A stretch of DNA of 64,000 nucleotides, from contig PMSN01000014.1 of NCBI GenBank assembly GCA_003167555.1, positions 186,001-250,000 of the forward strand, in the 5' to 3' direction. The position numbers were made by a program, and so were the translations under genes. The stretch's first letter is position 1. Every line of letters begins with the position of its first letter. Shown here piece after piece: positions 1 to 64,000 of this stretch. Under the pieces are notes generated by a model, which saw nothing but the letters and a program-made list of their open reading frames with translations, was not told where the DNA came from and did not search any database. This DNA is from Spartobacteria bacterium (GTDB lineage: Bacteria; Verrucomicrobiota; Verrucomicrobiia; Chthoniobacterales; UBA10450).

Positions 1-2
1 CG

Positions 3-3000
3 GCGATGGGTGCGCCGTTTACTTTCACCAGCACAGGTAATCTGGCGCAGGGACGCACTCTTCACACGAGTACCTTGTTGCAAAACGGGAAGGTGTTGGT
101 CGCCGGAGGAGCTAACCCGGGCATCGTGGGCACCGCGGAACTCTACGACCCGTTGATCGGGACCTGGTCGGCGACGGGCAATCTGATAACTCCGCGCGAG
201 GCTCACACCGCGACGATGTTGCGCAACGGCGCGGTGCTCGTCACCGGAGGGGTTGGCGCCAGTAATACCGTTCTCACCACCGCGGAACTCTACGATCCAG
301 CGACGGGGAAATGGAAAGCGACCGGCAATCTCGCGAGCGCACGCTATGCCCATACCGCCACCTTGCTCCCTAACGGCAAGGTGCTGGTCGCAGGAGGATA
401 CGCCACCAACGGCTTTCAAGGCACCGCGGAACTCTACGATCCGGCGACCGGGACTTGGACGGCAACCGGCAGCCTCATCACGGCGCGGGATAATCACACG
501 GCGACCCTGCTCTCTAGTGGCAAGGTGCTCGTCGCGGGAGGACAAGGCAACGTTACGGGCGGCACTTTGAACACGGCGGAGCTTTATGATCCGGCGAGCG
601 GGATGTGGGCAGTTACCGGGAGTCTTGGCAGCGCCCGTTGTTTTCACACGGCGACGTTGCTTTCCAGCGGCAAGGTGCTCGTCGCAGCAGGACAAAACGG
701 CGGCGCCGTGGGATCAGCGGAGCTTTATAATCCGGCGAGCGGGACATGGAATACGACCCCCAATCCGGTCAATTCCCGTTACAGTCACACGGCAACCTTG
801 TTGCCTAATGGGATGGTGCTGGTGGCGGGAGGAACTGACGGCACGAATTCTTTAGCCAGCGCGGAGCTTTACAGTCCGGGCCAAGGCGCCAACGGCGCCT
901 GGACCGCAACCGCCAACCTGGTGATCCCCCGTTCTAATCAGACCGCGACCCTGCTGCCTACTGGCAGCATACTCTTCGCGGCTGGGTTCGACGGTTTTCA
1001 AAAAATTCAGAGCGCCAAATATCTGGCCAGCGCCGAGCTGTACGATCCTGCGAGTAGCGGGGGCTGGGGGAGCCCGCCGGTGATGGCAACACCACGCGAA
1101 GAGCACACCGCAACGATGCTGGCCAATGGCCAGCTGCTGGTCGCGGGCGGGCTGAACGGCAGCGGCGCGCTGGCGAGCGGGGAGCTCTTCGATGTGGTAA
1201 AAGAGCAATGGACGGCCACAGGCAACCTCAACACCGCGCGCTATGGTCACACGGCGACGTTACTACCCAATGGACAGGTCCTGGTCGCAGCGGGAAGTGA
1301 CAGCGGTGTCAATGCTCTCGCGAGCGCGGAACTGTATGACCCGGCAAGCGGGAAATGGACGGCCACGGCGGGCAATCTCAACACCGCGCGCGCTGAGCAT
1401 ACGGCGACTTTGCTGCCCAACGGTCAGGTGCTCGTCGCAGCAGGATCTAATAGCAGTCACCAATTTTCCACGAGCGCGGAACTGTATAACCCGGCGAGTG
1501 GAACGTGGTCGGCAACCGGCAGCTTAGCCACCGCCCGCGGGTTGCATACGGCCACTTTGCTACCCAATGGCAAGGTACTGGTTACAGGAGGATTTGACAT
1601 CAATTTCAATGTTTCCGCGAGCGCGGAACTGTATGACCCGGCAAGCGGGAAATGGACGGCCACGAACAACCTCAATACCGCGCGCCGAAATCACACGGCG
1701 ACGCTGCTCTCCAACGGAAAGGTGTTAATCGCGGGAGGGTCTGGAACCAACGACAATTTCGGTCAACTGGCGAGTGCGGAGCTGTACGATCCAGCGAGCG
1801 GCACGTGGACGGTAACCGGCAGTCTCGCCACCGCCCGCGACTTCGCAACGGCTACACTACTTCCCAACGGGAAAGTGCTGATCGCATGCGGGCTAGGAAA
1901 CAATACTGGCGCTCTTGCGAGTGCGGAGACATACGACCCGGGAAGCGGTAAATGGACGTCCGCGGGCAACCTCACCGTTGCGCGCTCTGAGCACACGGCG
2001 ACCTTGGTTTTCAACGACATCGTGCTGGTTACAGGCGGGGGGAGCAGCCAGTATCTGGCAAGTGTGGAACATTACTTAGGGGCGCTGGGATACCTCCGGT
2101 CTCTTTGGCAGCCGCAGATTGCGACCGCGCCTCCCATCCTCCCACTGGGCGGCAGCCTCGCGCTAACCGGCTCGCTCTTCCAAGGCATCTCGCAAGCCTC
2201 GGGCGGCAACACCCAGGATTCTTCGACCAGCTACCCCATCGCGCAGTTGCGCAACATTGAAACCACCCAAACCACCTTCCTCCCCGTTGACCCAGCGGCG
2301 GGGTGGTCGAGCACCGCCTTTACCTCGACACCCGTCACCGGCTTTCCGCTTGGTCCGGCCATGGTCACGGTGTTCGCTAACGGCATCCCGAGCGACCCTA
2401 GGTTTCTGTTGGTGGCTCCACCTACAGTGCTGGCCAACATCTCGACGCGGTTGCTGGTGGGAACAGGCGATAATGTCTTAATCGGCGGCTTTATCGTAAG
2501 TGGCACGCAGACGAAGAAGGTATTAATCCGGGCGATAGGACCTTCGCTGCCGCTCGGCGGAGTGCTGGCCGATCCTACTCTTGAGCTCTATCAAGGCACC
2601 ACGCTCCTGGAATCGAACGACAACTGGATGGATAGCCCGAACAAGCAAGCCATCATCGATAGCACCATCCCGCCGAGCAACCCGCTGGAGTCAGCCATCG
2701 TGAGAAGTGTGCCGCCCGGTAACTATACCGCGATTGAGCGCGGAGTGAACAACGGCACCGGGATAGGAGTAGTAGAAGCGTACGACCTGGATACCTCCGC
2801 CAACTCGAAGCTGGCTAACATTTCCACCCGCGGTTTGGTCCAGACAGGAGACAATGTCTTGTTCGCGGGCACGATCGTAGTAGGACAGGCTTCGCAAAAA
2901 GTAATTATCCGCGCGCTCGGTCCTTCCACCGGCGTCCCCGGAGCGATGGCCGATCCCACGCTCGAACTGCACGACGGAAGCGGAACGCTGCTGGAAACGA

Positions 3001-3179
3001 ATGATAACTGGGTGGATAGCCCGAACAAACAAGCGATCATCGACAGCACCATCCCGCCCCCGAATAACGCGGAATCGGCCATCGTGCGGATATTAACTCC
3101 AGGCAACTACACCGCCATCGTCCGCGGCGTGAATAACTCTACCGGCATCGCGGTGGTGGAAGTTTACGCGCTGAACTAA
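3..3179 (+). CDS. Kelch-repeat exported protein with duplicated C-terminal domain (5' partial)
   Basis: The reading frame is open to the left window edge, so the N-terminus and any signal peptide are missing; the first visible ATG is at 6. Residues about 10-660 hold roughly thirteen Kelch-type repeats with the recurring pattern HTATLLPNGKVLVAGG followed by AELYDPASGTWTATG, which should fold as one or two beta-propellers. A linker resembling the C-terminal domain of galactose-oxidase-like proteins follows (about 670-800). Two tandem domains of about 125 residues, each starting LANISTR and containing a DNW motif, end the protein (about 808-1057). The family role is probably surface binding or adhesion; no catalytic residues are visible. 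The last 250 residues are nearly identical to those of the next gene. Confidence 0.85.
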   Translation, partial: AMGAPFTFTSTGNLAQGRTLHTSTLLQNGKVLVAGGANPGIVGTAELYDPLIGTWSATGNLITPREAHTATMLRNGAVLVTGGVGASNTVLTTAELYDPATGKWKATGNLASARYAHTATLLPNGKVLVAGGYATNGFQGTAELYDPATGTWTATGSLITARDNHTATLLSSGKVLVAGGQGNVTGGTLNTAELYDPASGMWAVTGSLGSARCFHTATLLSSGKVLVAAGQNGGAVGSAELYNPASGTWNTTPNPVNSRYSHTATLLPNGMVLVAGGTDGTNSLASAELYSPGQGANGAWTATANLVIPRSNQTATLLPTGSILFAAGFDGFQKIQSAKYLASAELYDPASSGGWGSPPVMATPREEHTATMLANGQLLVAGGLNGSGALASGELFDVVKEQWTATGNLNTARYGHTATLLPNGQVLVAAGSDSGVNALASAELYDPASGKWTATAGNLNTARAEHTATLLPNGQVLVAAGSNSSHQFSTSAELYNPASGTWSATGSLATARGLHTATLLPNGKVLVTGGFDINFNVSASAELYDPASGKWTATNNLNTARRNHTATLLSNGKVLIAGGSGTNDNFGQLASAELYDPASGTWTVTGSLATARDFATATLLPNGKVLIACGLGNNTGALASAETYDPGSGKWTSAGNLTVARSEHTATLVFNDIVLVTGGGSSQYLASVEHYLGALGYLRSLWQPQIATAPPILPLGGSLALTGSLFQGISQASGGNTQDSSTSYPIAQLRNIETTQTTFLPVDPAAGWSSTAFTSTPVTGFPLGPAMVTVFANGIPSDPRFLLVAPPTVLANISTRLLVGTGDNVLIGGFIVSGTQTKKVLIRAIGPSLPLGGVLADPTLELYQGTTLLESNDNWMDSPNKQAIIDSTIPPSNPLESAIVRSVPPGNYTAIERGVNNGTGIGVVEAYDLDTSANSKLANISTRGLVQTGDNVLFAGTIVVGQASQKVIIRALGPSTGVPGAMADPTLELHDGSGTLLETNDNWVDSPNKQAIIDSTIPPPNNAESAIVRILTPGNYTAIVRGVNNSTGIAVVEVYALN
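2431..3176 (+). repeat. C-terminal duplicated module, copy 1
   Basis: About 746 bp encoding two LANISTR-type domains. It matches 5719-6463 in the next gene almost base for base; the stretch from about 2691 to 2888 looks identical to 5979-6176. The two domains inside this copy are also related to each other at protein level. Confidence 0.85.
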
Positions 3180-3250
3180 GTGACGCCAGGGGCATTTTTT
3201 TGCCAAAAAGTTAACGATCACGTTCGAAAAGAAACAAGCGGGCTCGCCTA

Positions 3251-6200
3251 ATGAAAATCCTGATCTCAACTGCTACTGCGGTGGGAAGCGTTCTGCTTCT
3301 GGCTTGTGCCGCGACGCACGCGGCCATCTTTAACGTTGCCGATGGAGATGTGGCCTCGCTCAAGAGCGCGATCACGACGGCAAACAGCAATGGCCAGGAT
3401 GACACGATCAACCTCGCGGCCAAAGGCACTTACACACTGATCGCAACCACTGCCAACGGGAGCCCGGATGCCTTGCCGGCGATCGTGAAAGACGGCGGAC
3501 ATTCTCTTACCATCAACGGCAACGGCGCCACGATCACGCGCAGCAGCGGCGTTGGCGTGGGGGCGTTCCGTATCTTCGAGATCAATGGCGCAACCGTTAG
3601 CATTTCCGGCGTCACTATTAGCAACGCTTTGCTGAACAACTGCAGCACGCTTGCTGATTGCCAAGGGGCCGGTCTTTCCATCACCGCAGGCGCGGTCACG
3701 CTGAGCAATTGCAATTTTCTCGGGAACAAGGCAAGCGGGAATCCCACAAGCGCTGTCTCCGGGCAGGGCGGCGCTATCTACGCCAGGTCCGGCACATTAA
3801 CCGTGACCAACTGCTACCTGAACAATAACTCGGCCACCCTCGGTAATTTGCCTGGGGGCGGCGCTCTCGAAAGTGACTCCGCCACCGTGACGGTGAGCAA
3901 TAGCACTTTTACTCAGAACACAACTGACGGTTCCGGGGGCGCCATATTGAGCTTCGCTACCGTGGCAGTCATCAACAGCACGATTTTCAATAACTCTGCC
4001 CAGGCGGGCGGCGGACTTAGCGCCGGCGGCGGCTCGTTGACGTTGGTCAATGACACAATCAGCGGCAATTCCCTCAATGGCAATCGTAGTTCGAAAGGCG
4101 GCGGCATTACCTACACAGGCAAGTCGATCTCGTTGCGTAATACCATTGTGGCGGGCAACAGCGCTTTGCAAGATCCTGACGTGTTCAGTACGGACGGCTC
4201 TTCCGCGGTCACATCCAATGGCCACAACCTGATTGGCGCTACTGACGGCAGCAGCGGCTGGGTGGCGAGTGATTTGACCGGCACCAGCGCGCAGGCGCTC
4301 AATCCGCTTCTGGGTCCTCTCCAGGATAACGGCGGACCGACGCAGACGATGGCGTTGCCGGCGAATAGCCCGGCCCTTGACGCTGGGGACGACAGTGTGC
4401 TGGGCGCGCCGTTGAACCTAACGAGTGATGAGCGCGGCTTTCCCAGGAAGAGTCGCAACCACGTTGATATCGGCGCCTTCGAGCTGGATGAGGTGCAAGC
4501 CGGCAGCACTTTCACGGTGACCACGACATCGGATGAGAGTGACGGCATCTGCGGCGTGGTCCGATGCACTCTGCGCGATGCGCTCACCGCCGTGAATGCG
4601 GCCGCCGGCGGGGAAACCGTTCAGTTCGCGCCCGGTGTGAGCGGCTCGATCGCGCTCACACACGGAACATTGACGATCAAGAAGGCGGTGACAGTAATCG
4701 GGCCGGGCGCGCGAGTGCTGGCCGTGGACGCAAACCTTGCCACCCGTGTTTTGGATATCAATGCGTCGGGTTTCATGGTCGCCATTTCCGGTCTCACCTT
4801 TACGCGAGGACAAGTCATTGCTGCTTCCGGGGAAAGCGTGCAAGGCGGCGGGATTTATAACCGGGCCAACACGAACACGACGCTCACGAATTGTACAATC
4901 AGCGGTAGCTCTGTCATCAGCGATGCCGGGCAGTTTGCGTCCGGCGGTGGAATCTACAGCGATGGTCCGCTAACACTTGTCGGTTGTACTGTAAGCGCTA
5001 ACTCCGCTATCGGCGGGAGCTTTCCAACCAATGGCAATTCCGTGGCCACAGGGGGCACAGGAGAGGGCGGCGGGATTTTGAGCACGGGGCCTCTCACTCT
5101 GCAAAACTGCACCTTCAACGCCAACACCGCGCAAGGCGGCCGCGGCGGCCACAATCCGCTTCTGGGTAGTGGCCATGGCGGCGCCGGTGGCGATGGCCAC
5201 GGCGGAGCGATTTTGTACGACGGGAAAGGTGGAATGACGGCAACGAATTGCACCGTCAGCGGGAACTTTGCTCTTGGCGGACCTGGCGGCACGGGCAAGA
5301 CGAACGGGCCCAATGGCGTGGCAGAAGGTGGTGGCATTGAGCATGGAAATACTTTTTCCAATGTCCTGGTTGGAAACATGCTCATCGCTGGCAACACTGG
5401 AGCGGACAACGGCCCGGATATTTTCGGCTCATTTACTTCCAATGGATTCAACCTCATTGGCAAAGCGGATGGCGGCAGCGGCTTCATTGGCACCGATAAG
5501 ACGGGCACGATAGTGAATCCACTCGATCCGAAGACAGGCTCACTCACTAATAACGGAGGGCAGACCGATACCATCGCTTTGCTCACCCTAAGCCCCGCGA
5601 TCGATGCGGGGAACGACGCGAAAGCACCCCTCACCGATCAGCGGGGAGCTTCTCGGGTGGGCGTAAGTGACATCGGTGCATTCGAGTTCAGTGGCGTGCC
5701 GCCACCCGCGACGACGCTGGCCAATATCTCGACCCGGTTACTGGTGGGAACAGGCGACAATGTCCTCATTGGCGGCTTCATCGTCACGGGCACGCAATCG
5801 AAAAAAGTGATAATCCGGGCGATAGGACCTTCGCTGCCTCTCGCCGGAGTGCTGGCGGATCCTACTCTTGAGCTCTATCAAGGCACCACGCTCCTGGAAT
5901 CGAACGACAATTGGATGGATAGCCCGAACAAGCAAGCCATCATCGATAGCACCATCCCGCCCAGCAACCCGCTGGAATCAGCCATCGTGAGAAGTGTGCC
6001 GCCCGGTAACTATACCGCGATTGAGCGCGGAGTGAACAACGGCACCGGGATAGGAGTAGTAGAAGCGTACGACCTGGATACCTCCGCCAACTCGAAGCTG
6101 GCTAACATTTCCACCCGCGGTTTGGTCCAGACAGGAGACAATGTCTTGTTCGCGGGCACGATCGTAGTAGGACAGGATTCGCAAAAAGTAATTATCCGCG

Positions 6201-6466
6201 CCCTGGGTCCTTCGACCGGCGTCCCCGGAGCGATGGCCGATCCCACTCTGGAGTTGCACGACGGAAACGGAGCGCTGCTGGAAACGAATGATAACTGGGT
6301 CGATAGCCCGAACAAACAAGCGATCATCGATAGCACCATCCCGCCCCCGAATAACGCGGAATCGGCGATCGTGCGGATATTAACTCCCGGCAACTACACC
6401 GCCATTGTGCGCGGCGCGAATAACTCTACCGGCATCGCGGTCGTGGAAGTTTACGCGCTGAACTAG
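3251..6466 (+). CDS. Secreted right-handed beta-helix protein with duplicated C-terminal domain
   Basis: A 1071-residue exported protein. Residues 1-24 form a signal peptide (MKIL, hydrophobic core, ACAATHA cleavage region). Residues about 25-410 and 420-815 are two halves, each rich in short N-x-T/S turns of the type LTNCTISG and GGGIYS, typical of parallel beta-helix or polymorphic outer-membrane-like repeats. Each half ends with a SPAIDAG...DIGAFE segment, a common closing motif of such proteins. Two LANISTR/DNW domains (about 823-1071) follow and match the upstream Kelch protein. The repeat solenoid suggests an adhesin or polysaccharide-binding surface protein; a lyase activity cannot be excluded. 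It lies 71 bp after the Kelch gene in the same orientation. Confidence 0.85.
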   Translation: MKILISTATAVGSVLLLACAATHAAIFNVADGDVASLKSAITTANSNGQDDTINLAAKGTYTLIATTANGSPDALPAIVKDGGHSLTINGNGATITRSSGVGVGAFRIFEINGATVSISGVTISNALLNNCSTLADCQGAGLSITAGAVTLSNCNFLGNKASGNPTSAVSGQGGAIYARSGTLTVTNCYLNNNSATLGNLPGGGALESDSATVTVSNSTFTQNTTDGSGGAILSFATVAVINSTIFNNSAQAGGGLSAGGGSLTLVNDTISGNSLNGNRSSKGGGITYTGKSISLRNTIVAGNSALQDPDVFSTDGSSAVTSNGHNLIGATDGSSGWVASDLTGTSAQALNPLLGPLQDNGGPTQTMALPANSPALDAGDDSVLGAPLNLTSDERGFPRKSRNHVDIGAFELDEVQAGSTFTVTTTSDESDGICGVVRCTLRDALTAVNAAAGGETVQFAPGVSGSIALTHGTLTIKKAVTVIGPGARVLAVDANLATRVLDINASGFMVAISGLTFTRGQVIAASGESVQGGGIYNRANTNTTLTNCTISGSSVISDAGQFASGGGIYSDGPLTLVGCTVSANSAIGGSFPTNGNSVATGGTGEGGGILSTGPLTLQNCTFNANTAQGGRGGHNPLLGSGHGGAGGDGHGGAILYDGKGGMTATNCTVSGNFALGGPGGTGKTNGPNGVAEGGGIEHGNTFSNVLVGNMLIAGNTGADNGPDIFGSFTSNGFNLIGKADGGSGFIGTDKTGTIVNPLDPKTGSLTNNGGQTDTIALLTLSPAIDAGNDAKAPLTDQRGASRVGVSDIGAFEFSGVPPPATTLANISTRLLVGTGDNVLIGGFIVTGTQSKKVIIRAIGPSLPLAGVLADPTLELYQGTTLLESNDNWMDSPNKQAIIDSTIPPSNPLESAIVRSVPPGNYTAIERGVNNGTGIGVVEAYDLDTSANSKLANISTRGLVQTGDNVLFAGTIVVGQDSQKVIIRALGPSTGVPGAMADPTLELHDGNGALLETNDNWVDSPNKQAIIDSTIPPPNNAESAIVRILTPGNYTAIVRGANNSTGIAVVEVYALN
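5719..6463 (+). repeat. C-terminal duplicated module, copy 2
   Basis: Second copy of the module at 2431-3176. Differences concentrate in the first 130 bp and the last 270 bp, with a central block of about 200 bp without visible change, a pattern expected from gene conversion or very recent duplication. Confidence 0.85.
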
Positions 6467-6566
6467 CCCTACCGCGGTTCCGGTTCCACCGTCGGTGACT
6501 CCCGGCAATCTGCGGTGCAAAGAGACGCGGTGTTTCGTTTCCCCGGCTTCGCTGCGGATTACTTGC

Positions 6567-6594
6567 CATCGAGCGGCGGAGCGCTCGATCCACC
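6567..6594. repeat. Half copy of the GGTGGATC palindromic element
   Basis: The segment holds ATCGAGCG and CGCTCGAT as inverted arms, ending in GATCCACC. It matches the right half of the full elements at 24773, 30928 and 34813. It sits in the 216-bp gap between the beta-helix gene and the hydrolase; nothing else is recognisable in that gap. Confidence 0.65.
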
Positions 6595-6682
6595 GGCAAG
6601 ACCGACGTCTTCTCTCTCGCGGCGACCGCGCCAGCGGGGTTAAAATCTTGACTTTGGAGGGGGCAATCCTGCAACTAATCTG

Positions 6683-7444
6683 ATGCGGCAGGACCTCAGT
6701 GAAGGCGCGGGCGCGAGCGATTATCCGCCGATGGTTTTGCTCCATGGCATCTTCGGGAAACCGGTGGACTGGGATGAATGCGAACGTTATTTCGACGGCT
6801 CGTGTGAAGTGTTCGCGCCGAGATTGCCGATGGCGAACATCAATCGCGCGCAGCGCAATCTGGAACACGTGGTCGGTCACGTGATGGATTTTCTCGACGG
6901 CTCCGGAATCGACCGGACCGTGCTGGGCGGCAATTCCCTCGGTGGGCATATCGCGCTCCACATCGCCTTGCGTTATCCGCTGCGCGTGGCCGGCCTGATC
7001 CTGGCCGGGAGCTCGGGGCTTTTTGAACGCGGCTACACCCGCAATGTGCCGCATCGCCCGGATACGACTTGGTTGAAAACGAAAATGCGCGAAATCTTCT
7101 TCGACGAGGCGCTCATCACGGAGAAGTTGGTCGAGGAAATCAGGGAGAGTCTGACCGATCGACGGCGCGTCGCTGCTTACGTGCGGATGGCGGCGTCGGC
7201 GAAGCGTGACAATCTCCGCGATGTGCTGCATCAGATTCGTGCGCCCGTGTTGCTGGTCTGGGGCGCGAACGATGCGATCACGCCGCCGAGTGTGGCGTAT
7301 GAGTTCAAGGAGCGCCTGCCGCTGGCCGAACTGGAGTTCATCGACGAATGCGGGCACGCGCCAACTTTGGAGAAGCCGCACGAATTCAATCGCATCGTGG
7401 AACGTTTCCTCCAGCGGCACTTTGTTCCGCTCCATGCCGGATGA
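6683..7444 (+). CDS. Alpha/beta hydrolase fold protein
   Basis: A 253-residue cytoplasmic hydrolase. The oxyanion region HGIFG is at 21-25, the nucleophile elbow GNSLGG at 83-88 (Ser85), the acid WGANDAIT at 193-200 (Asp197) and the catalytic CGHAPTLEKP at 223-232 (His225), so the triad is complete. Family members cleave esters, C-C bonds or lactones; the substrate cannot be read from sequence. Its 3' end overlaps the start of the ABC ATPase by 11 bp, so it is probably co-transcribed with the transporter set. The start is the first in-frame ATG; a GGAGGG about 20 nt upstream is too far to be a convincing ribosome site. Confidence 0.85.
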   Translation: MRQDLSEGAGASDYPPMVLLHGIFGKPVDWDECERYFDGSCEVFAPRLPMANINRAQRNLEHVVGHVMDFLDGSGIDRTVLGGNSLGGHIALHIALRYPLRVAGLILAGSSGLFERGYTRNVPHRPDTTWLKTKMREIFFDEALITEKLVEEIRESLTDRRRVAAYVRMAASAKRDNLRDVLHQIRAPVLLVWGANDAITPPSVAYEFKERLPLAELEFIDECGHAPTLEKPHEFNRIVERFLQRHFVPLHAG

Positions 7445-8126
7445 CTCGCGAGTGGCGTTGATTGAGACGCGCGATCTGCGCCGATCCTTCGATGGCGACC
7501 GCGTGCAGGCGTTGCGCGGAATCAACATCACTATCGGCGAAGGAGAGTCGGTCGCAGTGGCCGGTCCGAGCGGGTGCGGGAAGTCGACGTTTCTCCAAAT
7601 GCTCGGCGCGCTGGACGAGCCCACAGCGGGCGACGTTCTCTTTCGCGGCCAATCGCTCCGCGAGATTCGCGATCACTCGCTGTTTCGAGCGCACACGATC
7701 GGTTTCATTTTCCAATCGTTCCATTTGTTGCCGACGCTTTCCGCGCTCGAGAACGTGCAGATGCCGATGGTCGAGATGGCGTGGTCGCCGAAGAAGCGGC
7801 GCGCACGGGCCGTCGAGCTGTTGGACGCGGTGGGACTGGGTGAGCGCGGGTCGCATTTGCCGAGAGAGTTATCGGGGGGCGAACGCCAACGCGTGGCCAT
7901 CGCGCGCAGTCTCGCGAATGGACCGAAGTTGCTCCTGGCCGACGAACCGACCGGAAATCTCGACAGCACCAACGCCGCGCAGATCATCGACCTGCTTTTA
8001 CAAATTCATCGGGAACAGCGCATGACCATCATCATCGTCACCCACGATCTGGCGATCGCCGGCCGGACCGATCGCATTGTGCGCATGCTCGACGGCCAGA
8101 TCGTCACTGAGCCGGCGTCGAGCTAA
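7434..8126 (+). CDS. ABC transporter ATP-binding protein (MacB/LolD type)
   Basis: A 230-residue ATPase subunit that powers a membrane permease. Walker A is GPSGCGKST (44-52). A Q-loop FIFQSFHLLPT, the signature LSGGERQRVAIARSL, Walker B LLLADEPTGNLDS and the switch THDLA follow in order. The SFHLLPTLSALENV segment is typical of the MacB/LolD/FtsE subgroup. The ATG at 7434 lies inside the hydrolase end, and residues before it would have no homologous counterpart. The neighbouring permease and LolA-like genes suggest a lipoprotein, lipid or peptide export system rather than nutrient import. Confidence 0.93.
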   Translation: MPDDSRVALIETRDLRRSFDGDRVQALRGINITIGEGESVAVAGPSGCGKSTFLQMLGALDEPTAGDVLFRGQSLREIRDHSLFRAHTIGFIFQSFHLLPTLSALENVQMPMVEMAWSPKKRRARAVELLDAVGLGERGSHLPRELSGGERQRVAIARSLANGPKLLLADEPTGNLDSTNAAQIIDLLLQIHREQRMTIIIVTHDLAIAGRTDRIVRMLDGQIVTEPASS

Positions 8127-9264
8127 GAAAGGAGCGCCTACGAAATTTTTCCTGACCATCGTTTACAAGAATCTGCTCCGGCGATCCGTGCGTAGTTTGT
8201 TGACCGTCGTCGGAATCGCCATCGGCGTGGCTGCCGTCGTGGCGCTGGCCAGCATCGCGTGGGGTTTCCAGAAGAGTTGGGAGCAAGCCTACACGTCGCG
8301 CGGGACCGATCTGATCGTCACCAAGATCACGAGCCGGAGCCCGCTCCCGGAGCCGTTCAGCGAGCAGATTCAGGCGCAGATGCTTGCCTTGACGCATGTG
8401 CAGGAAGCGAGCGGGCTGCTCACGGACATGATCAGCATCGATGATTCGCCCACCGTGATGGTCTTTGGCTGGCAAACGAAAAGTTTTCTTTGGGACCATC
8501 TGAAGTTGATCGAGGGCCGCTGGCCGGCGGGCGAGGATGACAAGGTCGCGGTGATCGGGACGGTCGCGGCCGAGTTATTGAGGAAGACGATTGGTTCGCC
8601 GGTGCAAATCGAGACAGGCGAATTCAAAGTGTGCGGAATATTCGAAAGCTCGGCCCTGATCGAAAATGGTGCGATCATTTTGCCGTTACGCCAGTTGCAG
8701 GCGGCCACCGACCGGGAGGGCCGGGTCAACTTTCTCAATCTGAAATTGAAGCCCGGCACGAAGCCGGAAGATGTCGATCTCTTGCGCGCGACCATTAAGG
8801 AACGCTTTCCTTCGTATAAAGCTTTCGCTGCCGGAGAAGTGGCGCAGAACAACACCGCCATTCAGATCGCGAAGGCGATGAGCTGGGGGACCTCGATCAT
8901 CGCGCTGGTCGTGGGCGCGGTGGGCGTGACCAACACGGTTTTGATGAGTGTGTTCGAACGCACCCACGAGATCGGCATCCTGCTGGCCATCGGCTGGCGG
9001 CGCATTCGCATTCTGCGCATGATCCTCTTCGAATCGATGCTGCTGAGTCTGGTGGGCGGGATCGTGGGAATCGGATTTGGGTTTGTGACGGTGAAGATTC
9101 TGCAAAACACGCCGCTGATGAGGGGAAAAATTGAGGGCTACATCAGCGCGGAGCTGCTAGGCGTGGCGATTCTCATTGCGCTGGCGCTCGGAATCCTGGG
9201 CGGCCTCTATCCCGCCTACCGCGGGTCGCGGTTGCACCCGAGCGAAGCGTTGAGTTACGAATGA
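8077..9264 (+). CDS. FtsX/MacB-type ABC permease
   Basis: Inner-membrane permease with the MacB architecture: one N-terminal membrane helix (LLTVVGIAIGVAAVVAL), a large periplasmic domain, then three C-terminal helices (near SIIALVVGAVGVTNTVL, SMLLSLVGGIVGIGFGF and LLGVAILIALALGIL) and a final PAYRGSRLHPSEALSYE tail. It pairs with the ATPase just upstream. The given start is the only nearby ATG and would add 21 unlikely residues inside the ATPase gene. A perfect Shine-Dalgarno AAGGAG at 8129-8134 instead points to an ACG at 8140, where the family-like N-terminus KFFLTIVYKNLL begins. The true protein is therefore probably 374 residues. The end overlaps the next gene by 4 bp. Confidence 0.9.
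   Translation: MCACSTARSSLSRRRAKKGAPTKFFLTIVYKNLLRRSVRSLLTVVGIAIGVAAVVALASIAWGFQKSWEQAYTSRGTDLIVTKITSRSPLPEPFSEQIQAQMLALTHVQEASGLLTDMISIDDSPTVMVFGWQTKSFLWDHLKLIEGRWPAGEDDKVAVIGTVAAELLRKTIGSPVQIETGEFKVCGIFESSALIENGAIILPLRQLQAATDREGRVNFLNLKLKPGTKPEDVDLLRATIKERFPSYKAFAAGEVAQNNTAIQIAKAMSWGTSIIALVVGAVGVTNTVLMSVFERTHEIGILLAIGWRRIRILRMILFESMLLSLVGGIVGIGFGFVTVKILQNTPLMRGKIEGYISAELLGVAILIALALGILGGLYPAYRGSRLHPSEALSYE
8129..8142 (+). promoter_or_regulatory. Shine-Dalgarno site pointing to a possible ACG start
   Basis: AAGGAG at 8129-8134 lies directly after the ATPase stop codon (8124-8126), and five bases separate it from an in-frame ACG at 8140. No ATG, GTG or TTG stands at proper spacing; CTG at 8152 is 17 nt away. 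Confidence 0.5.
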
Positions 9265-10049
9265 AAACGCGATCGATCTTGGTCGTTTGCGTGGCGTTCG
9301 CCAGCGCGCTCGTCTTCGATCGGACCGCATTTTTCGGAGCGCCCGCCGAAAATTCCAATGCGCGGCAGCTTGTCGCGAAGGTAATCGAGGCGAACCGGAC
9401 CACGGGCTTTCGCGTCCGCGCAAAGCTGGTGGTGACGACGGCCAATCCCGAACACCGGGAAGTGAAGCAACTACTCATCAAGAGCCGGACAGATGGCCAG
9501 ACCACGACCACGCTTTATCAAATTCTGTGGCCCGCCGAATCGAAGGGACAGTCACTCCTCATTGAAAGAAAAGGGGATTCCGTCAGCGGATTTTTGTTCG
9601 AACCGCCGGGCACGGTCAAAAAACTTTCGGCCGCCATGCTGTCGCAACCGTTTTTCGGTTCCGATCTCGCGATCGAAGATCTGGCGGAAGATTTCTGGGA
9701 TTGGCCTTCCCAGAAAATCGTCGGCGAGGAAACGATCGATAAGAAACTGTGCACGATCGTCGAATCGAGGCCGCCTGGGGACGCAGCGAGCAGTTATTTG
9801 GTCGTCAAAACCTGGATCGCCCCAGAGTTGGCGTTGCCGCTGCGCGTCGAGAAATACGGGAAGAATCGCCGGCTGGTCCGACGCATCACGGCGGATCGGA
9901 TCATGAAAGTGAACGATCGCTGGACGGCTGCGAACATCATCGTCGATCCGGACGGAGGAAACAGCCGGACCGTTCTCGAAGGCTCGAAGTCCGAGCGCGA
10001 TTTGGATTTGCCCGCGGCCGATTTCACCCTCGAAGCGATCAAGCGCTAG
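9261..10049 (+). CDS. LolA-like outer-membrane lipoprotein-sorting protein
   Basis: A 262-residue exported protein with a hydrophobic N-terminus (residues 5-20). The body matches the beta-rich LolA-like fold: an alternating-strand segment around RAKLVV and KQLLIKS, the block YQILWPAESKGQSLLIE, then FWDW and a late SRTVLEGSK strand. LolA-like proteins carry lipids or lipoproteins across the periplasm, so the permease, ATPase and this protein plausibly form one export route. Its ATG overlaps the permease stop as ATGA, implying translational coupling. Confidence 0.78.
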   Translation: MKTRSILVVCVAFASALVFDRTAFFGAPAENSNARQLVAKVIEANRTTGFRVRAKLVVTTANPEHREVKQLLIKSRTDGQTTTTLYQILWPAESKGQSLLIERKGDSVSGFLFEPPGTVKKLSAAMLSQPFFGSDLAIEDLAEDFWDWPSQKIVGEETIDKKLCTIVESRPPGDAASSYLVVKTWIAPELALPLRVEKYGKNRRLVRRITADRIMKVNDRWTAANIIVDPDGGNSRTVLEGSKSERDLDLPAADFTLEAIKR

Positions 10050-10123
10050 ATTTGGAGATGGCGCTCCCCTCGCGCCGTCGCCATCCGCCTTGCTTTCGCG
10101 CGTGAGATTTCATATTCGCAAGC

Positions 10124-11485
10124 ATGGTTCAATCAGTTTTTTCCTGGTCGCAGCGCGTCATAATTGGCTGCGCTTTTTTTGTTCTGTCGCTCACCATCGC
10201 TTTCGCGGCCGAGGCTCCGAACAACGTCACCGTCCTGAAAGCCGCTCGACTCTTTGATGGCAAAGCGAAGGCGCTCGTCACGAACGGCGTCGTCATTGTC
10301 CAAGGCAACGTGATCACCGATGCCGGCAGCAACCTGCCGATCCCGAGCGGCGCGCAGGTGATCGATCTCGGCGACGCGACGCTTTCGCCGGGGTTCATGG
10401 ACGCGCACACCCACCTGACTTTCGATTTCACCGGCAACTTCAATGACCGGCGTTTGAAGCTCCTCGAGCTGAATGTCTCCGAGCACGCCCTCATGGCCGT
10501 GCCGAATGCGCGCGCGACCGTCGAAGCCGGCTTCACCACGGTGCGCGATCTCGGCAGCCGTTTCGGAGGCAGCCACGAGTTCGTCGACGTCGCGCTGCGC
10601 AATGCGATCGCAAAAGGGATCATCGTCGGGCCGCGTATGCTCGTCGCCACTTACGGCATCGGCGCGACCGGCGGGCACTTCGATGACACGGCGGGGTTCC
10701 GCGATTTTCTTTTCGGTCACGAGCCCGACTATGCTGACGGCATCGCCGACGGTCCCGATGCGATCCGCAAAGCAGTGCGCTTTCAGGTCAAGAACGGCGC
10801 CGACGTTATCAAAGCCGCCGTCTCCGGAGGCGTCCTTTCGATGACCGACGAAGTCGATACTCCGCAGTTCACTCCCGCAGAAATGGTGGCGCTCGTCGAC
10901 GAGACCCATCGGTTGCGCAAGAAAATCGCGGTGCACTGTCACGGCGATCAAGCCGCGAAGGAAGCGATCGAGGCCGGCGTCGATTCCATCGAGCACGGCT
11001 CGTTTTTGAAACCGGAGACGCTTCAGCTCATGAAGACGAAAGGCACATATCTCGTGCCGACGTTGATGGCGAGCGAATGGATCATGTCGAAGATCGACGC
11101 TTATCCAGCCGTGTTGCAGGCGAAGGCCAAAGCGGCCACGGCCGCGCGTTCCGACATGTTTCGGAACGCAGTGAAGCTCGGTGTAAAGATTGGACTCGGC
11201 ACCGACGCCGCAGTTTTTCCGCACGGCCAGAACGCGAAGGAATTTAAATTGATGGTCGATCTCGGCCTGCCAGCGATCGAAGCCCTCCGCGCCGCCACTT
11301 CCTCCGATGCCGACTTATTAGGCATCGCCCCAAAAGTCGGCACGCTCGAAAAAGGCAAGCTCGCCGACATCATCGCCATCCCCGGCGATCCCACCACTGA
11401 CATCACCGCGACCGAACGCGTCTCCTTCGTGATGAAAGAGGGCAAGATCGTGAAGAACACCGCGGCGGCCGCAACCGCTCGTTAG
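10124..11485 (+). CDS. Secreted metal-dependent amidohydrolase
   Basis: A 453-residue TIM-barrel hydrolase with a signal peptide (hydrophobic stretch about 8-27). The metal ligands of the amidohydrolase superfamily are visible: DAHTHL (about 93-98), a lysine in GADVIKAAVSGG likely carboxylated, CHGD and EHGSF histidines, and GTDAAVFPHG with the terminal aspartate. It belongs to the imidazolonepropionase/prolidase-like branch that hydrolyses amides or dipeptides. Export suggests a periplasmic or surface role in peptide turnover. It starts 74 bp after the LolA-like gene and may be transcribed separately. The substrate is not determinable from sequence. Confidence 0.9.
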   Translation: MVQSVFSWSQRVIIGCAFFVLSLTIAFAAEAPNNVTVLKAARLFDGKAKALVTNGVVIVQGNVITDAGSNLPIPSGAQVIDLGDATLSPGFMDAHTHLTFDFTGNFNDRRLKLLELNVSEHALMAVPNARATVEAGFTTVRDLGSRFGGSHEFVDVALRNAIAKGIIVGPRMLVATYGIGATGGHFDDTAGFRDFLFGHEPDYADGIADGPDAIRKAVRFQVKNGADVIKAAVSGGVLSMTDEVDTPQFTPAEMVALVDETHRLRKKIAVHCHGDQAAKEAIEAGVDSIEHGSFLKPETLQLMKTKGTYLVPTLMASEWIMSKIDAYPAVLQAKAKAATAARSDMFRNAVKLGVKIGLGTDAAVFPHGQNAKEFKLMVDLGLPAIEALRAATSSDADLLGIAPKVGTLEKGKLADIIAIPGDPTTDITATERVSFVMKEGKIVKNTAAAATAR

Positions 11486-11517
11486 GCGCGATTGTCTTTC
11501 AGGCAATGAAGTCTCGC

Positions 11518-12324
11518 TCAGTCCCGGCCTGAGGTGCGGACGGCGAGCTTCACGGTGTTGCTGGAGCTGCCGATGTAATAGAGCGATGCGCCGTGCACGC
11601 CGTAGATGGGATAAAGCGTGTAGGGGACGCCTTTGATGAACTCGGGATTTCTCCGGTCGATCGACATTGCACGCGAGGCGGAGTGGGATGAAACCGAGAT
11701 GTAATCGCCGATCATGTGAGAATCATCTTTCAGATCGCCGCCCGCGTACGGGGTGAAGGTGTGACTGCGGAAGTACGGCTGGGTCGTGCGCGGACCTGTG
11801 CCGAGAACGCCGACGTAGTGGGCAACGTCGGTGTAGGTGCGAACGGTGTCGACCATGACCGGTTCGATGATATTTTCGCCGGCGTAACGGTAAATGTTGA
11901 AGGCCAACTCGTAGTCGGGTCCGCCCCACTGGCTGAGGTTAATTGGGTGGCCGGACGAGACTTCGAAGATGTGAAGATTGTCGGCGGCGGAATCCCGGTT
12001 CGCATCTTGGTCCTGTGGCGCTTTGAACGGCTGCGATTTCACTTCGCTCGTTTGGGTGTCGGTCTGCGCCGAAACCACTTTGGGATTTCGGAGCGACTGC
12101 ACGAGGGAGTCACTGGCGCCTTGCGACTTGAGCGTCGATTCCTGTTGCGGGGTGAGGGCGCGGGCCAGTTTGCGTTGGCTGACTTCGCGGACAATCGATT
12201 GGTCGGTCTCGCGGGCGCGGACCCAGAGCGAGACCTCGCTGAAATTGACGGGCGCCGCCGTGAGCGCAATGGCTCTGGCTAAAACAGTGAAAACTGTAAC
12301 GAGTAGAATTTTTGTGGAGTTCAT
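11518..12324 (-). CDS. Exported protein of unknown function
   Basis: A 268-residue protein with a signal peptide (residues 1-24, ending LTAAPV). Residues about 28-80 look helical and include LTPQQESTLKSQGASDSLVQ; residues 85-120 are polar linker. Residues 120-268 are rich in aromatic residues (NIYRYAGEN, YFRSHTFTPYAGGD, TLYPIYGVHGASLYYIGSS) and probably form a beta domain. No family is recognised. It converges on the amidohydrolase with a 32-bp gap and is divergent from rplA, sharing a 126-bp promoter region. Confidence 0.75.
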   Translation of the reverse strand: MNSTKILLVTVFTVLARAIALTAAPVNFSEVSLWVRARETDQSIVREVSQRKLARALTPQQESTLKSQGASDSLVQSLRNPKVVSAQTDTQTSEVKSQPFKAPQDQDANRDSAADNLHIFEVSSGHPINLSQWGGPDYELAFNIYRYAGENIIEPVMVDTVRTYTDVAHYVGVLGTGPRTTQPYFRSHTFTPYAGGDLKDDSHMIGDYISVSSHSASRAMSIDRRNPEFIKGVPYTLYPIYGVHGASLYYIGSSSNTVKLAVRTSGRD

Positions 12325-12353
12325 GTCCGAGATTTAGCAGGTCACTTTCGGTT

Positions 12354-12381
12354 TTGACAACGTAGAAATTGCCGCTATTTT
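12354..12381 (+). promoter_or_regulatory. Sigma70-like promoter for rplA
   Basis: TTGACA (12354-12359) and TATTTT (12376-12381) are separated by 16 bp in the divergent gap. This predicts a leader of about 60 nt before the rplA ATG. The rpoB promoter candidate has the same layout (TTGACG, 16 bp, TATTTT). Confidence 0.55.
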
Positions 12382-12450
12382 CCACGTCCCGCCGCCCAGA
12401 GGTGGACCACCACGCAGGAGAGCGCAGGCTCGCTAGAACTGCACACAATC

Positions 12451-13152
12451 ATGCAAAAGAATCGCAGCAAACGTTATCGCGCGGCCGCCGAGCAGGTGGA
12501 CCGCACAAAAACTTACAACCTGAACGAGGCGGTCTCGACTCTGAAGAAATTGCCGCCGACAAAGTTCGACCAGACGGTGACGGTCTCTTTCCGACTCGGG
12601 GTCGATCCGAAGCAATCCGACCAGATGGTGCGCGGGACCTGCCCATTGCCGCACGGGAGCGGAAAGCAGGTGCGCGTGCTGGTTTTCGCCGAAGGCCAGG
12701 CCGCGAAAGCCGCGAAGGACGCCGGCGCGGAGCATGTCGGTTTCAAAGACATGATCCAAAAATGCCAGGAAGGTTTTCAGGATTTCGATGTCGCGATTGC
12801 GACGCCCGCCGCGATGGCGGAAGTGCGCAAGCTCGGCAAAGTGCTCGGACCGCGCGGGCTGATGCCGAACCCAAAGACCGGCACCGTGACCGAGGACACG
12901 GCGAAGGCTGTGGGCGAAGTGAAAGCGGGCCGGGTGGAATTCAAGCTCGATAAGAACGGCAACGTCGCCGTGCCGGTGGGAAAATTTTCGTTCGCTGAAA
13001 ACCAATTGATTGAAAACGGAACGGCCGTGATCGAAGCAGTCGTGCGGGCGCGACCAGCCACGGCGAAGGGCCGGTTCGTGGAAGGGATGACGCTGAGCGC
13101 GACGATGTCGCCCGGATTGCACGTCGATCCGTCGCCTTATTTGACCTTTTAA
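12451..13152 (+). CDS. rplA: 50S ribosomal protein L1
   Basis: A 233-residue L1 protein of the 50S L1 stalk, which binds 23S rRNA and guides release of deacylated tRNA. Recognised by [11 protein letters not shown] at the start, the [14 protein letters not shown] segment, the central [20 protein letters not shown] signature (about 127-146) and the closing domain-I block [14 protein letters not shown]. Length is normal. In most bacteria rplK precedes it directly; here the upstream neighbour is an unrelated divergent gene. L1 commonly represses its own operon by binding the leader, so the 60-nt leader is a possible target. Confidence 0.98.
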
Positions 13153-13167
13153 CGGGGAGCCATTCGC

Positions 13168-13869
13168 ATGAGACCAGAAAAAGCCAGCATCATTTCGGAC
13201 CTCTCGGAGAAGCTCAATCGCTCTCCGTTCCTGCTCGTCACTGATTACCAGCACATGAAGGTGGATCAGTTTGGCGAACTGCGGAACCGGCTCGCCCCGG
13301 CGGGCGCGGAAGTGCGCGTCGTCAAAAATAGTTTCCTGAAAAGGGCCATGGCGGATTCCGGAATGCCGGATGTGGGCGACAAGCTGACGGGCCAGACCGC
13401 GATCGTGATGGGAGAAAATGATGTCGCGCCCGTGGCGAAGATCCTGAAACTTTTCGCGGCGGAATTTAAGATCGCGACGTTGAAGATCGGCGTGGTCGAC
13501 AAAGCAGTGTTGTCGACCTCGGATGTGGAAGCGCTGGCGGAATTGCCCGCGCGCGAGATCCTGCTGGCGCAGCTTCTTGGGTTATTGCTCGCGCCGGCGA
13601 CACGTTTGGTTCGCGTGCTGAATGAACCAGCGTCCGCGTTGGCCCGTCTCTTAAACGCAAAAGCTGAAAAGGAAGAAGCTGCGGCACCGAAGGCGTCGCC
13701 TCCAGCAGCGCCGACTGCGGAAGAGCCGGCTCCAACTCCCGTCGCGGAAGCGAAAGCGGAAGAGGCTCCGGTCGCGGAAGCGAAGGCAGAAACGCCGGCT
13801 GCGGCGCCGACCGCGGAAGCGCCCGCGGCAGAATCAACCACAGGAGAAACCCCAGCGGAGAATCCGTAA
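13168..13869 (+). CDS. rplJ: 50S ribosomal protein L10 with long acidic tail
   Basis: Base of the ribosomal stalk; it anchors L7/L12 dimers that recruit translation factors. Residues 1-165 are standard L10: RPEKASIISDLSEKL, VRVVKNSFLKRA (about 50-61), ILLAQLLGLLLAPATRLV and the C-terminal L12-binding helix ending near LARLLNAKAE. Residues about 168-233 form an extra tail built only from A, E, P, K, T, S and V, with repeats such as VAEAKAE. Bacterial L10 is usually about 165-180 residues long. The gene follows rplA by 15 bp with GGGGAG as ribosome site. Confidence 0.97.
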   Translation: MRPEKASIISDLSEKLNRSPFLLVTDYQHMKVDQFGELRNRLAPAGAEVRVVKNSFLKRAMADSGMPDVGDKLTGQTAIVMGENDVAPVAKILKLFAAEFKIATLKIGVVDKAVLSTSDVEALAELPAREILLAQLLGLLLAPATRLVRVLNEPASALARLLNAKAEKEEAAAPKASPPAAPTAEEPAPTPVAEAKAEEAPVAEAKAETPAAAPTAEAPAAESTTGETPAENP

Positions 13870-13986
13870 AAATTTCGCTACGCCGCGGATGGCGGGGCGA
13901 GCAACCAACAGAAATTGTCCGGTCCCGCGGCTGCGGGGCGTAATTCTTCGGAAGCTTCCGAAGGCGGCGAAGAAGAGGAAAACAAT

Positions 13987-14376
13987 ATGGCAGATACAAA
14001 TACAATCGTGGAGCAACTCAGCGGCCTGACCGTTCTCGAGATTGCTGGTTTGGTGAAGCAGCTCGAAGAAAAATGGGGCGTCAGCGCAGCGGCTCCGGTC
14101 GCGGCGGCAGCAGCTCCATCAGCTGGTGCAGGCGGCGCAGCCGCGGCTCCGGCAGAAGAGAAGACAGCTTTCGAAGTGATCTTGAAAGAGATGGGCTCGA
14201 ACAAGATCGGCGTGATCAAGGAAGTGCGCAGCGCAGTGCCGGGGCTCGGTCTGGCCGAAGCCAAGGCGCTCGTCGAAGGTGCTCCCAAGACGATCAAGGA
14301 AGGCGTGACCAAGGCGGAAGCCGAAGAGATCAAGAAAAAGATCGAAGCGGCCGGCGCCAAAGTCGAGATCAAGTAA
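13987..14376 (+). CDS. rplL: 50S ribosomal protein L7/L12
   Basis: A 129-residue stalk protein. The N-terminal dimerisation helices ([20 protein letters not shown]) are followed by an alanine-rich hinge (about 37-60) and the C-terminal factor-binding domain [13 protein letters not shown]...KIGVIKEVR...[18 protein letters not shown] 13987 is chosen because [11 protein letters not shown] is the family start and GAGG lies about 10 nt upstream; a longer frame from 13915 adds residues unlike L12. The 117-bp gap after rplJ holds an 18-bp palindrome, CTTCGGAAGCTTCCGAAG, at 13946-13963, which could affect mRNA stability or relative expression. Confidence 0.97.
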
Positions 14377-14387
14377 TTTTCCGCCGT

Positions 14388-14420
14388 GGCCGGCGCGCAA
14401 CAAAAGCTTGCGTGCCGGCC
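14388..14420 (+). promoter_or_regulatory. Strong hairpin between rplL and rpoB (attenuator or RNA processing site)
   Basis: Arms 14388-14400 and 14408-14420 form 13 base pairs, one of them G-U, around the 7-nt loop CAAAAGC. There is no U-run after it, so it is not a classic terminator. In E. coli this gap carries an attenuator and an RNase III site that reduce rpoB output relative to rplL; the position here is equivalent. Confidence 0.6.
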
Positions 14421-14521
14421 GCCGGCGTGTCAGAACTATTTTCGTTAGAAGCAGTCGATTATTTTCAAAACCGCACTAGACGGACAACATTTAACCAGGC
14501 AACAAAACGGTGGCACGCAAT

Positions 14522-14549
14522 TTGACGGCCCCCGTTTTGCTGCTATTTT
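14522..14549 (+). promoter_or_regulatory. Sigma70-like promoter for rpoBC
   Basis: TTGACG (14522-14527), 16 bp, TATTTT (14544-14549). An inverted repeat, CAAAACGG (14503-14510) and CCGTTTTG (14532-14539), overlaps the -35 and spacer and could be an operator or RNA stem. A leader of about 85 nt is predicted. Confidence 0.45.
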
Positions 14550-14641
14550 TCTGCTCCTTGCTCGCGGCTGAACCCCGTGAGCCTTCATTCGCCATCCCGT
14601 GAGCGGCCGGGGTGTCGTCAACAATCTCGGATATTGCCATT

Positions 14642-17600
14642 ATGTCGGAACGTATCTACTTCGGAACCATCAAGGAAGGCATCGAGCCTCCAAACCTCAT
14701 CGAGGTTCAACTCAATTCCTACGTCGATTTCCTCCAAAAAGACGTGCCGTTTTCCAAGCGGAAGAATTCCGGCCTCCAGGCGGTCTTCAAGGAAGTGTTT
14801 CCGATCGAGAGCTACGATGAAAAAGCGACGCTCGATTTCAGCCACTACGAAATCGGCGAACCGAAACTGACGGCGCTCGAGGCACAACGCGAAAGCCAGA
14901 CGTTCAGCGCGCCGCTCCATGTCACTTTCCAGCTCCGCGAGGAGAAAGGGACGAAGGAAGAAAAAGTTTACATGGGCGAGATCCCGCTCATGACGCCGCA
15001 GGGCACGTTCGTGATCAACGGCGCCGAGCGCGTCGTGGTCAGCCAGCTGCATCGTTCGCCGGGAATCGCGTTTGAATCGAGCATCCATCTCAACGGCAAA
15101 GTGCTCTATAGTTTCCGGATCATTCCGGACCGCGGTTCGTGGATCGAAGTGCAATTCGATACGAGCGATCTGCTCTACATCTATCTCGACCGCCGCAAAC
15201 GCCGGCGGAAATTTCTCGCTACGACCTTTCTCCGCGCGCTCGGCTACGGGTCCGACGAAGAAGTGATCAAACTTTTTTATCACATCGAGACGCTCAAACT
15301 CAGCGAGAAGCTGGGTGAAGAAGAGCTGGCAACGAAGGTGCTCATCGCGGACGTGCTCGATGGCGAGGCGACGGTCGCCCGCGCGTTCGAGCCGCTGACT
15401 GCGGCGACGGTGCGGCAGATCATGGCGCTCGGACATTCCAGCGTAAAAGTGATCGACATCTCCCACGACGACACAGTGGTGAAGGCATTAAAGAAGGATC
15501 CCGCGCACGACCAGGAAGAGGCGCTGAAAGACATCTACCGCAAGCTGCGCCCCGGCGATCCTCCGACGGTCGCGAACGCGAAGGCGCTCTTGAAGCGTCT
15601 CTTTTTCGACCCGAAGAAATATGACCTCGGACGCGTGGGCCGTTACAAGATCAACCAGAAGCTCGGGATCGATGTCGACCTCACGGAACGCATCGTCACC
15701 GACAAGGATTTCATCGGTGCGATCAAGTATTTGATCAGCCTGCGCCGCGGCGAAGGCACGCTCGACGACATCGATCATCTCGGCAGTCGCCGCGTGCGGA
15801 CGGTGGGCGAATTGCTCGCGAATCAGTGCCGCGTCGGTCTTGCGCGGACGGAACGCCTCGTGAAAGAGCGCATGACTTTGTTCGACATCAACATCGACGG
15901 CATGACGCCTCAGAAGTTGATCAACCCGAAGGCGCTGAGCGCGGTGATTCGTGACTTCTTCGGACGCTCGCAGCTCTCGCAGTTCATGGATCAGACGAAT
16001 CCGCTCGCGGAGCTGACGCACAAACGCCGTCTCTCGGCCCTCGGGCCAGGCGGCTTGAGCCGCGATCGTGCTGGTTTCGAAGTCCGCGACGTTCATCCAT
16101 CCCATTACGGACGTATCTGTCCGATCGAAACGCCGGAAGGTCCGAACATCGGTTTGATCAGCTCGATGAGCACCTTCGCGCGGATCAACGAATTCGGATT
16201 TATCGAAACGCCTTACCGCAAAGTGGCAAAGGGCCGCGTGAGCGATCAGGTCGATTATTTGACCGGCGATCGCGAGGAAAATTTCCTCGTCGCGCAGGCG
16301 AACGCGACCATGGACGCGAAGGGACATCTTACCCAAGAGAAGGTCTCGGTCCGATATCGGGGCGACTTTCTGGAAGTCGAGCCGTCGAAAGTCCATTACA
16401 TGGACGTCTCGCCAAAACAGCTCGTGTCGGTCGCGGCGGGTCTGATCCCGTTTCTTGAACATGACGATGCGAACCGGGCTCTCATGGGCTCGAACATGCA
16501 ACGTCAGGGTGTTCCTTTGATCGTTTCGGAAGCGCCGCTCGTTGGCACGGGGCTCGAAGGCAAAGTGGCGCGGGATTCTCACGCGGTTCTGATCTCCACC
16601 GAAAGCGGAAAGGTCGCTTCCGTGACGGCGGATCAGATCGTGGTCACCAAAGACGGACACATGCCTGAGGGTCGCAAAAAATTGAAGACCGACGTCGAAG
16701 CGGGTGTTCACGTTTATGAGCTGCGGAAATTCATGCGCTCGAATGCGGGCACGTGTGTGAACCAGAAGCCGATCGTGAAGAAAGGCCAGCACGTGAAACG
16801 CGGCCAGGTCATCGCGGATGGACCGAATACCGACAAGGGCGAACTCGCGCTCGGTCGCAATGTGCTCGTCGCGTTCATGCCGTGGAACGGCTACAACTTC
16901 GAAGACGCCATCATGATCTCGGAGAAGGTCGTGAAGGAAGACATCTACACTTCGATTCACATCGATGAATTCGAGATCGGGGCGCGCGACACGAAGCTCG
17001 GACCCGAAGAAATCACGCGGGACATTCCGAACGTCAGCGAAGAAGCGCTCCGCAATCTGGGACCGGACGGCGTGGTCCGCGTTGGCGCGGAAGTGAAGCC
17101 GGGAGACATTCTCGTCGGCAAGATCACTCCGAAGAGCGAGACGGAACTGGCGCCGGAAGAGCGTCTCCTCCGCGCGATCTTCGGTGAAAAAGCGGCCGAC
17201 GTAAAAGACACATCGCTGACGGTTCCGTCGGGCACCTACGGCATTGTGATGGACGTGAAAGTCTCGTCGCGCCACGAAGTTTCGCGCGAAAAACTGACGC
17301 CCTCGGAAACGAAGCGCCAGCTCAAGACGATCACGGAAGAGAATCGCAAGAAGAAGGACGAGCTGACCGAACAACTGACGGACGCGCTTTCGAATATTTT
17401 GCTGGGCGAGAAAATCCCGCTCGACGTGGTGAATGCCGAGACCGGCGAGATCATCATCCCGGCGAATCGCAAGATCACGAAGACGCTCCTGCGCAAGCTC
17501 GCGACCGTTTACGATCATATCGAGATCGATCCGAGCCCGATCCGGAACAAGATCCGCGAGATCATCGCTTCCTACGAACACAAATTCGCGGAGCTGGAGC

Positions 17601-18439
17601 TCGAGCGCGAGCGCTCGATGGACCGCGTCGAAAGCGGAGACGACGTCGATCCCGGCATCATCAAGCAGGTCAAAGTTTTCATCGCCAGTAAACGCAAGCT
17701 CAGCGTCGGGGACAAAATGGCGGGGCGTCACGGCAACAAGGGCGTTGTCGCGCGGATCGTGCCGGAAGAAGACATGCCGTTCCTGGCGGACGGAACTCCG
17801 GTCGAGATCGTGCTCAATCCGCTCGGCGTGCCGAGCCGTATGAACGTCGGCCAGGTTCTCGAAACGCACTTGGGCGTGGCGGCGAAAGCGCTTGGTTTTA
17901 TGGTCGCAACTCCCGTGTTCGATGGAATTTCTGAGCAGAAAATTCGCGAGTATTTGAACGAGGCGAAGAAAAAAGAAGGCTTCACCTGGGTGCAGGAAAC
18001 CGGCAAGGCGCGTCTCTATGACGGCCGCACCGGCGACACCTTCGATCAGGAAGTCGTGGTTGGTTACATCTACATGATGAAGCTCGGCCATTTGGTCGCG
18101 GACAAGATTCACGCGCGCGCGGTCGGGCCGTATTCGCTCGTCACGCAGCAACCGCTCGGCGGCAAGGCGCAATACGGCGGCCAGCGTTTCGGCGAGATGG
18201 AAGTCTGGGCGCTCGAAGCCTACGGCGCGGCTTACACCCTGCAGGAATTGCTCACGGTGAAGTCCGACGACGTGCAGGGACGCACACGCATCTACGAGTC
18301 GATCGTGAAAGGCGACAACTCGCTTGAGGCCGGGACACCGGAATCTTTCAACGTGTTAATCAAGGAAATGCAGTCGTTAGGCCTCGACGTGAAAGTCGGC
18401 GGCCAGGCGCCGAGCGCGTTCCTGGAAAACGTGGCGTAA
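14642..18439 (+). CDS. rpoB: DNA-directed RNA polymerase beta subunit
   Basis: A 1265-residue core polymerase subunit. The N-terminus [20 protein letters not shown] matches the family, favouring ATG 14642 over the GTG at 14612. The rifampicin-binding cluster [20 protein letters not shown] followed by [10 protein letters not shown] and [20 protein letters not shown] is intact, with the usual drug-contact Asp, His and Ser present, so sensitivity is predicted. Near the C-terminus [14 protein letters not shown] and [20 protein letters not shown] carry the conserved catalytic-centre contacts. It is followed after 31 bp by rpoC. Confidence 0.98.
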
Positions 18440-18470
18440 TTTTTTTCAACAAAAGATCTCTTAATATATA

Positions 18471-21400
18471 ATGAACGAACATTCCTGGCGGGAACTAGTC
18501 GGTGAAGAACGCACCGTAGGCTTCGATCAAGTGGCGATCGGCGTTGCGTCTTCCGACACGATGCGGTCGTGGAGCAAGGGCGAGGTCAAGAATCCGGAGA
18601 CGATCAATTACCGGACCTTCAAGCCGGAAAAAGGCGGCTTGTTTTGCGAGCGGATTTTCGGACCGACTCGCGATTGGGAGTGTTCGTGCGGAAAATACAA
18701 GCGGATCAAGCACAAGGGTGTCATCTGCGATCGTTGCGGCGTGGAGGTGACGCTGGCGCGCGTGCGTCGCGAACGCATGGGTCACATCGAGCTGGCGGTG
18801 CCGGTCTCGCACATCTGGTTCTACAAATGCATGCCGTCGCGCCTCGGCCTCATGCTCGACATGAGCGCGCGGCAGCTCGAGCGCGTTATCTATTACGAGG
18901 ATTACATCGTGATCGACCCGGGCAAGACGCCGCTGACCAAGACGCAGCTCTTGAACGAAGTCGAATATCGCGAAGCGCAGGAACAGTACGGCGAAGAATT
19001 TGTCGCCGGGATGGGCGCGGAAGCGGTGAAGAAACTTTTGTCGGAGATCAACCTCAACAAGCTGAACAAAGAGCTGGAAGAGGCGATGGGGAACACGAAG
19101 AGCAAACAGATTCGCAAGAAGCTCGCGAAGCGTTTGAAACTCGTGCAGGGCTTTGCTTCGTCGCATGCGCGTCCCGACTGGATGGTGCTCGACGTCCTGC
19201 CGGTGATCCCGCCGGATCTGCGTCCGCTCGTTCCGCTCGAAGGCGGCCGGTTCGCGACCTCCGATCTGAACGATCTCTATCGCCGCGTCATCAACCGCAA
19301 CAACCGGTTGAAGAATTTGCTTCAGCTCAAAACGCCCGACGTCATTATCCGCAACGAGAAGCGCATGCTTCAAGAAGCGGTCGATGCGTTGTTCGATAAC
19401 GGCCGTCACGGCCGCGCCGTCACTGGCGCTGGCAATCGCCCGCTGAAATCGCTCAGCGACATGCTCAAGGGGAAAGGCGGAAGGTTCCGTCAGAACCTGC
19501 TCGGCAAGCGCGTCGATTATTCGGGCCGTTCCGTCATCGTCATCGGGCCGGAGCTGAAGCTGAATCAGTGCGGTCTGCCGAAAAAGATGGCGCTCGTTTT
19601 GTTCGAGCCGTTCATCATTCGCCGGCTAAAGGATCTCGGTTATGTGCACACGGTCCGCAGCGCGAAGAAAATGATCGAGCGCCAGACGCCGGAGGTTTGG
19701 GACATTCTCGAAGAAGTTACCAAGGGCCACCCGGTGTTACTGAACCGCGCGCCGACCTTGCACCGACTTTCCATCCAGGCTTTCGAGCCGCTCCTCATCG
19801 AAGGCGAAGCGATCCGGATTCATCCGCTCGTCTGCACCGCTTACAACGCGGACTTCGATGGCGACCAGATGGCCGTCCACGTGCCGCTCTCGGTCGAAGC
19901 ACAAATGGAAGCGCGCATGCTCATGCTCGCGCCGAACAATATTTTCTCGCCTTCGAGCGGGAAGCCGATCACGACGCCGTCGCAGGACATCACGCTCGGC
20001 TGTTATTATCTCACGCAGAATCCACGGCGCGCCACGGGTGTGGCCGCGGAAACGCGCCTGCCGCTATTCGCGAATGCGGTGGAAGTCGAGTACGCGATGG
20101 CCGATGGCAAGGTGAAGACACACGATCGGATTCGCTACAAGAATCCGGATGTTGGCCTGGAAACCATTTACGGCAACGCGCATGATCGCGTCATCGAAAC
20201 GACCGCGGGCCGGGTCATCTTCAACGCAATCTGGCCGGTTAAGCTGGGATTCTTCAACAAACCTGCCGGCAAGAAGCAACTCAGCGACATCATCTGGCGC
20301 TGTTATCAGGTCGCCGGCCAAAACGGCACCGTCGAGACGCTCGATCGCCTGAAGGAACTCGGCTTCGCGGAAGCGACCAAGGCCGGAATCTCCATCGGAA
20401 TTTCCGACATGATCATTCCGAAGGAGAAGGAAACCGAACTGCAGAACGCTTACAAGTCGATCAAGACGGTGGAGCAGCAGTATCGCAAGGGCATCATTAC
20501 GGACGGCGAGCGCTACAACAAGATCATCGATATCTGGACTCACGCCGGCGACGAAATCTCGAACGTCCTGTTCCGCACCCTCGAGCACAACGAGGGCCGC
20601 AAGGAACTGAACCCGGTCTTCCTGATGGTGGACTCGGGCGCGCGCGGCAATCGCCAGCAGGTGAAGCAGCTCGCGGGCATGCGTGGATTGATGGCGAAGC
20701 CGTCGGGGGAAATCATCGAGCGGCCGATCACGTCGAATTTCCGCGAAGGCTTGAGCGTGCTCGAGTATTTCATCTCGACCCACGGCGCGCGGAAAGGTCT
20801 GGCCGACACCGCGCTCAAGACGGCGGATTCCGGTTATCTCACGCGCAAACTCGTCGACGCGTCGCAGGACGTGATCATCAACGAGATGGATTGCGGAACG
20901 GTGAACGGCATCACGGTGAAATCGATTTACGAAGGCGACGAAGAAGTCGTCGATCTCGCCACGCGCATCATTGGGCGCGTCAGCTGCGAGTCGGTCGTTG
21001 ATCCGGTCACGAAAAAGAAAGTCGTGAAAGCAAATCAGTTGATCGACGAAAACATCGCGGCGGCGATCGAAAAAGTCGGCGTGGAAAGTTTGAAGATCCG
21101 CTCGGTGCTGACTTGCGAATGTGGCCGCGGCGTCTGCGCGCAGTGCTATGGGCGCAATCTCGCCACCGGGCAGTTTGTGAAATTGGGCGAAGCGGTCGGC
21201 ATCATCGCGGCGCAATCAATCGGCGAGCCTGGCACGCAGTTGACGATGCGGACGTTCCACATCGGCGGCACGGCGAGCCAGACCTTCAAGCAGCCGATCA
21301 TCAAGGCGAAGAACGACGGCAAGCTTCAGTTCAACGATCTCCGCACGGTGCAGGCACTCGACGGAAGCTGGATCGTATTGACCAAGAACGGCTCGATCAG

Positions 21401-22592
21401 CGTGCATAATTCCGAGGGCCGCGAACTCGATCGCTACAATGTCGTGATCGGTTCCGTCGTCTCGAAAGCGGACGGCGCCGCGGTGAAGAAGGGCGAGACC
21501 TTCGTGCAATGGGATCCGTACAACGTGCCGATCTTGACCGACAAGAGCGGCAAGATCGAATTCCGCGACATGATCGCGGGCGTGACAATCAAGCGCGACG
21601 TCGACGAAGCGACCGGCCTCATGGGCACGGTCATCATCGAGCACAAAGAAGATTTGCATCCGCAGATCGTGGTGGTTGGGGACAAGAAGGAAGTGCTCGC
21701 GAGCTATTCGATTCCCGCGGGCGCGCACGTCATCGTCGAGGAAGGACAAAAGATTCGCGCGGGCGCTTTGCTCGCGAAGACCCCGCGCAAAATCGCGAAG
21801 ACGAAGGACATCACGGGCGGTCTGCCGCGCGTGGCTGAGTTGTTCGAGGCGCGCCGGCCGAAAGATGCGGCGGAGATCGCGAAGATCGACGGCACCGTCG
21901 AAATGGGTGGGACGGTGCGCGGCAAGCGGAAACTGATTTTGAAAGATCCGGAGACGGGCTCCGAAGAAGAGCATCTCATCTCGCTGACCAAACACATCAT
22001 CGTCTTCAAGGGCGATTTCGTGAAAAAAGGTCAGCAGCTCACGGAGGGTCCGGTGGTGCCGCACGAAATCCTCGAGGTCTGCGGGCCGCAGGATTTACAG
22101 GAGCATCTGGTGAACGAAGTGCAGGAAGTCTATCGCCTCCAAGGCGTGGAAATTAACGACAAGCACATCGAGATCATCGTGCGCCAGATGTTGCGCAAGG
22201 TGAAGATCACTGATCCGGGCGACACGTCGCTGCTCTGGGGCGATCAGGTGGACCGGCTCGATTTCGAGGCGGAGAACACGAAGGTAGTCGAACAGGGCGG
22301 AAAACCGGCCGAAGCGACTCCGGTGTTGCTCGGCATCACGAAGGCTTCGCTCGAAACCGACAGCTTCATCTCCGCGGCTTCGTTCCAGGACACCACGCGC
22401 GTTCTGACGGAAGCGGCGACGTTGGGCAAGATCGATCGTCTGCGTGGCTTCAAGGAAAACGTGATCATGGGTCATTTGATTCCCGCGGGCACCGGGTTCC
22501 CGGCCGTGCGCGAGATCAAGCTCGTGGAAAAAGGCGAGCCGATGGGCGAATCGCTCGTGGACGAAACCGAAGTGCAGCCGGCGCTGGGATAA
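18471..22592 (+). CDS. rpoC: DNA-directed RNA polymerase beta' subunit
   Basis: A 1373-residue catalytic subunit. The first zinc site CSCGKYKR...CDRCGVEVT lies near residues 68-90. The active-site loop [18 protein letters not shown] carries the three Mg-binding aspartates (about 460-466). The second zinc site is formed by a Cys in GRVSCESV and [16 protein letters not shown] (about 880-890), and the trigger-loop region [10 protein letters not shown] follows. No Shine-Dalgarno is visible before ATG 18471 (an AT-rich TATATA precedes it). The canonical rpsL-rpsG-fusA genes do not follow; a cobalamin adenosyltransferase does. Confidence 0.98.
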
Positions 22593-22610
22593 GTCTGCCG
22601 AACAGGTGCG

Positions 22611-23162
22611 ATGTCGATCGCGACAAAGACCGGCGACGCGGGGGAAACCTCGCTCATGTACGGGCGTCGTGTTGGCAAGACGAATGCGCGGGTCGATGGG
22701 TACGGCTGCGTGGATGAATTAAATGCGGCGCTCGGCTTGGCGCGCGCGGCCGCGACGGATCCACTTTTGGGCGAGCAAATCCTGCTCGCGCAAGAAGAGC
22801 TGATCACGGTCATGGGAGAGCTGGCGACTGCGCCGGAAGATTTGGAGCGCTACGTCAAAGATGGATTTCACCTGACCACTTCGGCGATGGTCGACCGGCT
22901 CACCGCGAGTGTGGACGATTTGGAGAAGAACAAGTTGCGTCCGTTCAAAGGCTGGGCCGTGCCGGGCGCGACGCTGGATTCCGCCGCGCTCGATTTTGCG
23001 CGGACCGTTTGCCGGCGCGCGGAGCGGCGCGTGGCTGCGCTCACGACAGGCGCAGAGAATTTTAATGCCGAGATTTTGCGATATTTGAATCGCCTTTCCG
23101 ACCTTTGCTGGCTTCTCGCGAGGTACGCGGAGCAGCTTAAAACGGCGGGCGACAACTCATAA
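22611..23162 (+). CDS. ATP:cob(I)alamin adenosyltransferase, PduO type
   Basis: A 183-residue cytoplasmic enzyme that moves the adenosyl group of ATP to cob(I)alamin, giving coenzyme B12. The ATP-binding N-terminus TKTGDAGETSLMYG (about 5-18) and the conserved VCRRAERRV (about 125-133) and NRLSDLCWLLAR (about 160-171) motifs are the PduO/MMAB-family hallmarks. It sits 18 bp after rpoC and 76 bp before rpsB in one orientation, an unusual location suggesting that this locus has been rearranged relative to textbook operons. Confidence 0.93.
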   Translation: MSIATKTGDAGETSLMYGRRVGKTNARVDGYGCVDELNAALGLARAAATDPLLGEQILLAQEELITVMGELATAPEDLERYVKDGFHLTTSAMVDRLTASVDDLEKNKLRPFKGWAVPGATLDSAALDFARTVCRRAERRVAALTTGAENFNAEILRYLNRLSDLCWLLARYAEQLKTAGDNS

Positions 23163-23238
23163 TATTCCGTTTGCCTTTGCCCACGCGCTAGAGCATCTTC
23201 CCCGTCCGCCGCGGCCCCCCTGCGGCCTCGATTTACCT

Positions 23239-23970
23239 ATGGCGACACCGATAGAATTAGTGCCGGAACTTCTCGAAGCAGGAGTCCACTTTGGTCACCA
23301 GACCAAGCGCTGGAACCCGAAGATGAAGCCGTACATCTTCGAGAAGCGAAACCAGATTTACATCATCAACCTCGACGAAACGGCGAAGCAGCTCCAGCGC
23401 GCGACCGATTTTCTCCAGGAAGTGACGCGGCGCGGCGGGAAAATTCTTTTCGTCGGCTGCAAGAAGCAGGCGCAGGAAGCGGTCAAGGAAGCGGCGACGG
23501 CTTGCGGACAATTTTACGTCAACCAGCGCTGGCTTGGCGGCACGCTCACGAACCTGGCTACGATCCGGAAAAGCATCGGCCGCCTGAAATACATCGAGCA
23601 GATCGAGGAGTCGCCCGATTACAAAAAAATGGGCAAGCAGGAACTGGCCGCGCTGAATCGTGAAGCGGCGAAGCTGCGGCGCAATCTCGATGGAATTTTG
23701 GAGATGTCGCAGTTGCCGGACGCGATGGTCATCATCGATACCACGCGTGAAACGAACGCGGTGAACGAAGCGCGCCGTCTTGGCATTCCGACGGTCGCGA
23801 TTGTCGACACTAACGCCGACCCCGAGGTCATCGACTATCCGATCGCGGGCAACGACGACGCCATTCGCGCGATCCGCGTGATGTTGCAAAAACTTGTCGA
23901 CGCCATCGTCTCGGCGACCGGCGAAGCGCGCGTGCGCGAGCAGGTCGAGATGGCGGGCGTGTCGGCGTAG
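23239..23970 (+). CDS. rpsB: 30S ribosomal protein S2
   Basis: A 243-residue small-subunit protein. Diagnostic blocks are LLEAGVHFGHQTKRWNPKM (about 11-29), YIINLDETAKQL, KKQAQEAVKEAA, QRWLGGTLTN and DTNADPEVIDYPIAGNDDA. The length and order are standard. It pairs with tsf as in most bacteria, with a 71-bp gap. Confidence 0.98.
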   Translation: MATPIELVPELLEAGVHFGHQTKRWNPKMKPYIFEKRNQIYIINLDETAKQLQRATDFLQEVTRRGGKILFVGCKKQAQEAVKEAATACGQFYVNQRWLGGTLTNLATIRKSIGRLKYIEQIEESPDYKKMGKQELAALNREAAKLRRNLDGILEMSQLPDAMVIIDTTRETNAVNEARRLGIPTVAIVDTNADPEVIDYPIAGNDDAIRAIRVMLQKLVDAIVSATGEARVREQVEMAGVSA

Positions 23971-24041
23971 CGCAAAAGGTTGATCGTTGATGGCTGATCG
24001 AAGCCATCGCCTGTTCGGTCAAGCATCACTCATTAACTTTT

Positions 24042-24677
24042 ATGGAAATCGATCCTCAACTCGTTAAACAGCTCCGGGAAAAGACCAACGCCGGCATGAT
24101 GGATTGCAAACGCGCGCTCGCGGAATCGGGCGGCGATATGGCGAAGGCCGAGACGCTTTTGCGCACAAAAGGCATCGCGAGCGCCGGAAAAAAATCGGCG
24201 CGTGCGACGAAGGAGGGCATTGTCGCCTCCTATATTCATCTTCAGGGGAAAGTTGGAGTGCTGGTGGAAGTGAATTGCGAAACCGATTTCGTGGCGAAGA
24301 ACGAGAACTTTCGGGAGTTCGTGAAGGACATCACGCTGCACATCGCCGCGGCGCACCCGCTTTATGTGAATCGCGAGGATGTGCCGCAAGACGTGGTCGA
24401 CTCGGAACGCGCCATTTACGAAACGCAAGTGAAGGGCAAGCCGGAGAATGTGATCGCGAAAATCGTCGCGGGAAAACTCGATAAATTCTACAGCACGGTT
24501 TGCGTGCTCGAACAGGGCTTCATCAAGAATCCGGACCAGACCGTGAAGGAATTGGTCGCGGCGAAGATCGCGGCGCTGGGTGAGAACATCGTGATCCGGC
24601 GTTTCACGCGTTATCTGGTGGGCGAACCGCTCTCGTCGGAAATGGCGCCGGCCGCGGACGAACAGGCCGCCGCCTGA
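24042..24677 (+). CDS. tsf: Elongation factor Ts
   Basis: A 211-residue nucleotide-exchange factor for EF-Tu. The N-terminal domain includes LVKQLREKTNAGMMDCKRAL (about 7-26), then NCETDFVAKNENF (about 82-94), the core signature. This is the shorter single-core form, as in many non-proteobacteria; E. coli Ts is 283 residues. It closes the informational block, and a U-rich hairpin follows. Confidence 0.98.
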   Translation: MEIDPQLVKQLREKTNAGMMDCKRALAESGGDMAKAETLLRTKGIASAGKKSARATKEGIVASYIHLQGKVGVLVEVNCETDFVAKNENFREFVKDITLHIAAAHPLYVNREDVPQDVVDSERAIYETQVKGKPENVIAKIVAGKLDKFYSTVCVLEQGFIKNPDQTVKELVAAKIAALGENIVIRRFTRYLVGEPLSSEMAPAADEQAAA

Positions 24678-24685
24678 GTCGTTCG

Positions 24686-24718
24686 TTTTTTTTGCGCTCC
24701 GTTTTTCGCAGAAAAAAA
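24686..24718. terminator. Possible terminator after tsf
   Basis: A run of T followed by GCG pairs with CGCAGAAAAAAA across a short loop, giving a weak AT-rich stem 9 bp past the tsf stop. It could work in either direction. Confidence 0.35.
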
Positions 24719-24772
24719 TACACGCGCTAGCGTCTGCTCTCGCGTTTCCTCTTTGCGCCGGCTTCTTTTTTG

Positions 24773-24864
24773 GGTGGATCGCGCGTTCCGTCGCGCGATG
24801 AGAGAATGGCCCTGAAAGCGCTCGGGGCGACTATAAACATCGCGCGCGGAGCGCGCGATCCACC
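24773..24864. repeat. 92-bp palindromic element, GGTGGATC family (copy A)
   Basis: It begins GGTGGATC and ends GATCCACC. Each half is itself a hairpin (ATCGCGCG/CGCGCGAT type), so the unit looks like two REP sequences head to head. It occupies most of the 230-bp gap between tsf and the ligD phosphoesterase gene. Confidence 0.8.
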
Positions 24865-24907
24865 TCGCGCAAGTTACGGGATCAAATGCTATGATTACAG
24901 CATCGCG

Positions 24908-25573
24908 ATGGGCCTAACGGAATATAAGAAGAAGCGAAACTTCGCGGTGACCGCGGAGCCCAAAGGCGGCAAGCCGTTGCCGAAGCTGGTCAAAGGCGCG
25001 TGTCGCTTTGTGATTCAGAAACATGACGCGAGTCGATTGCATTACGACTTCCGGCTCGAGATGGATGGCGTTTTGAAATCGTGGGCGGTGCCGAAGGGAT
25101 TGCCGTGGGAGAAAGGCGAAAAGCATCTGGCGGTTGAAGTCGAAGACCACCCGGTGGAATACGCGACGTTCGAAGGAATCATCCCGCAGGGGCAGTATGG
25201 CGGCGGAACCGTCATGGTATGGGATCGCGGCAACTATCATGTCTACGGCGAAGACCCGCCGAAAGCTTTGCACGAAGGCAGGCTCCATCTTGTCCTCGAT
25301 GGCGAGAAGGCGAAGGGTGAATGGGCCTTGATCCGGACGCGAATGGACGCCGGGAAGCCGCAGTGGCTGCTTTTGAAGAGCGGCGAGAGCATTCGGCCAA
25401 TCTTGAAAAAGCGCGACGATCAATCGGTCAAGACCGGCCGCACCATGACGCAGATCGCGGCGCAGCGAGATGCCGAATGGCAATCGAATCGGGAAGAGGA
25501 GTCGAAGACGGGGTTGAAATCTCGCGTCAAGGCGGCGCTTAAAAAAAAAAGACGATCGCCAGGAAAAAAGTGA
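24908..25573 (+). CDS. ligD: LigD 3'-phosphoesterase domain protein (split from the ligase)
   Basis: A 221-residue end-processing domain of bacterial non-homologous end joining. The signature HDASRLHYDFRLEMDG (about 40-55), SWAVPKGL, VEVEDHPVEYATFEG and GQYGGGTVMVWDRG gives the metal-binding histidines and aspartate of the family. ATG 24908 starts the conserved YKKKRNF region. The frame runs into ten consecutive A (25541-25550) and ends 23 bases later; with nine A it would read straight into the ligase half. In intact LigD proteins these domains are one polypeptide. It may work as a separate protein, or a fusion may arise by slippage. Confidence 0.85.
   Translation: MGLTEYKKKRNFAVTAEPKGGKPLPKLVKGACRFVIQKHDASRLHYDFRLEMDGVLKSWAVPKGLPWEKGEKHLAVEVEDHPVEYATFEGIIPQGQYGGGTVMVWDRGNYHVYGEDPPKALHEGRLHLVLDGEKAKGEWALIRTRMDAGKPQWLLLKSGESIRPILKKRDDQSVKTGRTMTQIAAQRDAEWQSNREEESKTGLKSRVKAALKKKRRSPGKK
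25541..25550 (+). other. A10 homopolymer separating the two ligD halves
   Basis: Ten A between GGCGGCGCTT and GACGATCGCC. Removal of one A, or addition of two, joins the phosphoesterase frame to the ligase frame, which is open from the run through 25668 and encodes the linker ELAKLPAAKARFIPP. Confidence 0.85.
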
Positions 25574-25667
25574 ATCGAAAGAAAAGCGCGGCCGCCGCCG
25601 CGCGCCGCCGCTCCCGAAGAAAGAGCTAGCGAAACTGCCGGCGGCGAAGGCGCGCTTCATTCCACCG

Positions 25668-26618
25668 ATGAAGCCGAAGTTGCTCGGGGCGCCTCCGACC
25701 GGCGGCGATTGGATGTACGAGCTGAAGTTCGATGGGATTCGCCTGATCGCGGTCAAGAACGGAGAGAAGGTCAATTTGATCTCGCGAAACGGAAACGAGC
25801 TTGCGGACAGATTTGCGGAGGTGGCAGCAGCGGTCGCAGCGCTACCGATCGATGATTGCGTGATCGATGGGGAAGTGGTGGCTCTAGATGAAAAAGGTGG
25901 ATCGTCCTTTCAACTATTGCAAGCGCATGAAATGGAAGGCCGGCGGGCGCCGATTTATTATTACGTCTTCGATCTGCTTCAGGCGACGGGGAAAAACCTG
26001 ATTGGTCTGCCGCTCGAACGCCGAAAAGAATTGCTCGCGTCGCTTTGTGAAGGTGCCGCGGATTCGATCCGATTTTCGGGGGAGATCGGCGGAGATCCGG
26101 TGGTGTTGCTTCGCGAAGTGAAGCGGCTCGGGCTCGAGGGCGTCATCGGCAAACAGCGCGGTTCGGTTTACGAGCCCGACCACCGCAGCGGCGCGTGGAT
26201 CAAGCTCAAATGCGTGAATGAGCAGGAGTTCGTCATCGGCGGGTTCACTCCGCCGCAAGGTGCGCGGAAACATTTCGGCGCGTTACTCGTGGGTTTTTAC
26301 GAGAAGAAACGGCTCCTCTTTGCGGGAAAAGTCGGGACGGGATTCAATACCAAGCTGCTCGCTTCACTGCACAAGCAATTGAAAGCGGAGAAGCGAGATG
26401 ATTGTCCATTCGCGGACCTGCCATCGAAACAAGGCGGGCAATGGGTCCAGGGCATTACCCCCACGATGATGCGGCAAATCGCATGGGTGAATCCCGTTTT
26501 CGTTTGCCAGGTGAAATTCGCGGAGTGGACCTGCGACGGAAAATTGCGTCAGCCGGTTTTTCTCGGGTTGCGCGAGGACAAGAAGGCGGCGGAAGTGGGG
26601 CGCGAGACAGGGCGATGA
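25668..26618 (+). CDS. ligD: ATP-dependent DNA ligase domain of LigD
   Basis: A 316-residue ligase. Motif I YELKFDGIR carries the adenylated lysine (Lys20); SRNGNEL, VIDGEVVALDEKG, YYVFDLL, EGVIGKQRGSVYEPDHRSG and WIKLKCV follow as motifs Ia-V; an OB-fold domain with GKVGTGF ends it. It seals nicks and double-strand breaks. ATG 25668 is the first start in frame, but the preceding 39 codons also look like LigD linker, so the natural start is probably the upstream phosphoesterase gene. No Ku gene or primase domain is visible nearby. Confidence 0.88.
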   Translation: MKPKLLGAPPTGGDWMYELKFDGIRLIAVKNGEKVNLISRNGNELADRFAEVAAAVAALPIDDCVIDGEVVALDEKGGSSFQLLQAHEMEGRRAPIYYYVFDLLQATGKNLIGLPLERRKELLASLCEGAADSIRFSGEIGGDPVVLLREVKRLGLEGVIGKQRGSVYEPDHRSGAWIKLKCVNEQEFVIGGFTPPQGARKHFGALLVGFYEKKRLLFAGKVGTGFNTKLLASLHKQLKAEKRDDCPFADLPSKQGGQWVQGITPTMMRQIAWVNPVFVCQVKFAEWTCDGKLRQPVFLGLREDKKAAEVGRETGR

Positions 26619-26658
26619 TTGCGCTTGTCCATCGCGATCCAACTCCTGATATTCCGGC

Positions 26659-26907
26659 ATGAAAGTGAACGTTGTTGTGACTCCCAAGGCCGCGGTGCTC
26701 GATCCTCAAGGCGCGGCGGTGCGCGACGCGATGCAACATCTCGGAATGCCCGAAGTGCGCTCGGTTCGGATCGGAAAATTTCTCGAGATCGAGATCGACG
26801 AGAAGGCCGCTAACCTCGAGGCGCGGCTAAATGATCTTTGCCGCGATTTACTTTCGAACCCCGTGATCGAGGATTTCCAGGTCCACGGTCTGGAGAGCGC
26901 GAAATGA
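26659..26907 (+). CDS. purS: Phosphoribosylformylglycinamidine synthase subunit PurS
   Basis: An 82-residue small subunit of the three-part FGAM synthase (PurL-PurS-PurQ) in purine synthesis. MKVNVVVTPKAAVLDPQG is the family start, followed by VRSVRIGKFLEIEID and the closing LLSNPVIEDFQV. Its TGA overlaps the purQ ATG as ATGA. The large subunit purL is not in the window. Confidence 0.96.
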   Translation: MKVNVVVTPKAAVLDPQGAAVRDAMQHLGMPEVRSVRIGKFLEIEIDEKAANLEARLNDLCRDLLSNPVIEDFQVHGLESAK

Positions 26908-27614
26908 AATTCGCGGTCATCCAGTTTCCGGGATCGAATTGCGATCAGGATTGCCTGGCGGCATTGAATGGTATTCCGGGGCTGCGCGCGGAATACGTCT
27001 GGCACAAGGAGACGTTGGTGGATGGTTTCGACGCGATCGTGTTGCCGGGTGGATTTTCCTACGGCGATTATCTTCGCTGCGGCGCCATCGCCCGGTTTTC
27101 GCCCATCATGAAGAGCGTGGTGAACGCGGCGCGAAGCGGAACGCTGGTCATCGGCGTTTGCAACGGGTTCCAGATTCTTTGCGAGATCGGTTTGCTCCCG
27201 GGCGCGCTGGTGCGGAACAGATCTTTGCATTTTGTCTGCGACATGGTGACGACGCGGGTCGAAGTGGGCGATTCTCTTTTCACACACGGTTGCGGGCAGG
27301 GGAGGCTGCTGCGAATGCCGGTGGCGCATGGCGAAGGCTGCTTTTTCGCGGATGAAGTGACCCTGCGGCAGCTGAACGAACGCCGGCAGGTCATCCTCCG
27401 TTACGCGACGGCGGATGGCCGCATTACTCCCGAGGCCAATCCGAATGGCTCGATCGAAAACATCGCCGGCATCTGCAATCGGGAGGGGAATGTGTTCGGA
27501 TTAATGCCGCACCCCGATCGCGCATGCGAGGCGCGGCTGGGCAGCGCTGACGGCGCGAAGATTTTCCAGTCGATGATGGAGACGATCGAAGCGGGGCGAG
27601 CACGCGCGGCATGA
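26904..27614 (+). CDS. purQ: Phosphoribosylformylglycinamidine synthase subunit PurQ
   Basis: A 236-residue class I glutamine amidotransferase that supplies ammonia to PurL. The N-terminal [24 protein letters not shown], the nucleophile GVCNGFQIL and the late PHPDRACE (catalytic His) with following Glu are all present. ATG 26904 overlaps the purS stop and matches the family start [12 protein letters not shown]. Confidence 0.97.
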
Positions 27615-27632
27615 GGCGAAGCGCCCATTGAA

Positions 27633-27700
27633 AGGAACAAGGAGCGGCGGTTTGCAACCGCCGAATTAGGGGCGGGCGATTTGGAAATCGCCCCTCCATG
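27633..27700. repeat. Paired short hairpins in the purQ downstream gap
   Basis: GGCGGTTTGCAACCGCC and GGGCGATTTGGAAATCGCCC are two adjacent perfect or near-perfect stems. They may act as RNA 3'-end structures. The rest of the 212-bp gap to the next start shows only a TTTTGACG stretch and the ribosome site of the next gene. Confidence 0.5.
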
Positions 27701-27814
27701 GACAGATCATGACCGGTTTTCCGCCGGTGTCAGCCGCGCCCTGAATTTGGTCGTGAAATAGACACAAGTGTAACGAAGAGTGACACAATTTTGACGGGGC
27801 CGAAGCCGTTCCCT

Positions 27815-27829
27815 AGGAGGGATTTGATG
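27815..27829 (+). promoter_or_regulatory. Consensus ribosome-binding site fixing the start at 27827
   Basis: AGGAGG at 27815-27820 is six bases before ATG 27827. This is the clearest Shine-Dalgarno in the window and rules out the upstream frame start at 27791 and the downstream ATG at 27872. Confidence 0.7.
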
Positions 27830-28348
27830 GCATGTGCGTTGCTCGATTCTATTCGCACTAATCCTAAACCTATGTTGCTACAAAAAACCCTGCACATGAA
27901 TCAATCGCTCGACGAGTGCAAATCACGCCTCGCGAGCATTCAATCATATCGGCGGCAATTCGTCATGGTGACGAAGGCCACCGTGACCTCGTCGAAGACG
28001 GTTGATTTTAGTTTTCGCGGACCACTGGGCTTTGAAGCTCGCACAGTCTTGCTGTCGGTGGAGGGCGATTCGCCCGATCAAATGGCGTTCGAATCCACGG
28101 GTGGAAACCTCGATGTCATGGGACTCGCGGAATTCACCGAGATCCGGCCGAATTGCACAGAAGTGACGCTGGCGTTGCATTACGAGATCAAGAACAAACT
28201 GTTCGCGTGGCTCGATCGCCGGTTTCATTTCGTGGACGCGTTTGTCACTTCGGAGCTGCGGAGCATCCGCGCGCATTTCGAAGGCATCGCCGCGCCGGTT
28301 ATCGAGCGCGCGCCGATGGTGCCGATGTTCGAGACGGCGACGGCCTGA
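27827..28348 (+). CDS. SRPBCC-like small protein of unknown function
   Basis: A 173-residue cytoplasmic protein. Residues about 16-165 show the alternating strand pattern and long C-terminal helix of START/SRPBCC-like lipid- or ligand-binding folds (LHMNQSLDECKSRLASIQSY, GLAEFTEIRPNCTEVTLALHY, FVTSELRSIRAHFEG). This is a weak fold-level guess. It is a single gene with a strong ribosome site and a downstream hairpin, isolated between purQ and the opposing tyrS. Confidence 0.7.
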   Translation: MACALLDSIRTNPKPMLLQKTLHMNQSLDECKSRLASIQSYRRQFVMVTKATVTSSKTVDFSFRGPLGFEARTVLLSVEGDSPDQMAFESTGGNLDVMGLAEFTEIRPNCTEVTLALHYEIKNKLFAWLDRRFHFVDAFVTSELRSIRAHFEGIAAPVIERAPMVPMFETATA

Positions 28349-28370
28349 TAGCGCAGTAAACATTTGCGGA

Positions 28371-28401
28371 GAGCACGGACGGCGGGGGCCCCGTGCTCTT
28401 T
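28371..28401. terminator. Hairpin terminator between convergent genes
   Basis: GAGCACGG (28371-28378) pairs with CCGTGCTC (28391-28398), followed by TTT. It lies between the SRPBCC-like gene and the end of tyrS and could serve both. Confidence 0.5.
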
Positions 28402-28415
28402 CGCACGTACGGGCC

Positions 28416-29582
28416 TTATCCGATGCGCACAGCGCGCGTCTTATCCAGACGGAGAATCTGGCCGGAACGCAATTGCAAGGTCGCTTTGGGATCGCGCAGC
28501 TTCTCGCCATCGAGTTGCACACTTCCTTGTTCGATGAGGCGACGCGCATCTCCGCGGGATTTCGTGAGCGCGAATGCGCTGGCGTAAGCAGCGGCGACCA
28601 CCGAAACGATGTCCGCGGCCTCCGGCCGAAACACCGGGAGATCGGCATCCGCCAAGCGCTTTTCACTGAAGCGCGCGTTCCATTCTTCGAGCGTTTTCTG
28701 AGCGGCCTCGCGCGAGTGATAAGTCTCGACAATCGCTGAGGCGAGATGCTTCTTCGCTGCGAGGGGATGCGCGCCTGCCTCCAGGGCCTTTCCGAGAAGC
28801 AACGGGTAGTAGCGCGCCATTAATTCGTCGGAAATGCTCATCAGCTTGCCGAAGATTTCCGAAGCCGGCTCGCTGAGCCCGACATAATTGCCGAGGCTCT
28901 TGCTCATTTTCTTCGCGCCATCGAGGCCTTCGAGGATGGGCAAAACAAAGACGACCTGCTGTGGCTGGCCTTCCATTTTCTGGAGATCGCGGCCCACGAG
29001 AATATTGAAGAGCTGATCCGTGCCGCCGAGCTCCACGTCGGCCTGCACCATGACGGAATCCCAGCCCTGCATGATGGGATACTGAATCTCGTGCGCGTGG
29101 ATCGGTTGCTGCCGTTCGATCCGGCCGCGGAAATCCTCCCGCTGGAGCATTTGCTGCAACGTCACCAGGCTGTTGAGACGGATCACGTCTTCGAAGCGCA
29201 TTGCTTCGAACCACTCGCCGTTCGAGACGAGCCGGGTACTCGCGGGGTCGAGGATCTTGAACGCCTGCTCGCGGTACGTCTCGGCGTTCGCCAAGACTTG
29301 GTCGCGGCTTAGTTGCGGACGCGTGGCGGAACGGCCGCTCGGATCGCCAATCATCGACGTGAAATCGCCGATGATCAGGACCGCTTGATGCCCGAGATCC
29401 TGGAACTGGCGAAGTTTTCGAAGAATCAGTGCGTGACCGAGATGGAGATCGGGACTCGTCGGGTCGACCCCCAGCTTCACGCGGAGCGGGCGGCCGAGCG
29501 CGAGTTTCTCCCGCAGCTCCGCCTCGCTGATGATCTGGGCCGCGCCCTGTTTGAGAAGGGAGAGAGCTTCGTCCGCTTGCAT
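28416..29582 (-). CDS. tyrS: Tyrosyl-tRNA synthetase
   Basis: A 388-residue class I aminoacyl-tRNA synthetase that charges tRNA-Tyr. LGVDPTSPDLHLGHAL contains the HIGH-type motif; GDFTSMIGDPSGRSATRP, the ADVELGGTDQLFN tyrosine pocket and KKMSKSLGNYV (the KMSKS loop) follow; a C-terminal S4-like RNA-binding domain (DARRLIEQGSVQLDG) ends it. ATG 29582 is preferred to the TTG at 29603. It is probably co-transcribed with the small exported-protein gene upstream (31-bp gap). Confidence 0.97.
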   Translation of the reverse strand: MQADEALSLLKQGAAQIISEAELREKLALGRPLRVKLGVDPTSPDLHLGHALILRKLRQFQDLGHQAVLIIGDFTSMIGDPSGRSATRPQLSRDQVLANAETYREQAFKILDPASTRLVSNGEWFEAMRFEDVIRLNSLVTLQQMLQREDFRGRIERQQPIHAHEIQYPIMQGWDSVMVQADVELGGTDQLFNILVGRDLQKMEGQPQQVVFVLPILEGLDGAKKMSKSLGNYVGLSEPASEIFGKLMSISDELMARYYPLLLGKALEAGAHPLAAKKHLASAIVETYHSREAAQKTLEEWNARFSEKRLADADLPVFRPEAADIVSVVAAAYASAFALTKSRGDARRLIEQGSVQLDGEKLRDPKATLQLRSGQILRLDKTRAVRIG

Positions 29583-29613
29583 GGCCGTCGCGCGAGAAAG
29601 CAAAAGCGGCGCG

Positions 29614-30126
29614 CTACTTGTTTTTATTCAACAGCTCGCGCACCTGCTCGATCGTGAGCGGCCGGTTGTGCGCCGCGAGCGCTTTCTGACTCTTGCCGCG
29701 ATCGAGGAACGGCCGGTTGCCGGCGAACGCCGAACCGCGGACGGTGTTGTCACTTCCGGACGCGACCCGAATGTCCGGCGTGGAGTTGGTGGAATAAACG
29801 GCATCCGTTTTTGTGATCGGCGACCTCGAGACAACGATCGCAGTCGATTCGCCAGTCCGGAAATGGCGGGACGCAAATTCTGTCGGCGTGATCACGCGAT
29901 CGATCGCGAACGCTCGCGCATTCGATTTTTCCGGCGCGTAAAAGCTTTTCGATGCCGCGCGCTTGCCGGTCACCACGCCGGTGGCGATGAACTGCTTGTT
30001 CTGCGCCGGATTTGCCAATGACATATTCGGCTTGAGCACGCGATCGATCAGTTTGCTTTCCTGCTCCTGCGCCAGCACGGGCGAGATGGCGGCGAGCAAC
30101 GCAAGCAAGGCAACGGTCGTTCGCAC
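29614..30126 (-). CDS. Small exported protein of unknown function
   Basis: A 170-residue protein with a clear signal peptide (MRTTVALLALLAAISPVLA). The mature part is polar, without a recognised domain; it contains paired segments such as SKLIDRVLKPN and AFAIDRVITPTEF, a possible internal repeat, and ends in a helix VRELLNKNK. It lies directly upstream of tyrS on the same strand. Confidence 0.7.
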   Translation of the reverse strand: MRTTVALLALLAAISPVLAQEQESKLIDRVLKPNMSLANPAQNKQFIATGVVTGKRAASKSFYAPEKSNARAFAIDRVITPTEFASRHFRTGESTAIVVSRSPITKTDAVYSTNSTPDIRVASGSDNTVRGSAFAGNRPFLDRGKSQKALAAHNRPLTIEQVRELLNKNK

Positions 30127-30222
30127 GTCGTCGAACGTGCCGAAATGCGCGGCGCGTTGTAAAGCAAATTGTCGGCGGCTTGCGTTTGGTAGGGCGAGAC
30201 TCTGTCGAGCCGCGCGTGGCGT

Positions 30223-30870
30223 TCAGCGACCGAGTGCCGCGCGCAGTACCCGCGCTCTCGCCGGCGCCGCGACGCGCCCCCTCAAGATATCGATCGCCCG
30301 CACCGACCGGCCATAGTAGCGGGCGTTCGCTTCTTTTTGCGTGGCGATCACTGCTCCTTCGAGCGACGCGCCGGCGAAAAGTCCCTTGCTCCGGCTGTAA
30401 GTGTAGATTGCCGCCGTCGGCGTCACGCTGGCCTGCGCATCGCGGCCCACTGGCCCGGCGGCCGCGCTCGCTTCGGCGCCGAGCGTCACGTTCCCGTCCT
30501 TCGAGAAAGCGCGCACCGCGGCACTGGTGTTGAGAACGAAAACGAAGTCCGTCATCTGCGCGCCAATTTGCGGACCCCAACCAACGCCACCCGTCCCGAC
30601 GAACGATGGCCCCGACCAGCCTCCACCAGTCCGCGCCACCACGACGCCTTGGCCGCCTTTGCCGCTTATCCCGAGCCCGATCTTTACCACCTTTACGACG
30701 GCGAGTCCCTTCGCGTCGCGCAGCACCGCGGCGGGAATGCCTCGCTCCGGCATCCTGCGAAAATCTCGCAGAATCGCCGCCGATTGATTAACAATCTCCT
30801 GTTCGGTCGCAGCGATCGCGGCCGAGAGTGACAAAATGGAAGTAACGAGAAAAACGCACAATGTTTTCAT
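30223..30870 (-). CDS. Lipid-binding SYLF-domain protein (Ysc84 type)
   Basis: A 215-residue exported protein. The signal peptide is residues 1-21 (MKTLCVFLVTSILSLSAAIA). The SYLF domain covers about 45-200: KGLAVVKVVKIGLGISGKGG, GVVVARTGGGWSGPSFV, a glycine-rich turn GGVGWGPQIGAQ, DFVFVLNT and YTYSRSKGLFAGASLEGA. Eukaryotic members bind phosphoinositides; bacterial ones are periplasmic and of unknown role. ATG 30870 gives a clean signal peptide. Its divergent neighbour is tadA. Confidence 0.9.
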   Translation of the reverse strand: MKTLCVFLVTSILSLSAAIAATEQEIVNQSAAILRDFRRMPERGIPAAVLRDAKGLAVVKVVKIGLGISGKGGQGVVVARTGGGWSGPSFVGTGGVGWGPQIGAQMTDFVFVLNTSAAVRAFSKDGNVTLGAEASAAAGPVGRDAQASVTPTAAIYTYSRSKGLFAGASLEGAVIATQKEANARYYGRSVRAIDILRGRVAAPARARVLRAALGR

Positions 30871-30927
30871 GACAATAACTGATTCGCTTTTTTTGGGCAG
30901 CATGGACGTATTTGTTCCCCGTCGTTA

Positions 30928-31021
30928 GGTGGATCGCGCGATCCGTCGCGCGATATTTGATTTTTTGCGCCGAAATCTTCGGTGCCGTTTTCGTCATCGA
31001 GCGCGGAGCGCTCGATCCACC
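30928..31021. repeat. 94-bp palindromic element, GGTGGATC family (copy B)
   Basis: Same ends as copy A (GGTGGATC...GATCCACC). The left half carries ATCGCGCG/CGCGCGAT arms and the right half ATCGAGCG/CGCTCGAT arms, with a variable centre. It fills the gap between the divergent SYLF and tadA genes, close to where their promoters should be. Confidence 0.8.
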
Positions 31022-31064
31022 TTGCGCGAGATTGCCGCATCGTGTTCTTAATGTTTTCTGTCTC

Positions 31065-31553
31065 ATGGACACTCTCATCGATCAACCCAGCGATGCCGAT
31101 TTCATGCGCGAAGCATTGCGTCTGGCCCAGAAGGCTTATGCGAAAGAGGAGGTGCCGGTCGGCGCGATCGTCGTGCGTGGCGGCAGGATCATCGCGCGCG
31201 CCTTTAACCAGGTGGAGTTGCTAAAAGACGCGACCGCGCATGCGGAAATGCTTGCGATCACAGAGGCCGAAGCCGCCGTCGGCGACTGGCGCTTGAACGA
31301 TTGCGATCTCTACGTCACGAAAGAACCGTGCGCGATGTGCGCCGGCGCGTTGGTGCACGTCCGCATGCGCCGCGTGATTTTCGGCTGCGTCGATGAACGC
31401 AGCGGCGCGGCCGGCGGCACGATAAATCTCCTGCAAATGCCCGGCCTGAATCACCGCTGCGAAATCACGAACGGCGTGCTGCGCGAAGAATGCGCTGCTC
31501 TGCTGCAAACGTTTTTCAAGGTACGACGGCGAGGAGACGTTACCGACGCCTAG
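31065..31553 (+). CDS. tadA: tRNA-specific adenosine deaminase
   Basis: A 162-residue zinc deaminase that converts A34 to inosine in tRNA-Arg(ACG). The motif TAHAEMLAI supplies the zinc histidine and catalytic glutamate; EPCAMCAGALVHVRM supplies two zinc cysteines. The N-terminal EALRLAQKAYAKEEVPVGA is typical. ATG 31065 is chosen because residues further upstream are encoded by the repeat element. Confidence 0.95.
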   Translation: MDTLIDQPSDADFMREALRLAQKAYAKEEVPVGAIVVRGGRIIARAFNQVELLKDATAHAEMLAITEAEAAVGDWRLNDCDLYVTKEPCAMCAGALVHVRMRRVIFGCVDERSGAAGGTINLLQMPGLNHRCEITNGVLREECAALLQTFFKVRRRGDVTDA

Positions 31554-31583
31554 CGACGACAGCGTGACCTTCGAAGTCGAAAG

Positions 31584-33074
31584 CTACGCGCCGCTGTCGG
31601 CAGATCGCAAATGCTTGAGGGTTACACCGAGATTATCCAGCACATCGTGGGGCAGGAGCGATTCTTCGCTCGCATCTTTTTCGAAAACGCAAATCTCGGC
31701 GGCTCGGCCGCAAAGCCACGCGCCGAGACGCGCGGCGTCGTAGAGCGATAGGCCGTGGGCGATCAAGCCGGCACAGACGCCGGTCAGCACATCGCCCATT
31801 CCGCCCGTGGCCATGCCGGGGTTTCCGGTCGAGCTGTAACTGAGTGGGAGATTCTTTTGCGCGACAATCGTGCGGCTGCCTTTCAACAAAAGCGTCACGG
31901 CAAATTGTTCGCAAAAATTCCTGGCGATCCCGGCGCGCGACATTTTGCCCGAGGGGAAAATCCGTTCCATCTCGCCGGGATGCGGTGTGAGAAGGCGCGG
32001 ACCGCGACAACGTTTCAGTACATCGATCTCTTCCGCGAGGATGTTCAAGCCGTCGGCATCGACCACCATCGGTTGCTCGGCGCGCGCGATCAGATCGCGG
32101 ATACGCGCCGCGTGCGCTTTCCCCAAACCGGGGCCGACGGCCCAAACATCCATTTTCTCATCGGCCAGGTCGCGATAGCCGCGGGTCGATTTCACCATCA
32201 CTTCCGGTGGCGCGGCAACCGCGGCAATTTCGTAGATGTCGTCGGGAACGAAAAGCTCGACCAGCCCCGCGCCGGCACGCAACGCTCCTCCGGCAGTCAA
32301 CATCGCCGCGCCGATGAATCCTTTCGAGCCCGCCACCACGCCGATGCGGCCGAATTGATTCTTGTAGGCGCCGAATTTCCGGCGCGGCAGCAGCGTGGCA
32401 AGGGAAGAGGCCGTGGCAAGAATCTCGTTGCCGCTGCCTTCGGTGGAAAGATCGGCCAGCGGCACCACTTCGATTCGCCCGACGAAGTCGAGCGCGGCAT
32501 CGGTGATCAAGCTATGCTTGGCGAAACCGATCGTGACCGTGAAATCGGCGACGACGGAATCGGGATCAATTTCGCCCGTGTCGCTGAAGCCGGTCGGAAG
32601 ATCGACGGCGAAGACGAAGGCGTTTCGCTCGAGGCGAAGCTTGTTGATTTCGCGAGCAGTGGCCCGGATCGGCTCGCGCAGAAGCGACTTGGTTCCGATG
32701 CCGAGGAGGCCGTCGAGAATGATCGGAGGTACAGCGATCGTCGGGGCGCAAAGGCCCTTCCCGCTTTCAGAATCGCGCAACGCTGCGAGTTTTTTTTGCG
32801 TCAGCTCGCTGCATTGATCTTCGGGGAAAGGAAGGCGGACATCGATTTGCCAGCCCGCGCGCTGCAAATGCTCCGCCGCGACGAGCGCGTCGCCGCCGTT
32901 GTGACCTTTCCCAGCGTAAACAATGCAACTTCCCGGCCGCGGGAAAAATTGCTGGACCGCCCGCGCGATTCCCGCCCCGGCCTGATCCATCAGGGCTTCG
33001 ACTTCAATTCCGCGCGCGAAGGCCGCGTCCTCGGCCGCGCGCATTTCCGCCGAGCTCACGATCGGCGAGTCCAA
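31584..33074 (-). CDS. nnr: Bifunctional NAD(P)H-hydrate epimerase / ADP-dependent dehydratase
   Basis: A 496-residue metabolite-repair enzyme. The N-terminal epimerase (about 1-215) has YAGKGHNGGDALVAAEHL and AVDLPTGFSDTGE; the C-terminal dehydratase (about 225-490) has a ribokinase-like fold with AGSKGFIGAAMLTAGGALRAGAG, LLTPHPGEMERI and GNPGMATGGMGDVLTGV. It restores damaged NAD(P)H. The start is TTG 33074, immediately after the amidase stop codon, so the two genes are coupled. Confidence 0.95.
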   Translation of the reverse strand: MDSPIVSSAEMRAAEDAAFARGIEVEALMDQAGAGIARAVQQFFPRPGSCIVYAGKGHNGGDALVAAEHLQRAGWQIDVRLPFPEDQCSELTQKKLAALRDSESGKGLCAPTIAVPPIILDGLLGIGTKSLLREPIRATAREINKLRLERNAFVFAVDLPTGFSDTGEIDPDSVVADFTVTIGFAKHSLITDAALDFVGRIEVVPLADLSTEGSGNEILATASSLATLLPRRKFGAYKNQFGRIGVVAGSKGFIGAAMLTAGGALRAGAGLVELFVPDDIYEIAAVAAPPEVMVKSTRGYRDLADEKMDVWAVGPGLGKAHAARIRDLIARAEQPMVVDADGLNILAEEIDVLKRCRGPRLLTPHPGEMERIFPSGKMSRAGIARNFCEQFAVTLLLKGSRTIVAQKNLPLSYSSTGNPGMATGGMGDVLTGVCAGLIAHGLSLYDAARLGAWLCGRAAEICVFEKDASEESLLPHDVLDNLGVTLKHLRSADSGA

Positions 33075-33872
33075 TCAATCCTCCGATTTCTTTTTCCGGG
33101 ATTTCTTCTTCCTGCCGGAGCTCTCGTCGCTGCTTTTCTTCTTACTGCTCACGTGGTGGTGGGAAGATTTCGACGATCTTCGGTGGCGCGAGAATGATTC
33201 CGCCGGCACGCGCACGAAATCATTGCCGAGCGAAACGCTCCGCAGGCTTGCTGTCAGCGGCCGGGTGTAAGGCGCGGGCTGCCGGCGAATGCCGCGGGCA
33301 ATTTGTTCGGCGAGCCTTTGCCGGTAATCGCCGGTCAGCGCCAGCCGGCCTTCGGTCGGGTTCGTCAAAAATCCGCACTCGACCAGGACCGATGGAATGG
33401 CCGTGCGCCGCAAGACATAAAAGCCGCGCTGCCGAATTCCGCGATTCTCGGAAGGCGCGCCGGAGACGACATTGCGATGAATGCTGGCCGCGAGGGACGC
33501 GCTATCGCTTCGGTAATAATACGTCTCGATTCCGTTCGCCCCGACGCGCGACGCGCAATTGAAATGAATCGAAACAAAACTCGCGCCACGATAGGAGTTC
33601 GCGATCGCCACCCGCGTCGGCAGCGGCACGAAGACATCGCTATCGCGCGTCATGATTACGCGGTAACCGTCGGCTTGCAGGATGCGCCGCAGGCGCTGGG
33701 CGACATCGAGCGTCTTGTCCTTCTCGCTGATACGCTGGCCCGGCACGCCGCCGCGATCGTAACCGCCATGGCCAGCATCGAGCACGATCGTGCGCGCCTG
33801 GCCGAAAGCGAAAGAGGCGAGAGCAATGGAACTCGCGAATATGGCAACGGCGATAGGAGGACGGCGATTCAT
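33075..33872 (-). CDS. N-acetylmuramoyl-L-alanine amidase (Amidase_3)
   Basis: A 265-residue exported peptidoglycan hydrolase. The signal peptide is about residues 1-24. Zinc ligands are seen in VLDAGHGGYDRG (His), the following SEKDKTLDVA (Glu) and FVSIHFNC (His); the catalytic Glu is in SVLVECGFLTNP. The C-terminal 50 residues are an unusual basic Ser/Lys/His tail (RHRRSSKSSHHH, then KKK runs) that could bind anionic wall polymers. ATG 33872 gives the signal peptide; longer frames do not. Confidence 0.92.
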   Translation of the reverse strand: MNRRPPIAVAIFASSIALASFAFGQARTIVLDAGHGGYDRGGVPGQRISEKDKTLDVAQRLRRILQADGYRVIMTRDSDVFVPLPTRVAIANSYRGASFVSIHFNCASRVGANGIETYYYRSDSASLAASIHRNVVSGAPSENRGIRQRGFYVLRRTAIPSVLVECGFLTNPTEGRLALTGDYRQRLAEQIARGIRRQPAPYTRPLTASLRSVSLGNDFVRVPAESFSRHRRSSKSSHHHVSSKKKSSDESSGRKKKSRKKKSED

Positions 33873-33886
33873 GAAAACGGGATCTT

Positions 33887-34762
33887 CTAATCGTCGGCGG
33901 GCGGACCGGCCGGGCGCGAGGATAATTTCGGCGCGGGACTTCGCGTGGAGGGCGGCGCGGGCACGTCGAGCTTTCCGCCACTCACGGCGATGGCGCCATC
34001 GGCGGCGTGCCGCAAACGCGGGCGCGTCTTTGTTTCCATGAAAGTAGAGTGCGCCAAGAGTTCCCCGTTTAACCCAATGTGGGAATAAGCCCAACTTCTG
34101 GGCGCGGCGCAATGAAGAACATGCAATTGATTCGCGCTGTCGATCTCGGCCTGGGGCTCATCGAGGGCGATGATATGGCCTAACGAGTAGGTCGTGTAAA
34201 CGACGCCGCCGTCTTTGTTTTCGACCCGCACATAAAGCGAGGTGTGGTCCGGAAAACGGTTCGAGAGCAGCGAATAGGTGCGGACTTCGCCGGCGCCCGG
34301 CATGCCGTCGGGAACGCCGACTGTCTTCTGCCAGATCGCGCGGGCATCCGTGACCTGGAAAACTTTTGTCTGGGAATAGAAATATTTGTTCAGGTCGGCG
34401 AAATAGACATTCGCGCGGACGCGGTAAACGCCGAAGTCGTGGACGGGGAAAACCGGGGTCAGATTGATTTTTCGCGTGATGGTCTGGCCGGCTTCGACGT
34501 GGAGCGGGGGTTCGGCCGCGTCCGATTTGAGCGGCGCGAGGAGACGGCCTTCGCCCGCGGTGACTTCAAAGCCGAACCAGTGCTGGCCGCTGTCATCGCG
34601 GAGATCGACGTCGCGTCCGGCGAGATTGGTGATTTGGATCGAGGCGATGACCGGCTCGTGCGCGATGTACTGGAGGCGTTTGAATTTCAATTCCACCTGG
34701 ATCTGGGCGTGCGCCGTCGCGCCGAGAAGAAGGAGCGCGAACAGGTGAACGAGCCATTTCAT
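33887..34762 (-). CDS. Exported protein of unknown function
   Basis: A 291-residue protein with signal peptide MKWLVHLFALLLLGATAHA. Residues 20-135 look like an immunoglobulin-like or BsuPI-like beta sandwich (ELKFKRLQYIAHEPVIASIQ, VEAGQTITRKINLTPVFPV, GVYRVRANVYFAD). A second beta region (about 140-245) includes HTSLYVRVENKDGG and LHVLHCAAPRSWAYSHIG. The C-terminus is proline-rich. It lies 14 bp upstream of the amidase, suggesting a cell-envelope role. Confidence 0.75.
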   Translation of the reverse strand: MKWLVHLFALLLLGATAHAQIQVELKFKRLQYIAHEPVIASIQITNLAGRDVDLRDDSGQHWFGFEVTAGEGRLLAPLKSDAAEPPLHVEAGQTITRKINLTPVFPVHDFGVYRVRANVYFADLNKYFYSQTKVFQVTDARAIWQKTVGVPDGMPGAGEVRTYSLLSNRFPDHTSLYVRVENKDGGVVYTTYSLGHIIALDEPQAEIDSANQLHVLHCAAPRSWAYSHIGLNGELLAHSTFMETKTRPRLRHAADGAIAVSGGKLDVPAPPSTRSPAPKLSSRPAGPPADD

Positions 34763-34812
34763 CGCGCGTAAAGTAACGCATCCCGATGCTGCCGGGAAGC
34801 GTGCAAAGTTAG

Positions 34813-34902
34813 GGTGGATCGTGCGCTCCGTCGCACGATGACAACAAGTGCGGCGAAGCCGCGACTAGATAAAACATCGCGCGACGGAGCGCGCGATCCA
34901 CC
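34813..34902. repeat. 90-bp palindromic element, GGTGGATC family (copy C)
   Basis: GGTGGATC and GATCCACC ends, with GCGC-rich internal hairpins (ATCGTGCG/CGCACGAT and ATCGCGCG/CGCGCGAT). The right end touches the stop codon of the receiver-DUF4388 gene, splitting a minus-strand gene group. Confidence 0.8.
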
Positions 34903-35651
34903 TACGAACGTCGAAAGGCGCCGAAGAATCCGCGCTTTTTCGGCGGCGGCATTCCTTCGGGAGCGTTCGGTTCTTCGAAGGGCTGCGTCGCTTCCGGCAT
35001 CGTCTGTCCTTGGTGGCGCGCGATCGCTGTGATCAGCGCTTCGTCCCACGGCATCGAGATCGTCTCGGGGGCGCGGACCGATTCGTCGTAGGCAAATTCC
35101 ACCAGGTTCCACCCGGCAATCTCGAGGAGCGCGTCCGTCCCCCGCGCCGTGGCGCTTTCGGCATGCACGATTTTTCCATCGCGCACGTAGACGATGCCGC
35201 TCTGCGTTTGCTTCACGATCTGCACCGCCCCACTTCGCCGACTCAGGCAGCACATCTGGAGCACGTCCATGACATGAAACAAATCGGGCGCGCCCGCCTC
35301 CGCCGCGGCGGCTGTTTCGATCGCTTCCAGCAAACGCTCGCCGTCAATCGGCTCCGGAAAAACTTTCGTCGTCGCGATCTCGAGCCGTTGTTCCGCGGCG
35401 GGGTACGCGGGCAGGAAAAGAATTTGCAGCCCCGGAAAAATTTCGCTGAGCGAACCTCCGAGCGTGAGTCCGTCGATGCCGGGCGCTTCCATTTGCGCGA
35501 GCAAAAGACCGCAATGGGCATGCTCCTGCGCCCACTTCAGCGCGGCCGTGTCGTTCTCGACCAGATCGCACTGGTGCTCGGTGTAATCATGGACCATTCC
35601 CACCAACTGCCCCCCGACCTCAGCGTCATCGTGGACGATGAGCAGTTGCAT
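34902..35651 (-). CDS. Receiver-like protein with DUF4388 domain
   Basis: A 249-residue cytoplasmic regulator. Residues 1-115 follow the receiver fold ([46 protein letters not shown]), but the usual phospho-acceptor aspartate is replaced (LLLAQMEAP) and the lysine site reads FPEP, so it is probably a pseudo-receiver. Residues about 125-215 match DUF4388 (VLQMCCLSRRSGAVQIVKQ, GIVYVRDGKIVHAES), a domain often fused to signalling modules in gliding or predatory bacteria. Its ATG overlaps the TAA of the preceding TPR gene by one base. Confidence 0.8.
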   Translation of the reverse strand: MQLLIVHDDAEVGGQLVGMVHDYTEHQCDLVENDTAALKWAQEHAHCGLLLAQMEAPGIDGLTLGGSLSEIFPGLQILFLPAYPAAEQRLEIATTKVFPEPIDGERLLEAIETAAAAEAGAPDLFHVMDVLQMCCLSRRSGAVQIVKQTQSGIVYVRDGKIVHAESATARGTDALLEIAGWNLVEFAYDESVRAPETISMPWDEALITAIARHQGQTMPEATQPFEEPNAPEGMPPPKKRGFFGAFRRS

Positions 35652-36784
35652 TACTGCGAGGGGGCGGTGAAGGGGGGCGGGAAAAGATTCAGCAGTTTCG
35701 TCGGATCGGCGCGCACGGCCTGGAGCTGGTCGTTGTAATAAATGCGCACGATGTAGCCGAGATATTTCCGGTGCCCGCTCTCGCCCGGCAAATCCGCGGC
35801 CGGCTCCTTCTTGGTCGAACTTTTTTTCTTGCTCGTGCTGGCGGACGGCGTGACGGCGGCGGCCGCGGCGGAGATGGCCGCATCGGACGAAATCTTGTTC
35901 TTGGACCGGAGATAAGTCACCGCGAGGACTTCCGGATTCGTGTCTTTCCAATCATGATGCGGGGTGAGCCATTCGTAACTCACGTCGGCGTCGGTCAGCA
36001 CGACCTCCTTGTTGTCCACCGTGTCGTAGAAGAAGACCTGGATTTTGACTTTGGTGTGATCGACGATCGTGTTCGGCCGCACTTTCACGCCGATCTTTAG
36101 CTTCATGTTTGTGTCGGCCTCCGGATCGGGCGTGTCGGTCGCGGTCACCTCAGTGATGCCGAACGTCGAACCGTCGGGAATGCCGTCTGCATCATTGCGG
36201 GTAGTGCCGGCATCGAGCGGTGAAGCGCCCGCGAGACCGGGTCCGGTGGTGGCGGGCGCGGGCGCGGTCACACCCAGTTTCAATTTCATGTCGGCCAACT
36301 CATAGAGCGCGCCGGCGGAGGGACCGATCTCCTGGATCTTGCGCCAGGTTTCGTTCGAGCGTTCGAAAAGCTGGATCGATTCGTAGATCATCGCCATCTC
36401 GGCGAGGACGTTCGCGTTTTTCGGATCGCGTTGCGCGGCATCCTGGAGGCGGGCGAGCGCGTTAGTTGTGTCGCCCTTGTCGCGCAATTCGGTCGCTTCC
36501 TTCAAGAGCCGTTCGGCCGTGGAAAGAACGGCGGCGCTTGGAGTCGATTGGACGGTGGCAGGGGCGGGCGTCGTTTTCGGCGCGGCCGGCGGAGCGGTGG
36601 CCACAGGTGTCGCGGCGGGCGCGGTCACGACCGGGTGGGCGGCGAGATACTCCGCGCGTCTCTTGCCGACGTAATAAACCAGCACAGTCGAAAGTTGGGC
36701 AGCTCCGAAAATCACGACCGCCAAGAGTGCGATCCGGAAAATCCTGTCCGGCGGCGGAGTCGGCGAGATGACCTCTGCTTCCAT
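35651..36784 (-). CDS. Membrane-anchored TPR protein
   Basis: A 377-residue protein. One N-terminal membrane helix (about 17-39, IALLAVVIFGAAQLSTVLVYYV) anchors it, followed by an Ala/Pro/Thr linker (50-85). Tetratricopeptide-like repeats cover about 85-160 (RLLKEATELRDKGDTTNALA, DPKNANVLAEMAMIYESI). The C-terminal part (205-377) is a beta domain with KLKIGVKVRPN and KYLGYIVRIYYND. It may scaffold envelope proteins. It is translationally coupled to the receiver-DUF4388 gene. Confidence 0.75.
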   Translation of the reverse strand: MEAEVISPTPPPDRIFRIALLAVVIFGAAQLSTVLVYYVGKRRAEYLAAHPVVTAPAATPVATAPPAAPKTTPAPATVQSTPSAAVLSTAERLLKEATELRDKGDTTNALARLQDAAQRDPKNANVLAEMAMIYESIQLFERSNETWRKIQEIGPSAGALYELADMKLKLGVTAPAPATTGPGLAGASPLDAGTTRNDADGIPDGSTFGITEVTATDTPDPEADTNMKLKIGVKVRPNTIVDHTKVKIQVFFYDTVDNKEVVLTDADVSYEWLTPHHDWKDTNPEVLAVTYLRSKNKISSDAAISAAAAAVTPSASTSKKKSSTKKEPAADLPGESGHRKYLGYIVRIYYNDQLQAVRADPTKLLNLFPPPFTAPSQ

Positions 36785-36828
36785 AATCGTGGGAATTATG
36801 CCTCGTAATTAGCGGCACGCAAAGTGGT

Positions 36829-37299
36829 CTACCGCGAAATGTCGCTCTGGCTCAGGAGCTTGAATCCTTCGCCGAGGAGGACGGAGGAGGCGCAATCGGT
36901 ATCGTCCACGTGCAGGGCCAGCGCCGCGAACCCGCGCGGATGCGTGAGCAGGGGATAAGTGAAATGCACGTTCACCTCGGCCATGAGCAGCGCGGCCAGA
37001 AGTTTCGCGAGCTGAGTAGCGACTTCGCGCAGCTCCACGATCAGCATGGCGCAGACGCCAAAGGCGACGTTGTGCTCACGGAAAAGTTCCTCGACGCGTT
37101 CCGGATCGCTCACGACGATGCGCGCTATCGCGGAGTCGGTCGATTCCGAGATGCTCATGGCCACGATGTGGGTGTTGTGGGTGTGAAGCAGCTTCACCAC
37201 GTCGAGCATGGCGCCGACTTTGTTCGGCAGGAAAATCGAGAACTGTTTTACGAGCGGTCCGTCAATTTTCGAAGTGGTTTGCGGCAGATCGACATCCAT
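36829..37299 (-). CDS. ACT-domain protein
   Basis: A 156-residue protein made of two ACT-like halves: FSIFLPNKVGAMLDVVKLL (about 18-36) with SISESTDSAIARIVVSDPE, and a second half LIVELREVATQLAKLLAALL with VNVHFTYPLL. ACT domains bind amino acids and control enzymes; stand-alone double-ACT proteins are often regulators of amino-acid metabolism. ATG 37299 starts the conserved part; the longer frame to 37425 contains the repeat hairpin. Divergent from lysS. Confidence 0.8.
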   Translation of the reverse strand: MDVDLPQTTSKIDGPLVKQFSIFLPNKVGAMLDVVKLLHTHNTHIVAMSISESTDSAIARIVVSDPERVEELFREHNVAFGVCAMLIVELREVATQLAKLLAALLMAEVNVHFTYPLLTHPRGFAALALHVDDTDCASSVLLGEGFKLLSQSDISR

Positions 37300-37406
37300 G
37301 AGGAAGAGAGTGCGCCAGCCGGTCCGTCGACCTGGAGGCGCGCCGCAGTATGTCATCGCGCTGGTTTTGTTTGCAAACGAATATTGGCCCTGACCGTCCT
37401 TGAAGA

Positions 37407-37471
37407 TCTCACACAAAGGACACAAAGAGGTTCAAATACCCGTTGTGATCCTTTGTGACCTTTGTGTGAGA
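37407..37471. repeat. Long imperfect inverted repeat upstream of lysS
   Basis: TCTCACACAAAGG (37407-37419) pairs perfectly with CCTTTGTGTGAGA (37459-37471). After one mismatch, CACAAAG pairs with CTTTGTG, leaving a 23-nt loop. It lies in the 253-bp divergent gap between the ACT gene and lysS; it could be a mobile repeat or an RNA structure. Confidence 0.6.
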
Positions 37472-37552
37472 ATTCTTAAACCGGCCAGCATCCCCAGCCG
37501 CGGATTCGCGCTGTTCATTTTGAGGCACCGCTTTAAGATTCGCCACCACAAG

Positions 37553-39001
37553 ATGGACGACGAAAACAGTCTCATCGCGCAGCGGCGCGAAAAATTAGAG
37601 GCGCTTCAGGCGCGCGGCGCGAATCCGTTTGGGCGCGCTTTTGAAACTTCCGGAACGATCGCGGAGGTGCGCGAAAAATTTGCCGATGACGCGGCCTTGC
37701 GCGCGGCAGGCCGCATCACCGCGCATCGCGACATGGGAAAAAGCCATTTCGTGGACCTGCGTGATTCGACCGGGCGGATGCAGGTTTACATTCACGCGAA
37801 GGAAGTGGGCGCGGAAGTAATCGAGCTCTTCAAGCTGGTCGATCTGGGAGATTTCATCGGCGTGGAAGGGACTTGTTTTCTCACCAAGACCGGCGAGCCC
37901 ACTTTGAAAGTGCACAAGCTCGAGCTCCTCGGGAAGTCGCTCCGTCCGCTCCCGGAAAAGTGGCATGGACTGCAGGATGTCGAGGCGCGCTATCGACAGC
38001 GCTATCTCGATCTCGTCACGAACGAACAGTCGCGCAGCGTCTTCGAAAAACGGATCGCGATCGTCCGCGAGATCCGGCGGTTCATGGAGTCGCACGGTTT
38101 CCTGGAAGTGGAGACGCCGATGTTGCAGGCGGTGGCGGGAGGCGCGGCGGCGGAACCGTTTCGGACGCATCACAAGGCGCTCGGACTCGAGCTTTATCTT
38201 CGGATCGCGCCGGAGCTTTACCTGAAGCGGTTACTCGTGGGCGGGTTTAATAAAGTCTTCGAGCTGAATCGAAATTTCCGGAACGAGGGAATTTCGCGAA
38301 AACACAATCCGGAGTTCACGATGCTCGAAGCCTACTGGGCCTACGCCGATTTCGAGAAAGTGGCCGACCTCGTCGAGGAAATGATCTGTCATCTCGCGCA
38401 GAGCGTGTGCGGCTCGTTGCAGGTCGAACATCGCGACGCGGAGGGAAACGTGACGCGCACACTCAATCTAACCCGGCCGTGGCGGCGCGCGCGTTACCGC
38501 GATCTGATCCGCGAGATCGATCCCGAATGGTTCAACTACACGAGCGAGAAACGGCGCGAGCGTTGTGCCGAGCTGGGAGTCGAGATCAATCCGCGGATGG
38601 CGGATTACGAAGTGACGCAACAGGTTTTCGAAAAATTGGTCGAAGAAAAAACATTCGACCCGCTCTTTGTGACGCATTGCCCGAAGGAGCTGGTGCCGCT
38701 GGCCAAGCAAAATTCCGAGGACGATTCGCTCGTGGATGTTTACGAACTGATCATCAACGGACAGGAAATTTCGCCGGGTTACTCGGAACTGAACGATCCC
38801 ACGACGCAACGGCAACGTTTGCTCGAGCAGGCCGGCGAAGAGACGCAGAAGCTCGACGAAGAATTTCTGCTCGCGCTCGAACACGGCATGCCGTCGGCGG
38901 GCGGATTCGGCCTCGGGGTCGATCGGCTAACGATGTTGCTGACAGGCGCGGAGTCGATCCGCGACGTGATTTTGTTTCCGCTGCTGAAACCGAAGAGATA
39001 G
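37553..39001 (+). CDS. lysS: Lysyl-tRNA synthetase, class II
   Basis: A 482-residue class II synthetase. The N-terminal OB-fold anticodon-binding domain (about 50-150) contains GKSHFVDLRDSTGRMQVYI. Motif 1 is VREIRRFMESHGFLEVETP, motif 2 FELNRNFRNEGISRKHNPEF and motif 3 GFGLGVDRLTMLLTGAESIR. ATG 37553 is supported by the family start; the region before it contains the inverted repeat. Confidence 0.97.
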   Translation: MDDENSLIAQRREKLEALQARGANPFGRAFETSGTIAEVREKFADDAALRAAGRITAHRDMGKSHFVDLRDSTGRMQVYIHAKEVGAEVIELFKLVDLGDFIGVEGTCFLTKTGEPTLKVHKLELLGKSLRPLPEKWHGLQDVEARYRQRYLDLVTNEQSRSVFEKRIAIVREIRRFMESHGFLEVETPMLQAVAGGAAAEPFRTHHKALGLELYLRIAPELYLKRLLVGGFNKVFELNRNFRNEGISRKHNPEFTMLEAYWAYADFEKVADLVEEMICHLAQSVCGSLQVEHRDAEGNVTRTLNLTRPWRRARYRDLIREIDPEWFNYTSEKRRERCAELGVEINPRMADYEVTQQVFEKLVEEKTFDPLFVTHCPKELVPLAKQNSEDDSLVDVYELIINGQEISPGYSELNDPTTQRQRLLEQAGEETQKLDEEFLLALEHGMPSAGGFGLGVDRLTMLLTGAESIRDVILFPLLKPKR

Positions 39002-39020
39002 AGAAGAGCGCGACACGCTG

Positions 39021-39174
39021 TCATCCCGAGCCGCGCAGACGGCGAGGGACCTCGCATCCGCTCTGGCGCTTTCGCGCAACTCGATGCGTCTGCGTCAAGG
39101 GGCGCATTATTTTAGCACGTTAGCGCAATTTGCAGTTGTGAGGTCCCTCGCCGTCTGCGCGGCTCGGGATGACA
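39021..39174. repeat. Inverted repeat, TCATCCCGAG family (copy 1)
   Basis: The left arm, from TCATCCCGAG to GAGGGACCTC (39021-39053), is repeated inverted at 39140-39174, giving arms of about 35 bp with one or two differences around an 85-bp centre. It lies between lysS and the opposing regulator gene. Confidence 0.75.
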
Positions 39175-39190
39175 ACGCGCCACCACAGAA

Positions 39191-39769
39191 TCAGATGGTG
39201 CGCTCGGCGACCCACTGCACGGCGAAGCGCGCGACTTGTCGCGCATTCTGCAAATTCAGCTTTTCCTTGATGTGGGTCCGATGCGTCTCGACCGTCTTGG
39301 GACTTAGATTGAGCGCCTTCGCGATGGCTTTGATTTCCTTTCCGGCGCCGATCATCTCGAGGACTTCCAACTCGCGGTCGCTCAAGCGATCGGTGATTTC
39401 TTCATCGGGCGCGACGCGATTCACCACCACTTTGGAAATCACCTGGCTCGCCATCTTGGGACTGAGATAAGTGTGGCCGTCCATCACTTCGCGCACGGCC
39501 TCGAGGACGCTGCCGAGCGCTTCCTGTTTCGTGACGTAACCGCGCGCGCCCGCCCGCAAACTGCGCACGGCGTAAAGCGATTCGTCGTGCATGGAAAGAA
39601 TCAGGACCGGAATGCGCGGGAACTCGGCCACGATCATTTTGGTTAACTCGATCCCATTCGTTCCTTTCAATCCCAGATCGGCGATCACCAGATGCGGTTT
39701 TACCTTGCGGATAACATCCATCGCTTCGCCCGCGCTGCTGACGCGGTCGCAGCCCGTCACCGCCGGCAT
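39191..39769 (-). CDS. NarL/LuxR-type response regulator, N-terminally truncated
   Basis: A 192-residue regulator. The receiver part starts late: the first strand and acidic pair that bind Mg are missing, while the phospho-acceptor in LVIADLGLKG (Asp31), the LILSMHD strand and GYVTKQEAL (Lys) remain. A LuxR helix-turn-helix (LSDRELEVLEMIGAG...IAKALNLSPKTVETHRTHI, about 128-175) is complete. The in-frame codons just upstream (ALANEFAR) still look like the receiver family but lie inside the neighbouring gene in another frame. The start overlaps the receiver gene by 13 bp. Confidence 0.8.
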   Translation of the reverse strand: MPAVTGCDRVSSAGEAMDVIRKVKPHLVIADLGLKGTNGIELTKMIVAEFPRIPVLILSMHDESLYAVRSLRAGARGYVTKQEALGSVLEAVREVMDGHTYLSPKMASQVISKVVVNRVAPDEEITDRLSDRELEVLEMIGAGKEIKAIAKALNLSPKTVETHRTHIKEKLNLQNARQVARFAVQWVAERTI

Positions 39770-40128
39770 GCGTGCGAATTCATTCGCGAGAGCACCACTC
39801 GCAAATCCAGAAGATCGACCGGTTTCGGAAAGTACATGTCGAAGCCGGCATCGTGAACGCGTCGTCGATCGGCCGCGGTGAAATAAGCGCTCACCGCAAT
39901 CGCCACCACCTCCGAATTCTTTTGCCTGACCTGAGCGATGAACTCGTAGCCGTCCTGGTCTGGCAGGCCGATGTCGCTCAGGATCACGTCCACCTCGTTG
40001 TCGTCGAGAAAAGTAAGACCGCTGTCCGCCGATTCACTGGCGGAAACCTCGTGGCCCCAACTCCGGAGGAGCGTTGCAAACGCTCGCCGCGTATCGCGGT
40101 GATCTTCGACGAGTAAGATGGAACACAT
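39757..40128 (-). CDS. Single-domain response regulator (receiver only)
   Basis: A 123-residue CheY-like protein. Acidic residues in LLVEDHRD (Glu8, Asp9), the phospho-acceptor in VILSDIGLPDQDG (Asp52), the signalling serine in AVSAYF and the lysine in YFPKPVDLL (Lys102) are all present. It has no output domain; the last eight residues (MNSHACRR) run over the start of the LuxR-type regulator in a different frame. The pair looks like the product of a deletion that joined two regulators. Confidence 0.88.
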   Translation of the reverse strand: MCSILLVEDHRDTRRAFATLLRSWGHEVSASESADSGLTFLDDNEVDVILSDIGLPDQDGYEFIAQVRQKNSEVVAIAVSAYFTAADRRRVHDAGFDMYFPKPVDLLDLRVVLSRMNSHACRR

Positions 40129-40583
40129 GCCCTAAACGCGGCGCAACCGTCACCCGCTCCCAATCTCTCATCGGCTTTCAAGCGCTCGCCGGTCGGGTAT
40201 TTCCCGAGGACAGTATAGGGATTGTCCCGATAGCAATCTGCCAAATGAAGGGCGTCCGTCGAGTGGAACGGTGGCGATTCAGCTAGTGCGCATGAGCGAT
40301 TCGAAACGAGACCAAACGCAAGCCTCAGCGGAGGGCTTTCTCTCGCCGCGAGGTCCGGAAGAAATCCGAGCGGCTTTGTTCGCACGTCTTTCGCAAATCA
40401 GCCGGAGTCCTCGCGCAAAGTCGTCGGAATGTTTGCAGCCGACACCGGAAGCCGCCAAGAGCCGCACGGCCAGACTCCGGAGAAAGCAGCGCATCCTGAT
40501 TCAAAAATCAAAGCGCCGCGGTGGCGCACCGCCGCCTTGAATCGAAAGGCGAAATCCAATTCCGATGTGTGGGCGGCGGGAGA
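40129..40583. other. Gene-poor stretch of 455 bp
   Basis: No convincing gene. A plus-strand frame (40271-40540, 89 codons, very basic) and a minus-strand frame (40279-40494) lack recognisable motifs. The right end holds a GC stem suitable as terminator for the minus-strand gene beginning at 41036. Confidence 0.5.
40497..40533 (-). terminator. Probable intrinsic terminator for the gene at 40584-41036
   Basis: Read on the minus strand, GGCGGTGCGCCACCGC forms a stem that is followed by a T-rich stretch (TTTGATTTTTGA) about 50 bp after the stop codon. Confidence 0.45.
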
Positions 40584-41036
40584 TCACATTGCCCAGAGAT
40601 CTATTTCGCCGCGGCGACGGTCCGCCTCTTTCATCGTCGAACAGGAACTGCCGTGGTAGAACCAATCGGCCGGCAGCGAGGGGCAACCTTCGGTCGGGCA
40701 ATGCAAAGTGGAACCGCCGTTCCCATCTCGCCGGATCTCGATCTGGCGGCCGGTGATCGCGCGATCACACAAGACACACACGCGCTGGTCATCGAGCGAA
40801 TACCATTTTCGTCGCGTGTCGGCCGCTTGCAGCAGCGCAAGCTTTTCTTCTGGCAAGAGATGGGAATCCATAGTGGGAACGGTCCCAGTAAATTCGAACG
40901 TGACGCGTTTTGCCATAAGCAGACCGGACGATCCGGTTATAGGCCAAACCCTTAACCGGCGCCGAAGTTTCTCGTCTTCCCAGGAATCAAAATCGAAATC
41001 GAGGCGGTCATCAGGTGCCGTCTCAAAAATCGGCAT
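40584..41036 (-). CDS. Small protein with a putative zinc ribbon
   Basis: A 150-residue protein of unknown function. Residues about 86-120 hold CVLCDRAITGRQIEI and CPTEGCPS, two CxxC/CxxxxC pairs that could bind zinc. The N-terminus is acidic and aromatic (DDRLDFDFDSWEDEKL); alternative starts at 40916 or 40871 would remove it. Possibly a nucleic-acid or protein-contact module. It is divergent from the ECF sigma factor. Confidence 0.6.
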   Translation of the reverse strand: MPIFETAPDDRLDFDFDSWEDEKLRRRLRVWPITGSSGLLMAKRVTFEFTGTVPTMDSHLLPEEKLALLQAADTRRKWYSLDDQRVCVLCDRAITGRQIEIRRDGNGGSTLHCPTEGCPSLPADWFYHGSSCSTMKEADRRRGEIDLWAM

Positions 41037-41147
41037 CTCTAGTTGAACACAAACGAGCGTCCGGCGTTCATCAGGATTTTCCTGAGGCGACGATGCTCCA
41101 CTTCGCTGATGGCCTGCGGGCGGGGCAAGCCCGAATCAGTCTGCATT

Positions 41148-41771
41148 ATGGCGTTATTCCCTGAGATTCAATTTTCGGCGGCGGATCATGGAATCGGGTC
41201 CGCTCTTTGCGATGAGGCGTTGATGGAAAAAATCACCCAGCGGCAGCAGCCGGCGCTGGACGAATTGTATCTGCGCTATGGCCGATCGCTTCGGGTGCTG
41301 ATCGGCAGTGTGGTGCGCGAAGAATCGGAGGCGGACGACGTGCTCCAGGAATCGTTTCTGCAAATCTGGCGGGAGGCGCGCAATTATTCGCCGCGGGCCG
41401 GGAAGCCGCTTGGTTGGGTCATCACTATCGCGCGGCGGCGCGCGATCGATCGGGTTCGGCGGCGCGATTGTTATCGGCGGGCGAAGCAGCGCTTCGAAGA
41501 TGAAATAAGACCCGCGGCCGTTTCCTCGGGCCGGCGGAACGCGACCCATTCCGAAGTCGCTCGCACCGACTTGAGGCGTTTTCTCGGCCAGCAGATGCGA
41601 AATTTGCCGGCGGTGCAACGCGAGGTCGTCGAGCTGGCTTACTTCGGCGGGCTCAGCCAGCGCGAGATCGCGGCGACGACGCGGACGCCTTTGGGCACGG
41701 TGAAAACGAGGCTTCAGCTCGGGATGCGAAAACTAACGCAGTGCATGCGGCCGTTGCGGCACAAAATCTAA
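41148..41771 (+). CDS. RNA polymerase sigma factor, ECF subfamily
   Basis: A 207-residue alternative sigma factor. Region 2 covers ALDELYLRYGRSLRVLIG and EADDVLQESFLQIWREA (about 30-85), with WVITIARRRAIDRVRRRD for -10 recognition; region 4 has LPAVQREVVELAYFGGLSQREIA and GTVKTRLQLGMRKL. ATG 41148 is preferred over the earlier in-frame ATG at 41043. No anti-sigma gene follows; the downstream sequence is a repeat. Confidence 0.92.
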   Translation: MALFPEIQFSAADHGIGSALCDEALMEKITQRQQPALDELYLRYGRSLRVLIGSVVREESEADDVLQESFLQIWREARNYSPRAGKPLGWVITIARRRAIDRVRRRDCYRRAKQRFEDEIRPAAVSSGRRNATHSEVARTDLRRFLGQQMRNLPAVQREVVELAYFGGLSQREIAATTRTPLGTVKTRLQLGMRKLTQCMRPLRHKI

Positions 41772-42086
41772 GCGAGCTTCAGCGGCGCCACGCGCCGGTT
41801 GGGCGCCAGAGTCTCCGGGGTTTTGGCTTGGGCGGGGACTCCGGCAGGGTGCCGTTCGATGGAACGCGCAGACGCTGTCATCCCGAGCCGCGAAGACGGC
41901 GAGGGACCTCACACAGGCTAACCGGCTCGCTTCCGCGAAGTGCCGGGCGCACACCGCGTTGGGCTATGTTAGAGAGCAACCAGCCGAGCTTTGCAGTTGT
42001 GAGATCCCTCGGCGCGCTTCGCCAGCCTCGGGATGACAGGCAATCCGCGTTTCACTGCTTTCAATCTTCTATCCGCGTCCGGCTCT
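41772..42086. other. 315-bp gap between the ECF sigma gene and the thioredoxin-like gene
   Basis: It contains the second TCATCCCGAG inverted repeat (41878-42038) and no gene that can be supported. Confidence 0.7.
41878..42038. repeat. Inverted repeat, TCATCCCGAG family (copy 2)
   Basis: The left arm TCATCCCGAG...GAGGGACCTCAC matches copy 1. The right arm begins GCAGTTGTGAG as in copy 1 and ends CTCGGGATGACA. The inside of the right arm has diverged (GGCGCGCTTCGCCAG). The centre is unrelated to that of copy 1. Confidence 0.75.
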
Positions 42087-42668
42087 TCACACGAGATCGC
42101 ACGCGTCCACCGGCATCCAGTGCGCGTCGCGGCCTTCCCACTTCACGTTGCAACCGATCGGATTGGTGACGGGGACACTGATCGCTTTGCCGGCGAGATG
42201 CTCTTCCAGAGTGCGATCGAGATCATGCGTCTTCGCTTTTTCCGATTGGCGTGGATTGTCGAGCGCGCGGCCGGTGTAAACCAAGCGCCGCGCGCGATCG
42301 AAGAGATAGAAATGCGGCGTCCGCAGCCCGCCATAGGCCCGCGCCGCCTCCTGCGTTTCATCATGCAGGTAAATCCAGGGAAACTTGTGCGCGCGCATGC
42401 GCTCGACCATGGAGGGAAAATCATCCTCGGCATAGGTGTTGGCGCTGTTGGAATTGATCGCCACAAACCGGACGCCGCGTGGCGAAAACTTCTCCGCCGT
42501 GCGTCGCGTCGCTTCATCGGAGCCGGTGACATACGGGCAATGATTGCAGGTGAAGAAAATCACCAGCGCCGGATCGCTCGCGAAATCTGAGAGCGCGTAA
42601 GTTTTTCCGTCAGTAGCCGGCAGGCGAAAATCCGGGGCGCGGTCGCCGATTTGCAAAGTGAAGCTCAT
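42087..42668 (-). CDS. Thioredoxin-like / AhpC-TSA family protein
   Basis: A 193-residue protein with a peroxiredoxin-like fold: [20 protein letters not shown] (about 11-30), [13 protein letters not shown] with a CxxC pair, [15 protein letters not shown], and [16 protein letters not shown] with the cis-proline. It likely reduces disulfides or peroxides. ATG 42668 begins the family-like [13 protein letters not shown]. Divergent from the glutaredoxin gene (88-bp gap), suggesting a shared redox-related promoter region. Confidence 0.88.
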
Positions 42669-42756
42669 GGCTAATCCGTGCACCGTTCGCTCCGCTTGTG
42701 CAAACGGCATTGAAATCGGTTTCGAGTCGGCGGCGCGCGTGCTACCTTGGCCGACA

Positions 42757-43092
42757 ATGGATACGCCCAAAATAACCGCCTACGTCAAGACCACCTGCGG
42801 CTGGAGCGCCGGCGTGCGCGCCGTGCTCGCCAAATACAATCTTCCCTACACCGAAAAAGACATCATCCAGAACCCGGCTTTCCGCTGGGAAATGGAAACG
42901 AAAAGCGGCCAGCCGCTCTCACCTTGCGTCGAGATCGGTGACAAAATGCTCGCCGACGTGAGCGGCGACGAAGTCGAGGAATACCTCATCGATCACAAAA
43001 TCGTGCAGCCGAGCGCGGCCGATTCCGGCGTGCCGACCAACGCGCCTTGCGCCAACGAGCAGCCGGCCAGCGCGGTGCAGATGCGACTTTGA
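42757..43092 (+). CDS. Glutaredoxin-family protein, single cysteine
   Basis: A 111-residue thioredoxin-fold protein. The active site CGWS (Cys14) has only the first cysteine of the usual CPYC, and [23 protein letters not shown] gives the glutathione-site pattern. The C-terminal 20 residues ([12 protein letters not shown]) add a further cysteine. Monothiol members usually handle Fe-S clusters or deglutathionylation. ATG 42757 is the family start. Confidence 0.85.
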
Positions 43093-43162
43093 GCGGCGGT
43101 TGATGGAAATTGCCCAGAGGTGGCATCGCGTTCGGCGCGGTCGTTTGCGCGACCTGCTCGCT

Positions 43163-43257
43163 GTCATTCTGAGCGAAGCGGAGTCGAAGAACCCCGTTCT
43201 GTGCGGGCGACGTCGATACGAGAAACCGGGGTCCCTCGACTACGCTCGGGATGACTG
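43163..43257. repeat. Inverted repeat, TCATCCCGAG family (copy 3, diverged)
   Basis: TCATTCTGAGCGAAGCGGAGTCGA at the left pairs with TCGACTACGCTCGGGATGA at the right, with CCCCG/CGGGG inside. It is shorter than copies 1 and 2 and lies in the gap before the penicillin-binding protein. Confidence 0.7.
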
Positions 43258-43281
43258 ATTAACGGTTTAATCTTATAAACG

Positions 43282-45441
43282 ATGAAGCTTTTCGCGCGCG
43301 CTTCGAACAAAAAAGGCCGGCGCAAATTCCGCATCGGGTGGAAGCTCGCCTTGCTGGCGCTGCCGCTCGCCGCGTTCTTCGCCGTCCTCTCGTTCTACGC
43401 CGTCTGGGCGCAGACCTTCGACATGAAGAAGGTCGGCGACATGCCGGAGCGCAATACGGTCTTCGACGTCGATGGAAAGATTTACAGCCGGCTCGCGGGT
43501 GCGAATCGGCTGAAGGTGGCGCTCAACGAAGTCTCGCCGTTTTTCGTCGATGCGGTGATCGCGCGTGAGGATACGCGCTTCTTCGAGCATGGCGGAATCG
43601 ATTGGCGCGGCATCGCCCGCGCCTTGATCAAGGACATCCTGAGCGCGTCGGCGAAGGAAGGCGCGAGCAGCCTCACGCAGCAGCTCGCCCGCAACAGCCT
43701 CCCGCTCGGCGGACGCACGCTCAGCCGCAAAATCCTGGAAGCCATGGTGGCGTTGAGGATCGAACGCGATTTCACGAAGCAGCAGATCATCGAGCTCTAC
43801 ATCAACCGGATTTATTTCGGCTCCGGTTGTTACGGCGTGCAGACTGCGTCGATGGCTTACTTCGGCAAAGACGCCGCGAAGCTGAATCTTTCCGAAGCGG
43901 CGGTGCTCGCCGGATTGATTCGCAGTCCGAACCGCTTTTCGCCGTTGAAGAATCCCGAAGGCGCGGCGCTGCAACGCAACACCGTGCTCGATCGGATGCT
44001 CGAGTTGAAAAAGATCACGGCTGCGCAGGCGGAGCAGGCGAAACTGGCGAAGGTCACTTCGAATCCGAAGCGGCTACCGCAGGTCCAGGAGAATTATGCG
44101 ATGGACGCGGTCCAGCGGGATTTGAATCTGCTCCTGACGCCCGATCAAATCGACAACGGCGGCCTGTTCATTTACACGACGCTCGATCCGACCGTGCAGG
44201 CCACCGCGACGCAGGCGCTCGAGACGCAACTGGGCAAGATCGAGCACCAATCAAATTTTCATCATCCGACGAAAGCCAGCTATCGACCGCCGGATGAGGG
44301 CGAAGATTCTTCGATGCCGTACCTCCAGGGCGCGCTCGTCGCGATCGACAACACGAGCGGCGGTATCCGCGCGCTCGTTGGTGGGCGCGACTACGCGCAG
44401 AGCAAATTCAATCGCGCGCTGGCGCCGGCGAACCGGCAGGTCGGCTCCGCGTTCAAGCCGTTTGTCTACACGCTCGCGTTCACGCACGGGCTGCTGCCCG
44501 GCGCTGCGATCAGCGATGGCCCGATCGAGCCGGGCGAAATCGAAGGCGCGGGAAATTGGGCGCCGGGAAATTCGGATGGAACTTATGGCGGCATCCAGCC
44601 GGTTTCCTACGGACTGATTCACTCCCGCAACACCATGAGCGTGCGGGTCGGCCAGTTCGCCGGACTCGATGACGTTCAGAAGATCGCGACCACGGTCGGT
44701 CTCGGCGAAAACATCCCGCGCGGGCCGGCGATTTTCATCGGCTCGTTCGAAACGAATCTGAAAGATCTCACCTCCGCCTACACGATTTTTCCAAACGCGG
44801 GCATTCGCAAGCAGGCTTACATCATCGAGCGGATCGACGACGCGGATCACAACCCGATTTATCGCGCGGCGCACGTGGCCATTCCCGCGCTCGATCCCGG
44901 CGCCGCCTGGATGACTTCGCAATTGATGGAGGAAGTCCTGATCAGCGGAACGGCGGCGAGCGCGAAGTCGCTCGGCTTCAAACTCCCGGCCGCGGGAAAG
45001 ACCGGGACGACGAACGATTACAAAGACGCCTGGTTTGTCGGTTACACGACCGCGCTGACGTGCGGCGTCTGGGTCGGGTTCGATCAGCCGAAGACGATCA
45101 TCCCGCGCGGTTACGGCGCGGCCCTCGCGTTGCCGGTCTGGACGCAAGTGATGACGAAAGCGGCGCAGCGTTATCCCGCGCGAGCGCTCGAGCCGACAAT
45201 GCCGCAATCGAAAGCGGTGGTCTGTTCCATCTCGAATCATCTCGCGACGACTGGCTGCAACGCGGCCGGAACGGCCTACGAAATCACATTGCCGGATGAC
45301 AAGGTGCCGCAGGTCGTTTGTGAAATTCACGGCGGCACGCAGACGCAGTTCGCGCAGAAATTGCAGGACCTCGGGCAAAAAGCTGGCACGTTGCCGAGCA
45401 AGATCATTCAATCGTTCCGGAAATTTTTCGGGGGGAAATGA
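43282..45441 (+). CDS. Class A penicillin-binding protein (PBP1A-like)
   Basis: A 719-residue bifunctional peptidoglycan synthase. One N-terminal membrane helix (about 20-44). The glycosyltransferase family 51 domain (about 60-235) has REDTRFFEHGGIDW with the catalytic Glu, EGASSLTQQLARN and a second Glu near IIELYINRIYFG. The transpeptidase (about 320-640) has SAFK (nucleophile Ser), SRN and KTGTTND. It builds and crosslinks cell-wall glycan, so the lineage keeps a peptidoglycan wall. The next gene starts 4 bp later. Confidence 0.97.
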   Translation: MKLFARASNKKGRRKFRIGWKLALLALPLAAFFAVLSFYAVWAQTFDMKKVGDMPERNTVFDVDGKIYSRLAGANRLKVALNEVSPFFVDAVIAREDTRFFEHGGIDWRGIARALIKDILSASAKEGASSLTQQLARNSLPLGGRTLSRKILEAMVALRIERDFTKQQIIELYINRIYFGSGCYGVQTASMAYFGKDAAKLNLSEAAVLAGLIRSPNRFSPLKNPEGAALQRNTVLDRMLELKKITAAQAEQAKLAKVTSNPKRLPQVQENYAMDAVQRDLNLLLTPDQIDNGGLFIYTTLDPTVQATATQALETQLGKIEHQSNFHHPTKASYRPPDEGEDSSMPYLQGALVAIDNTSGGIRALVGGRDYAQSKFNRALAPANRQVGSAFKPFVYTLAFTHGLLPGAAISDGPIEPGEIEGAGNWAPGNSDGTYGGIQPVSYGLIHSRNTMSVRVGQFAGLDDVQKIATTVGLGENIPRGPAIFIGSFETNLKDLTSAYTIFPNAGIRKQAYIIERIDDADHNPIYRAAHVAIPALDPGAAWMTSQLMEEVLISGTAASAKSLGFKLPAAGKTGTTNDYKDAWFVGYTTALTCGVWVGFDQPKTIIPRGYGAALALPVWTQVMTKAAQRYPARALEPTMPQSKAVVCSISNHLATTGCNAAGTAYEITLPDDKVPQVVCEIHGGTQTQFAQKLQDLGQKAGTLPSKIIQSFRKFFGGK

Positions 45442-45444
45442 GTT

Positions 45445-45801
45445 ATGGCCGTCACGCTTTTCCGCATCGCCGCGATTCTTTGCTTTCTCGCGGTGGGTCT
45501 CGGCGCATTCGGCGCGCATGCTTTGAAGGCCACGTTACAGGAGAGCGGAATGCTCGATGTCTGGAACAAGGCGGTCCTCTATCATTTTCTGCACGCGGTC
45601 GCTCTCGTCGCTCTCGCACTGCACGGCGCGGGGAATCGCGCGGCGTATTTTCTGATCGTTGCCGGCATTTTGTTTTTCAGCGGCAGCCTCTATGTGATGG
45701 CGTTGACGAATGTGCGCTGGCTCGGCGCCATCACGCCAATTGGTGGCGTTTGTTTTTTGGCGGGCTGGGCCTGGCTGGTCATTTCCCCACCAAGGCTGTA
45801 G
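45445..45801 (+). CDS. DUF423 family inner-membrane protein
   Basis: A 118-residue protein with four predicted membrane helices; AVGLGAFGAHALK (about 14-26) near the N-terminus and ILFFSGSLYVMAL (about 75-87) are the DUF423 landmarks. The function of the family (YgdD) is unknown. Four bases separate it from the penicillin-binding protein stop. Its own stop codon is supplied by an arm of a repeat at 45797. Confidence 0.9.
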   Translation: MAVTLFRIAAILCFLAVGLGAFGAHALKATLQESGMLDVWNKAVLYHFLHAVALVALALHGAGNRAAYFLIVAGILFFSGSLYVMALTNVRWLGAITPIGGVCFLAGWAWLVISPPRL

Positions 45802-45911
45802 CCGCTTCGCTGTGCGAAGCGTGGGCCAGCGCGATCCCGGCGCCTCGACCCGCGCGTGTGTGTTTACCCTGCAACGCGTGAATCGCGCCGCCCATGGGGC
45901 GGCGGCTACAG
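45797..45911. repeat. Palindromic repeat pair, CTGTAGCCGC family
   Basis: CTGTAGCCGC (45797-45806) and GCGGCTACAG (45902-45911) bracket two internal stems, one being CGCTTCGC/GCGAAGCG. Related GTAGCC sequences are seen at about 56130. It occupies the gap between the DUF423 and MscS genes. Confidence 0.6.
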
Positions 45912-45955
45912 GGGGCTTGTCGGTCTGTTACCGGCTGGTTAATCTAGGTCCGTCG

Positions 45956-47458
45956 ATGTTTGCATTCCTCGAAACGCAGAAGACCGCCGTCACAGCCATC
46001 ATTTTCGTTGCGACCTTTTTCGCGACGCTGACCATTGGCCGGTTTCTGAAACGCCGCGCCGGCGTGCGCCTCGGTGTTCCTTTCCAGCTTTTCTGTCTCA
46101 CGCTCGCGTTTTACGCGGCGATCCTTTTCTACGGGCTGCATGTCACCTGGCAAAAACATGTCGACGCCGTGGCCGTCCTGCTCACGACGGCGTTCGTCGT
46201 CGCGCTCCTCGATCGTTACCTCTGGGACGCCTACTTCGAAAAGAAACGCCAGGCTACGATTCCCCAGTTCCTCCGCCAGGTCGTCGCGCTTTTCATTTAC
46301 CTGATCGCGCTCCTGGTCGTGTTGAGCGTTGTCTATCACGCCGAAACGCAGCTGAAAGGTCTGCTCGCCGGCTCGGGCATCGCCGCCATAGTTCTCGGTT
46401 TCGCGACGCAGGATCTTTTCGGCGGGATCATCGCCGGCATCGCGTTGCAGATCAGCCGGCCCTACAAAGTGGGCGACTGGCTCAACATCCAGGACCGCTA
46501 CGCCGAGGTGATGGAGATCAACTGGCGCTCAACGCGGCTCCGGACCAACGACGGGATTTACCTCGACATCCCGAATTATACGATCGCGCGCGGGACGATC
46601 GTCAATCTCCATTATCCGACGCAAGTCCACGCGATGCGGATTCGCGTCGGCGCCGATTACAAGGTGCCGCCCAACCGCGTGAAAGACGCCCTCCACCGCG
46701 CCGCGGCCAGCGCCGAAGGCGTCATGCTCGAGCCGGCGCCGAAGATTTATGTCGTGGATTTCGCGGAGTCGTCCGTCATTTACGAAATCAAATTCTGGAT
46801 GGGAAATCACGTTCACTACAACGATGTTTGCGACGCGATCCGGACCAATATCTGGTACGAATTCAAACGCCAGCGCATCACGATTCCGTTTCCGATTCGG
46901 ACGATCCATTTGGAACGCCGCCAGCGTCGCAACGTGCCGGAGGGACACGACGAAGCGCGCGCCATTTTGCGCGGAGAGCCGCTTTTCGACTGTCTCGACG
47001 ACGCCCAACTGGAGAACGTGCTGCACAACGCGCACTTCAATCGTTACGGACGCGGCGAACGCATCATCGAGGAAGGCGCGAGCGGCGACTCGATGTTCAT
47101 CATGCTGCGCGGCGTGGCGCACGTTACCGTTTCACGCAACGGGGACGACATCCGCCTCGGCCATATGCGCTCGGGGGATTGCTTCGGTGAAATGTCGCTA
47201 CTGACCGGCGAAGCGCGCTCGGCCACGATTCGCGCTGAGCAGGATTGCGAAGTGATGGAAATCCGAAAGGAAGTTATGGCGGAGATTCTGCGCGAATCGC
47301 CGCAATGCCTGACCCAGCTCAGCGATCTTTTGGCGAAGCGCAAACTTGAAGGCGAGGGCATTCTGAAGGACGCCTTGAAACCGGACGAGCAAAAGAGGAA
47401 GGAATCCGAGTATCGCGCTTCATTCCTGAAACGGTTGCGCGCTGTTTTCGAGCTTTAG
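45956..47458 (+). CDS. MscS-type mechanosensitive channel with cyclic-nucleotide-binding domain
   Basis: A 500-residue membrane channel. Four N-terminal helices (about 8-140) lead to the pore helix and MscS signature GLLAGSGIAAIVLGFATQD and FGGIIAGIALQISRPYKVGD; the beta domain includes EVMEINWRSTRLRTNDG and LDIPNYTIARGTIVN. Residues about 330-455 are a cNMP-binding domain (GERIIEEGASGDSMFIMLRG, GDCFGEMSLLTGEARSATI). Such fusions suggest gating by both tension and a nucleotide. ATG 45956 begins the first helix; the frame further left crosses the repeat. Confidence 0.94.
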   Translation: MFAFLETQKTAVTAIIFVATFFATLTIGRFLKRRAGVRLGVPFQLFCLTLAFYAAILFYGLHVTWQKHVDAVAVLLTTAFVVALLDRYLWDAYFEKKRQATIPQFLRQVVALFIYLIALLVVLSVVYHAETQLKGLLAGSGIAAIVLGFATQDLFGGIIAGIALQISRPYKVGDWLNIQDRYAEVMEINWRSTRLRTNDGIYLDIPNYTIARGTIVNLHYPTQVHAMRIRVGADYKVPPNRVKDALHRAAASAEGVMLEPAPKIYVVDFAESSVIYEIKFWMGNHVHYNDVCDAIRTNIWYEFKRQRITIPFPIRTIHLERRQRRNVPEGHDEARAILRGEPLFDCLDDAQLENVLHNAHFNRYGRGERIIEEGASGDSMFIMLRGVAHVTVSRNGDDIRLGHMRSGDCFGEMSLLTGEARSATIRAEQDCEVMEIRKEVMAEILRESPQCLTQLSDLLAKRKLEGEGILKDALKPDEQKRKESEYRASFLKRLRAVFEL

Positions 47459-47513
47459 GCCTGTCGCCATTTCGCTCTGCGAAGCTCGGTTCCAAAGCGA
47501 AGCCATTTACCCG

Positions 47514-47541
47514 TTGCCACCGAGGGAAAACTTACTAAAGT
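47514..47541 (+). promoter_or_regulatory. Possible sigma70 promoter for hppA
   Basis: TTGCCA (47514-47519), 16 bp, TAAAGT (47536-47541), 25 bp before the start codon. The spacing equals that of the rplA and rpoB candidates, but the -10 match is modest. Confidence 0.3.
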
Positions 47542-47565
47542 CCCCCACTTTCAACGGAGCCACCT

Positions 47566-49641
47566 ATGCCTTTTCTTGCCCTGAACCTTCTTCAATCCGG
47601 TGTCCTCATCTCGATGCTTTGCGCGATTGCCGGACTGGTATTCGCGTTCATTCTCATCAGATCGGTCATCAGTTTGTCTCCCGGCAATGACAGAATGCGG
47701 GAAATCGCTTCTGCAATTCAGGAAGGCGCCAAGGCTTACCTCAACCGCCAGGTCGTCACGATCAGCGCCATCGCGGCGGTGATCTTCGTTCTTCTTTTCA
47801 TCTTTCGCGACAAAGCCACCGCGATGGGATTCTTGATCGGAGCCGCTTGTTCGCTCGCCGCCGGATTTATCGGCATGCGTATCGCCGTGCTGGCCAACAC
47901 ACGCACGGCGCAAGCCGCCACCCAGTCGCGCTCCGCTGCGATGCGGGTCGCTTTCAATGGCGGCGCCGTTACCGGCTTGCTCGTCGTCGGCCTCGCTCTG
48001 CTTTCGGTAGGAATTTTCTACACCCTCGCCAAGAACTGGATCGGATCTGTACTCGCGGTGAAGAGCCTGGTGGGGCTGGCCCTTGGTTCGAGTCTCATCA
48101 GCGTTTTCGCGCGGCTCGGCGGCGGCATCTACACCAAAGCCGCTGACGTGGGCGCCGATCTCGTGGGCAAAATCGAGAGCAACCTCGAAGAAGATGATCC
48201 GCGGAATCCAGCCACGATCGCGGACAACGTCGGCGACAACGTGGGCGATTGCGCCGGCATGGCGGCGGACGTTTTCGAAACGTACGCGGTGAGCCTGATC
48301 GGCGCCATTCTGGTGGGATCACTGACGCTGACCGCTTATCCCGCCGCAATTATTTATCCCTTTATTCTTGGCGGCATTTCCGTGCTCGGCGCGATCATCG
48401 GAATCTTGTTCGTTAACATCAGCGGCGGAAAACCGGGCACGGTTTTGATGGGCGCGGTCGGCGCGAGCGCGGTCGTCTCTGCCATTCTCTTCTGGCCGGC
48501 CACGCATTTACTTTTCCCTGAGCCGATCCTGATCGCCGGCGCGCCCCGTTCGGCCAACGATCTCTATTTCGCCTCGCTCGTCGGCCTCCTCATGACCGGC
48601 ATCGTTGTCATCATCACGAACTACTATACGTCGACCAGTTTCAAACCCGTGCGCAAAATCGCGAAGGCGTCCGAGACAGGTCACGCCACGAACATCATCG
48701 CGGGACTCGCGATCGGGCAGCGCGCGACGGCCTTGCCCGTGGGCTTCATCGGCCTCGCCATTCTATTCAGCTTTCATTTCGCCGGCCTTTACGGAATCGC
48801 GATCGCCGTCATGAGCATGCTCTCGATGGCCGGGATTATTATTTCGCTCGATGCCTTCGGTCCGATCACCGACAACGCCGGCGGGATCGCGGTCATGAGC
48901 AATTTGCCGAAGGAAATCCGCGGCATCACCGACGAGCTGGACGCGGTCGGCAACACGATGAAAGCGGTGACGAAAGGTTATGCGATCGCATCGGCGGGTC
49001 TGGCGGCGCTGGTGCTCTTCGGCTCTTACGTGGAGGAATTGAAAGCGCATTTCTCCGCGGCTGGCCGCGCGTACTCGTTCCAGTTTTCCCTGACGGAACC
49101 GAAGGTCATCATCGGTCTCTTCATTGGCGGATTGTTGCCGTTTCTTTTCACTGCGTTCAGCATGGACGCCGTCGGCAAGGCCGCTGGCGCGGTCGTGCGG
49201 GAAGTGCGGCGGCAGTTGGCCGCGAAACCTGGAATCCTGCGCGGCGAAGACGTGCCGGAGTACGGCACCTGCGTGGACATCGTGACGAAGGCGGCGCTGC
49301 GGGAAATGATTGTGCCGGCGTTGTTGCCGATCGTTTTCGTTCTCGCGGTGGCGATGATCAAGCCACTCGGTCCCGTGGTTCTCGGCGGTCTGCTCGTCGG
49401 CACGATCGTCACCGGGCTTTTCGTTGCGATCGCGATGACTTCGAGCGGCGGCGCGTGGGACAACGCGAAAAAATTTATCGAAGAGGGCAATCTCGGCGGG
49501 AAAGGCTCGTTCGCTCACGCCGCCTCGGTGACGGGCGACACCGTCGGCGATCCTTACAAGGACACGGCCGGTCCCGCGATCAATCCCATGATCAAGGTCG
49601 TAAACATCGTCGCGATCCTGATCATCCCGATTTTCTTTTAG
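47566..49641 (+). CDS. hppA: Membrane-bound proton-pumping pyrophosphatase
   Basis: A 691-residue integral membrane enzyme with about 16 helices that couples PPi hydrolysis to ion export. The PPi-binding segment [20 protein letters not shown] with [19 protein letters not shown] (about 190-230) is intact, and [18 protein letters not shown] closes the site near the end. The diagnostic segment reads [13 protein letters not shown]; lysine at the K+ site marks the potassium-independent, proton-pumping subgroup. It could use the PPi released by tRNA charging and polymerisation to energise the membrane. Confidence 0.96.
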
Positions 49642-49713
49642 AGGCGATCGAGCTTGCCCGAGCGCGGGCAAAAGCTATTCTCGGCCACGTTGCTATGGGA
49701 CTGACCGAATCTC

Positions 49714-49732
49714 TCGCGAAACAGTTTCGCGA
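49714..49732. promoter_or_regulatory. 19-bp perfect palindrome, candidate operator
   Basis: TCGCGAAAC-A-GTTTCGCGA, 33 bp before the DUF4178 start in a 124-bp gap. The single central base precludes an RNA hairpin of this size, which favours a site bound by a dimeric DNA-binding protein. A GCCCG/CGGGC stem at 49656-49669 lies between it and the hppA stop. Confidence 0.5.
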
Positions 49733-49765
49733 CACTTTTGGGCCGAGTAAGGCCTGACTCGCACG

Positions 49766-51796
49766 ATGGCTGCGCGTGTTCTCGATTGCCCGCAATGCGG
49801 AGCACCGGTCACTTTTCAGTCCTCGATTGCCGTTTTCGCCGTGTGCGAGCACTGCCGTTCGATGGTCGTTCTCCGCGGCGCCGCCCTAGAGGCGCTGGGT
49901 GTGATGGCGGCGCTGCCGCCGGACCTGAGTCCGTTTCAAATCGGAACCCGCGGCGAGTGGAAGGGACGTGGCTTCGAGATCGTCGGCCGTCTTCGGGTCG
50001 AATGGGAAGAGGGGAGCTGGAACGAGTGGTGCATTCTTTACGACGCAAAGACGAGCGGCTGGCTGGCGGAAGCGCAAGGCCTGTTGATGATCAGCTTCGC
50101 GACGCCCTTGACTGAGAAGCTCCCGGCCGAAGCCAGCTTTTACGCGCCCAATCTTCAACTGCAATTAAATGGCGCGACCTGGACTGTCACGGACGCCAAG
50201 ACGGTGAAGTATCGCGCGGCCGAGGGCGAGCTACCGTTTGCCGCCCCGCCCGACGAAAGCCGGGTGAGCGTGGATTTCATCGGCGCCAAAGGCGGCTTCT
50301 CGAGTATCGAAATCGACGGCAAGGAACTGGAATTGTTCACGGGCGAATACGCGCAATTCACCGCGTTGAACCTAACGAATCTACGCAAGGTTCCCGGCTG
50401 GGATGGCGAGATAGAACAGGAGAAGGGCAAAACGACCGCGCTCTCCTGTCCGTCCTGCGGCGCCGCCGTGAACTTGCGTGCCGCCGGACAATCGATGTCG
50501 GCTGTGTGCGGTTCGTGCGGCGCCATTATCGACACGGCGACTCCGGAACTTCAGGTAATCCAGAAAGCAGACGAGGCGGTGCGTAAACTCCTGCCGATTC
50601 TTCCGATCGGCCAGCGCGGGAAACTTCTTGGCGTCGATTGCGAAGTGATCGGCTTCGTTTCCCGCACCGAAGATTCGTCGACCTGGTTCGAGTATTTGCT
50701 CTTCAATCCCTGGCTGGGATTTCAGTGGCTCGTTTCGTTCCAGGGTCATTGGACGATTGTCGATCGCCTTACCTCGATGCCTGCCGAGAGCGGGAACAAA
50801 GTTTATTTCGCGGGGCGCACTTACAAACTTTTCGCCAAAGGCACGGCGACGGTGGGCGGTGTGCTGGGCGAGTTCTATTGGAAGGTTCAGCGTGGCGAAC
50901 AGGCGGAGGTGGCCGATTACATCGATCCGCCGGAGATTGTTTCGGGAGAAACGTATCCCGGCCTGGCGGAAGTTACCTGGTCCCACGGGAAGTATATTAC
51001 GCCCAAGGTGGTCGAGGAGGCTTTCGCGGTAAAAGATCTTCCGGCTCCGGAAGGCGTCTACCTCAACCAGCCAAACCCATTCGCCAAAAAGTGGAGAGAG
51101 GTCCGCTGGCCGTTCTTCCTGTCGTTGCCCATTTTGTTTTTCGTGTGGGCTTTTACCAGTCCCCGCGAAGTGAAGCTTCTCGAGGCGCCATTTGTGTTTC
51201 AGCGCCCGCTCGCACCCGCACCCGCACCCGGGCCCACAGTCACGCCGATCCCTGGATCATTATTCGACACGATCTATAAACTCCAGCAGCAGTCGCGCCC
51301 CTCCGCGACACCTACCAGCACACCGGTATCTCCCCCGCCAACTGTCGACACCCAGCAAACGCTCGTCACGCCTCACTTCCAACTGGATGGCGGAGATCAA
51401 CGCGTGGAGATCGAAGCCAACGCAGGCGTCGACAACAGCTGGCTCGATCTCGACATGGATTTAGTCAACGCCAAGACGAACGAGACGATCCCGGCACCAC
51501 TCGAAATCAGTTATTACCACGGCTACGATAGCGACGGCTCGTGGACCGAGGGTGACAAAAACTCGAGCATAGCGCTTCCGGCCGTGCCGGCGGGAGAATA
51601 CTTTCTCACCATCGAGCCGAGCGCGGATGCGAAGATCGACCGGCTGCCCTTCACCGTGCGCGTGAAAAGCGGCGGCGTATTCTTTGGGAATTGCATTGTC
51701 GTTCTACTCCTTGTGATGTTTTATCCAATCATGGTTCTGTGGCGCGGCATTCGTCGTGAAAAGGCGCGTTGGAGCGAAAGTGATTTCACCCCGTAA
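49766..51796 (+). CDS. DUF4178 protein with zinc ribbons and membrane helices
   Basis: A 676-residue protein. Two zinc ribbons, CPQCGAPV...CEHC (residues 8-35) and CPSCGAAVN...CGSC (about 228-253), each precede a DUF4178 beta domain, marked by WNEWCILYDAKTSGWLAEAQ and STWFEYLLFNPWLGFQWLVS. A membrane helix follows at about 450-466 (FFLSLPILFFVWAF), then a Pro/Thr-rich stalk and an extracytoplasmic beta domain, and a last helix near 640-660. DUF4178 genes often accompany SpeD, aminopropyltransferase and DUF350 genes, exactly as here. The biochemical role is unknown; sensing or scaffolding at the membrane is a reasonable inference. Confidence 0.88.
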   Translation: MAARVLDCPQCGAPVTFQSSIAVFAVCEHCRSMVVLRGAALEALGVMAALPPDLSPFQIGTRGEWKGRGFEIVGRLRVEWEEGSWNEWCILYDAKTSGWLAEAQGLLMISFATPLTEKLPAEASFYAPNLQLQLNGATWTVTDAKTVKYRAAEGELPFAAPPDESRVSVDFIGAKGGFSSIEIDGKELELFTGEYAQFTALNLTNLRKVPGWDGEIEQEKGKTTALSCPSCGAAVNLRAAGQSMSAVCGSCGAIIDTATPELQVIQKADEAVRKLLPILPIGQRGKLLGVDCEVIGFVSRTEDSSTWFEYLLFNPWLGFQWLVSFQGHWTIVDRLTSMPAESGNKVYFAGRTYKLFAKGTATVGGVLGEFYWKVQRGEQAEVADYIDPPEIVSGETYPGLAEVTWSHGKYITPKVVEEAFAVKDLPAPEGVYLNQPNPFAKKWREVRWPFFLSLPILFFVWAFTSPREVKLLEAPFVFQRPLAPAPAPGPTVTPIPGSLFDTIYKLQQQSRPSATPTSTPVSPPPTVDTQQTLVTPHFQLDGGDQRVEIEANAGVDNSWLDLDMDLVNAKTNETIPAPLEISYYHGYDSDGSWTEGDKNSSIALPAVPAGEYFLTIEPSADAKIDRLPFTVRVKSGGVFFGNCIVVLLLVMFYPIMVLWRGIRREKARWSESDFTP

Positions 51797-51802
51797 AAAA
51801 CT

Positions 51803-51949
51803 ATGACGCGGCATCCCATTTACCTGGCTCTCTGCCTCTTTTCGACGGTTTACCTCGGGCTGGCGAATGCGCGCGGATGGAGTTTTGGGCACGCCATCGG
51901 CGCGCCATTTCGAGCGCTGGGCCCAACCCGAACTATGAATCACAAATAA
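51803..51949 (+). CDS. 48-residue membrane or exported micropeptide
   Basis: A short frame in the DUF4178-DUF350 gap. The sequence starts MTRHPIYLALCLFSTVYLGL, a basic N-terminus followed by one hydrophobic helix that could be a membrane anchor or signal peptide, then ARGWSFGHAIGA and an HK end. It starts 6 bp after the DUF4178 stop and ends 7 bp before the DUF350 start, so the spacing fits an operon. No Shine-Dalgarno is obvious. It fills the gap precisely, which favours a true gene. Confidence 0.65.
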   Translation: MTRHPIYLALCLFSTVYLGLANARGWSFGHAIGAPFRALGPTRTMNHK

Positions 51950-51956
51950 CAAACCT

Positions 51957-52160
51957 ATGAACTGGCAAATTATCTCCAACTCCGTTCTCTTCGCGCTTCT
52001 CGGTGTCATCCTCTTCGTCGCGATATTCGCGATCATCGACAAGGTCACTCCCTATCATCTTTGGCGGGAGCTGGTGGAAAAACAGAATACCGCCCTGGCC
52101 ATCGTTGTCGGCTTCGCCGCGCTCGGGATCTGCGTCATCGTCGCGGCCGCGATTCATTGA
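51957..52160 (+). CDS. DUF350 family small membrane protein
   Basis: A 67-residue protein with two membrane helices (about 7-28 and 46-66) and a central KVTPYHLWRELVEKQNTAL motif, the DUF350 signature. Members have one to several such modules and are thought to sit in the inner membrane; the function is not known. Single-module forms like this one are usual in SpeD/aminopropyltransferase clusters. Confidence 0.88.
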   Translation: MNWQIISNSVLFALLGVILFVAIFAIIDKVTPYHLWRELVEKQNTALAIVVGFAALGICVIVAAAIH

Positions 52161-52193
52161 GTCGCGCGCTGAGCGTCGCCGCTGTTCTGCGCC

Positions 52194-53708
52194 ATGAATG
52201 ATCGCGGCATCCGTCTCTTACTGCTCGCTTCGGTCTTCACGATCGCGACCTGCGGACTCATCTATGAACTGATCGCGAGCACCGTCGCCAGCTATCTCCT
52301 CGGCGATTCTGTCACGCAGTTCTCCACGATCATCGGCGCTTATCTTTTCGCGATGGGCATCGGGTCGTGGCTCTCGCGTTACGTCGAGAAAGACCTGCTG
52401 CGGGTGTTCATCCAAGTCGAGTTCCTCATCGCGCTCTTTGGCGGTTCGGCGTCGGCCACGCTCTTCGTGTTGTTTGCGCATGTCAGTTCGTTCCGGGTGG
52501 TCCTGTATGCCATCGTGCTGGTGATCGGCACGCTGGTCGGCCTCGAAATTCCTTTGCTCCTCCGGATTCTCGAAGGCCGGCTCCAGTTCAAAGATCTCAT
52601 CTCGAAAGTTTTCACGTTCGATTACATCGGCGCCTTGCTCGCGTCGCTCTTGTTCCCCTTGGTGCTCGTGCCCTACTGCGGCCTCGCCCGCTCGGGATTT
52701 CTCTTTGGGATTTTGAATGGCGCGGTGGGGCTCGTGGCTTTATGGGCGTTGCGCGGCCAGGTGCGAGGCGCGCGCGCGTTGCAGATTCAAGGCATCGTCG
52801 TGCTCGCACTCCTTGGCGCCGGGTTCGCCTACTCGGAGCGGATCATAACGTGGTCGGAAGCTTCCGCCTATAACGAAGAAGTGATTTTTGCGAAGTCGAC
52901 ACCGTATCAACGGATCACGATCACTCGCGGCGGCGACGATCTGCGCCTCTATCTGAACAACAATCTGCAATTCAGTTCGCGCGACGAATATCGCTACCAC
53001 GAAGCGCTCGTGCATCCCGGTCTCGCTCGCTTGCCGAACGCGCGCCGCGTCCTGGTGCTCGGCGGCGGAGACGGGCTCGCCGTCCGTGAGATTTTGCGCT
53101 ATCCGCGAATCGAAAGCATTACGCTCGTGGATCTGGATCCGTCGATGACGCGGCTTTTTTCCACGCAGGAAATGCTGACGCGCCTGAACGCTGGTGCGCT
53201 CACGGCACCGAGAGTCCACGTGGTCAACGGCGACGCCTTCACCTGGCTGAAAGACAACCGGGAGGTGTTCGATTTCATCGTCGCCGATTTTCCCGACCCG
53301 TCGAACTTCAGCATCGGGAAATTGTATACGACCGCGTTCTATCAACGCGCCCGGCACGCGCTCGCGCCCGGTGGCGCGATGGTGATCCAATGCACCTCGC
53401 CCTTCGTCGCGCGCCAATCCTTCTGGTGCATCGACGAGACACTGCGCGCCTGCGGCTTCGTCACGGAGCCATACCACACCCTCGTGCCATCGTTCGGCGA
53501 GTGGGGATTCATTCTCGCATCGCTCCATCCGCTCACGGAGGAGTGGAACTTTCCCGGCGGCCTGCGCTTTATCGACGCGAAAAGTGTCGCGGACCTTTCG
53601 CATTTTCCACCGGACATGGGACGCGTCCCGGTCCAGGTGAATCGTCTGAACAATCAGGCGCTCGTTCGTTATTTCGACGCGGAGTGGGCGCGCTATAGCC
53701 AGCAATGA
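52194..53708 (+). CDS. Membrane-fused polyamine aminopropyltransferase (SpeE-like)
   Basis: A 504-residue protein. Seven N-terminal helices (about 8-215, including CGLIYELIASTVASYLLGDS) precede a spermidine-synthase domain (about 240-500) with LYLNNNLQFSSRDEYRYHEA, the nucleotide site VLVLGGGDGLAVREILRYP, LVDLDPS and ADFPDPSN. The reaction would transfer aminopropyl from decarboxylated SAM (made by SpeD, encoded 1.6 kb downstream) to an amine. The membrane part suggests that the acceptor or product is at the membrane. It overlaps the next gene by 4 bp. Confidence 0.92.
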   Translation: MNDRGIRLLLLASVFTIATCGLIYELIASTVASYLLGDSVTQFSTIIGAYLFAMGIGSWLSRYVEKDLLRVFIQVEFLIALFGGSASATLFVLFAHVSSFRVVLYAIVLVIGTLVGLEIPLLLRILEGRLQFKDLISKVFTFDYIGALLASLLFPLVLVPYCGLARSGFLFGILNGAVGLVALWALRGQVRGARALQIQGIVVLALLGAGFAYSERIITWSEASAYNEEVIFAKSTPYQRITITRGGDDLRLYLNNNLQFSSRDEYRYHEALVHPGLARLPNARRVLVLGGGDGLAVREILRYPRIESITLVDLDPSMTRLFSTQEMLTRLNAGALTAPRVHVVNGDAFTWLKDNREVFDFIVADFPDPSNFSIGKLYTTAFYQRARHALAPGGAMVIQCTSPFVARQSFWCIDETLRACGFVTEPYHTLVPSFGEWGFILASLHPLTEEWNFPGGLRFIDAKSVADLSHFPPDMGRVPVQVNRLNNQALVRYFDAEWARYSQQ

Positions 53709-55291
53709 GGACGACCCGGCGCAAATTCATCGGGACGGTCGGCGCGAGCGCAGCGGCGATGCTGGTCGGCTGCAAGAGAGCGAGAAAATTTTCCGGTGCG
53801 ATTGTCGGCGCGTCGGCGGCGGTTGGTCACCGGCTGCGGCTCGGGAATTTTCCCGCGCCGAGCGAGACGATCGACGCGGGCGTTGTGATCGTTGGCGGCG
53901 GCATCGCGGGTCTCGCCGCGGCGCGCCGGTTGGATCAGCTTGGTCAGCGCGATTTTTTGCTGATCGAGCTCGAGCATCAACCGGGAGGGAACGCCGCCTC
54001 GGGGCAGAACGCAGTCTCAGCGTATCCGTGGGGCGCTCACTACGTCCCGTTGCCGAATGACGAATCGGTCGAGGTGCTCGCGTTGTTCGAAGAGCTGGGC
54101 ATCACCCGCGGGCACGATGCAAACGGCGCGCCGGTCTACGACGAGGAATTTCTTTGCGCCGATCCGATGGAGCGTCTCTTCGATGCCGGCCGCTGGCAGG
54201 AAGGTCTGCTCCCGCAAATCGGAATCACCGCCGACGATCGCCGGCAGTATGAGGATTTCTTCGCGCGAATGGAGAGCTTTCGCTCGATGCGTGGCCGCGA
54301 TGACGGGCCAGCTTTCGCGATCCCGCTCGATCTCAGCTCGCGCGACGCCGAGCTTCTCGCACTCGATGGAAAAACGATGGCCGCCTGGATGACGGAACAG
54401 GGATGGAATTCCGTCCCGCTCCGTTGGCACGTTGACTATAGCTGCCGCGATGATTACGGCGCCGGCATCGAACACGTCTCGGCCTGGGCCGGGGCGCATT
54501 ATTTTGCTTCGCGGCGGGGACGTGCGTCGAATGCGGATCGCGATGCGGTGGTGACCTGGCCCGAAGGCAACGGCTGGCTAGCGAAGAAATTGGCGGCCCC
54601 CTGCGCGACGCGCACGCGGAGCAGCGGGGTAGTATTCAATGTCGAGCAGAGCGACGGCGCCGTGGTTGTCGATTACCTCGATGTCGAACGCGAGCAGAGC
54701 GTGCGCGTGAAGACGCGCGGAGTTGTGTGCGCCGCGCCTCGATTTGTCGCGCACCGAATGATTCGCGATTTACCGGGCGGGAACGATGCGGTCTACTCGC
54801 CCTGGATGGTGGCCAACGTCACGCTCGATCAACTTCCAAGCGGGTCCGGAACGCCGCTCGCCTGGGATAATGTCGCACGCGCGAGCGACTCGTTAGGCTA
54901 CGTCGTGGCCACGCATCAAAATGTCCATCCGGTCCCGCGCGAGACTGTGATCACCCATTACTGGCCGCTCGATGCCGCCGTGCCCGCCGAGGAGAGGCAG
55001 CGCGCGCTCGCCCGCACGCACGCTGACTGGTGCGAACGCGTCGCCGCTGACCTGGATCGTGTTCATCCCGGCATTCACTCCCACATTCGGAACATCGATG
55101 TCTGGGTCTGGGGTCACGGGATGATTCGTCCGGTGCCCGGCTTCATCTGGGGCGGAGCACGAGAAATGATGCAGGAACCGCACGGCCGGATAGTCTTCGC
55201 TCACTCGGACATGAGCGGGATTTCCATTTTCGAAGAAGCATTCACGCGCGGCACGCAGGCGGCCGATGCGCTCGTCGCATTGATCGGATGA
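53705..55291 (+). CDS. Exported FAD-dependent amine-oxidase-like protein
   Basis: A 528-residue flavoprotein. The N-terminus RRKFIG is a twin-arginine signal, followed by a hydrophobic stretch and MLVGC (Cys23), a lipobox-like site, so it may be a Tat lipoprotein. The FAD-binding VVIVGGGIAGLAAARRLDQL (about 60-79) and a C-terminal HSDMSGISIFEEAF match flavin amine oxidase/NAD(P)-binding Rossmann families. Polyamine oxidation is a plausible activity from its setting but is not shown by sequence. ATGA overlaps occur at both ends. Confidence 0.88.
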   Translation: MRTTRRKFIGTVGASAAAMLVGCKRARKFSGAIVGASAAVGHRLRLGNFPAPSETIDAGVVIVGGGIAGLAAARRLDQLGQRDFLLIELEHQPGGNAASGQNAVSAYPWGAHYVPLPNDESVEVLALFEELGITRGHDANGAPVYDEEFLCADPMERLFDAGRWQEGLLPQIGITADDRRQYEDFFARMESFRSMRGRDDGPAFAIPLDLSSRDAELLALDGKTMAAWMTEQGWNSVPLRWHVDYSCRDDYGAGIEHVSAWAGAHYFASRRGRASNADRDAVVTWPEGNGWLAKKLAAPCATRTRSSGVVFNVEQSDGAVVVDYLDVEREQSVRVKTRGVVCAAPRFVAHRMIRDLPGGNDAVYSPWMVANVTLDQLPSGSGTPLAWDNVARASDSLGYVVATHQNVHPVPRETVITHYWPLDAAVPAEERQRALARTHADWCERVAADLDRVHPGIHSHIRNIDVWVWGHGMIRPVPGFIWGGAREMMQEPHGRIVFAHSDMSGISIFEEAFTRGTQAADALVALIG

Positions 55292-55638
55292 AAACGCACG
55301 GACCGTTCGCCAGCCAGATGCTAATCGAGTTGCACGGATGCAAGGCCGAGCTGCTTAATAATCCCGCGGCGTTGAAGGAACTGCTCCTGGAAGCGGTCCG
55401 CCGCGGCCACGGCACCATTGTCACCGACGTTTTTCACACGTTCAGCCCGCATGGGGTAAGCGGAGTAATCGTCATCGCGGAATCGCATGTGGCCATCCAC
55501 ACGTGGCCCGAGCACGGCTATGCGGCCGTGGATATTTTTTCGTGCGGGACAAAGCTGGACCACGCGGCGATCCGCGATTGGATCGCCGCCGGAATGGGCG
55601 CGACGAATGTGGAATGCCGGGAGCTGACGCGCGGTTGA
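55288..55638 (+). CDS. speD: S-adenosylmethionine decarboxylase proenzyme
   Basis: A 116-residue prokaryotic-type (class 1b) proenzyme. Self-cleavage is expected between Glu65 and Ser66 in IAESHVAIHTWPEHGYAAVD, making a pyruvoyl group; His71 and Cys86 (DIFSCG) are the other catalytic residues. It makes decarboxylated SAM, the aminopropyl donor for the SpeE-like protein of this cluster. No ornithine, arginine or lysine decarboxylase is nearby. Confidence 0.96.
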   Translation: MKTHGPFASQMLIELHGCKAELLNNPAALKELLLEAVRRGHGTIVTDVFHTFSPHGVSGVIVIAESHVAIHTWPEHGYAAVDIFSCGTKLDHAAIRDWIAAGMGATNVECRELTRG

Positions 55639-55729
55639 TGCGGCGATTCTGGTTTGACAGGAGAAGCGGCTCAATCCACAACTGAACCCCAGCCATCGCC
55701 CCATTCCGGAGCGCATTCTGGGAACGAAA

Positions 55730-56122
55730 ATGGAAGAACCTCGCGATTATCAACTCGTCTCGGCCGAGCAGACGACGCTCAAGAAGGAACTCGCAAAGCC
55801 CGATGCGGGCGCGACTCCGTTCAAGGTCGTGGTCGATCCGGAGATGCGGCTGAAACTGCGGCGCGCGTTGATCGAGCTGATCGATTACCATGACGAAGCG
55901 CTGGCCGAGCATTTCGCCGAAGGGAAACTCGCGCTCGAATCCTACAAGGAATACATCGAGCTTTTTGCGCGCAGCTTGAAAGAAACGATGGAAAGCCGCG
56001 AGGGCGTTTCTTATCTGCTTCGCGCGGTCGGCTTCGACGTGCCGCCCGAGGAGATCAATCTTCATCCCGACTTGCGCTGGAAAAGGGGAAAACCCGGCGC
56101 GTTCGGCTCCAGCCTCCTTTAA
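55730..56122 (+). CDS. Small helical protein of unknown function
   Basis: A 130-residue soluble protein. Residues 35-95 are mostly helical and charged (EMRLKLRRALIELIDYHDEA, AEGKLALESYKEYIELF). The C-terminal part reads YLLRAVGFDVPPEEINLHPD. No family is recognised. It lies 91 bp after speD on the same strand and may or may not belong to the polyamine operon. Confidence 0.7.
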   Translation: MEEPRDYQLVSAEQTTLKKELAKPDAGATPFKVVVDPEMRLKLRRALIELIDYHDEALAEHFAEGKLALESYKEYIELFARSLKETMESREGVSYLLRAVGFDVPPEEINLHPDLRWKRGKPGAFGSSLL

Positions 56123-56240
56123 CTGACATGCGCTGTAGCCACGGCGCTCAGTCGCCTCGGCTACGCCCCGACCGAGCGGGCGTACAACTCCTTGAAAATC
56201 CTTGGTTTCGTAAAAGTCGCGTGGCAGAATCCGGCCCTTA

Positions 56241-57575
56241 ATGCCCATGCCGACAGTCTTGCTCATCGAAGATGACGCGGAAGGCCGCAAACGCATCGGC
56301 CAGCTTTTCGCGCGACACGAATGGAACGTCCTCGAAGCGGACGACGGTGCGCAGGGGATGGAGATCGCCTTTGCGCAAAAACCGGAAGCAATCATTTGCG
56401 ATCTCTTGCTGCCGAAATTGAGCGGCCTTCAGGTTTGCCGCGCGCTCCGGGAAAAACTGACGTCGACCAAGATCATTATCACCGCCGGCCGCCATTACGA
56501 CGTGGATCGCTCCGTCATTTTGGACGCGGGCGGCGACGATTATTTCGTCAAGCCGCTGAAGTGGGAAAAACTGGAGAAGGCGCTCAAACGCAAACGCCGT
56601 CCGGCCCGGAAACTGACGCCGCGCCAATCGCGCGCGCTCAAGTTTCAGCCGCCCTCGACGCGCCTGAAGTTTTGGGGTGTCCGCGGTTCCATTCCCGTGC
56701 CCGGCCCTTCGACGATCCGCTACGGCGGCAACACGACTTGCGTCGAAGTGCGCACCGATAGCGAAATCATTATCCTGGACGCGGGCTCGGGCATTCGCGA
56801 GCTGGGGCTCGCGCTCGAGAAGGAATTCGACGGCGCGCCGATCAACCTCACCTTGCTCCTGACTCACACCCACTGGGACCACATCCAGGGGCTCCCGTTT
56901 TTTCTGCCCGCTTACAAAGCCAAGAACTCGCTCCGCGTTCTGGGATTCGAGGGAGCGCGCGCCGGCCTCGCCACCATTCTCGCCGCGCAAATGGAGGTTC
57001 CGTTTTTTCCCATAAGCTGGCGGGACCTCCCGGGCACGATCAAGATCCGGGAACTCAAGCGGATGAAATTCTCGATCGGCAAAGTGAAAGTGCACGCCCG
57101 GTTCTTGAATCATCCCGGCATCTGCGCGGGCTACCGGCTTTTCACCAAGGAAGGCTCCATCGCTTTCTTGCCCGACAACGAACCGTTCGAGCCGTTGAAA
57201 CTAAAACTGGCCGCGCGTGATGGGACTCATCCGCATAGGGCGCGCGCGCAGGCGGCCGTCGCGCGCTCGAAGCTGGTCGACTTTTTGAAGGAGGCGGATG
57301 TCCTCATTCTCGACACGCAATACACCGACGAGAAATATCAGGAGCACGTCGGCTGGGGACATGGCGCGCTGAGCCGGGTGGTTTCGCTCGCGCTCGAGGC
57401 CCGGGTCAAAAAGTTGTTTTTGTTTCACCACGATCCCACGCACGACGACCACAAGATCGACGAAATGCTGGAGCGGGCGCGTCTTCTTGTGCTCGAGAGT
57501 GGCCGCCCGCTCGAGGTGGAAGCCGCCCGTGAAGGCGCCGAAGTTTGGCTGAGCGGAAAAGTCCCGAAGCGATAA
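56241..57575 (+). CDS. Receiver domain fused to metallo-beta-lactamase-fold hydrolase
   Basis: A 444-residue cytoplasmic protein. The receiver (about 4-118) has Asp11/Asp12 (IEDDAE), phospho-acceptor Asp54 (IICDLLLPK) and Lys104 (YFVKP). After a basic linker the enzyme domain starts KFWGVRGSIPVPGP (about 143-156), a signature of the cyclic-phosphodiesterase/PhnP-like branch, with THTHWDH (208-214), a later LDTQYTD and FHHDPTHDD metal ligands. Phosphorylation probably switches a phosphodiesterase-like activity. No kinase gene is adjacent. It could start at either of two ATGs, 56241 or 56247. Confidence 0.9.
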   Translation: MPMPTVLLIEDDAEGRKRIGQLFARHEWNVLEADDGAQGMEIAFAQKPEAIICDLLLPKLSGLQVCRALREKLTSTKIIITAGRHYDVDRSVILDAGGDDYFVKPLKWEKLEKALKRKRRPARKLTPRQSRALKFQPPSTRLKFWGVRGSIPVPGPSTIRYGGNTTCVEVRTDSEIIILDAGSGIRELGLALEKEFDGAPINLTLLLTHTHWDHIQGLPFFLPAYKAKNSLRVLGFEGARAGLATILAAQMEVPFFPISWRDLPGTIKIRELKRMKFSIGKVKVHARFLNHPGICAGYRLFTKEGSIAFLPDNEPFEPLKLKLAARDGTHPHRARAQAAVARSKLVDFLKEADVLILDTQYTDEKYQEHVGWGHGALSRVVSLALEARVKKLFLFHHDPTHDDHKIDEMLERARLLVLESGRPLEVEAAREGAEVWLSGKVPKR

Positions 57576-57630
57576 CGGTAGCGGCACTTGCGGAATCCGC
57601 CCGAACGCGCTTACGTCATCCGCCCGCGTT

Positions 57631-57661
57631 TGCCTCGTAGTGTAACGGTAGAATTTCTCAG
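57631..57661 (+). other. Possible tRNA 5' fragment at the left boundary of an integrated element
   Basis: TGCCTCG-TA-GTGTAACGGTAGAAT resembles the acceptor strand and D-arm of a tRNA (Gly or Gln type). No anticodon arm, T-arm (GGTTCGANTCC) or acceptor 3' strand follows. A tyrosine recombinase starts about 90 bp downstream, and tRNA genes are its commonest targets. Confidence 0.35.
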
Positions 57662-57752
57662 CACACTCGCCGCCATTTATCACCCGGCGCGCACCACTGA
57701 AAGCCACTTTTTTACACTTTACGTTTGTGAGACCATCGGAGACTCTGCGCCC

Positions 57753-58790
57753 GTGGCCTCTCTCCGCAGGCATTCTCGCTCTCCGTTCTGGTACTTGCGC
57801 CGACGCGATCTTGATTCTGGCTCTTGGGTTGAGAAATCGACTGGGCTTCGCGCGGACGATCAAGCTGCGACCCACAAAGCTCAACGACTGGCGGAGCGAG
57901 CAAGCGTCGAGGAACAACGGATCGGCGGCCCGAACACTTCGCCAGCTTTCCTCGCATGGGTTCCCGGCTACATCTCGACTCACTGGACCGGCAAAGGCGA
58001 TTCCAGAAGGCGTTACGGCGTAGCCTGGCAAGCCATCAAAGCGTTTCTGGCGGAGCAGGGGATCGTTTATCCGCGACAGGTCAGATATGCTCATGGCGGG
58101 GCGTATATACGCTGGCGAATGGCAACCAAAGTTCACGGTCGGGAGGTCTGCCACAATACGGCCCTGCTTGAAGTCAAATTTCTTTCGCAGTTGATAAACG
58201 AAGCCATCCGGCGCGAGTTCACAGAGTCCAATCCCATCGCGCGCCTCGGGATTGCTCGTGCTCCGCAGAAGTTGAAGCCGGAATTGACCGATGCTGATAT
58301 TGCCAAAATCAGGGCGCGTCTCGCCAGCGAACCGGAATGGATGCGGACCTGTTTTGAAATTGCACTCTACACTGGATGCCGGTTTAGTGAATGCTCGATC
58401 CCGATGGAGAATATCGACTTGGACGGCGGAACTATTCGGTTGCGCGATGCCAAGCGAAAAGAGGACGACCCACGTAAGTATTTTACTGTACCAATTCACA
58501 CGAAGTTGCGCGTGATCCTCAGTAATCTCAAACGTCAAGGAGGCGTCCGTACCTGCAATCTTTCGAGCGACAAGAATGGCCGTATTAACAGCTTCTTTCG
58601 TGCGTGCGGCGTCCAAGCCTCTTTTCACAGCCTGCGCGTCACGTTTGTTACCCGCTGTCACCGGGGCGGTCTTTCCCAAGTCGAGGCCATGCGACTCGTG
58701 AACCACTCCAGTTCCCTTATCCACAGAATTTATTCCCGGCTGAATGTTGAAGACGTGCGGGCTGCTCAGTCGAAGATTCCGCTGCCGTAA
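57753..58790 (+). CDS. Tyrosine recombinase / phage-type integrase
   Basis: A 345-residue site-specific recombinase that would insert and excise the element. The catalytic residues are visible: Arg in ALYTGCRFSE, HSLRVTFVTRC (His-x-x-Arg), His in LVNHSSS, and the nucleophile Tyr in HRIYSRL near the end. The N-terminal part SLRRHSRSPFWYLRRRDLDS is the arm-binding region common in integrases of this type. GTG 57753 is preferred (GGAG 11 nt upstream); the frame is open back to 57588 but that part crosses the tRNA-like fragment. Confidence 0.9.
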   Translation: MASLRRHSRSPFWYLRRRDLDSGSWVEKSTGLRADDQAATHKAQRLAERASVEEQRIGGPNTSPAFLAWVPGYISTHWTGKGDSRRRYGVAWQAIKAFLAEQGIVYPRQVRYAHGGAYIRWRMATKVHGREVCHNTALLEVKFLSQLINEAIRREFTESNPIARLGIARAPQKLKPELTDADIAKIRARLASEPEWMRTCFEIALYTGCRFSECSIPMENIDLDGGTIRLRDAKRKEDDPRKYFTVPIHTKLRVILSNLKRQGGVRTCNLSSDKNGRINSFFRACGVQASFHSLRVTFVTRCHRGGLSQVEAMRLVNHSSSLIHRIYSRLNVEDVRAAQSKIPLP

Positions 58791-58944
58791 CCCTGTCGAG
58801 ATATTCGCGAACCCATGCCACACAGGTTTTCTTGCCGTAGAACCGGCAGCCTTTGCGCTTGAAATTATTGATCTCGTTCGGAGCGAGACCAATCTCAGGC
58901 GCGAGCTTCTTGGGGAATTGCAGCGTGTGTTCGCTCATGCCCAT
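58717..58944 (-). CDS. Small excisionase-like or DNA-binding protein
   Basis: A 75-residue protein on the opposite strand, overlapping the last 74 bp of the integrase gene. ATG 58944 has AAGGGG about 6 nt upstream. The segment LAPEIGLAPNEINNFKRKGC followed by RFYGKKTCVAWVREYL resembles the winged-helix or MerR-like folds of phage excisionases, which is only suggestive. It is the last gene of the leftward operon of the element. Confidence 0.6.
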   Translation of the reverse strand: MGMSEHTLQFPKKLAPEIGLAPNEINNFKRKGCRFYGKKTCVAWVREYLDRVTAAESSTEQPARLQHSAGNKFCG

Positions 58945-58978
58945 TTTGTCCCCTTGCGCTGACGGCCATTGAGTAATT

Positions 58979-59290
58979 TCATGCCGGGAATTTCGACGTG
59001 CGAAACAGTTTCCGATCACGCGGAGAAAGATTTTTGAACCAGCTCTGCATGGCGCCGATCCACACCATCAGGCTCAACCTGGAGAAGGCGTGACGGATGC
59101 GGGGGAAAGAAAGTTTGGCTTCGAGACTAAACCCGTCCTCCGCAAACGCTACCATCTGCATCAAGCCGTAATAGATCGCCTTCCCTTCCACCTCGGGGTT
59201 CTCTCGCAGTTCCCTTTGACGGGTCGATACGTAGGTGTGATACGTCGGGGAATTGCCGATTTCCGATTGGCGATTGGCGATTGTTTTCAT
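58979..59290 (-). CDS. Element-encoded protein of unknown function
   Basis: A 103-residue protein. ATG 59290 overlaps the upstream stop as ATGA, supporting this start. The first 12 residues (NRQSEIGNS) come from a simple repeat, CCAATCGCCAATCGG. The core is helical (GKAIYYGLMQMVAFAEDGF, MVWIGAMQSWFKNL). No domain is recognised. Confidence 0.6.
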   Translation of the reverse strand: MKTIANRQSEIGNSPTYHTYVSTRQRELRENPEVEGKAIYYGLMQMVAFAEDGFSLEAKLSFPRIRHAFSRLSLMVWIGAMQSWFKNLSPRDRKLFRTSKFPA

Positions 59291-59526
59291 TTGTCGGACC
59301 AACCGCGCATCACGAGGACGTAATCCCCTTTTTTTAGTGCGATGAGTTCCCCGTCATAAACGTTCCCGTTGCCATTAAACGGAGCATCGTCGAGGTCGTC
59401 TCCACTCTTGACGGTTGAAGAATCAGAAAGTCGTATCTCACCCACTTCTGTCATGTCGTCGTAAGAGAGCCTGCTGGCCTGTTCGCTCTCTCTGGCCTGC
59501 AAGACATATCCTTTCCCGACGATCAC
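59287..59526 (-). CDS. Element-encoded small protein
   Basis: A 79-residue acidic protein starting at GTG 59526, which overlaps the upstream stop codon. VYDGELIALKKGDYVLVM near the end suggests a small beta barrel. Function unknown. Member of the chain of 4-bp-overlapping genes. Confidence 0.6.
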   Translation of the reverse strand: MIVGKGYVLQARESEQASRLSYDDMTEVGEIRLSDSSTVKSGDDLDDAPFNGNGNVYDGELIALKKGDYVLVMRGWSDK

Positions 59527-59867
59527 GCGGCCACCTCCGTTGCTCCGCCAAACCTGAATGGTTTACCGAACCCACCGCAGCCTGGATCGGTTTTCGGGCG
59601 AAATGGCTTGAGTGGATTCCCCCAAAAGTTTCGATCGATCGCGCACTCGACCTCCAGTTGCAACCGGTGCGGCTTCTTTTCCGGCATCCCGCAGGTCCGG
59701 TTTTGTTTCGCCGGCAGGATAGTCTTGAACTCCGCCGTCACCTTGCGCGCCGCCGCCTGCCGCTTCCACCGTGCCCGCAGTTTTGCCAGACGTTGCTCGT
59801 TCGACATCCGACCGCGTGGTTTGAAGAGAGTGGAGTTCATGGCTTGCCTTGGGGCGAGGGCGGTCAT
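59523..59867 (-). CDS. Element-encoded protein of unknown function
   Basis: A 114-residue basic protein. ATG 59867 has GAGGT four bases upstream and overlaps the preceding stop. A helical segment NEQRLAKLRARWKRQAAARK (about 22-41) and a C-terminal Gly/Pro/Phe-rich part (GCGGFGKPFRFGG) are seen; it could bind nucleic acid. No family is recognised. Confidence 0.6.
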   Translation of the reverse strand: MTALAPRQAMNSTLFKPRGRMSNEQRLAKLRARWKRQAAARKVTAEFKTILPAKQNRTCGMPEKKPHRLQLEVECAIDRNFWGNPLKPFRPKTDPGCGGFGKPFRFGGATEVAA

Positions 59868-60040
59868 TTTACCTCGCAACGTTCTTTTTCTCTGGCGCGC
59901 ACGTATCGCACGTCATGCTTAAAGATTTTGTGCGCAGACCATGTTACGTCGTTGCTGTCTATTTCGCAGCGCGGGGACGGTTTTTCGTCGCTGTCGCCCA
60001 CCCACTGCAAAAAAATAACGTCAGGAATGGGCATTCTCAT
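59864..60040 (-). CDS. 58-residue element-encoded protein
   Basis: A short frame starting MRMPIPDVIFLQWVGDSDEK and ending REKERCEVK. It is linked on both sides by ATGA overlaps (60037-60040 and 59864-59867), so it is very likely translated as part of the operon. A Trp/Cys-containing core (CEIDSNDVTWSAHKI) suggests a compact fold. Function unknown. Confidence 0.65.
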   Translation of the reverse strand: MRMPIPDVIFLQWVGDSDEKPSPRCEIDSNDVTWSAHKIFKHDVRYVRAREKERCEVK

Positions 60041-60246
60041 AACACCTCGAATACCGCGTCTCCTTCGAGCGTCATTCCGGTTTCATTGAGCGCAAATTCC
60101 GCGACCTTGGTTTCATCTCCGAGAGTGGCACGTAACGGACCGGTGTATGGTCTCAGCGCAGTGATGGAGTCACGTCCTGGACGCCACCAGACTTTGATGG
60201 TGTCGCCTATCTTTAATTGCGCAGTTGTTTTCATATTGGTGGTCAT
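60037..60246 (-). CDS. Element-encoded small protein
   Basis: A 69-residue protein. The central LKIGDTIKVWWRPGRDSITAL reads like a small SH3-like or OB beta barrel. ATG 60246 overlaps the stop of the ribbon-helix-helix gene by 4 bp. Function unknown. Confidence 0.6.
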   Translation of the reverse strand: MTTNMKTTAQLKIGDTIKVWWRPGRDSITALRPYTGPLRATLGDETKVAEFALNETGMTLEGDAVFEVL

Positions 60247-60434
60247 TGGCTCACTCCGTTCTTTATTTTGTAGCGGACGCGCTTGAAGTAGGCGTTGAAA
60301 ATGTCTTGCGCTAGTCGTGATTTGGAAACCTCAAGATCGAAGGCGCGTTTCCTCAGGCGCTTCAACAAGTCGGGGGGGAGAGAGATTCCAGATGACTTCG
60401 CCTTTTCCGTTTCGGGGATTTTTACTCTTGCCAT
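60243..60434 (-). CDS. Ribbon-helix-helix regulator (leftward)
   Basis: A 63-residue protein. SGISLPPDLLKRLRKRAFDLEVSKSRLAQDIFNAYFKR fits the strand-helix-helix layout of CopG/Arc-type DNA-binding dimers, with the SKSRL turn at the start of helix B; the quoted piece is split here as residues about 15-34 and 35-52. It is the first gene of the leftward operon and is divergent from a second such protein, so it probably controls the shared promoter region. Confidence 0.75.
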   Translation of the reverse strand: MARVKIPETEKAKSSGISLPPDLLKRLRKRAFDLEVSKSRLAQDIFNAYFKRVRYKIKNGVSQ

Positions 60435-60516
60435 GCCGAACAGTAGTCAATAGTTGGTAAGTGTTGTCAACTATTTAAATTGACAATTGAAAAATTATCA
60501 ATTATTCCTTGGTTTA
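60435..60516. promoter_or_regulatory. AT-rich divergent control region with repeated TCAA sites
   Basis: TCAATAGTT (60448), TCAACTATT (60468), TTGACAATT (60480) and TATCAATTATT (60497) are related half-sites spaced by 12-20 bp. TTGACA at 60480 can be the -35 of a rightward promoter; on the other strand TTGACA (60470 to 60465) can serve a leftward promoter. The region is much richer in A+T than its surroundings. Confidence 0.6.
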
Positions 60517-60750
60517 ATGAATCCGAAGAAGTCGCCGGACGAGAAGGTAGTGAATGCCGGAATCGGCCTACCGCCAAATCTCATTAAACGACTCGACAAA
60601 GAGAAGGGCGATCATTCGCGATCCAAGAAAGCAGCGATTATTTTGCGGGAGTATTTCGACGATCTGGACAAAAAGAAGCGCCCAAAATCCCCGGGTGACT
60701 CGTCCGGCACGAATCGTTTCATCCCCCGTGAACGTGCAAATTCAAACTGA
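60517..60750 (+). CDS. Ribbon-helix-helix regulator (rightward)
   Basis: A 77-residue protein. NAGIGLPPNLIKRLDKEKGD (about 14-33) and SRSKKAAIILREYFDDL match the ribbon-helix-helix fold and resemble the divergent partner (SGISLPPDLLKRL). The charged tail (KKKRPKSP) could contact DNA. ATG 60517 lacks a ribosome site and lies close to the predicted transcription start, so the mRNA may be nearly leaderless. Confidence 0.75.
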   Translation: MNPKKSPDEKVVNAGIGLPPNLIKRLDKEKGDHSRSKKAAIILREYFDDLDKKKRPKSPGDSSGTNRFIPRERANSN

Positions 60751-60780
60751 ACCCACAAACCCCAAACAGAAAGAACAACC

Positions 60781-61185
60781 ATGAAAACCCTCAGTTACAT
60801 CATCGCGGCGCTCCTCGTATCTGTTTCCCCTCTCTCGGCCGGCGGCGGCCACGTCTATACGCTGCTGATTCACGATTCGGATCAGGCGTTCAACGTGACC
60901 ATTCAGAGGAATGAATACATGAAGGTTTTGAACTTCACGCAGAGTGGAGGCACGACGCCTGTCTTTGACCCCAGCACTGGCGGATTCGTAGTTACCTACG
61001 GTGCGATTGTCCTTTACCAAGGAGCGAATGGACTGCCCGGAGCGACGATTTTGAACGCGGTTGCGCTCTCAACTTCAACGCAGGTTCCGCACGAAGACAC
61101 TTATATTGCCGGGCCAGCTGTCGTTTATATTGCCCCAGTTTCCGGCGCGGTTTTGGCCCTCAGCTATTTCAGAGGTTCGAATTGA
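60781..61185 (+). CDS. Exported protein of unknown function
   Basis: A 134-residue protein with a signal peptide (MKTLSYIIAALLVSVSPLSA). The mature part is short and beta-rich (HVYTLLIHDSDQAFNVTIQR, GAIVLYQGANGLPGATIL). No domain is recognised. Its position inside the element, between a regulator and a ParB-like gene, is odd for a secreted protein; its stop overlaps the next start (TTGA). Confidence 0.65.
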   Translation: MKTLSYIIAALLVSVSPLSAGGGHVYTLLIHDSDQAFNVTIQRNEYMKVLNFTQSGGTTPVFDPSTGGFVVTYGAIVLYQGANGLPGATILNAVALSTSTQVPHEDTYIAGPAVVYIAPVSGAVLALSYFRGSN

Positions 61186-62048
61186 CCGAGATAATCAATA
61201 TCCCGACTGAGGAAATAAAGTTCCTGATCCACCGCCCACGGGAAGAGGCGGAGTTCGCCATGATCGTGGACTCGATCCGCGAGGTCGGGATCTTGCAGCC
61301 GCTCAAGGGCATCGATATTTCGGATTGGAAACCGGCGGACCGGCGGCGGCCTGATGGAGGGCTCTACCGTTATCTCGCGGGATTTGGCGAGGGGCGCACC
61401 GCAGCCGCGCAGAGGCTTTACACGGAGACCCATGAAGCGCGCTGGCGTACCGTGCCGTTCATCGTGGTCAAAGTGCCAGTAGGCGAATTGCTCACCTGGT
61501 TCCTTAGTGAGAATTTCCAGCGCGAAAAACTGTCGTGGATCGAGATTGCCGAACTGCTCCGGGCGGATTTGAAGAGCGGGATGACGCCGGCGGAACTGGC
61601 GGCGAAGAATCACTACACGCTCAACCACGTCACGAAATTGCTCCGGGTAGTGGGCAAGGCGAGCCCGAAGGTGATGGATGATTTGCGCAAAATGACCGTG
61701 CAACAGGGGGAGACGTTGACCAAGCTGCCGCACGCGAGCCAGGAGATCATCGTCGAGACGCTCCACGAGCATGGGCTACACGGCTCGCAGATGCCCGCTG
61801 TCGTCCACATGGCGCAGGAGCAGGTGGCTCAGACCGGTACGCTCTCCAAGGCCGTGCTGGTGCGCGATATTGCCCGATTGAAACAGAACGTGGCTGATCA
61901 ACGCAAGGTGCTGAAATTGAAACGGACGCATCTGGCGATTGGCCCACAGATTTACGGGGACGACATTTTGCAGGATAAGAAGTTCCTCGCGCTCTTGAAT
62001 GAGCGGGGAATACCGTGGAAACCGTTTATGGAGGAGTGGAAGAAATGA
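61182..62048 (+). CDS. ParB-like nuclease/partition-domain protein 1
   Basis: A 288-residue protein. The N-terminal ParB/Srx-type domain has IREVGILQPLKGIDISD, YLAGFGEGRTAAAQRL and TWFLSENFQREKLSWIEIAE; a helix-turn-helix (TPAELAAKNHYTLNHVTKLL, about 140-160) follows. The box usually written GERR is replaced by GEGR. TTG 61182 with AGAGG upstream is chosen. It probably binds element DNA for partition, replication or regulation. Confidence 0.82.
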   Translation: MTEIINIPTEEIKFLIHRPREEAEFAMIVDSIREVGILQPLKGIDISDWKPADRRRPDGGLYRYLAGFGEGRTAAAQRLYTETHEARWRTVPFIVVKVPVGELLTWFLSENFQREKLSWIEIAELLRADLKSGMTPAELAAKNHYTLNHVTKLLRVVGKASPKVMDDLRKMTVQQGETLTKLPHASQEIIVETLHEHGLHGSQMPAVVHMAQEQVAQTGTLSKAVLVRDIARLKQNVADQRKVLKLKRTHLAIGPQIYGDDILQDKKFLALLNERGIPWKPFMEEWKK

Positions 62049-62518
62049 AGGAAGTCGAGTTGACGGTTATCAGTTTATGGCAGCCGTGGGCGTCGTGGGT
62101 CGCTTGGGGCTGGAAGTCCGTCGAGACGCGGACGCATTGCCGTTTCTCCTCTTTGGTCGGACAGCGGATTGGTATTCACGCAGCTAAGAAGTGGGACCAC
62201 GATGCGCTTAAAATTGCTGAGAGATATTTAGGCACGGGCCAGGTCAAGCAAACCGTCTCGCTCGGTTACGAGCCGCCGCAGGGTATCCTCTGCACGGTTT
62301 TCGTTTTGGCGCATAAGCATTGCGAAATGTCCGACGGTGAAAATGCTTTAATCGAATGCGAGACTTCGCGCTATGGCTTATTTCTTGAGGCGATTCATCG
62401 AATCCAGCCGCCGCTGCGCTGCAATGGGCGGCAAGGAATATGGAGGGAAATCTGTCCGGCTCGCGTTCATGGCTCTTACGTGGGTGGAATTTCGTATTCT
62501 CAACCAGCCCTCTTATGA
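62045..62518 (+). CDS. ASCH-domain protein
   Basis: A 157-residue protein. LTVISLWQPWASWVAWGWK and SVETRTHCRF at the N-terminus are the ASCH signature, a fold of the PUA/YTH group that binds RNA or modified nucleotides; RIGIHAAKKWD and GILCTVFVLAHKH follow. It is common in phages. The start overlaps ParB-like 1 and the stop overlaps ParB-like 2, each by 4 bp. Confidence 0.83.
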   Translation: MKEVELTVISLWQPWASWVAWGWKSVETRTHCRFSSLVGQRIGIHAAKKWDHDALKIAERYLGTGQVKQTVSLGYEPPQGILCTVFVLAHKHCEMSDGENALIECETSRYGLFLEAIHRIQPPLRCNGRQGIWREICPARVHGSYVGGISYSQPALL

Positions 62519-63480
62519 CCACCGCCCCAAAGCAGAAGTGGCGCGAGGTAGCGATCTCGCTGATCGATGTCCCAAAAGAATACGTCCGCAAACAGCCGAA
62601 TGAAGACGCGGATAAATCGCTCTCGGCCTCGGTAAAACTCTCGGGGATCATCCAGCCGCTCGCCGTTGTCCCGAACGGGAAGGGCGGATTCGATCTCGTT
62701 GATGGAACCCGCCGTATGGTCGCCGCGGAAGAGAACGGGCTGGGAACAGTTCCGATCATCGTGAATCACCCGCCAAAGGGAACGACCGGCAAAGCCCTGA
62801 AAGCCTACCGGGACCGGCTCCGCCAATTCCTCAATACGAAGCGGCAAGACTTAACCCCCTCGCAATGGGTAGAGGTAGTGGCCGAAGCGCAAAGGATGTT
62901 CAAGCTCAACAACAAAGAGATGGCCGCACTCCTCCAGGTTGACCCGGCGACGATCACGAATCGGAACCGAATCAAGAATTACGCAGCACCGATCGTGGCT
63001 GCGATTGACCGGGGCGACATTACGTTGCACCACGCGCAAGCCCTGGATGGTTTGAAGCCGGGCGCGCAAGTGAAGGTATTTGAGAAGATGCGGAATGATT
63101 TTGTTAGGGTAAGCGGGCGCGTGTTAAAGGGGCTCGTGCGGGAACAGTTCAATCCGAAATATTACCCGAGAATGTGGGCGGATCCGGAGAAAAGCACAAA
63201 ACGGATTCGGGGGAGCAAGGCAAAACGAGAGCGCCTTATCGAAGCCCGCGCGCCATCCTTGAAAACACGGGCTGAACTCGACCGGCTATTAAACGACGTG
63301 GAGATGTGGCAGACGGAGTTTGAGGAGAACCGAAAAGAGATCGAGCGCGCGAATCTATTGATCCGGTTGGTTGGACCGATTCACCGGGCCGTTTCCAATG
63401 ATGAGACGTTGCTCGATTATGTGGCGAAGAAGTGGCCGATGCACCTCCCGGCGTTGGAGAGGTTCAGTGAGTTAGTTTAG
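62515..63480 (+). CDS. ParB-like protein 2
   Basis: A 321-residue protein. LSASVKLSGIIQPLAVVPNG and DLVDGTRRMVAAEENGL form the ParB N-terminal domain with a GTRR box; KLNNKEMAALLQVDPATITN is a helix-turn-helix (about 140-160). The C-terminus is a charged helical region (VEMWQTEFEENRKEIERANL). It is only distantly related to ParB-like 1. It converges with the methyltransferase gene, the two stops overlapping by 4 bp. Confidence 0.83.
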   Translation: MTTAPKQKWREVAISLIDVPKEYVRKQPNEDADKSLSASVKLSGIIQPLAVVPNGKGGFDLVDGTRRMVAAEENGLGTVPIIVNHPPKGTTGKALKAYRDRLRQFLNTKRQDLTPSQWVEVVAEAQRMFKLNNKEMAALLQVDPATITNRNRIKNYAAPIVAAIDRGDITLHHAQALDGLKPGAQVKVFEKMRNDFVRVSGRVLKGLVREQFNPKYYPRMWADPEKSTKRIRGSKAKRERLIEARAPSLKTRAELDRLLNDVEMWQTEFEENRKEIERANLLIRLVGPIHRAVSNDETLLDYVAKKWPMHLPALERFSELV

Positions 63481-64000
63481 GCGAGCGCCAGTCCCGGAGT
63501 CACGTCGCACCGCGTTTCGATCAGTTTCACGTATTCGGAGTTGAGTTCGATCAGCACGGCCTTGCGGCCCAATTCCAGCGCCACCATGCCGGTTGTGCCG
63601 CTGCCGCCGAAGGGGTCTAGGATTGTGTCGCCCGCCTTGCTACCGGCGAGGATGCAGGGCTTTATTAGGTCGGGTGGGAATGTCGCGAAGTGAGCGTCTG
63701 GAAATGAATATGTCGGAACCGTCCAAACGCTTCGCTTGTTGCGCGTCAGGGATTCAGTTTCCGTGTACTCAACTTCCTGCGCGCGACCGTCGCGTTGAAT
63801 AGTCCCGTGAGCCCCTTCGCTTGTGTCCCATCCTGCGGGCTTGCGTTGTTTCTTTCGCGCGTTCTCGATGATGCGGGTTTTCACGCTCGAAGGATTCTGC
63901 ACGCCGGCGGTTGCATAATCTTTCAAGCCCAGCCCATCGTAACCCTCCTCGATTTGCTGCATCATTGAATCGCTTACCGGCTCCGCTATCGCCTCTGCAT
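63477..64000 (-). CDS. Site-specific DNA methyltransferase (C-terminal part, cut by window edge)
   Basis: At least 173 codons, open to the right edge, so the N-terminus is missing. TVPTYSFPDAHFATFPPDLI, CILAGSKAGDTILDPFGGSG and TTGMVALELGRKAVLIEL are motifs of beta-class adenine-N6 or cytosine-N4 methyltransferases, with the SAM-binding DPFGGSGTTG. The catalytic DPPY-type motif must lie beyond the window. In an element without a visible nuclease it may protect element DNA from host restriction. Confidence 0.88.
   Translation of the reverse strand, partial: AEAIAEPVSDSMMQQIEEGYDGLGLKDYATAGVQNPSSVKTRIIENARKKQRKPAGWDTSEGAHGTIQRDGRAQEVEYTETESLTRNKRSVWTVPTYSFPDAHFATFPPDLIKPCILAGSKAGDTILDPFGGSGTTGMVALELGRKAVLIELNSEYVKLIETRCDVTPGLALA

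Follow-up and report, generated by a model that had tools for sequence, protein, structure and literature searches.

A putative control operon of seven small genes, convergent with the integrase gene, at the left end of a Spartobacteria prophage

Background

What is the role of seven small genes that stand in a row beside an integrase gene in a Spartobacteria bacterium, most of them overlapping their neighbour? They occupy positions 58717 to 60434 of the window, i.e., of the 64,000 nucleotides of contig PMSN01000014.1 (assembly GCA_003167555.1, positions 186,001 to 250,000 of the forward strand) analysed here. A sequence-only reading had presented them as candidates for anti-defence or element-control proteins. 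Small, tightly overlapping orphan genes are a typical feature of anti-defence and host-takeover clusters, and the seven genes could be cargo of this type that merely lies beside the integrase gene. The best reading is that they form the control operon at the left end of an integrated temperate phage, a new composition from parts that are themselves best read as known kinds: a ribbon-helix-helix (RHH) switch, a directionality factor of the wHTH type and a tyrosine integrase.

Results and discussion

The gene chain

All seven open reading frames were present at the coordinates of the sequence-only reading and were translated without internal stops. They are encoded on the minus strand. The operon starts with g1 (60243-60434, 63 aa) for an Arc-like RHH protein, followed by the orphans g2 (60037-60246, 69 aa) and g3 (59864-60040, 58 aa), the latter being the short member predicted to be easily missed. 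Next are g4 (59523-59867, 114 aa), its C-terminal half with one relative, g5 (59287-59526, 79 aa, GTG start), also with one relative, and the orphan small protein g6 (58979-59290, 103 aa). The last gene, g7 (58717-58944, 75 aa), encodes a candidate excisionase, i.e., a recombination directionality factor; an alternative in-frame ATG at 58938 is possible. The predicted chain was confirmed: successive pairs of the first six frames share four nucleotides (NTGA overlaps), and 34 bp separate the sixth from the seventh. When the 2-kb region was shuffled 3000 times with dinucleotides preserved, no chain of six frames (each with 50 codons or more, overlaps of exactly 4 nt) was obtained; the maximum, reached twice, was five frames. 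The same script, with TTG starts allowed, detected on the plus strand of the whole window a longest chain of five, thus long chains also occur elsewhere. We infer that g1 to g7 are carried on one transcript.

The prophage and its left end

The end of the window falls within a prophage of 44,331 bp that is integrated in tRNA-Gln(CTG). The attL core, at 57631-57651 on the plus strand, is a 21-bp copy of the tRNA-Gln(CTG) 5' end, TGCCTCGTAGTGTAACGGTAG; the copy on the attR side, again the 5' end of tRNA-Gln(CTG), is located at 101962-101982 on the scale of the window (L004:4963-4983). Between the att repeats, PHROGs profiles recognized large and small terminase, portal, a head protein with protease, tail fibre, endolysin and a replication initiation protein. 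A Pfam search of 42 accessory prophage ORFs, outside the packaging and tail genes, revealed RusA, a DNA methylase, two ParB_N proteins and a Lar restriction-alleviation protein, and no CI/C2-type repressor at E 0.01. The left end begins with the tyrosine integrase gene int on the plus strand (57753-58790), for which an alignment of related integrases points to the GTG at 57753 as the likely start. A longer frame, from the TTG at 57588, begins outside the element. After int come g7 to g1 on the minus strand, then on the plus strand rhh2, an unnamed ORF and two ParB-type genes flanking an ASCH-looking gene. Beyond these, a long leftward block holds lysis, tail, head and replication genes.

The last gene and its integrase

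The g7 gene converges on int, with an overlap of 74 of its 228 nt at the int 3' end. The product is small and basic, with 12 K/R versus 7 D/E over 75 aa in a hand count. Relatives were obtained from five other genomes of the order (197 searched, the own genome included), 21 viral contigs and six named genome contigs, one of them labelled Alphaproteobacteria. In 32 of 32 loci, five of these being duplicates, an integrase gene related to that of the window (39-58 % identity) was convergent with the g7 relative. At the 3' end of int, the overlap of the two genes measured 59-221 nt. It was present in each of the 28 distinct loci (the window among them), or 16 clusters at 95 % identity. The sequence-only reading had granted a recognised function to the first gene only. 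This holds for database names; for g7, the genomic context is informative.

Recombination directionality factors have highly diverse sequences and are often wHTH proteins, according to a passage in PMC11963761. RdfS, Pukovnik Xis, Tn916 Xis, TorI and Apl resemble g7 in being small, basic and linked to a tyrosine integrase, and their HTH-wing-helix arrangement is tentatively predicted for g7; g7 matched none of their sequence families, and differs from the wHTH factors by a gene that is convergent with and overlaps int. Pfam, PHROGs and NCBIfam provided no excisionase family match. Because g7 had no profile match to phrog_66 or Pfam HTH_17, it was left out of both families, and we propose a protein that works like an excisionase rather than a member of these families. 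The AlphaFold model of g7 (mean pLDDT 67, moderate) shows an HTH, a strand and a long helix, with helices at residues 14-18, 22-31 and 42-56 and the strand at 39-41. Foldseek gave no PDB match at E <= 0.001 for this model (best 1.1), and when the g7 family was searched against PDB sequences, only implausible matches resulted. The nearest structures in VIA were MerR-type and excisionase wHTH chains, with best Z scores of 6.3 and 5.7; the excisionases were 2kvv (5.7, a putative excisionase, in the range that the tool terms a common arrangement), 4j2n (4.0), 8dgl (3.7) and 1y6u (2.6). The predicted fold is consistent with a wHTH protein, as weak evidence.

The search from the integrase

A search starting from the integrase was chosen to avoid judging by g7 alone. 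The best 80 of 132 integrase relatives were kept and formed 63 clusters. Among these clusters, 55 had a small HTH-like gene convergent at the int 3' end: 17 were of the g7 type (accepted at E < 1e-5) and 38 of a second type (E < 1e-3 in the small ORF set), and eight had neither. Seven of the 17 g7-type clusters were new, the other ten came from contigs, or their close kin, already known via g7. The model of the second type was seeded by nine members, and many of the 38 clusters are closely related to each other. Between the two types the profile match was weak in the HTH part; the better match lay in a shared C-terminal tail, antisense to int. Across a broad group of integrases, int and a candidate xis gene are repeatedly arranged tail to tail with overlapping ends.

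Among the eight clusters with neither type, the sequence stops at the int stop codon in L104 and L143 (22 and -2 nt left), and an RHH-like ORF is located 13-51 nt beyond int in L067, L110, L112 and L114. No candidate gene was present at the int 3' end in L098 and L113. Integrase relatives of about 34-36 % identity were also obtained from other genomes: inspection by eye showed a small HTH-looking gene convergent with int in L006, L008, L009 and the viral contig L063, and none in L007 and L010 (26 %). The four convergent genes had no match in Pfam (0/4), and that of L063 reached only E 0.28 with the g7 profile. For the L094 gene, a PDB sequence search yielded implausible matches only.

Alternatively, g7 and the second-type genes could be spurious frames whose conservation is a by-product of the integrase gene in antisense. 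Their overlap with int reaches 272 nt in the second type, and the common C-terminal tail is part of the overlap. However, the conserved HTH and motif part of g7 is outside the int overlap in the window, and over the first 50 codons g7 pairs with pS < 0.72 had ratios of 0 to 0.43, indicating purifying selection. In view of the long overlap of the second type, selection was scored on codons outside int alone. For the commonest group (23 sequences, 28 codons), the coding frame gave a pN/pS of 0.19 and the two alternative frames gave 1.30 and 1.81, thus purifying selection outside int acts in the coding frame only. We regard spurious frames as extremely improbable.

A second alternative concerns the function: g7 may be a DNA-binding regulator of int or of the early operon, similar to Cro or Apl, and not, or not only, a directionality factor. 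wHTH proteins are frequently regulators. Apl of phage 186 is both regulator and directionality factor, as stated in part of PMC7498355. In addition, phrog_66, named 'excisionase and transcriptional regulator', matched 3 of 18 convergent proteins of both types beside related integrases (best E 9.1e-5), but not the g7 of the window. Against a regulator speaks that the constant partner of g7 is the integrase, while the genes upstream vary. Linkage at the int 3' end alone gives no hint of int control; the int promoter would be at the opposite end. A role as regulator is considered unlikely, and a directionality factor remains the preferred reading of g7.

The RHH pair and the operon in relatives

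The first gene, g1, matched phrog_2639 'Arc-like repressor' with E 1.8e-4 and stayed under the cut-off of Pfam RHH_1 (14.2 of 20.5 bits). Its divergent paralogue rhh2 (60520-60750, plus strand) begins 85 bp away and is 46 % identical to g1 over 41 aa (E 2e-8). No library searched had a name for rhh2. Its assignment as RHH protein is based on the similarity to g1 and on a single-sequence model with two helices where an RHH monomer should have them; the RHH model built from relatives gave E 0.14 only. Both genes face away from a shared control region (60435-60519), as in an immI-type layout. Within this region, the inverted repeats AATAGTTG-11-CAACTATT (60449-60475) and AATTGACAATT/AATTATCAATT (60478-60503) are candidate operators; a sigma-70 promoter consensus was not detected there.

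The g7 relatives are preceded by a run of small genes on the same strand; most of these genes differ, and a nameless 220-aa family and DUF551 recur in many runs. A divergent RHH pair opens the run in nine of the 13 clusters for which 2.8 kb or more of upstream DNA was available; five of the nine had seeded the RHH model, thus only 4/8 are independent. In the L038 operon, a Bro-N protein (E 2.3e-22) follows the RHH gene, and a near-identical Bro-N is placed at the locus edge in L046/L047. The RHH pair is invisible in L046 because the locus is cut off inside the Bro-N gene. On L063, which derives from a contig of 44.6 kb, the run opens with an RHH gene, includes g4-like and g5-like genes and ends with the HTH-looking gene convergent on int, with two ParB-type relatives on the other side.

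In the immI region of phage P22, arc and ant are repressed by Mnt, and mnt is repressed by Arc (excerpt of PMC11016777). The common features are small RHH proteins, here as putative repressors, and, among the relatives, a Bro-N antirepressor-type gene in the operon of L038, probably also of L046/L047. In contrast to immI, the operon of the window ends with a candidate excisionase convergent on int. Pfam detected no antirepressor in the window copy, which also differs in having no CI/C2-type repressor (Pfam, 42 accessory ORFs).

The middle genes

For g2 to g6, Pfam, NCBIfam and PHROGs contained nothing credible. Scans of viral contigs with the single proteins gave nothing for g2, g5 and g6, one relative for g4 (L063) and a match of only 10 residues for g3 (L064). 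With tblastn against INPHARED nothing was found for g2, g4, g6 and g7, and g5 had a single match with E 0.9. In 197 genomes of the order, g3 to g6 retrieved their own copy only, and g2 two weak 30-residue matches within 600-aa frames. Four weak matches were considered noise: g3 to pYEATS (E 0.018), g5 to PUA_4 (E 0.22), g4 to RmrA in PADLOC (E 0.049) and g6 to an HNH-looking L063 protein (29 residues, E 3.5e-4).

The viral contig L063 encodes a protein 73 % identical to g5 and a 60-aa protein 56 % identical to the C-terminal half of g4, and there the g5-like gene follows the g4-like gene with a 4-nt overlap, as in the window. Compared with this sole relative, g5 had a dN of 0.22 and a dS of 1.32 (ratio 0.16), a pattern absent in the other two frames. 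For the C-terminal half of g4, pN was 0.33 and pS was saturated at 0.78. Close homologues were not found for g1, g2, g3 and g6. The codon-level comparison of homologues suggested with the original proposal thus revealed purifying selection on g5 and g7.

A cluster of anti-defence or host-takeover cargo would agree with g2 to g6 being almost without relatives. But both ends of the operon are occupied by genes of regulator and recombination type, their order is kept in relatives, and a defence-related match is missing: PADLOC yielded the single hit mentioned above. Cargo is considered distinctly improbable. Of the two proposals of the sequence-only reading, element control is supported for the two ends of the operon: g1 is an Arc-like RHH protein that has a divergent paralogue, and g7 is a conserved partner of the integrase. 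For anti-defence, no support was found. Within the control operon, g2 to g6 are best read as small accessory genes, mostly orphans.

Proposed control of integration and excision

We consider it rather probable that an RHH switch similar to P22 immI drives the operon and that its terminal gene g7 provides the directionality factor for the convergent integrase. By analogy with immI, rhh2 and g1 would cross-regulate their divergent promoters: made from the common control region, they probably set the operon off or on. Relief of the repression would allow transcription of g1 to g7, through g2 to g6 and ending with g7. The wHTH-like g7 may then turn Int from integration to excision, as Xis does for lambda Int (passage in PMC4111918). 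Due to the tail-to-tail overlap, the transcripts of g7 and int are antisense to each other at their ends. This mutual overlap may help to keep the balance of Int to Xis, tying the expression of both genes. A more general idea is possible, though doubtful: in this large clade of phage tyrosine integrases, the tail-to-tail overlap could be a device by which int and xis transcripts limit each other and set integration versus excision. The gene in the place of xis would be exchangeable (g7 type, second type, perhaps RHH type) with the geometry kept.

No published description of this arrangement was found among titles and the beginnings of abstracts, which is no proof of novelty. Seven anonymous ORFs would become a testable control module. 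The integrase group, mostly of uncultured phages, gains candidate directionality factors for a partner gene that was mostly unnamed in the libraries searched, and a rule for finding more: to look convergently at the int 3' end. In KplE1, the genes for integrase and directionality factor are uncoupled, as stated in a part of PMC2951348. If the overlap is regulatory, it would add another means of balancing Int and Xis to the coupled transcription with sib of lambda and the uncoupled control of KplE1.

Repeats near the integrase gene

The sequence TTTGTGAGAC at 57724-57733 on the plus strand is a candidate arm-type site of the integrase, suggestive only because a 10-mer was also shared by 422 pairs when 3000 pairs of 300-bp stretches were drawn at random. 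Within 117 kb, TGTGAGAC occurs only at 57726, 101917 and 101928, the latter two beside attR, at a chance expectation of about 1.6 per strand. In all 14 relatives inspected, a direct repeat with a period of 10-12 was present in the stretch reaching upstream of int, compared with 11 of 299 host windows, which had 390 bp and were shorter than the 1250-bp stretches of the relatives. CTCCCACA was found in 11 of the 14 int relatives, and two such pairs in eight of them. As a lead from the sequence, these repeats upstream of int are candidate binding sites for Int or Xis.

An anti-restriction gene of the prophage is probably located outside the seven-gene operon. A Pfam scan of the accessory ORFs of the prophage gave a match to Lar restriction alleviation (E 6e-9), the output of which did not specify the ORF. 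The likely source is the protein encoded at L004:925-1473 (-), in the right-end operon of the prophage beyond the window; this protein has a CPFCGGKA-type stretch. The genes that lie divergently across the control region include two for ParB_N-type proteins, at 61182-62048 and 62440-63480 (both +); both proteins have relatives at the same place in the viral contig L063 (36% and 33%). Within the operon, a short CGATTGG-like tandem repeat at 59263-59284 codes for the start of the orphan small protein g6 (ANRQSEIGN), hence this N-terminus may be recent.

Upstream of the integrase gene in the loci L037-L062, direct repeats CTCCCACA with a period of 10-11 bp were present, arranged in 8 of 14 loci as two pairs approximately 145 bp apart; they are candidates for arm-type integrase sites or Xis sites. 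Just beyond the integrase gene and facing its 3' end, four loci (L067, L110, L112 and L114) carried an RHH-like ORF and no HTH gene, perhaps a third gene type for that place. An ORF at L029:99-722, adjoining a relative of the candidate excisionase gene g7, resembled by eye the terminal part of a group II intron maturase. The host genes adjoining attL at 52194-55638 (+) appeared, again by eye, to be a polyamine set with spermidine-synthase-like, FAD amine-oxidase-like and AdoMet-decarboxylase-like members.
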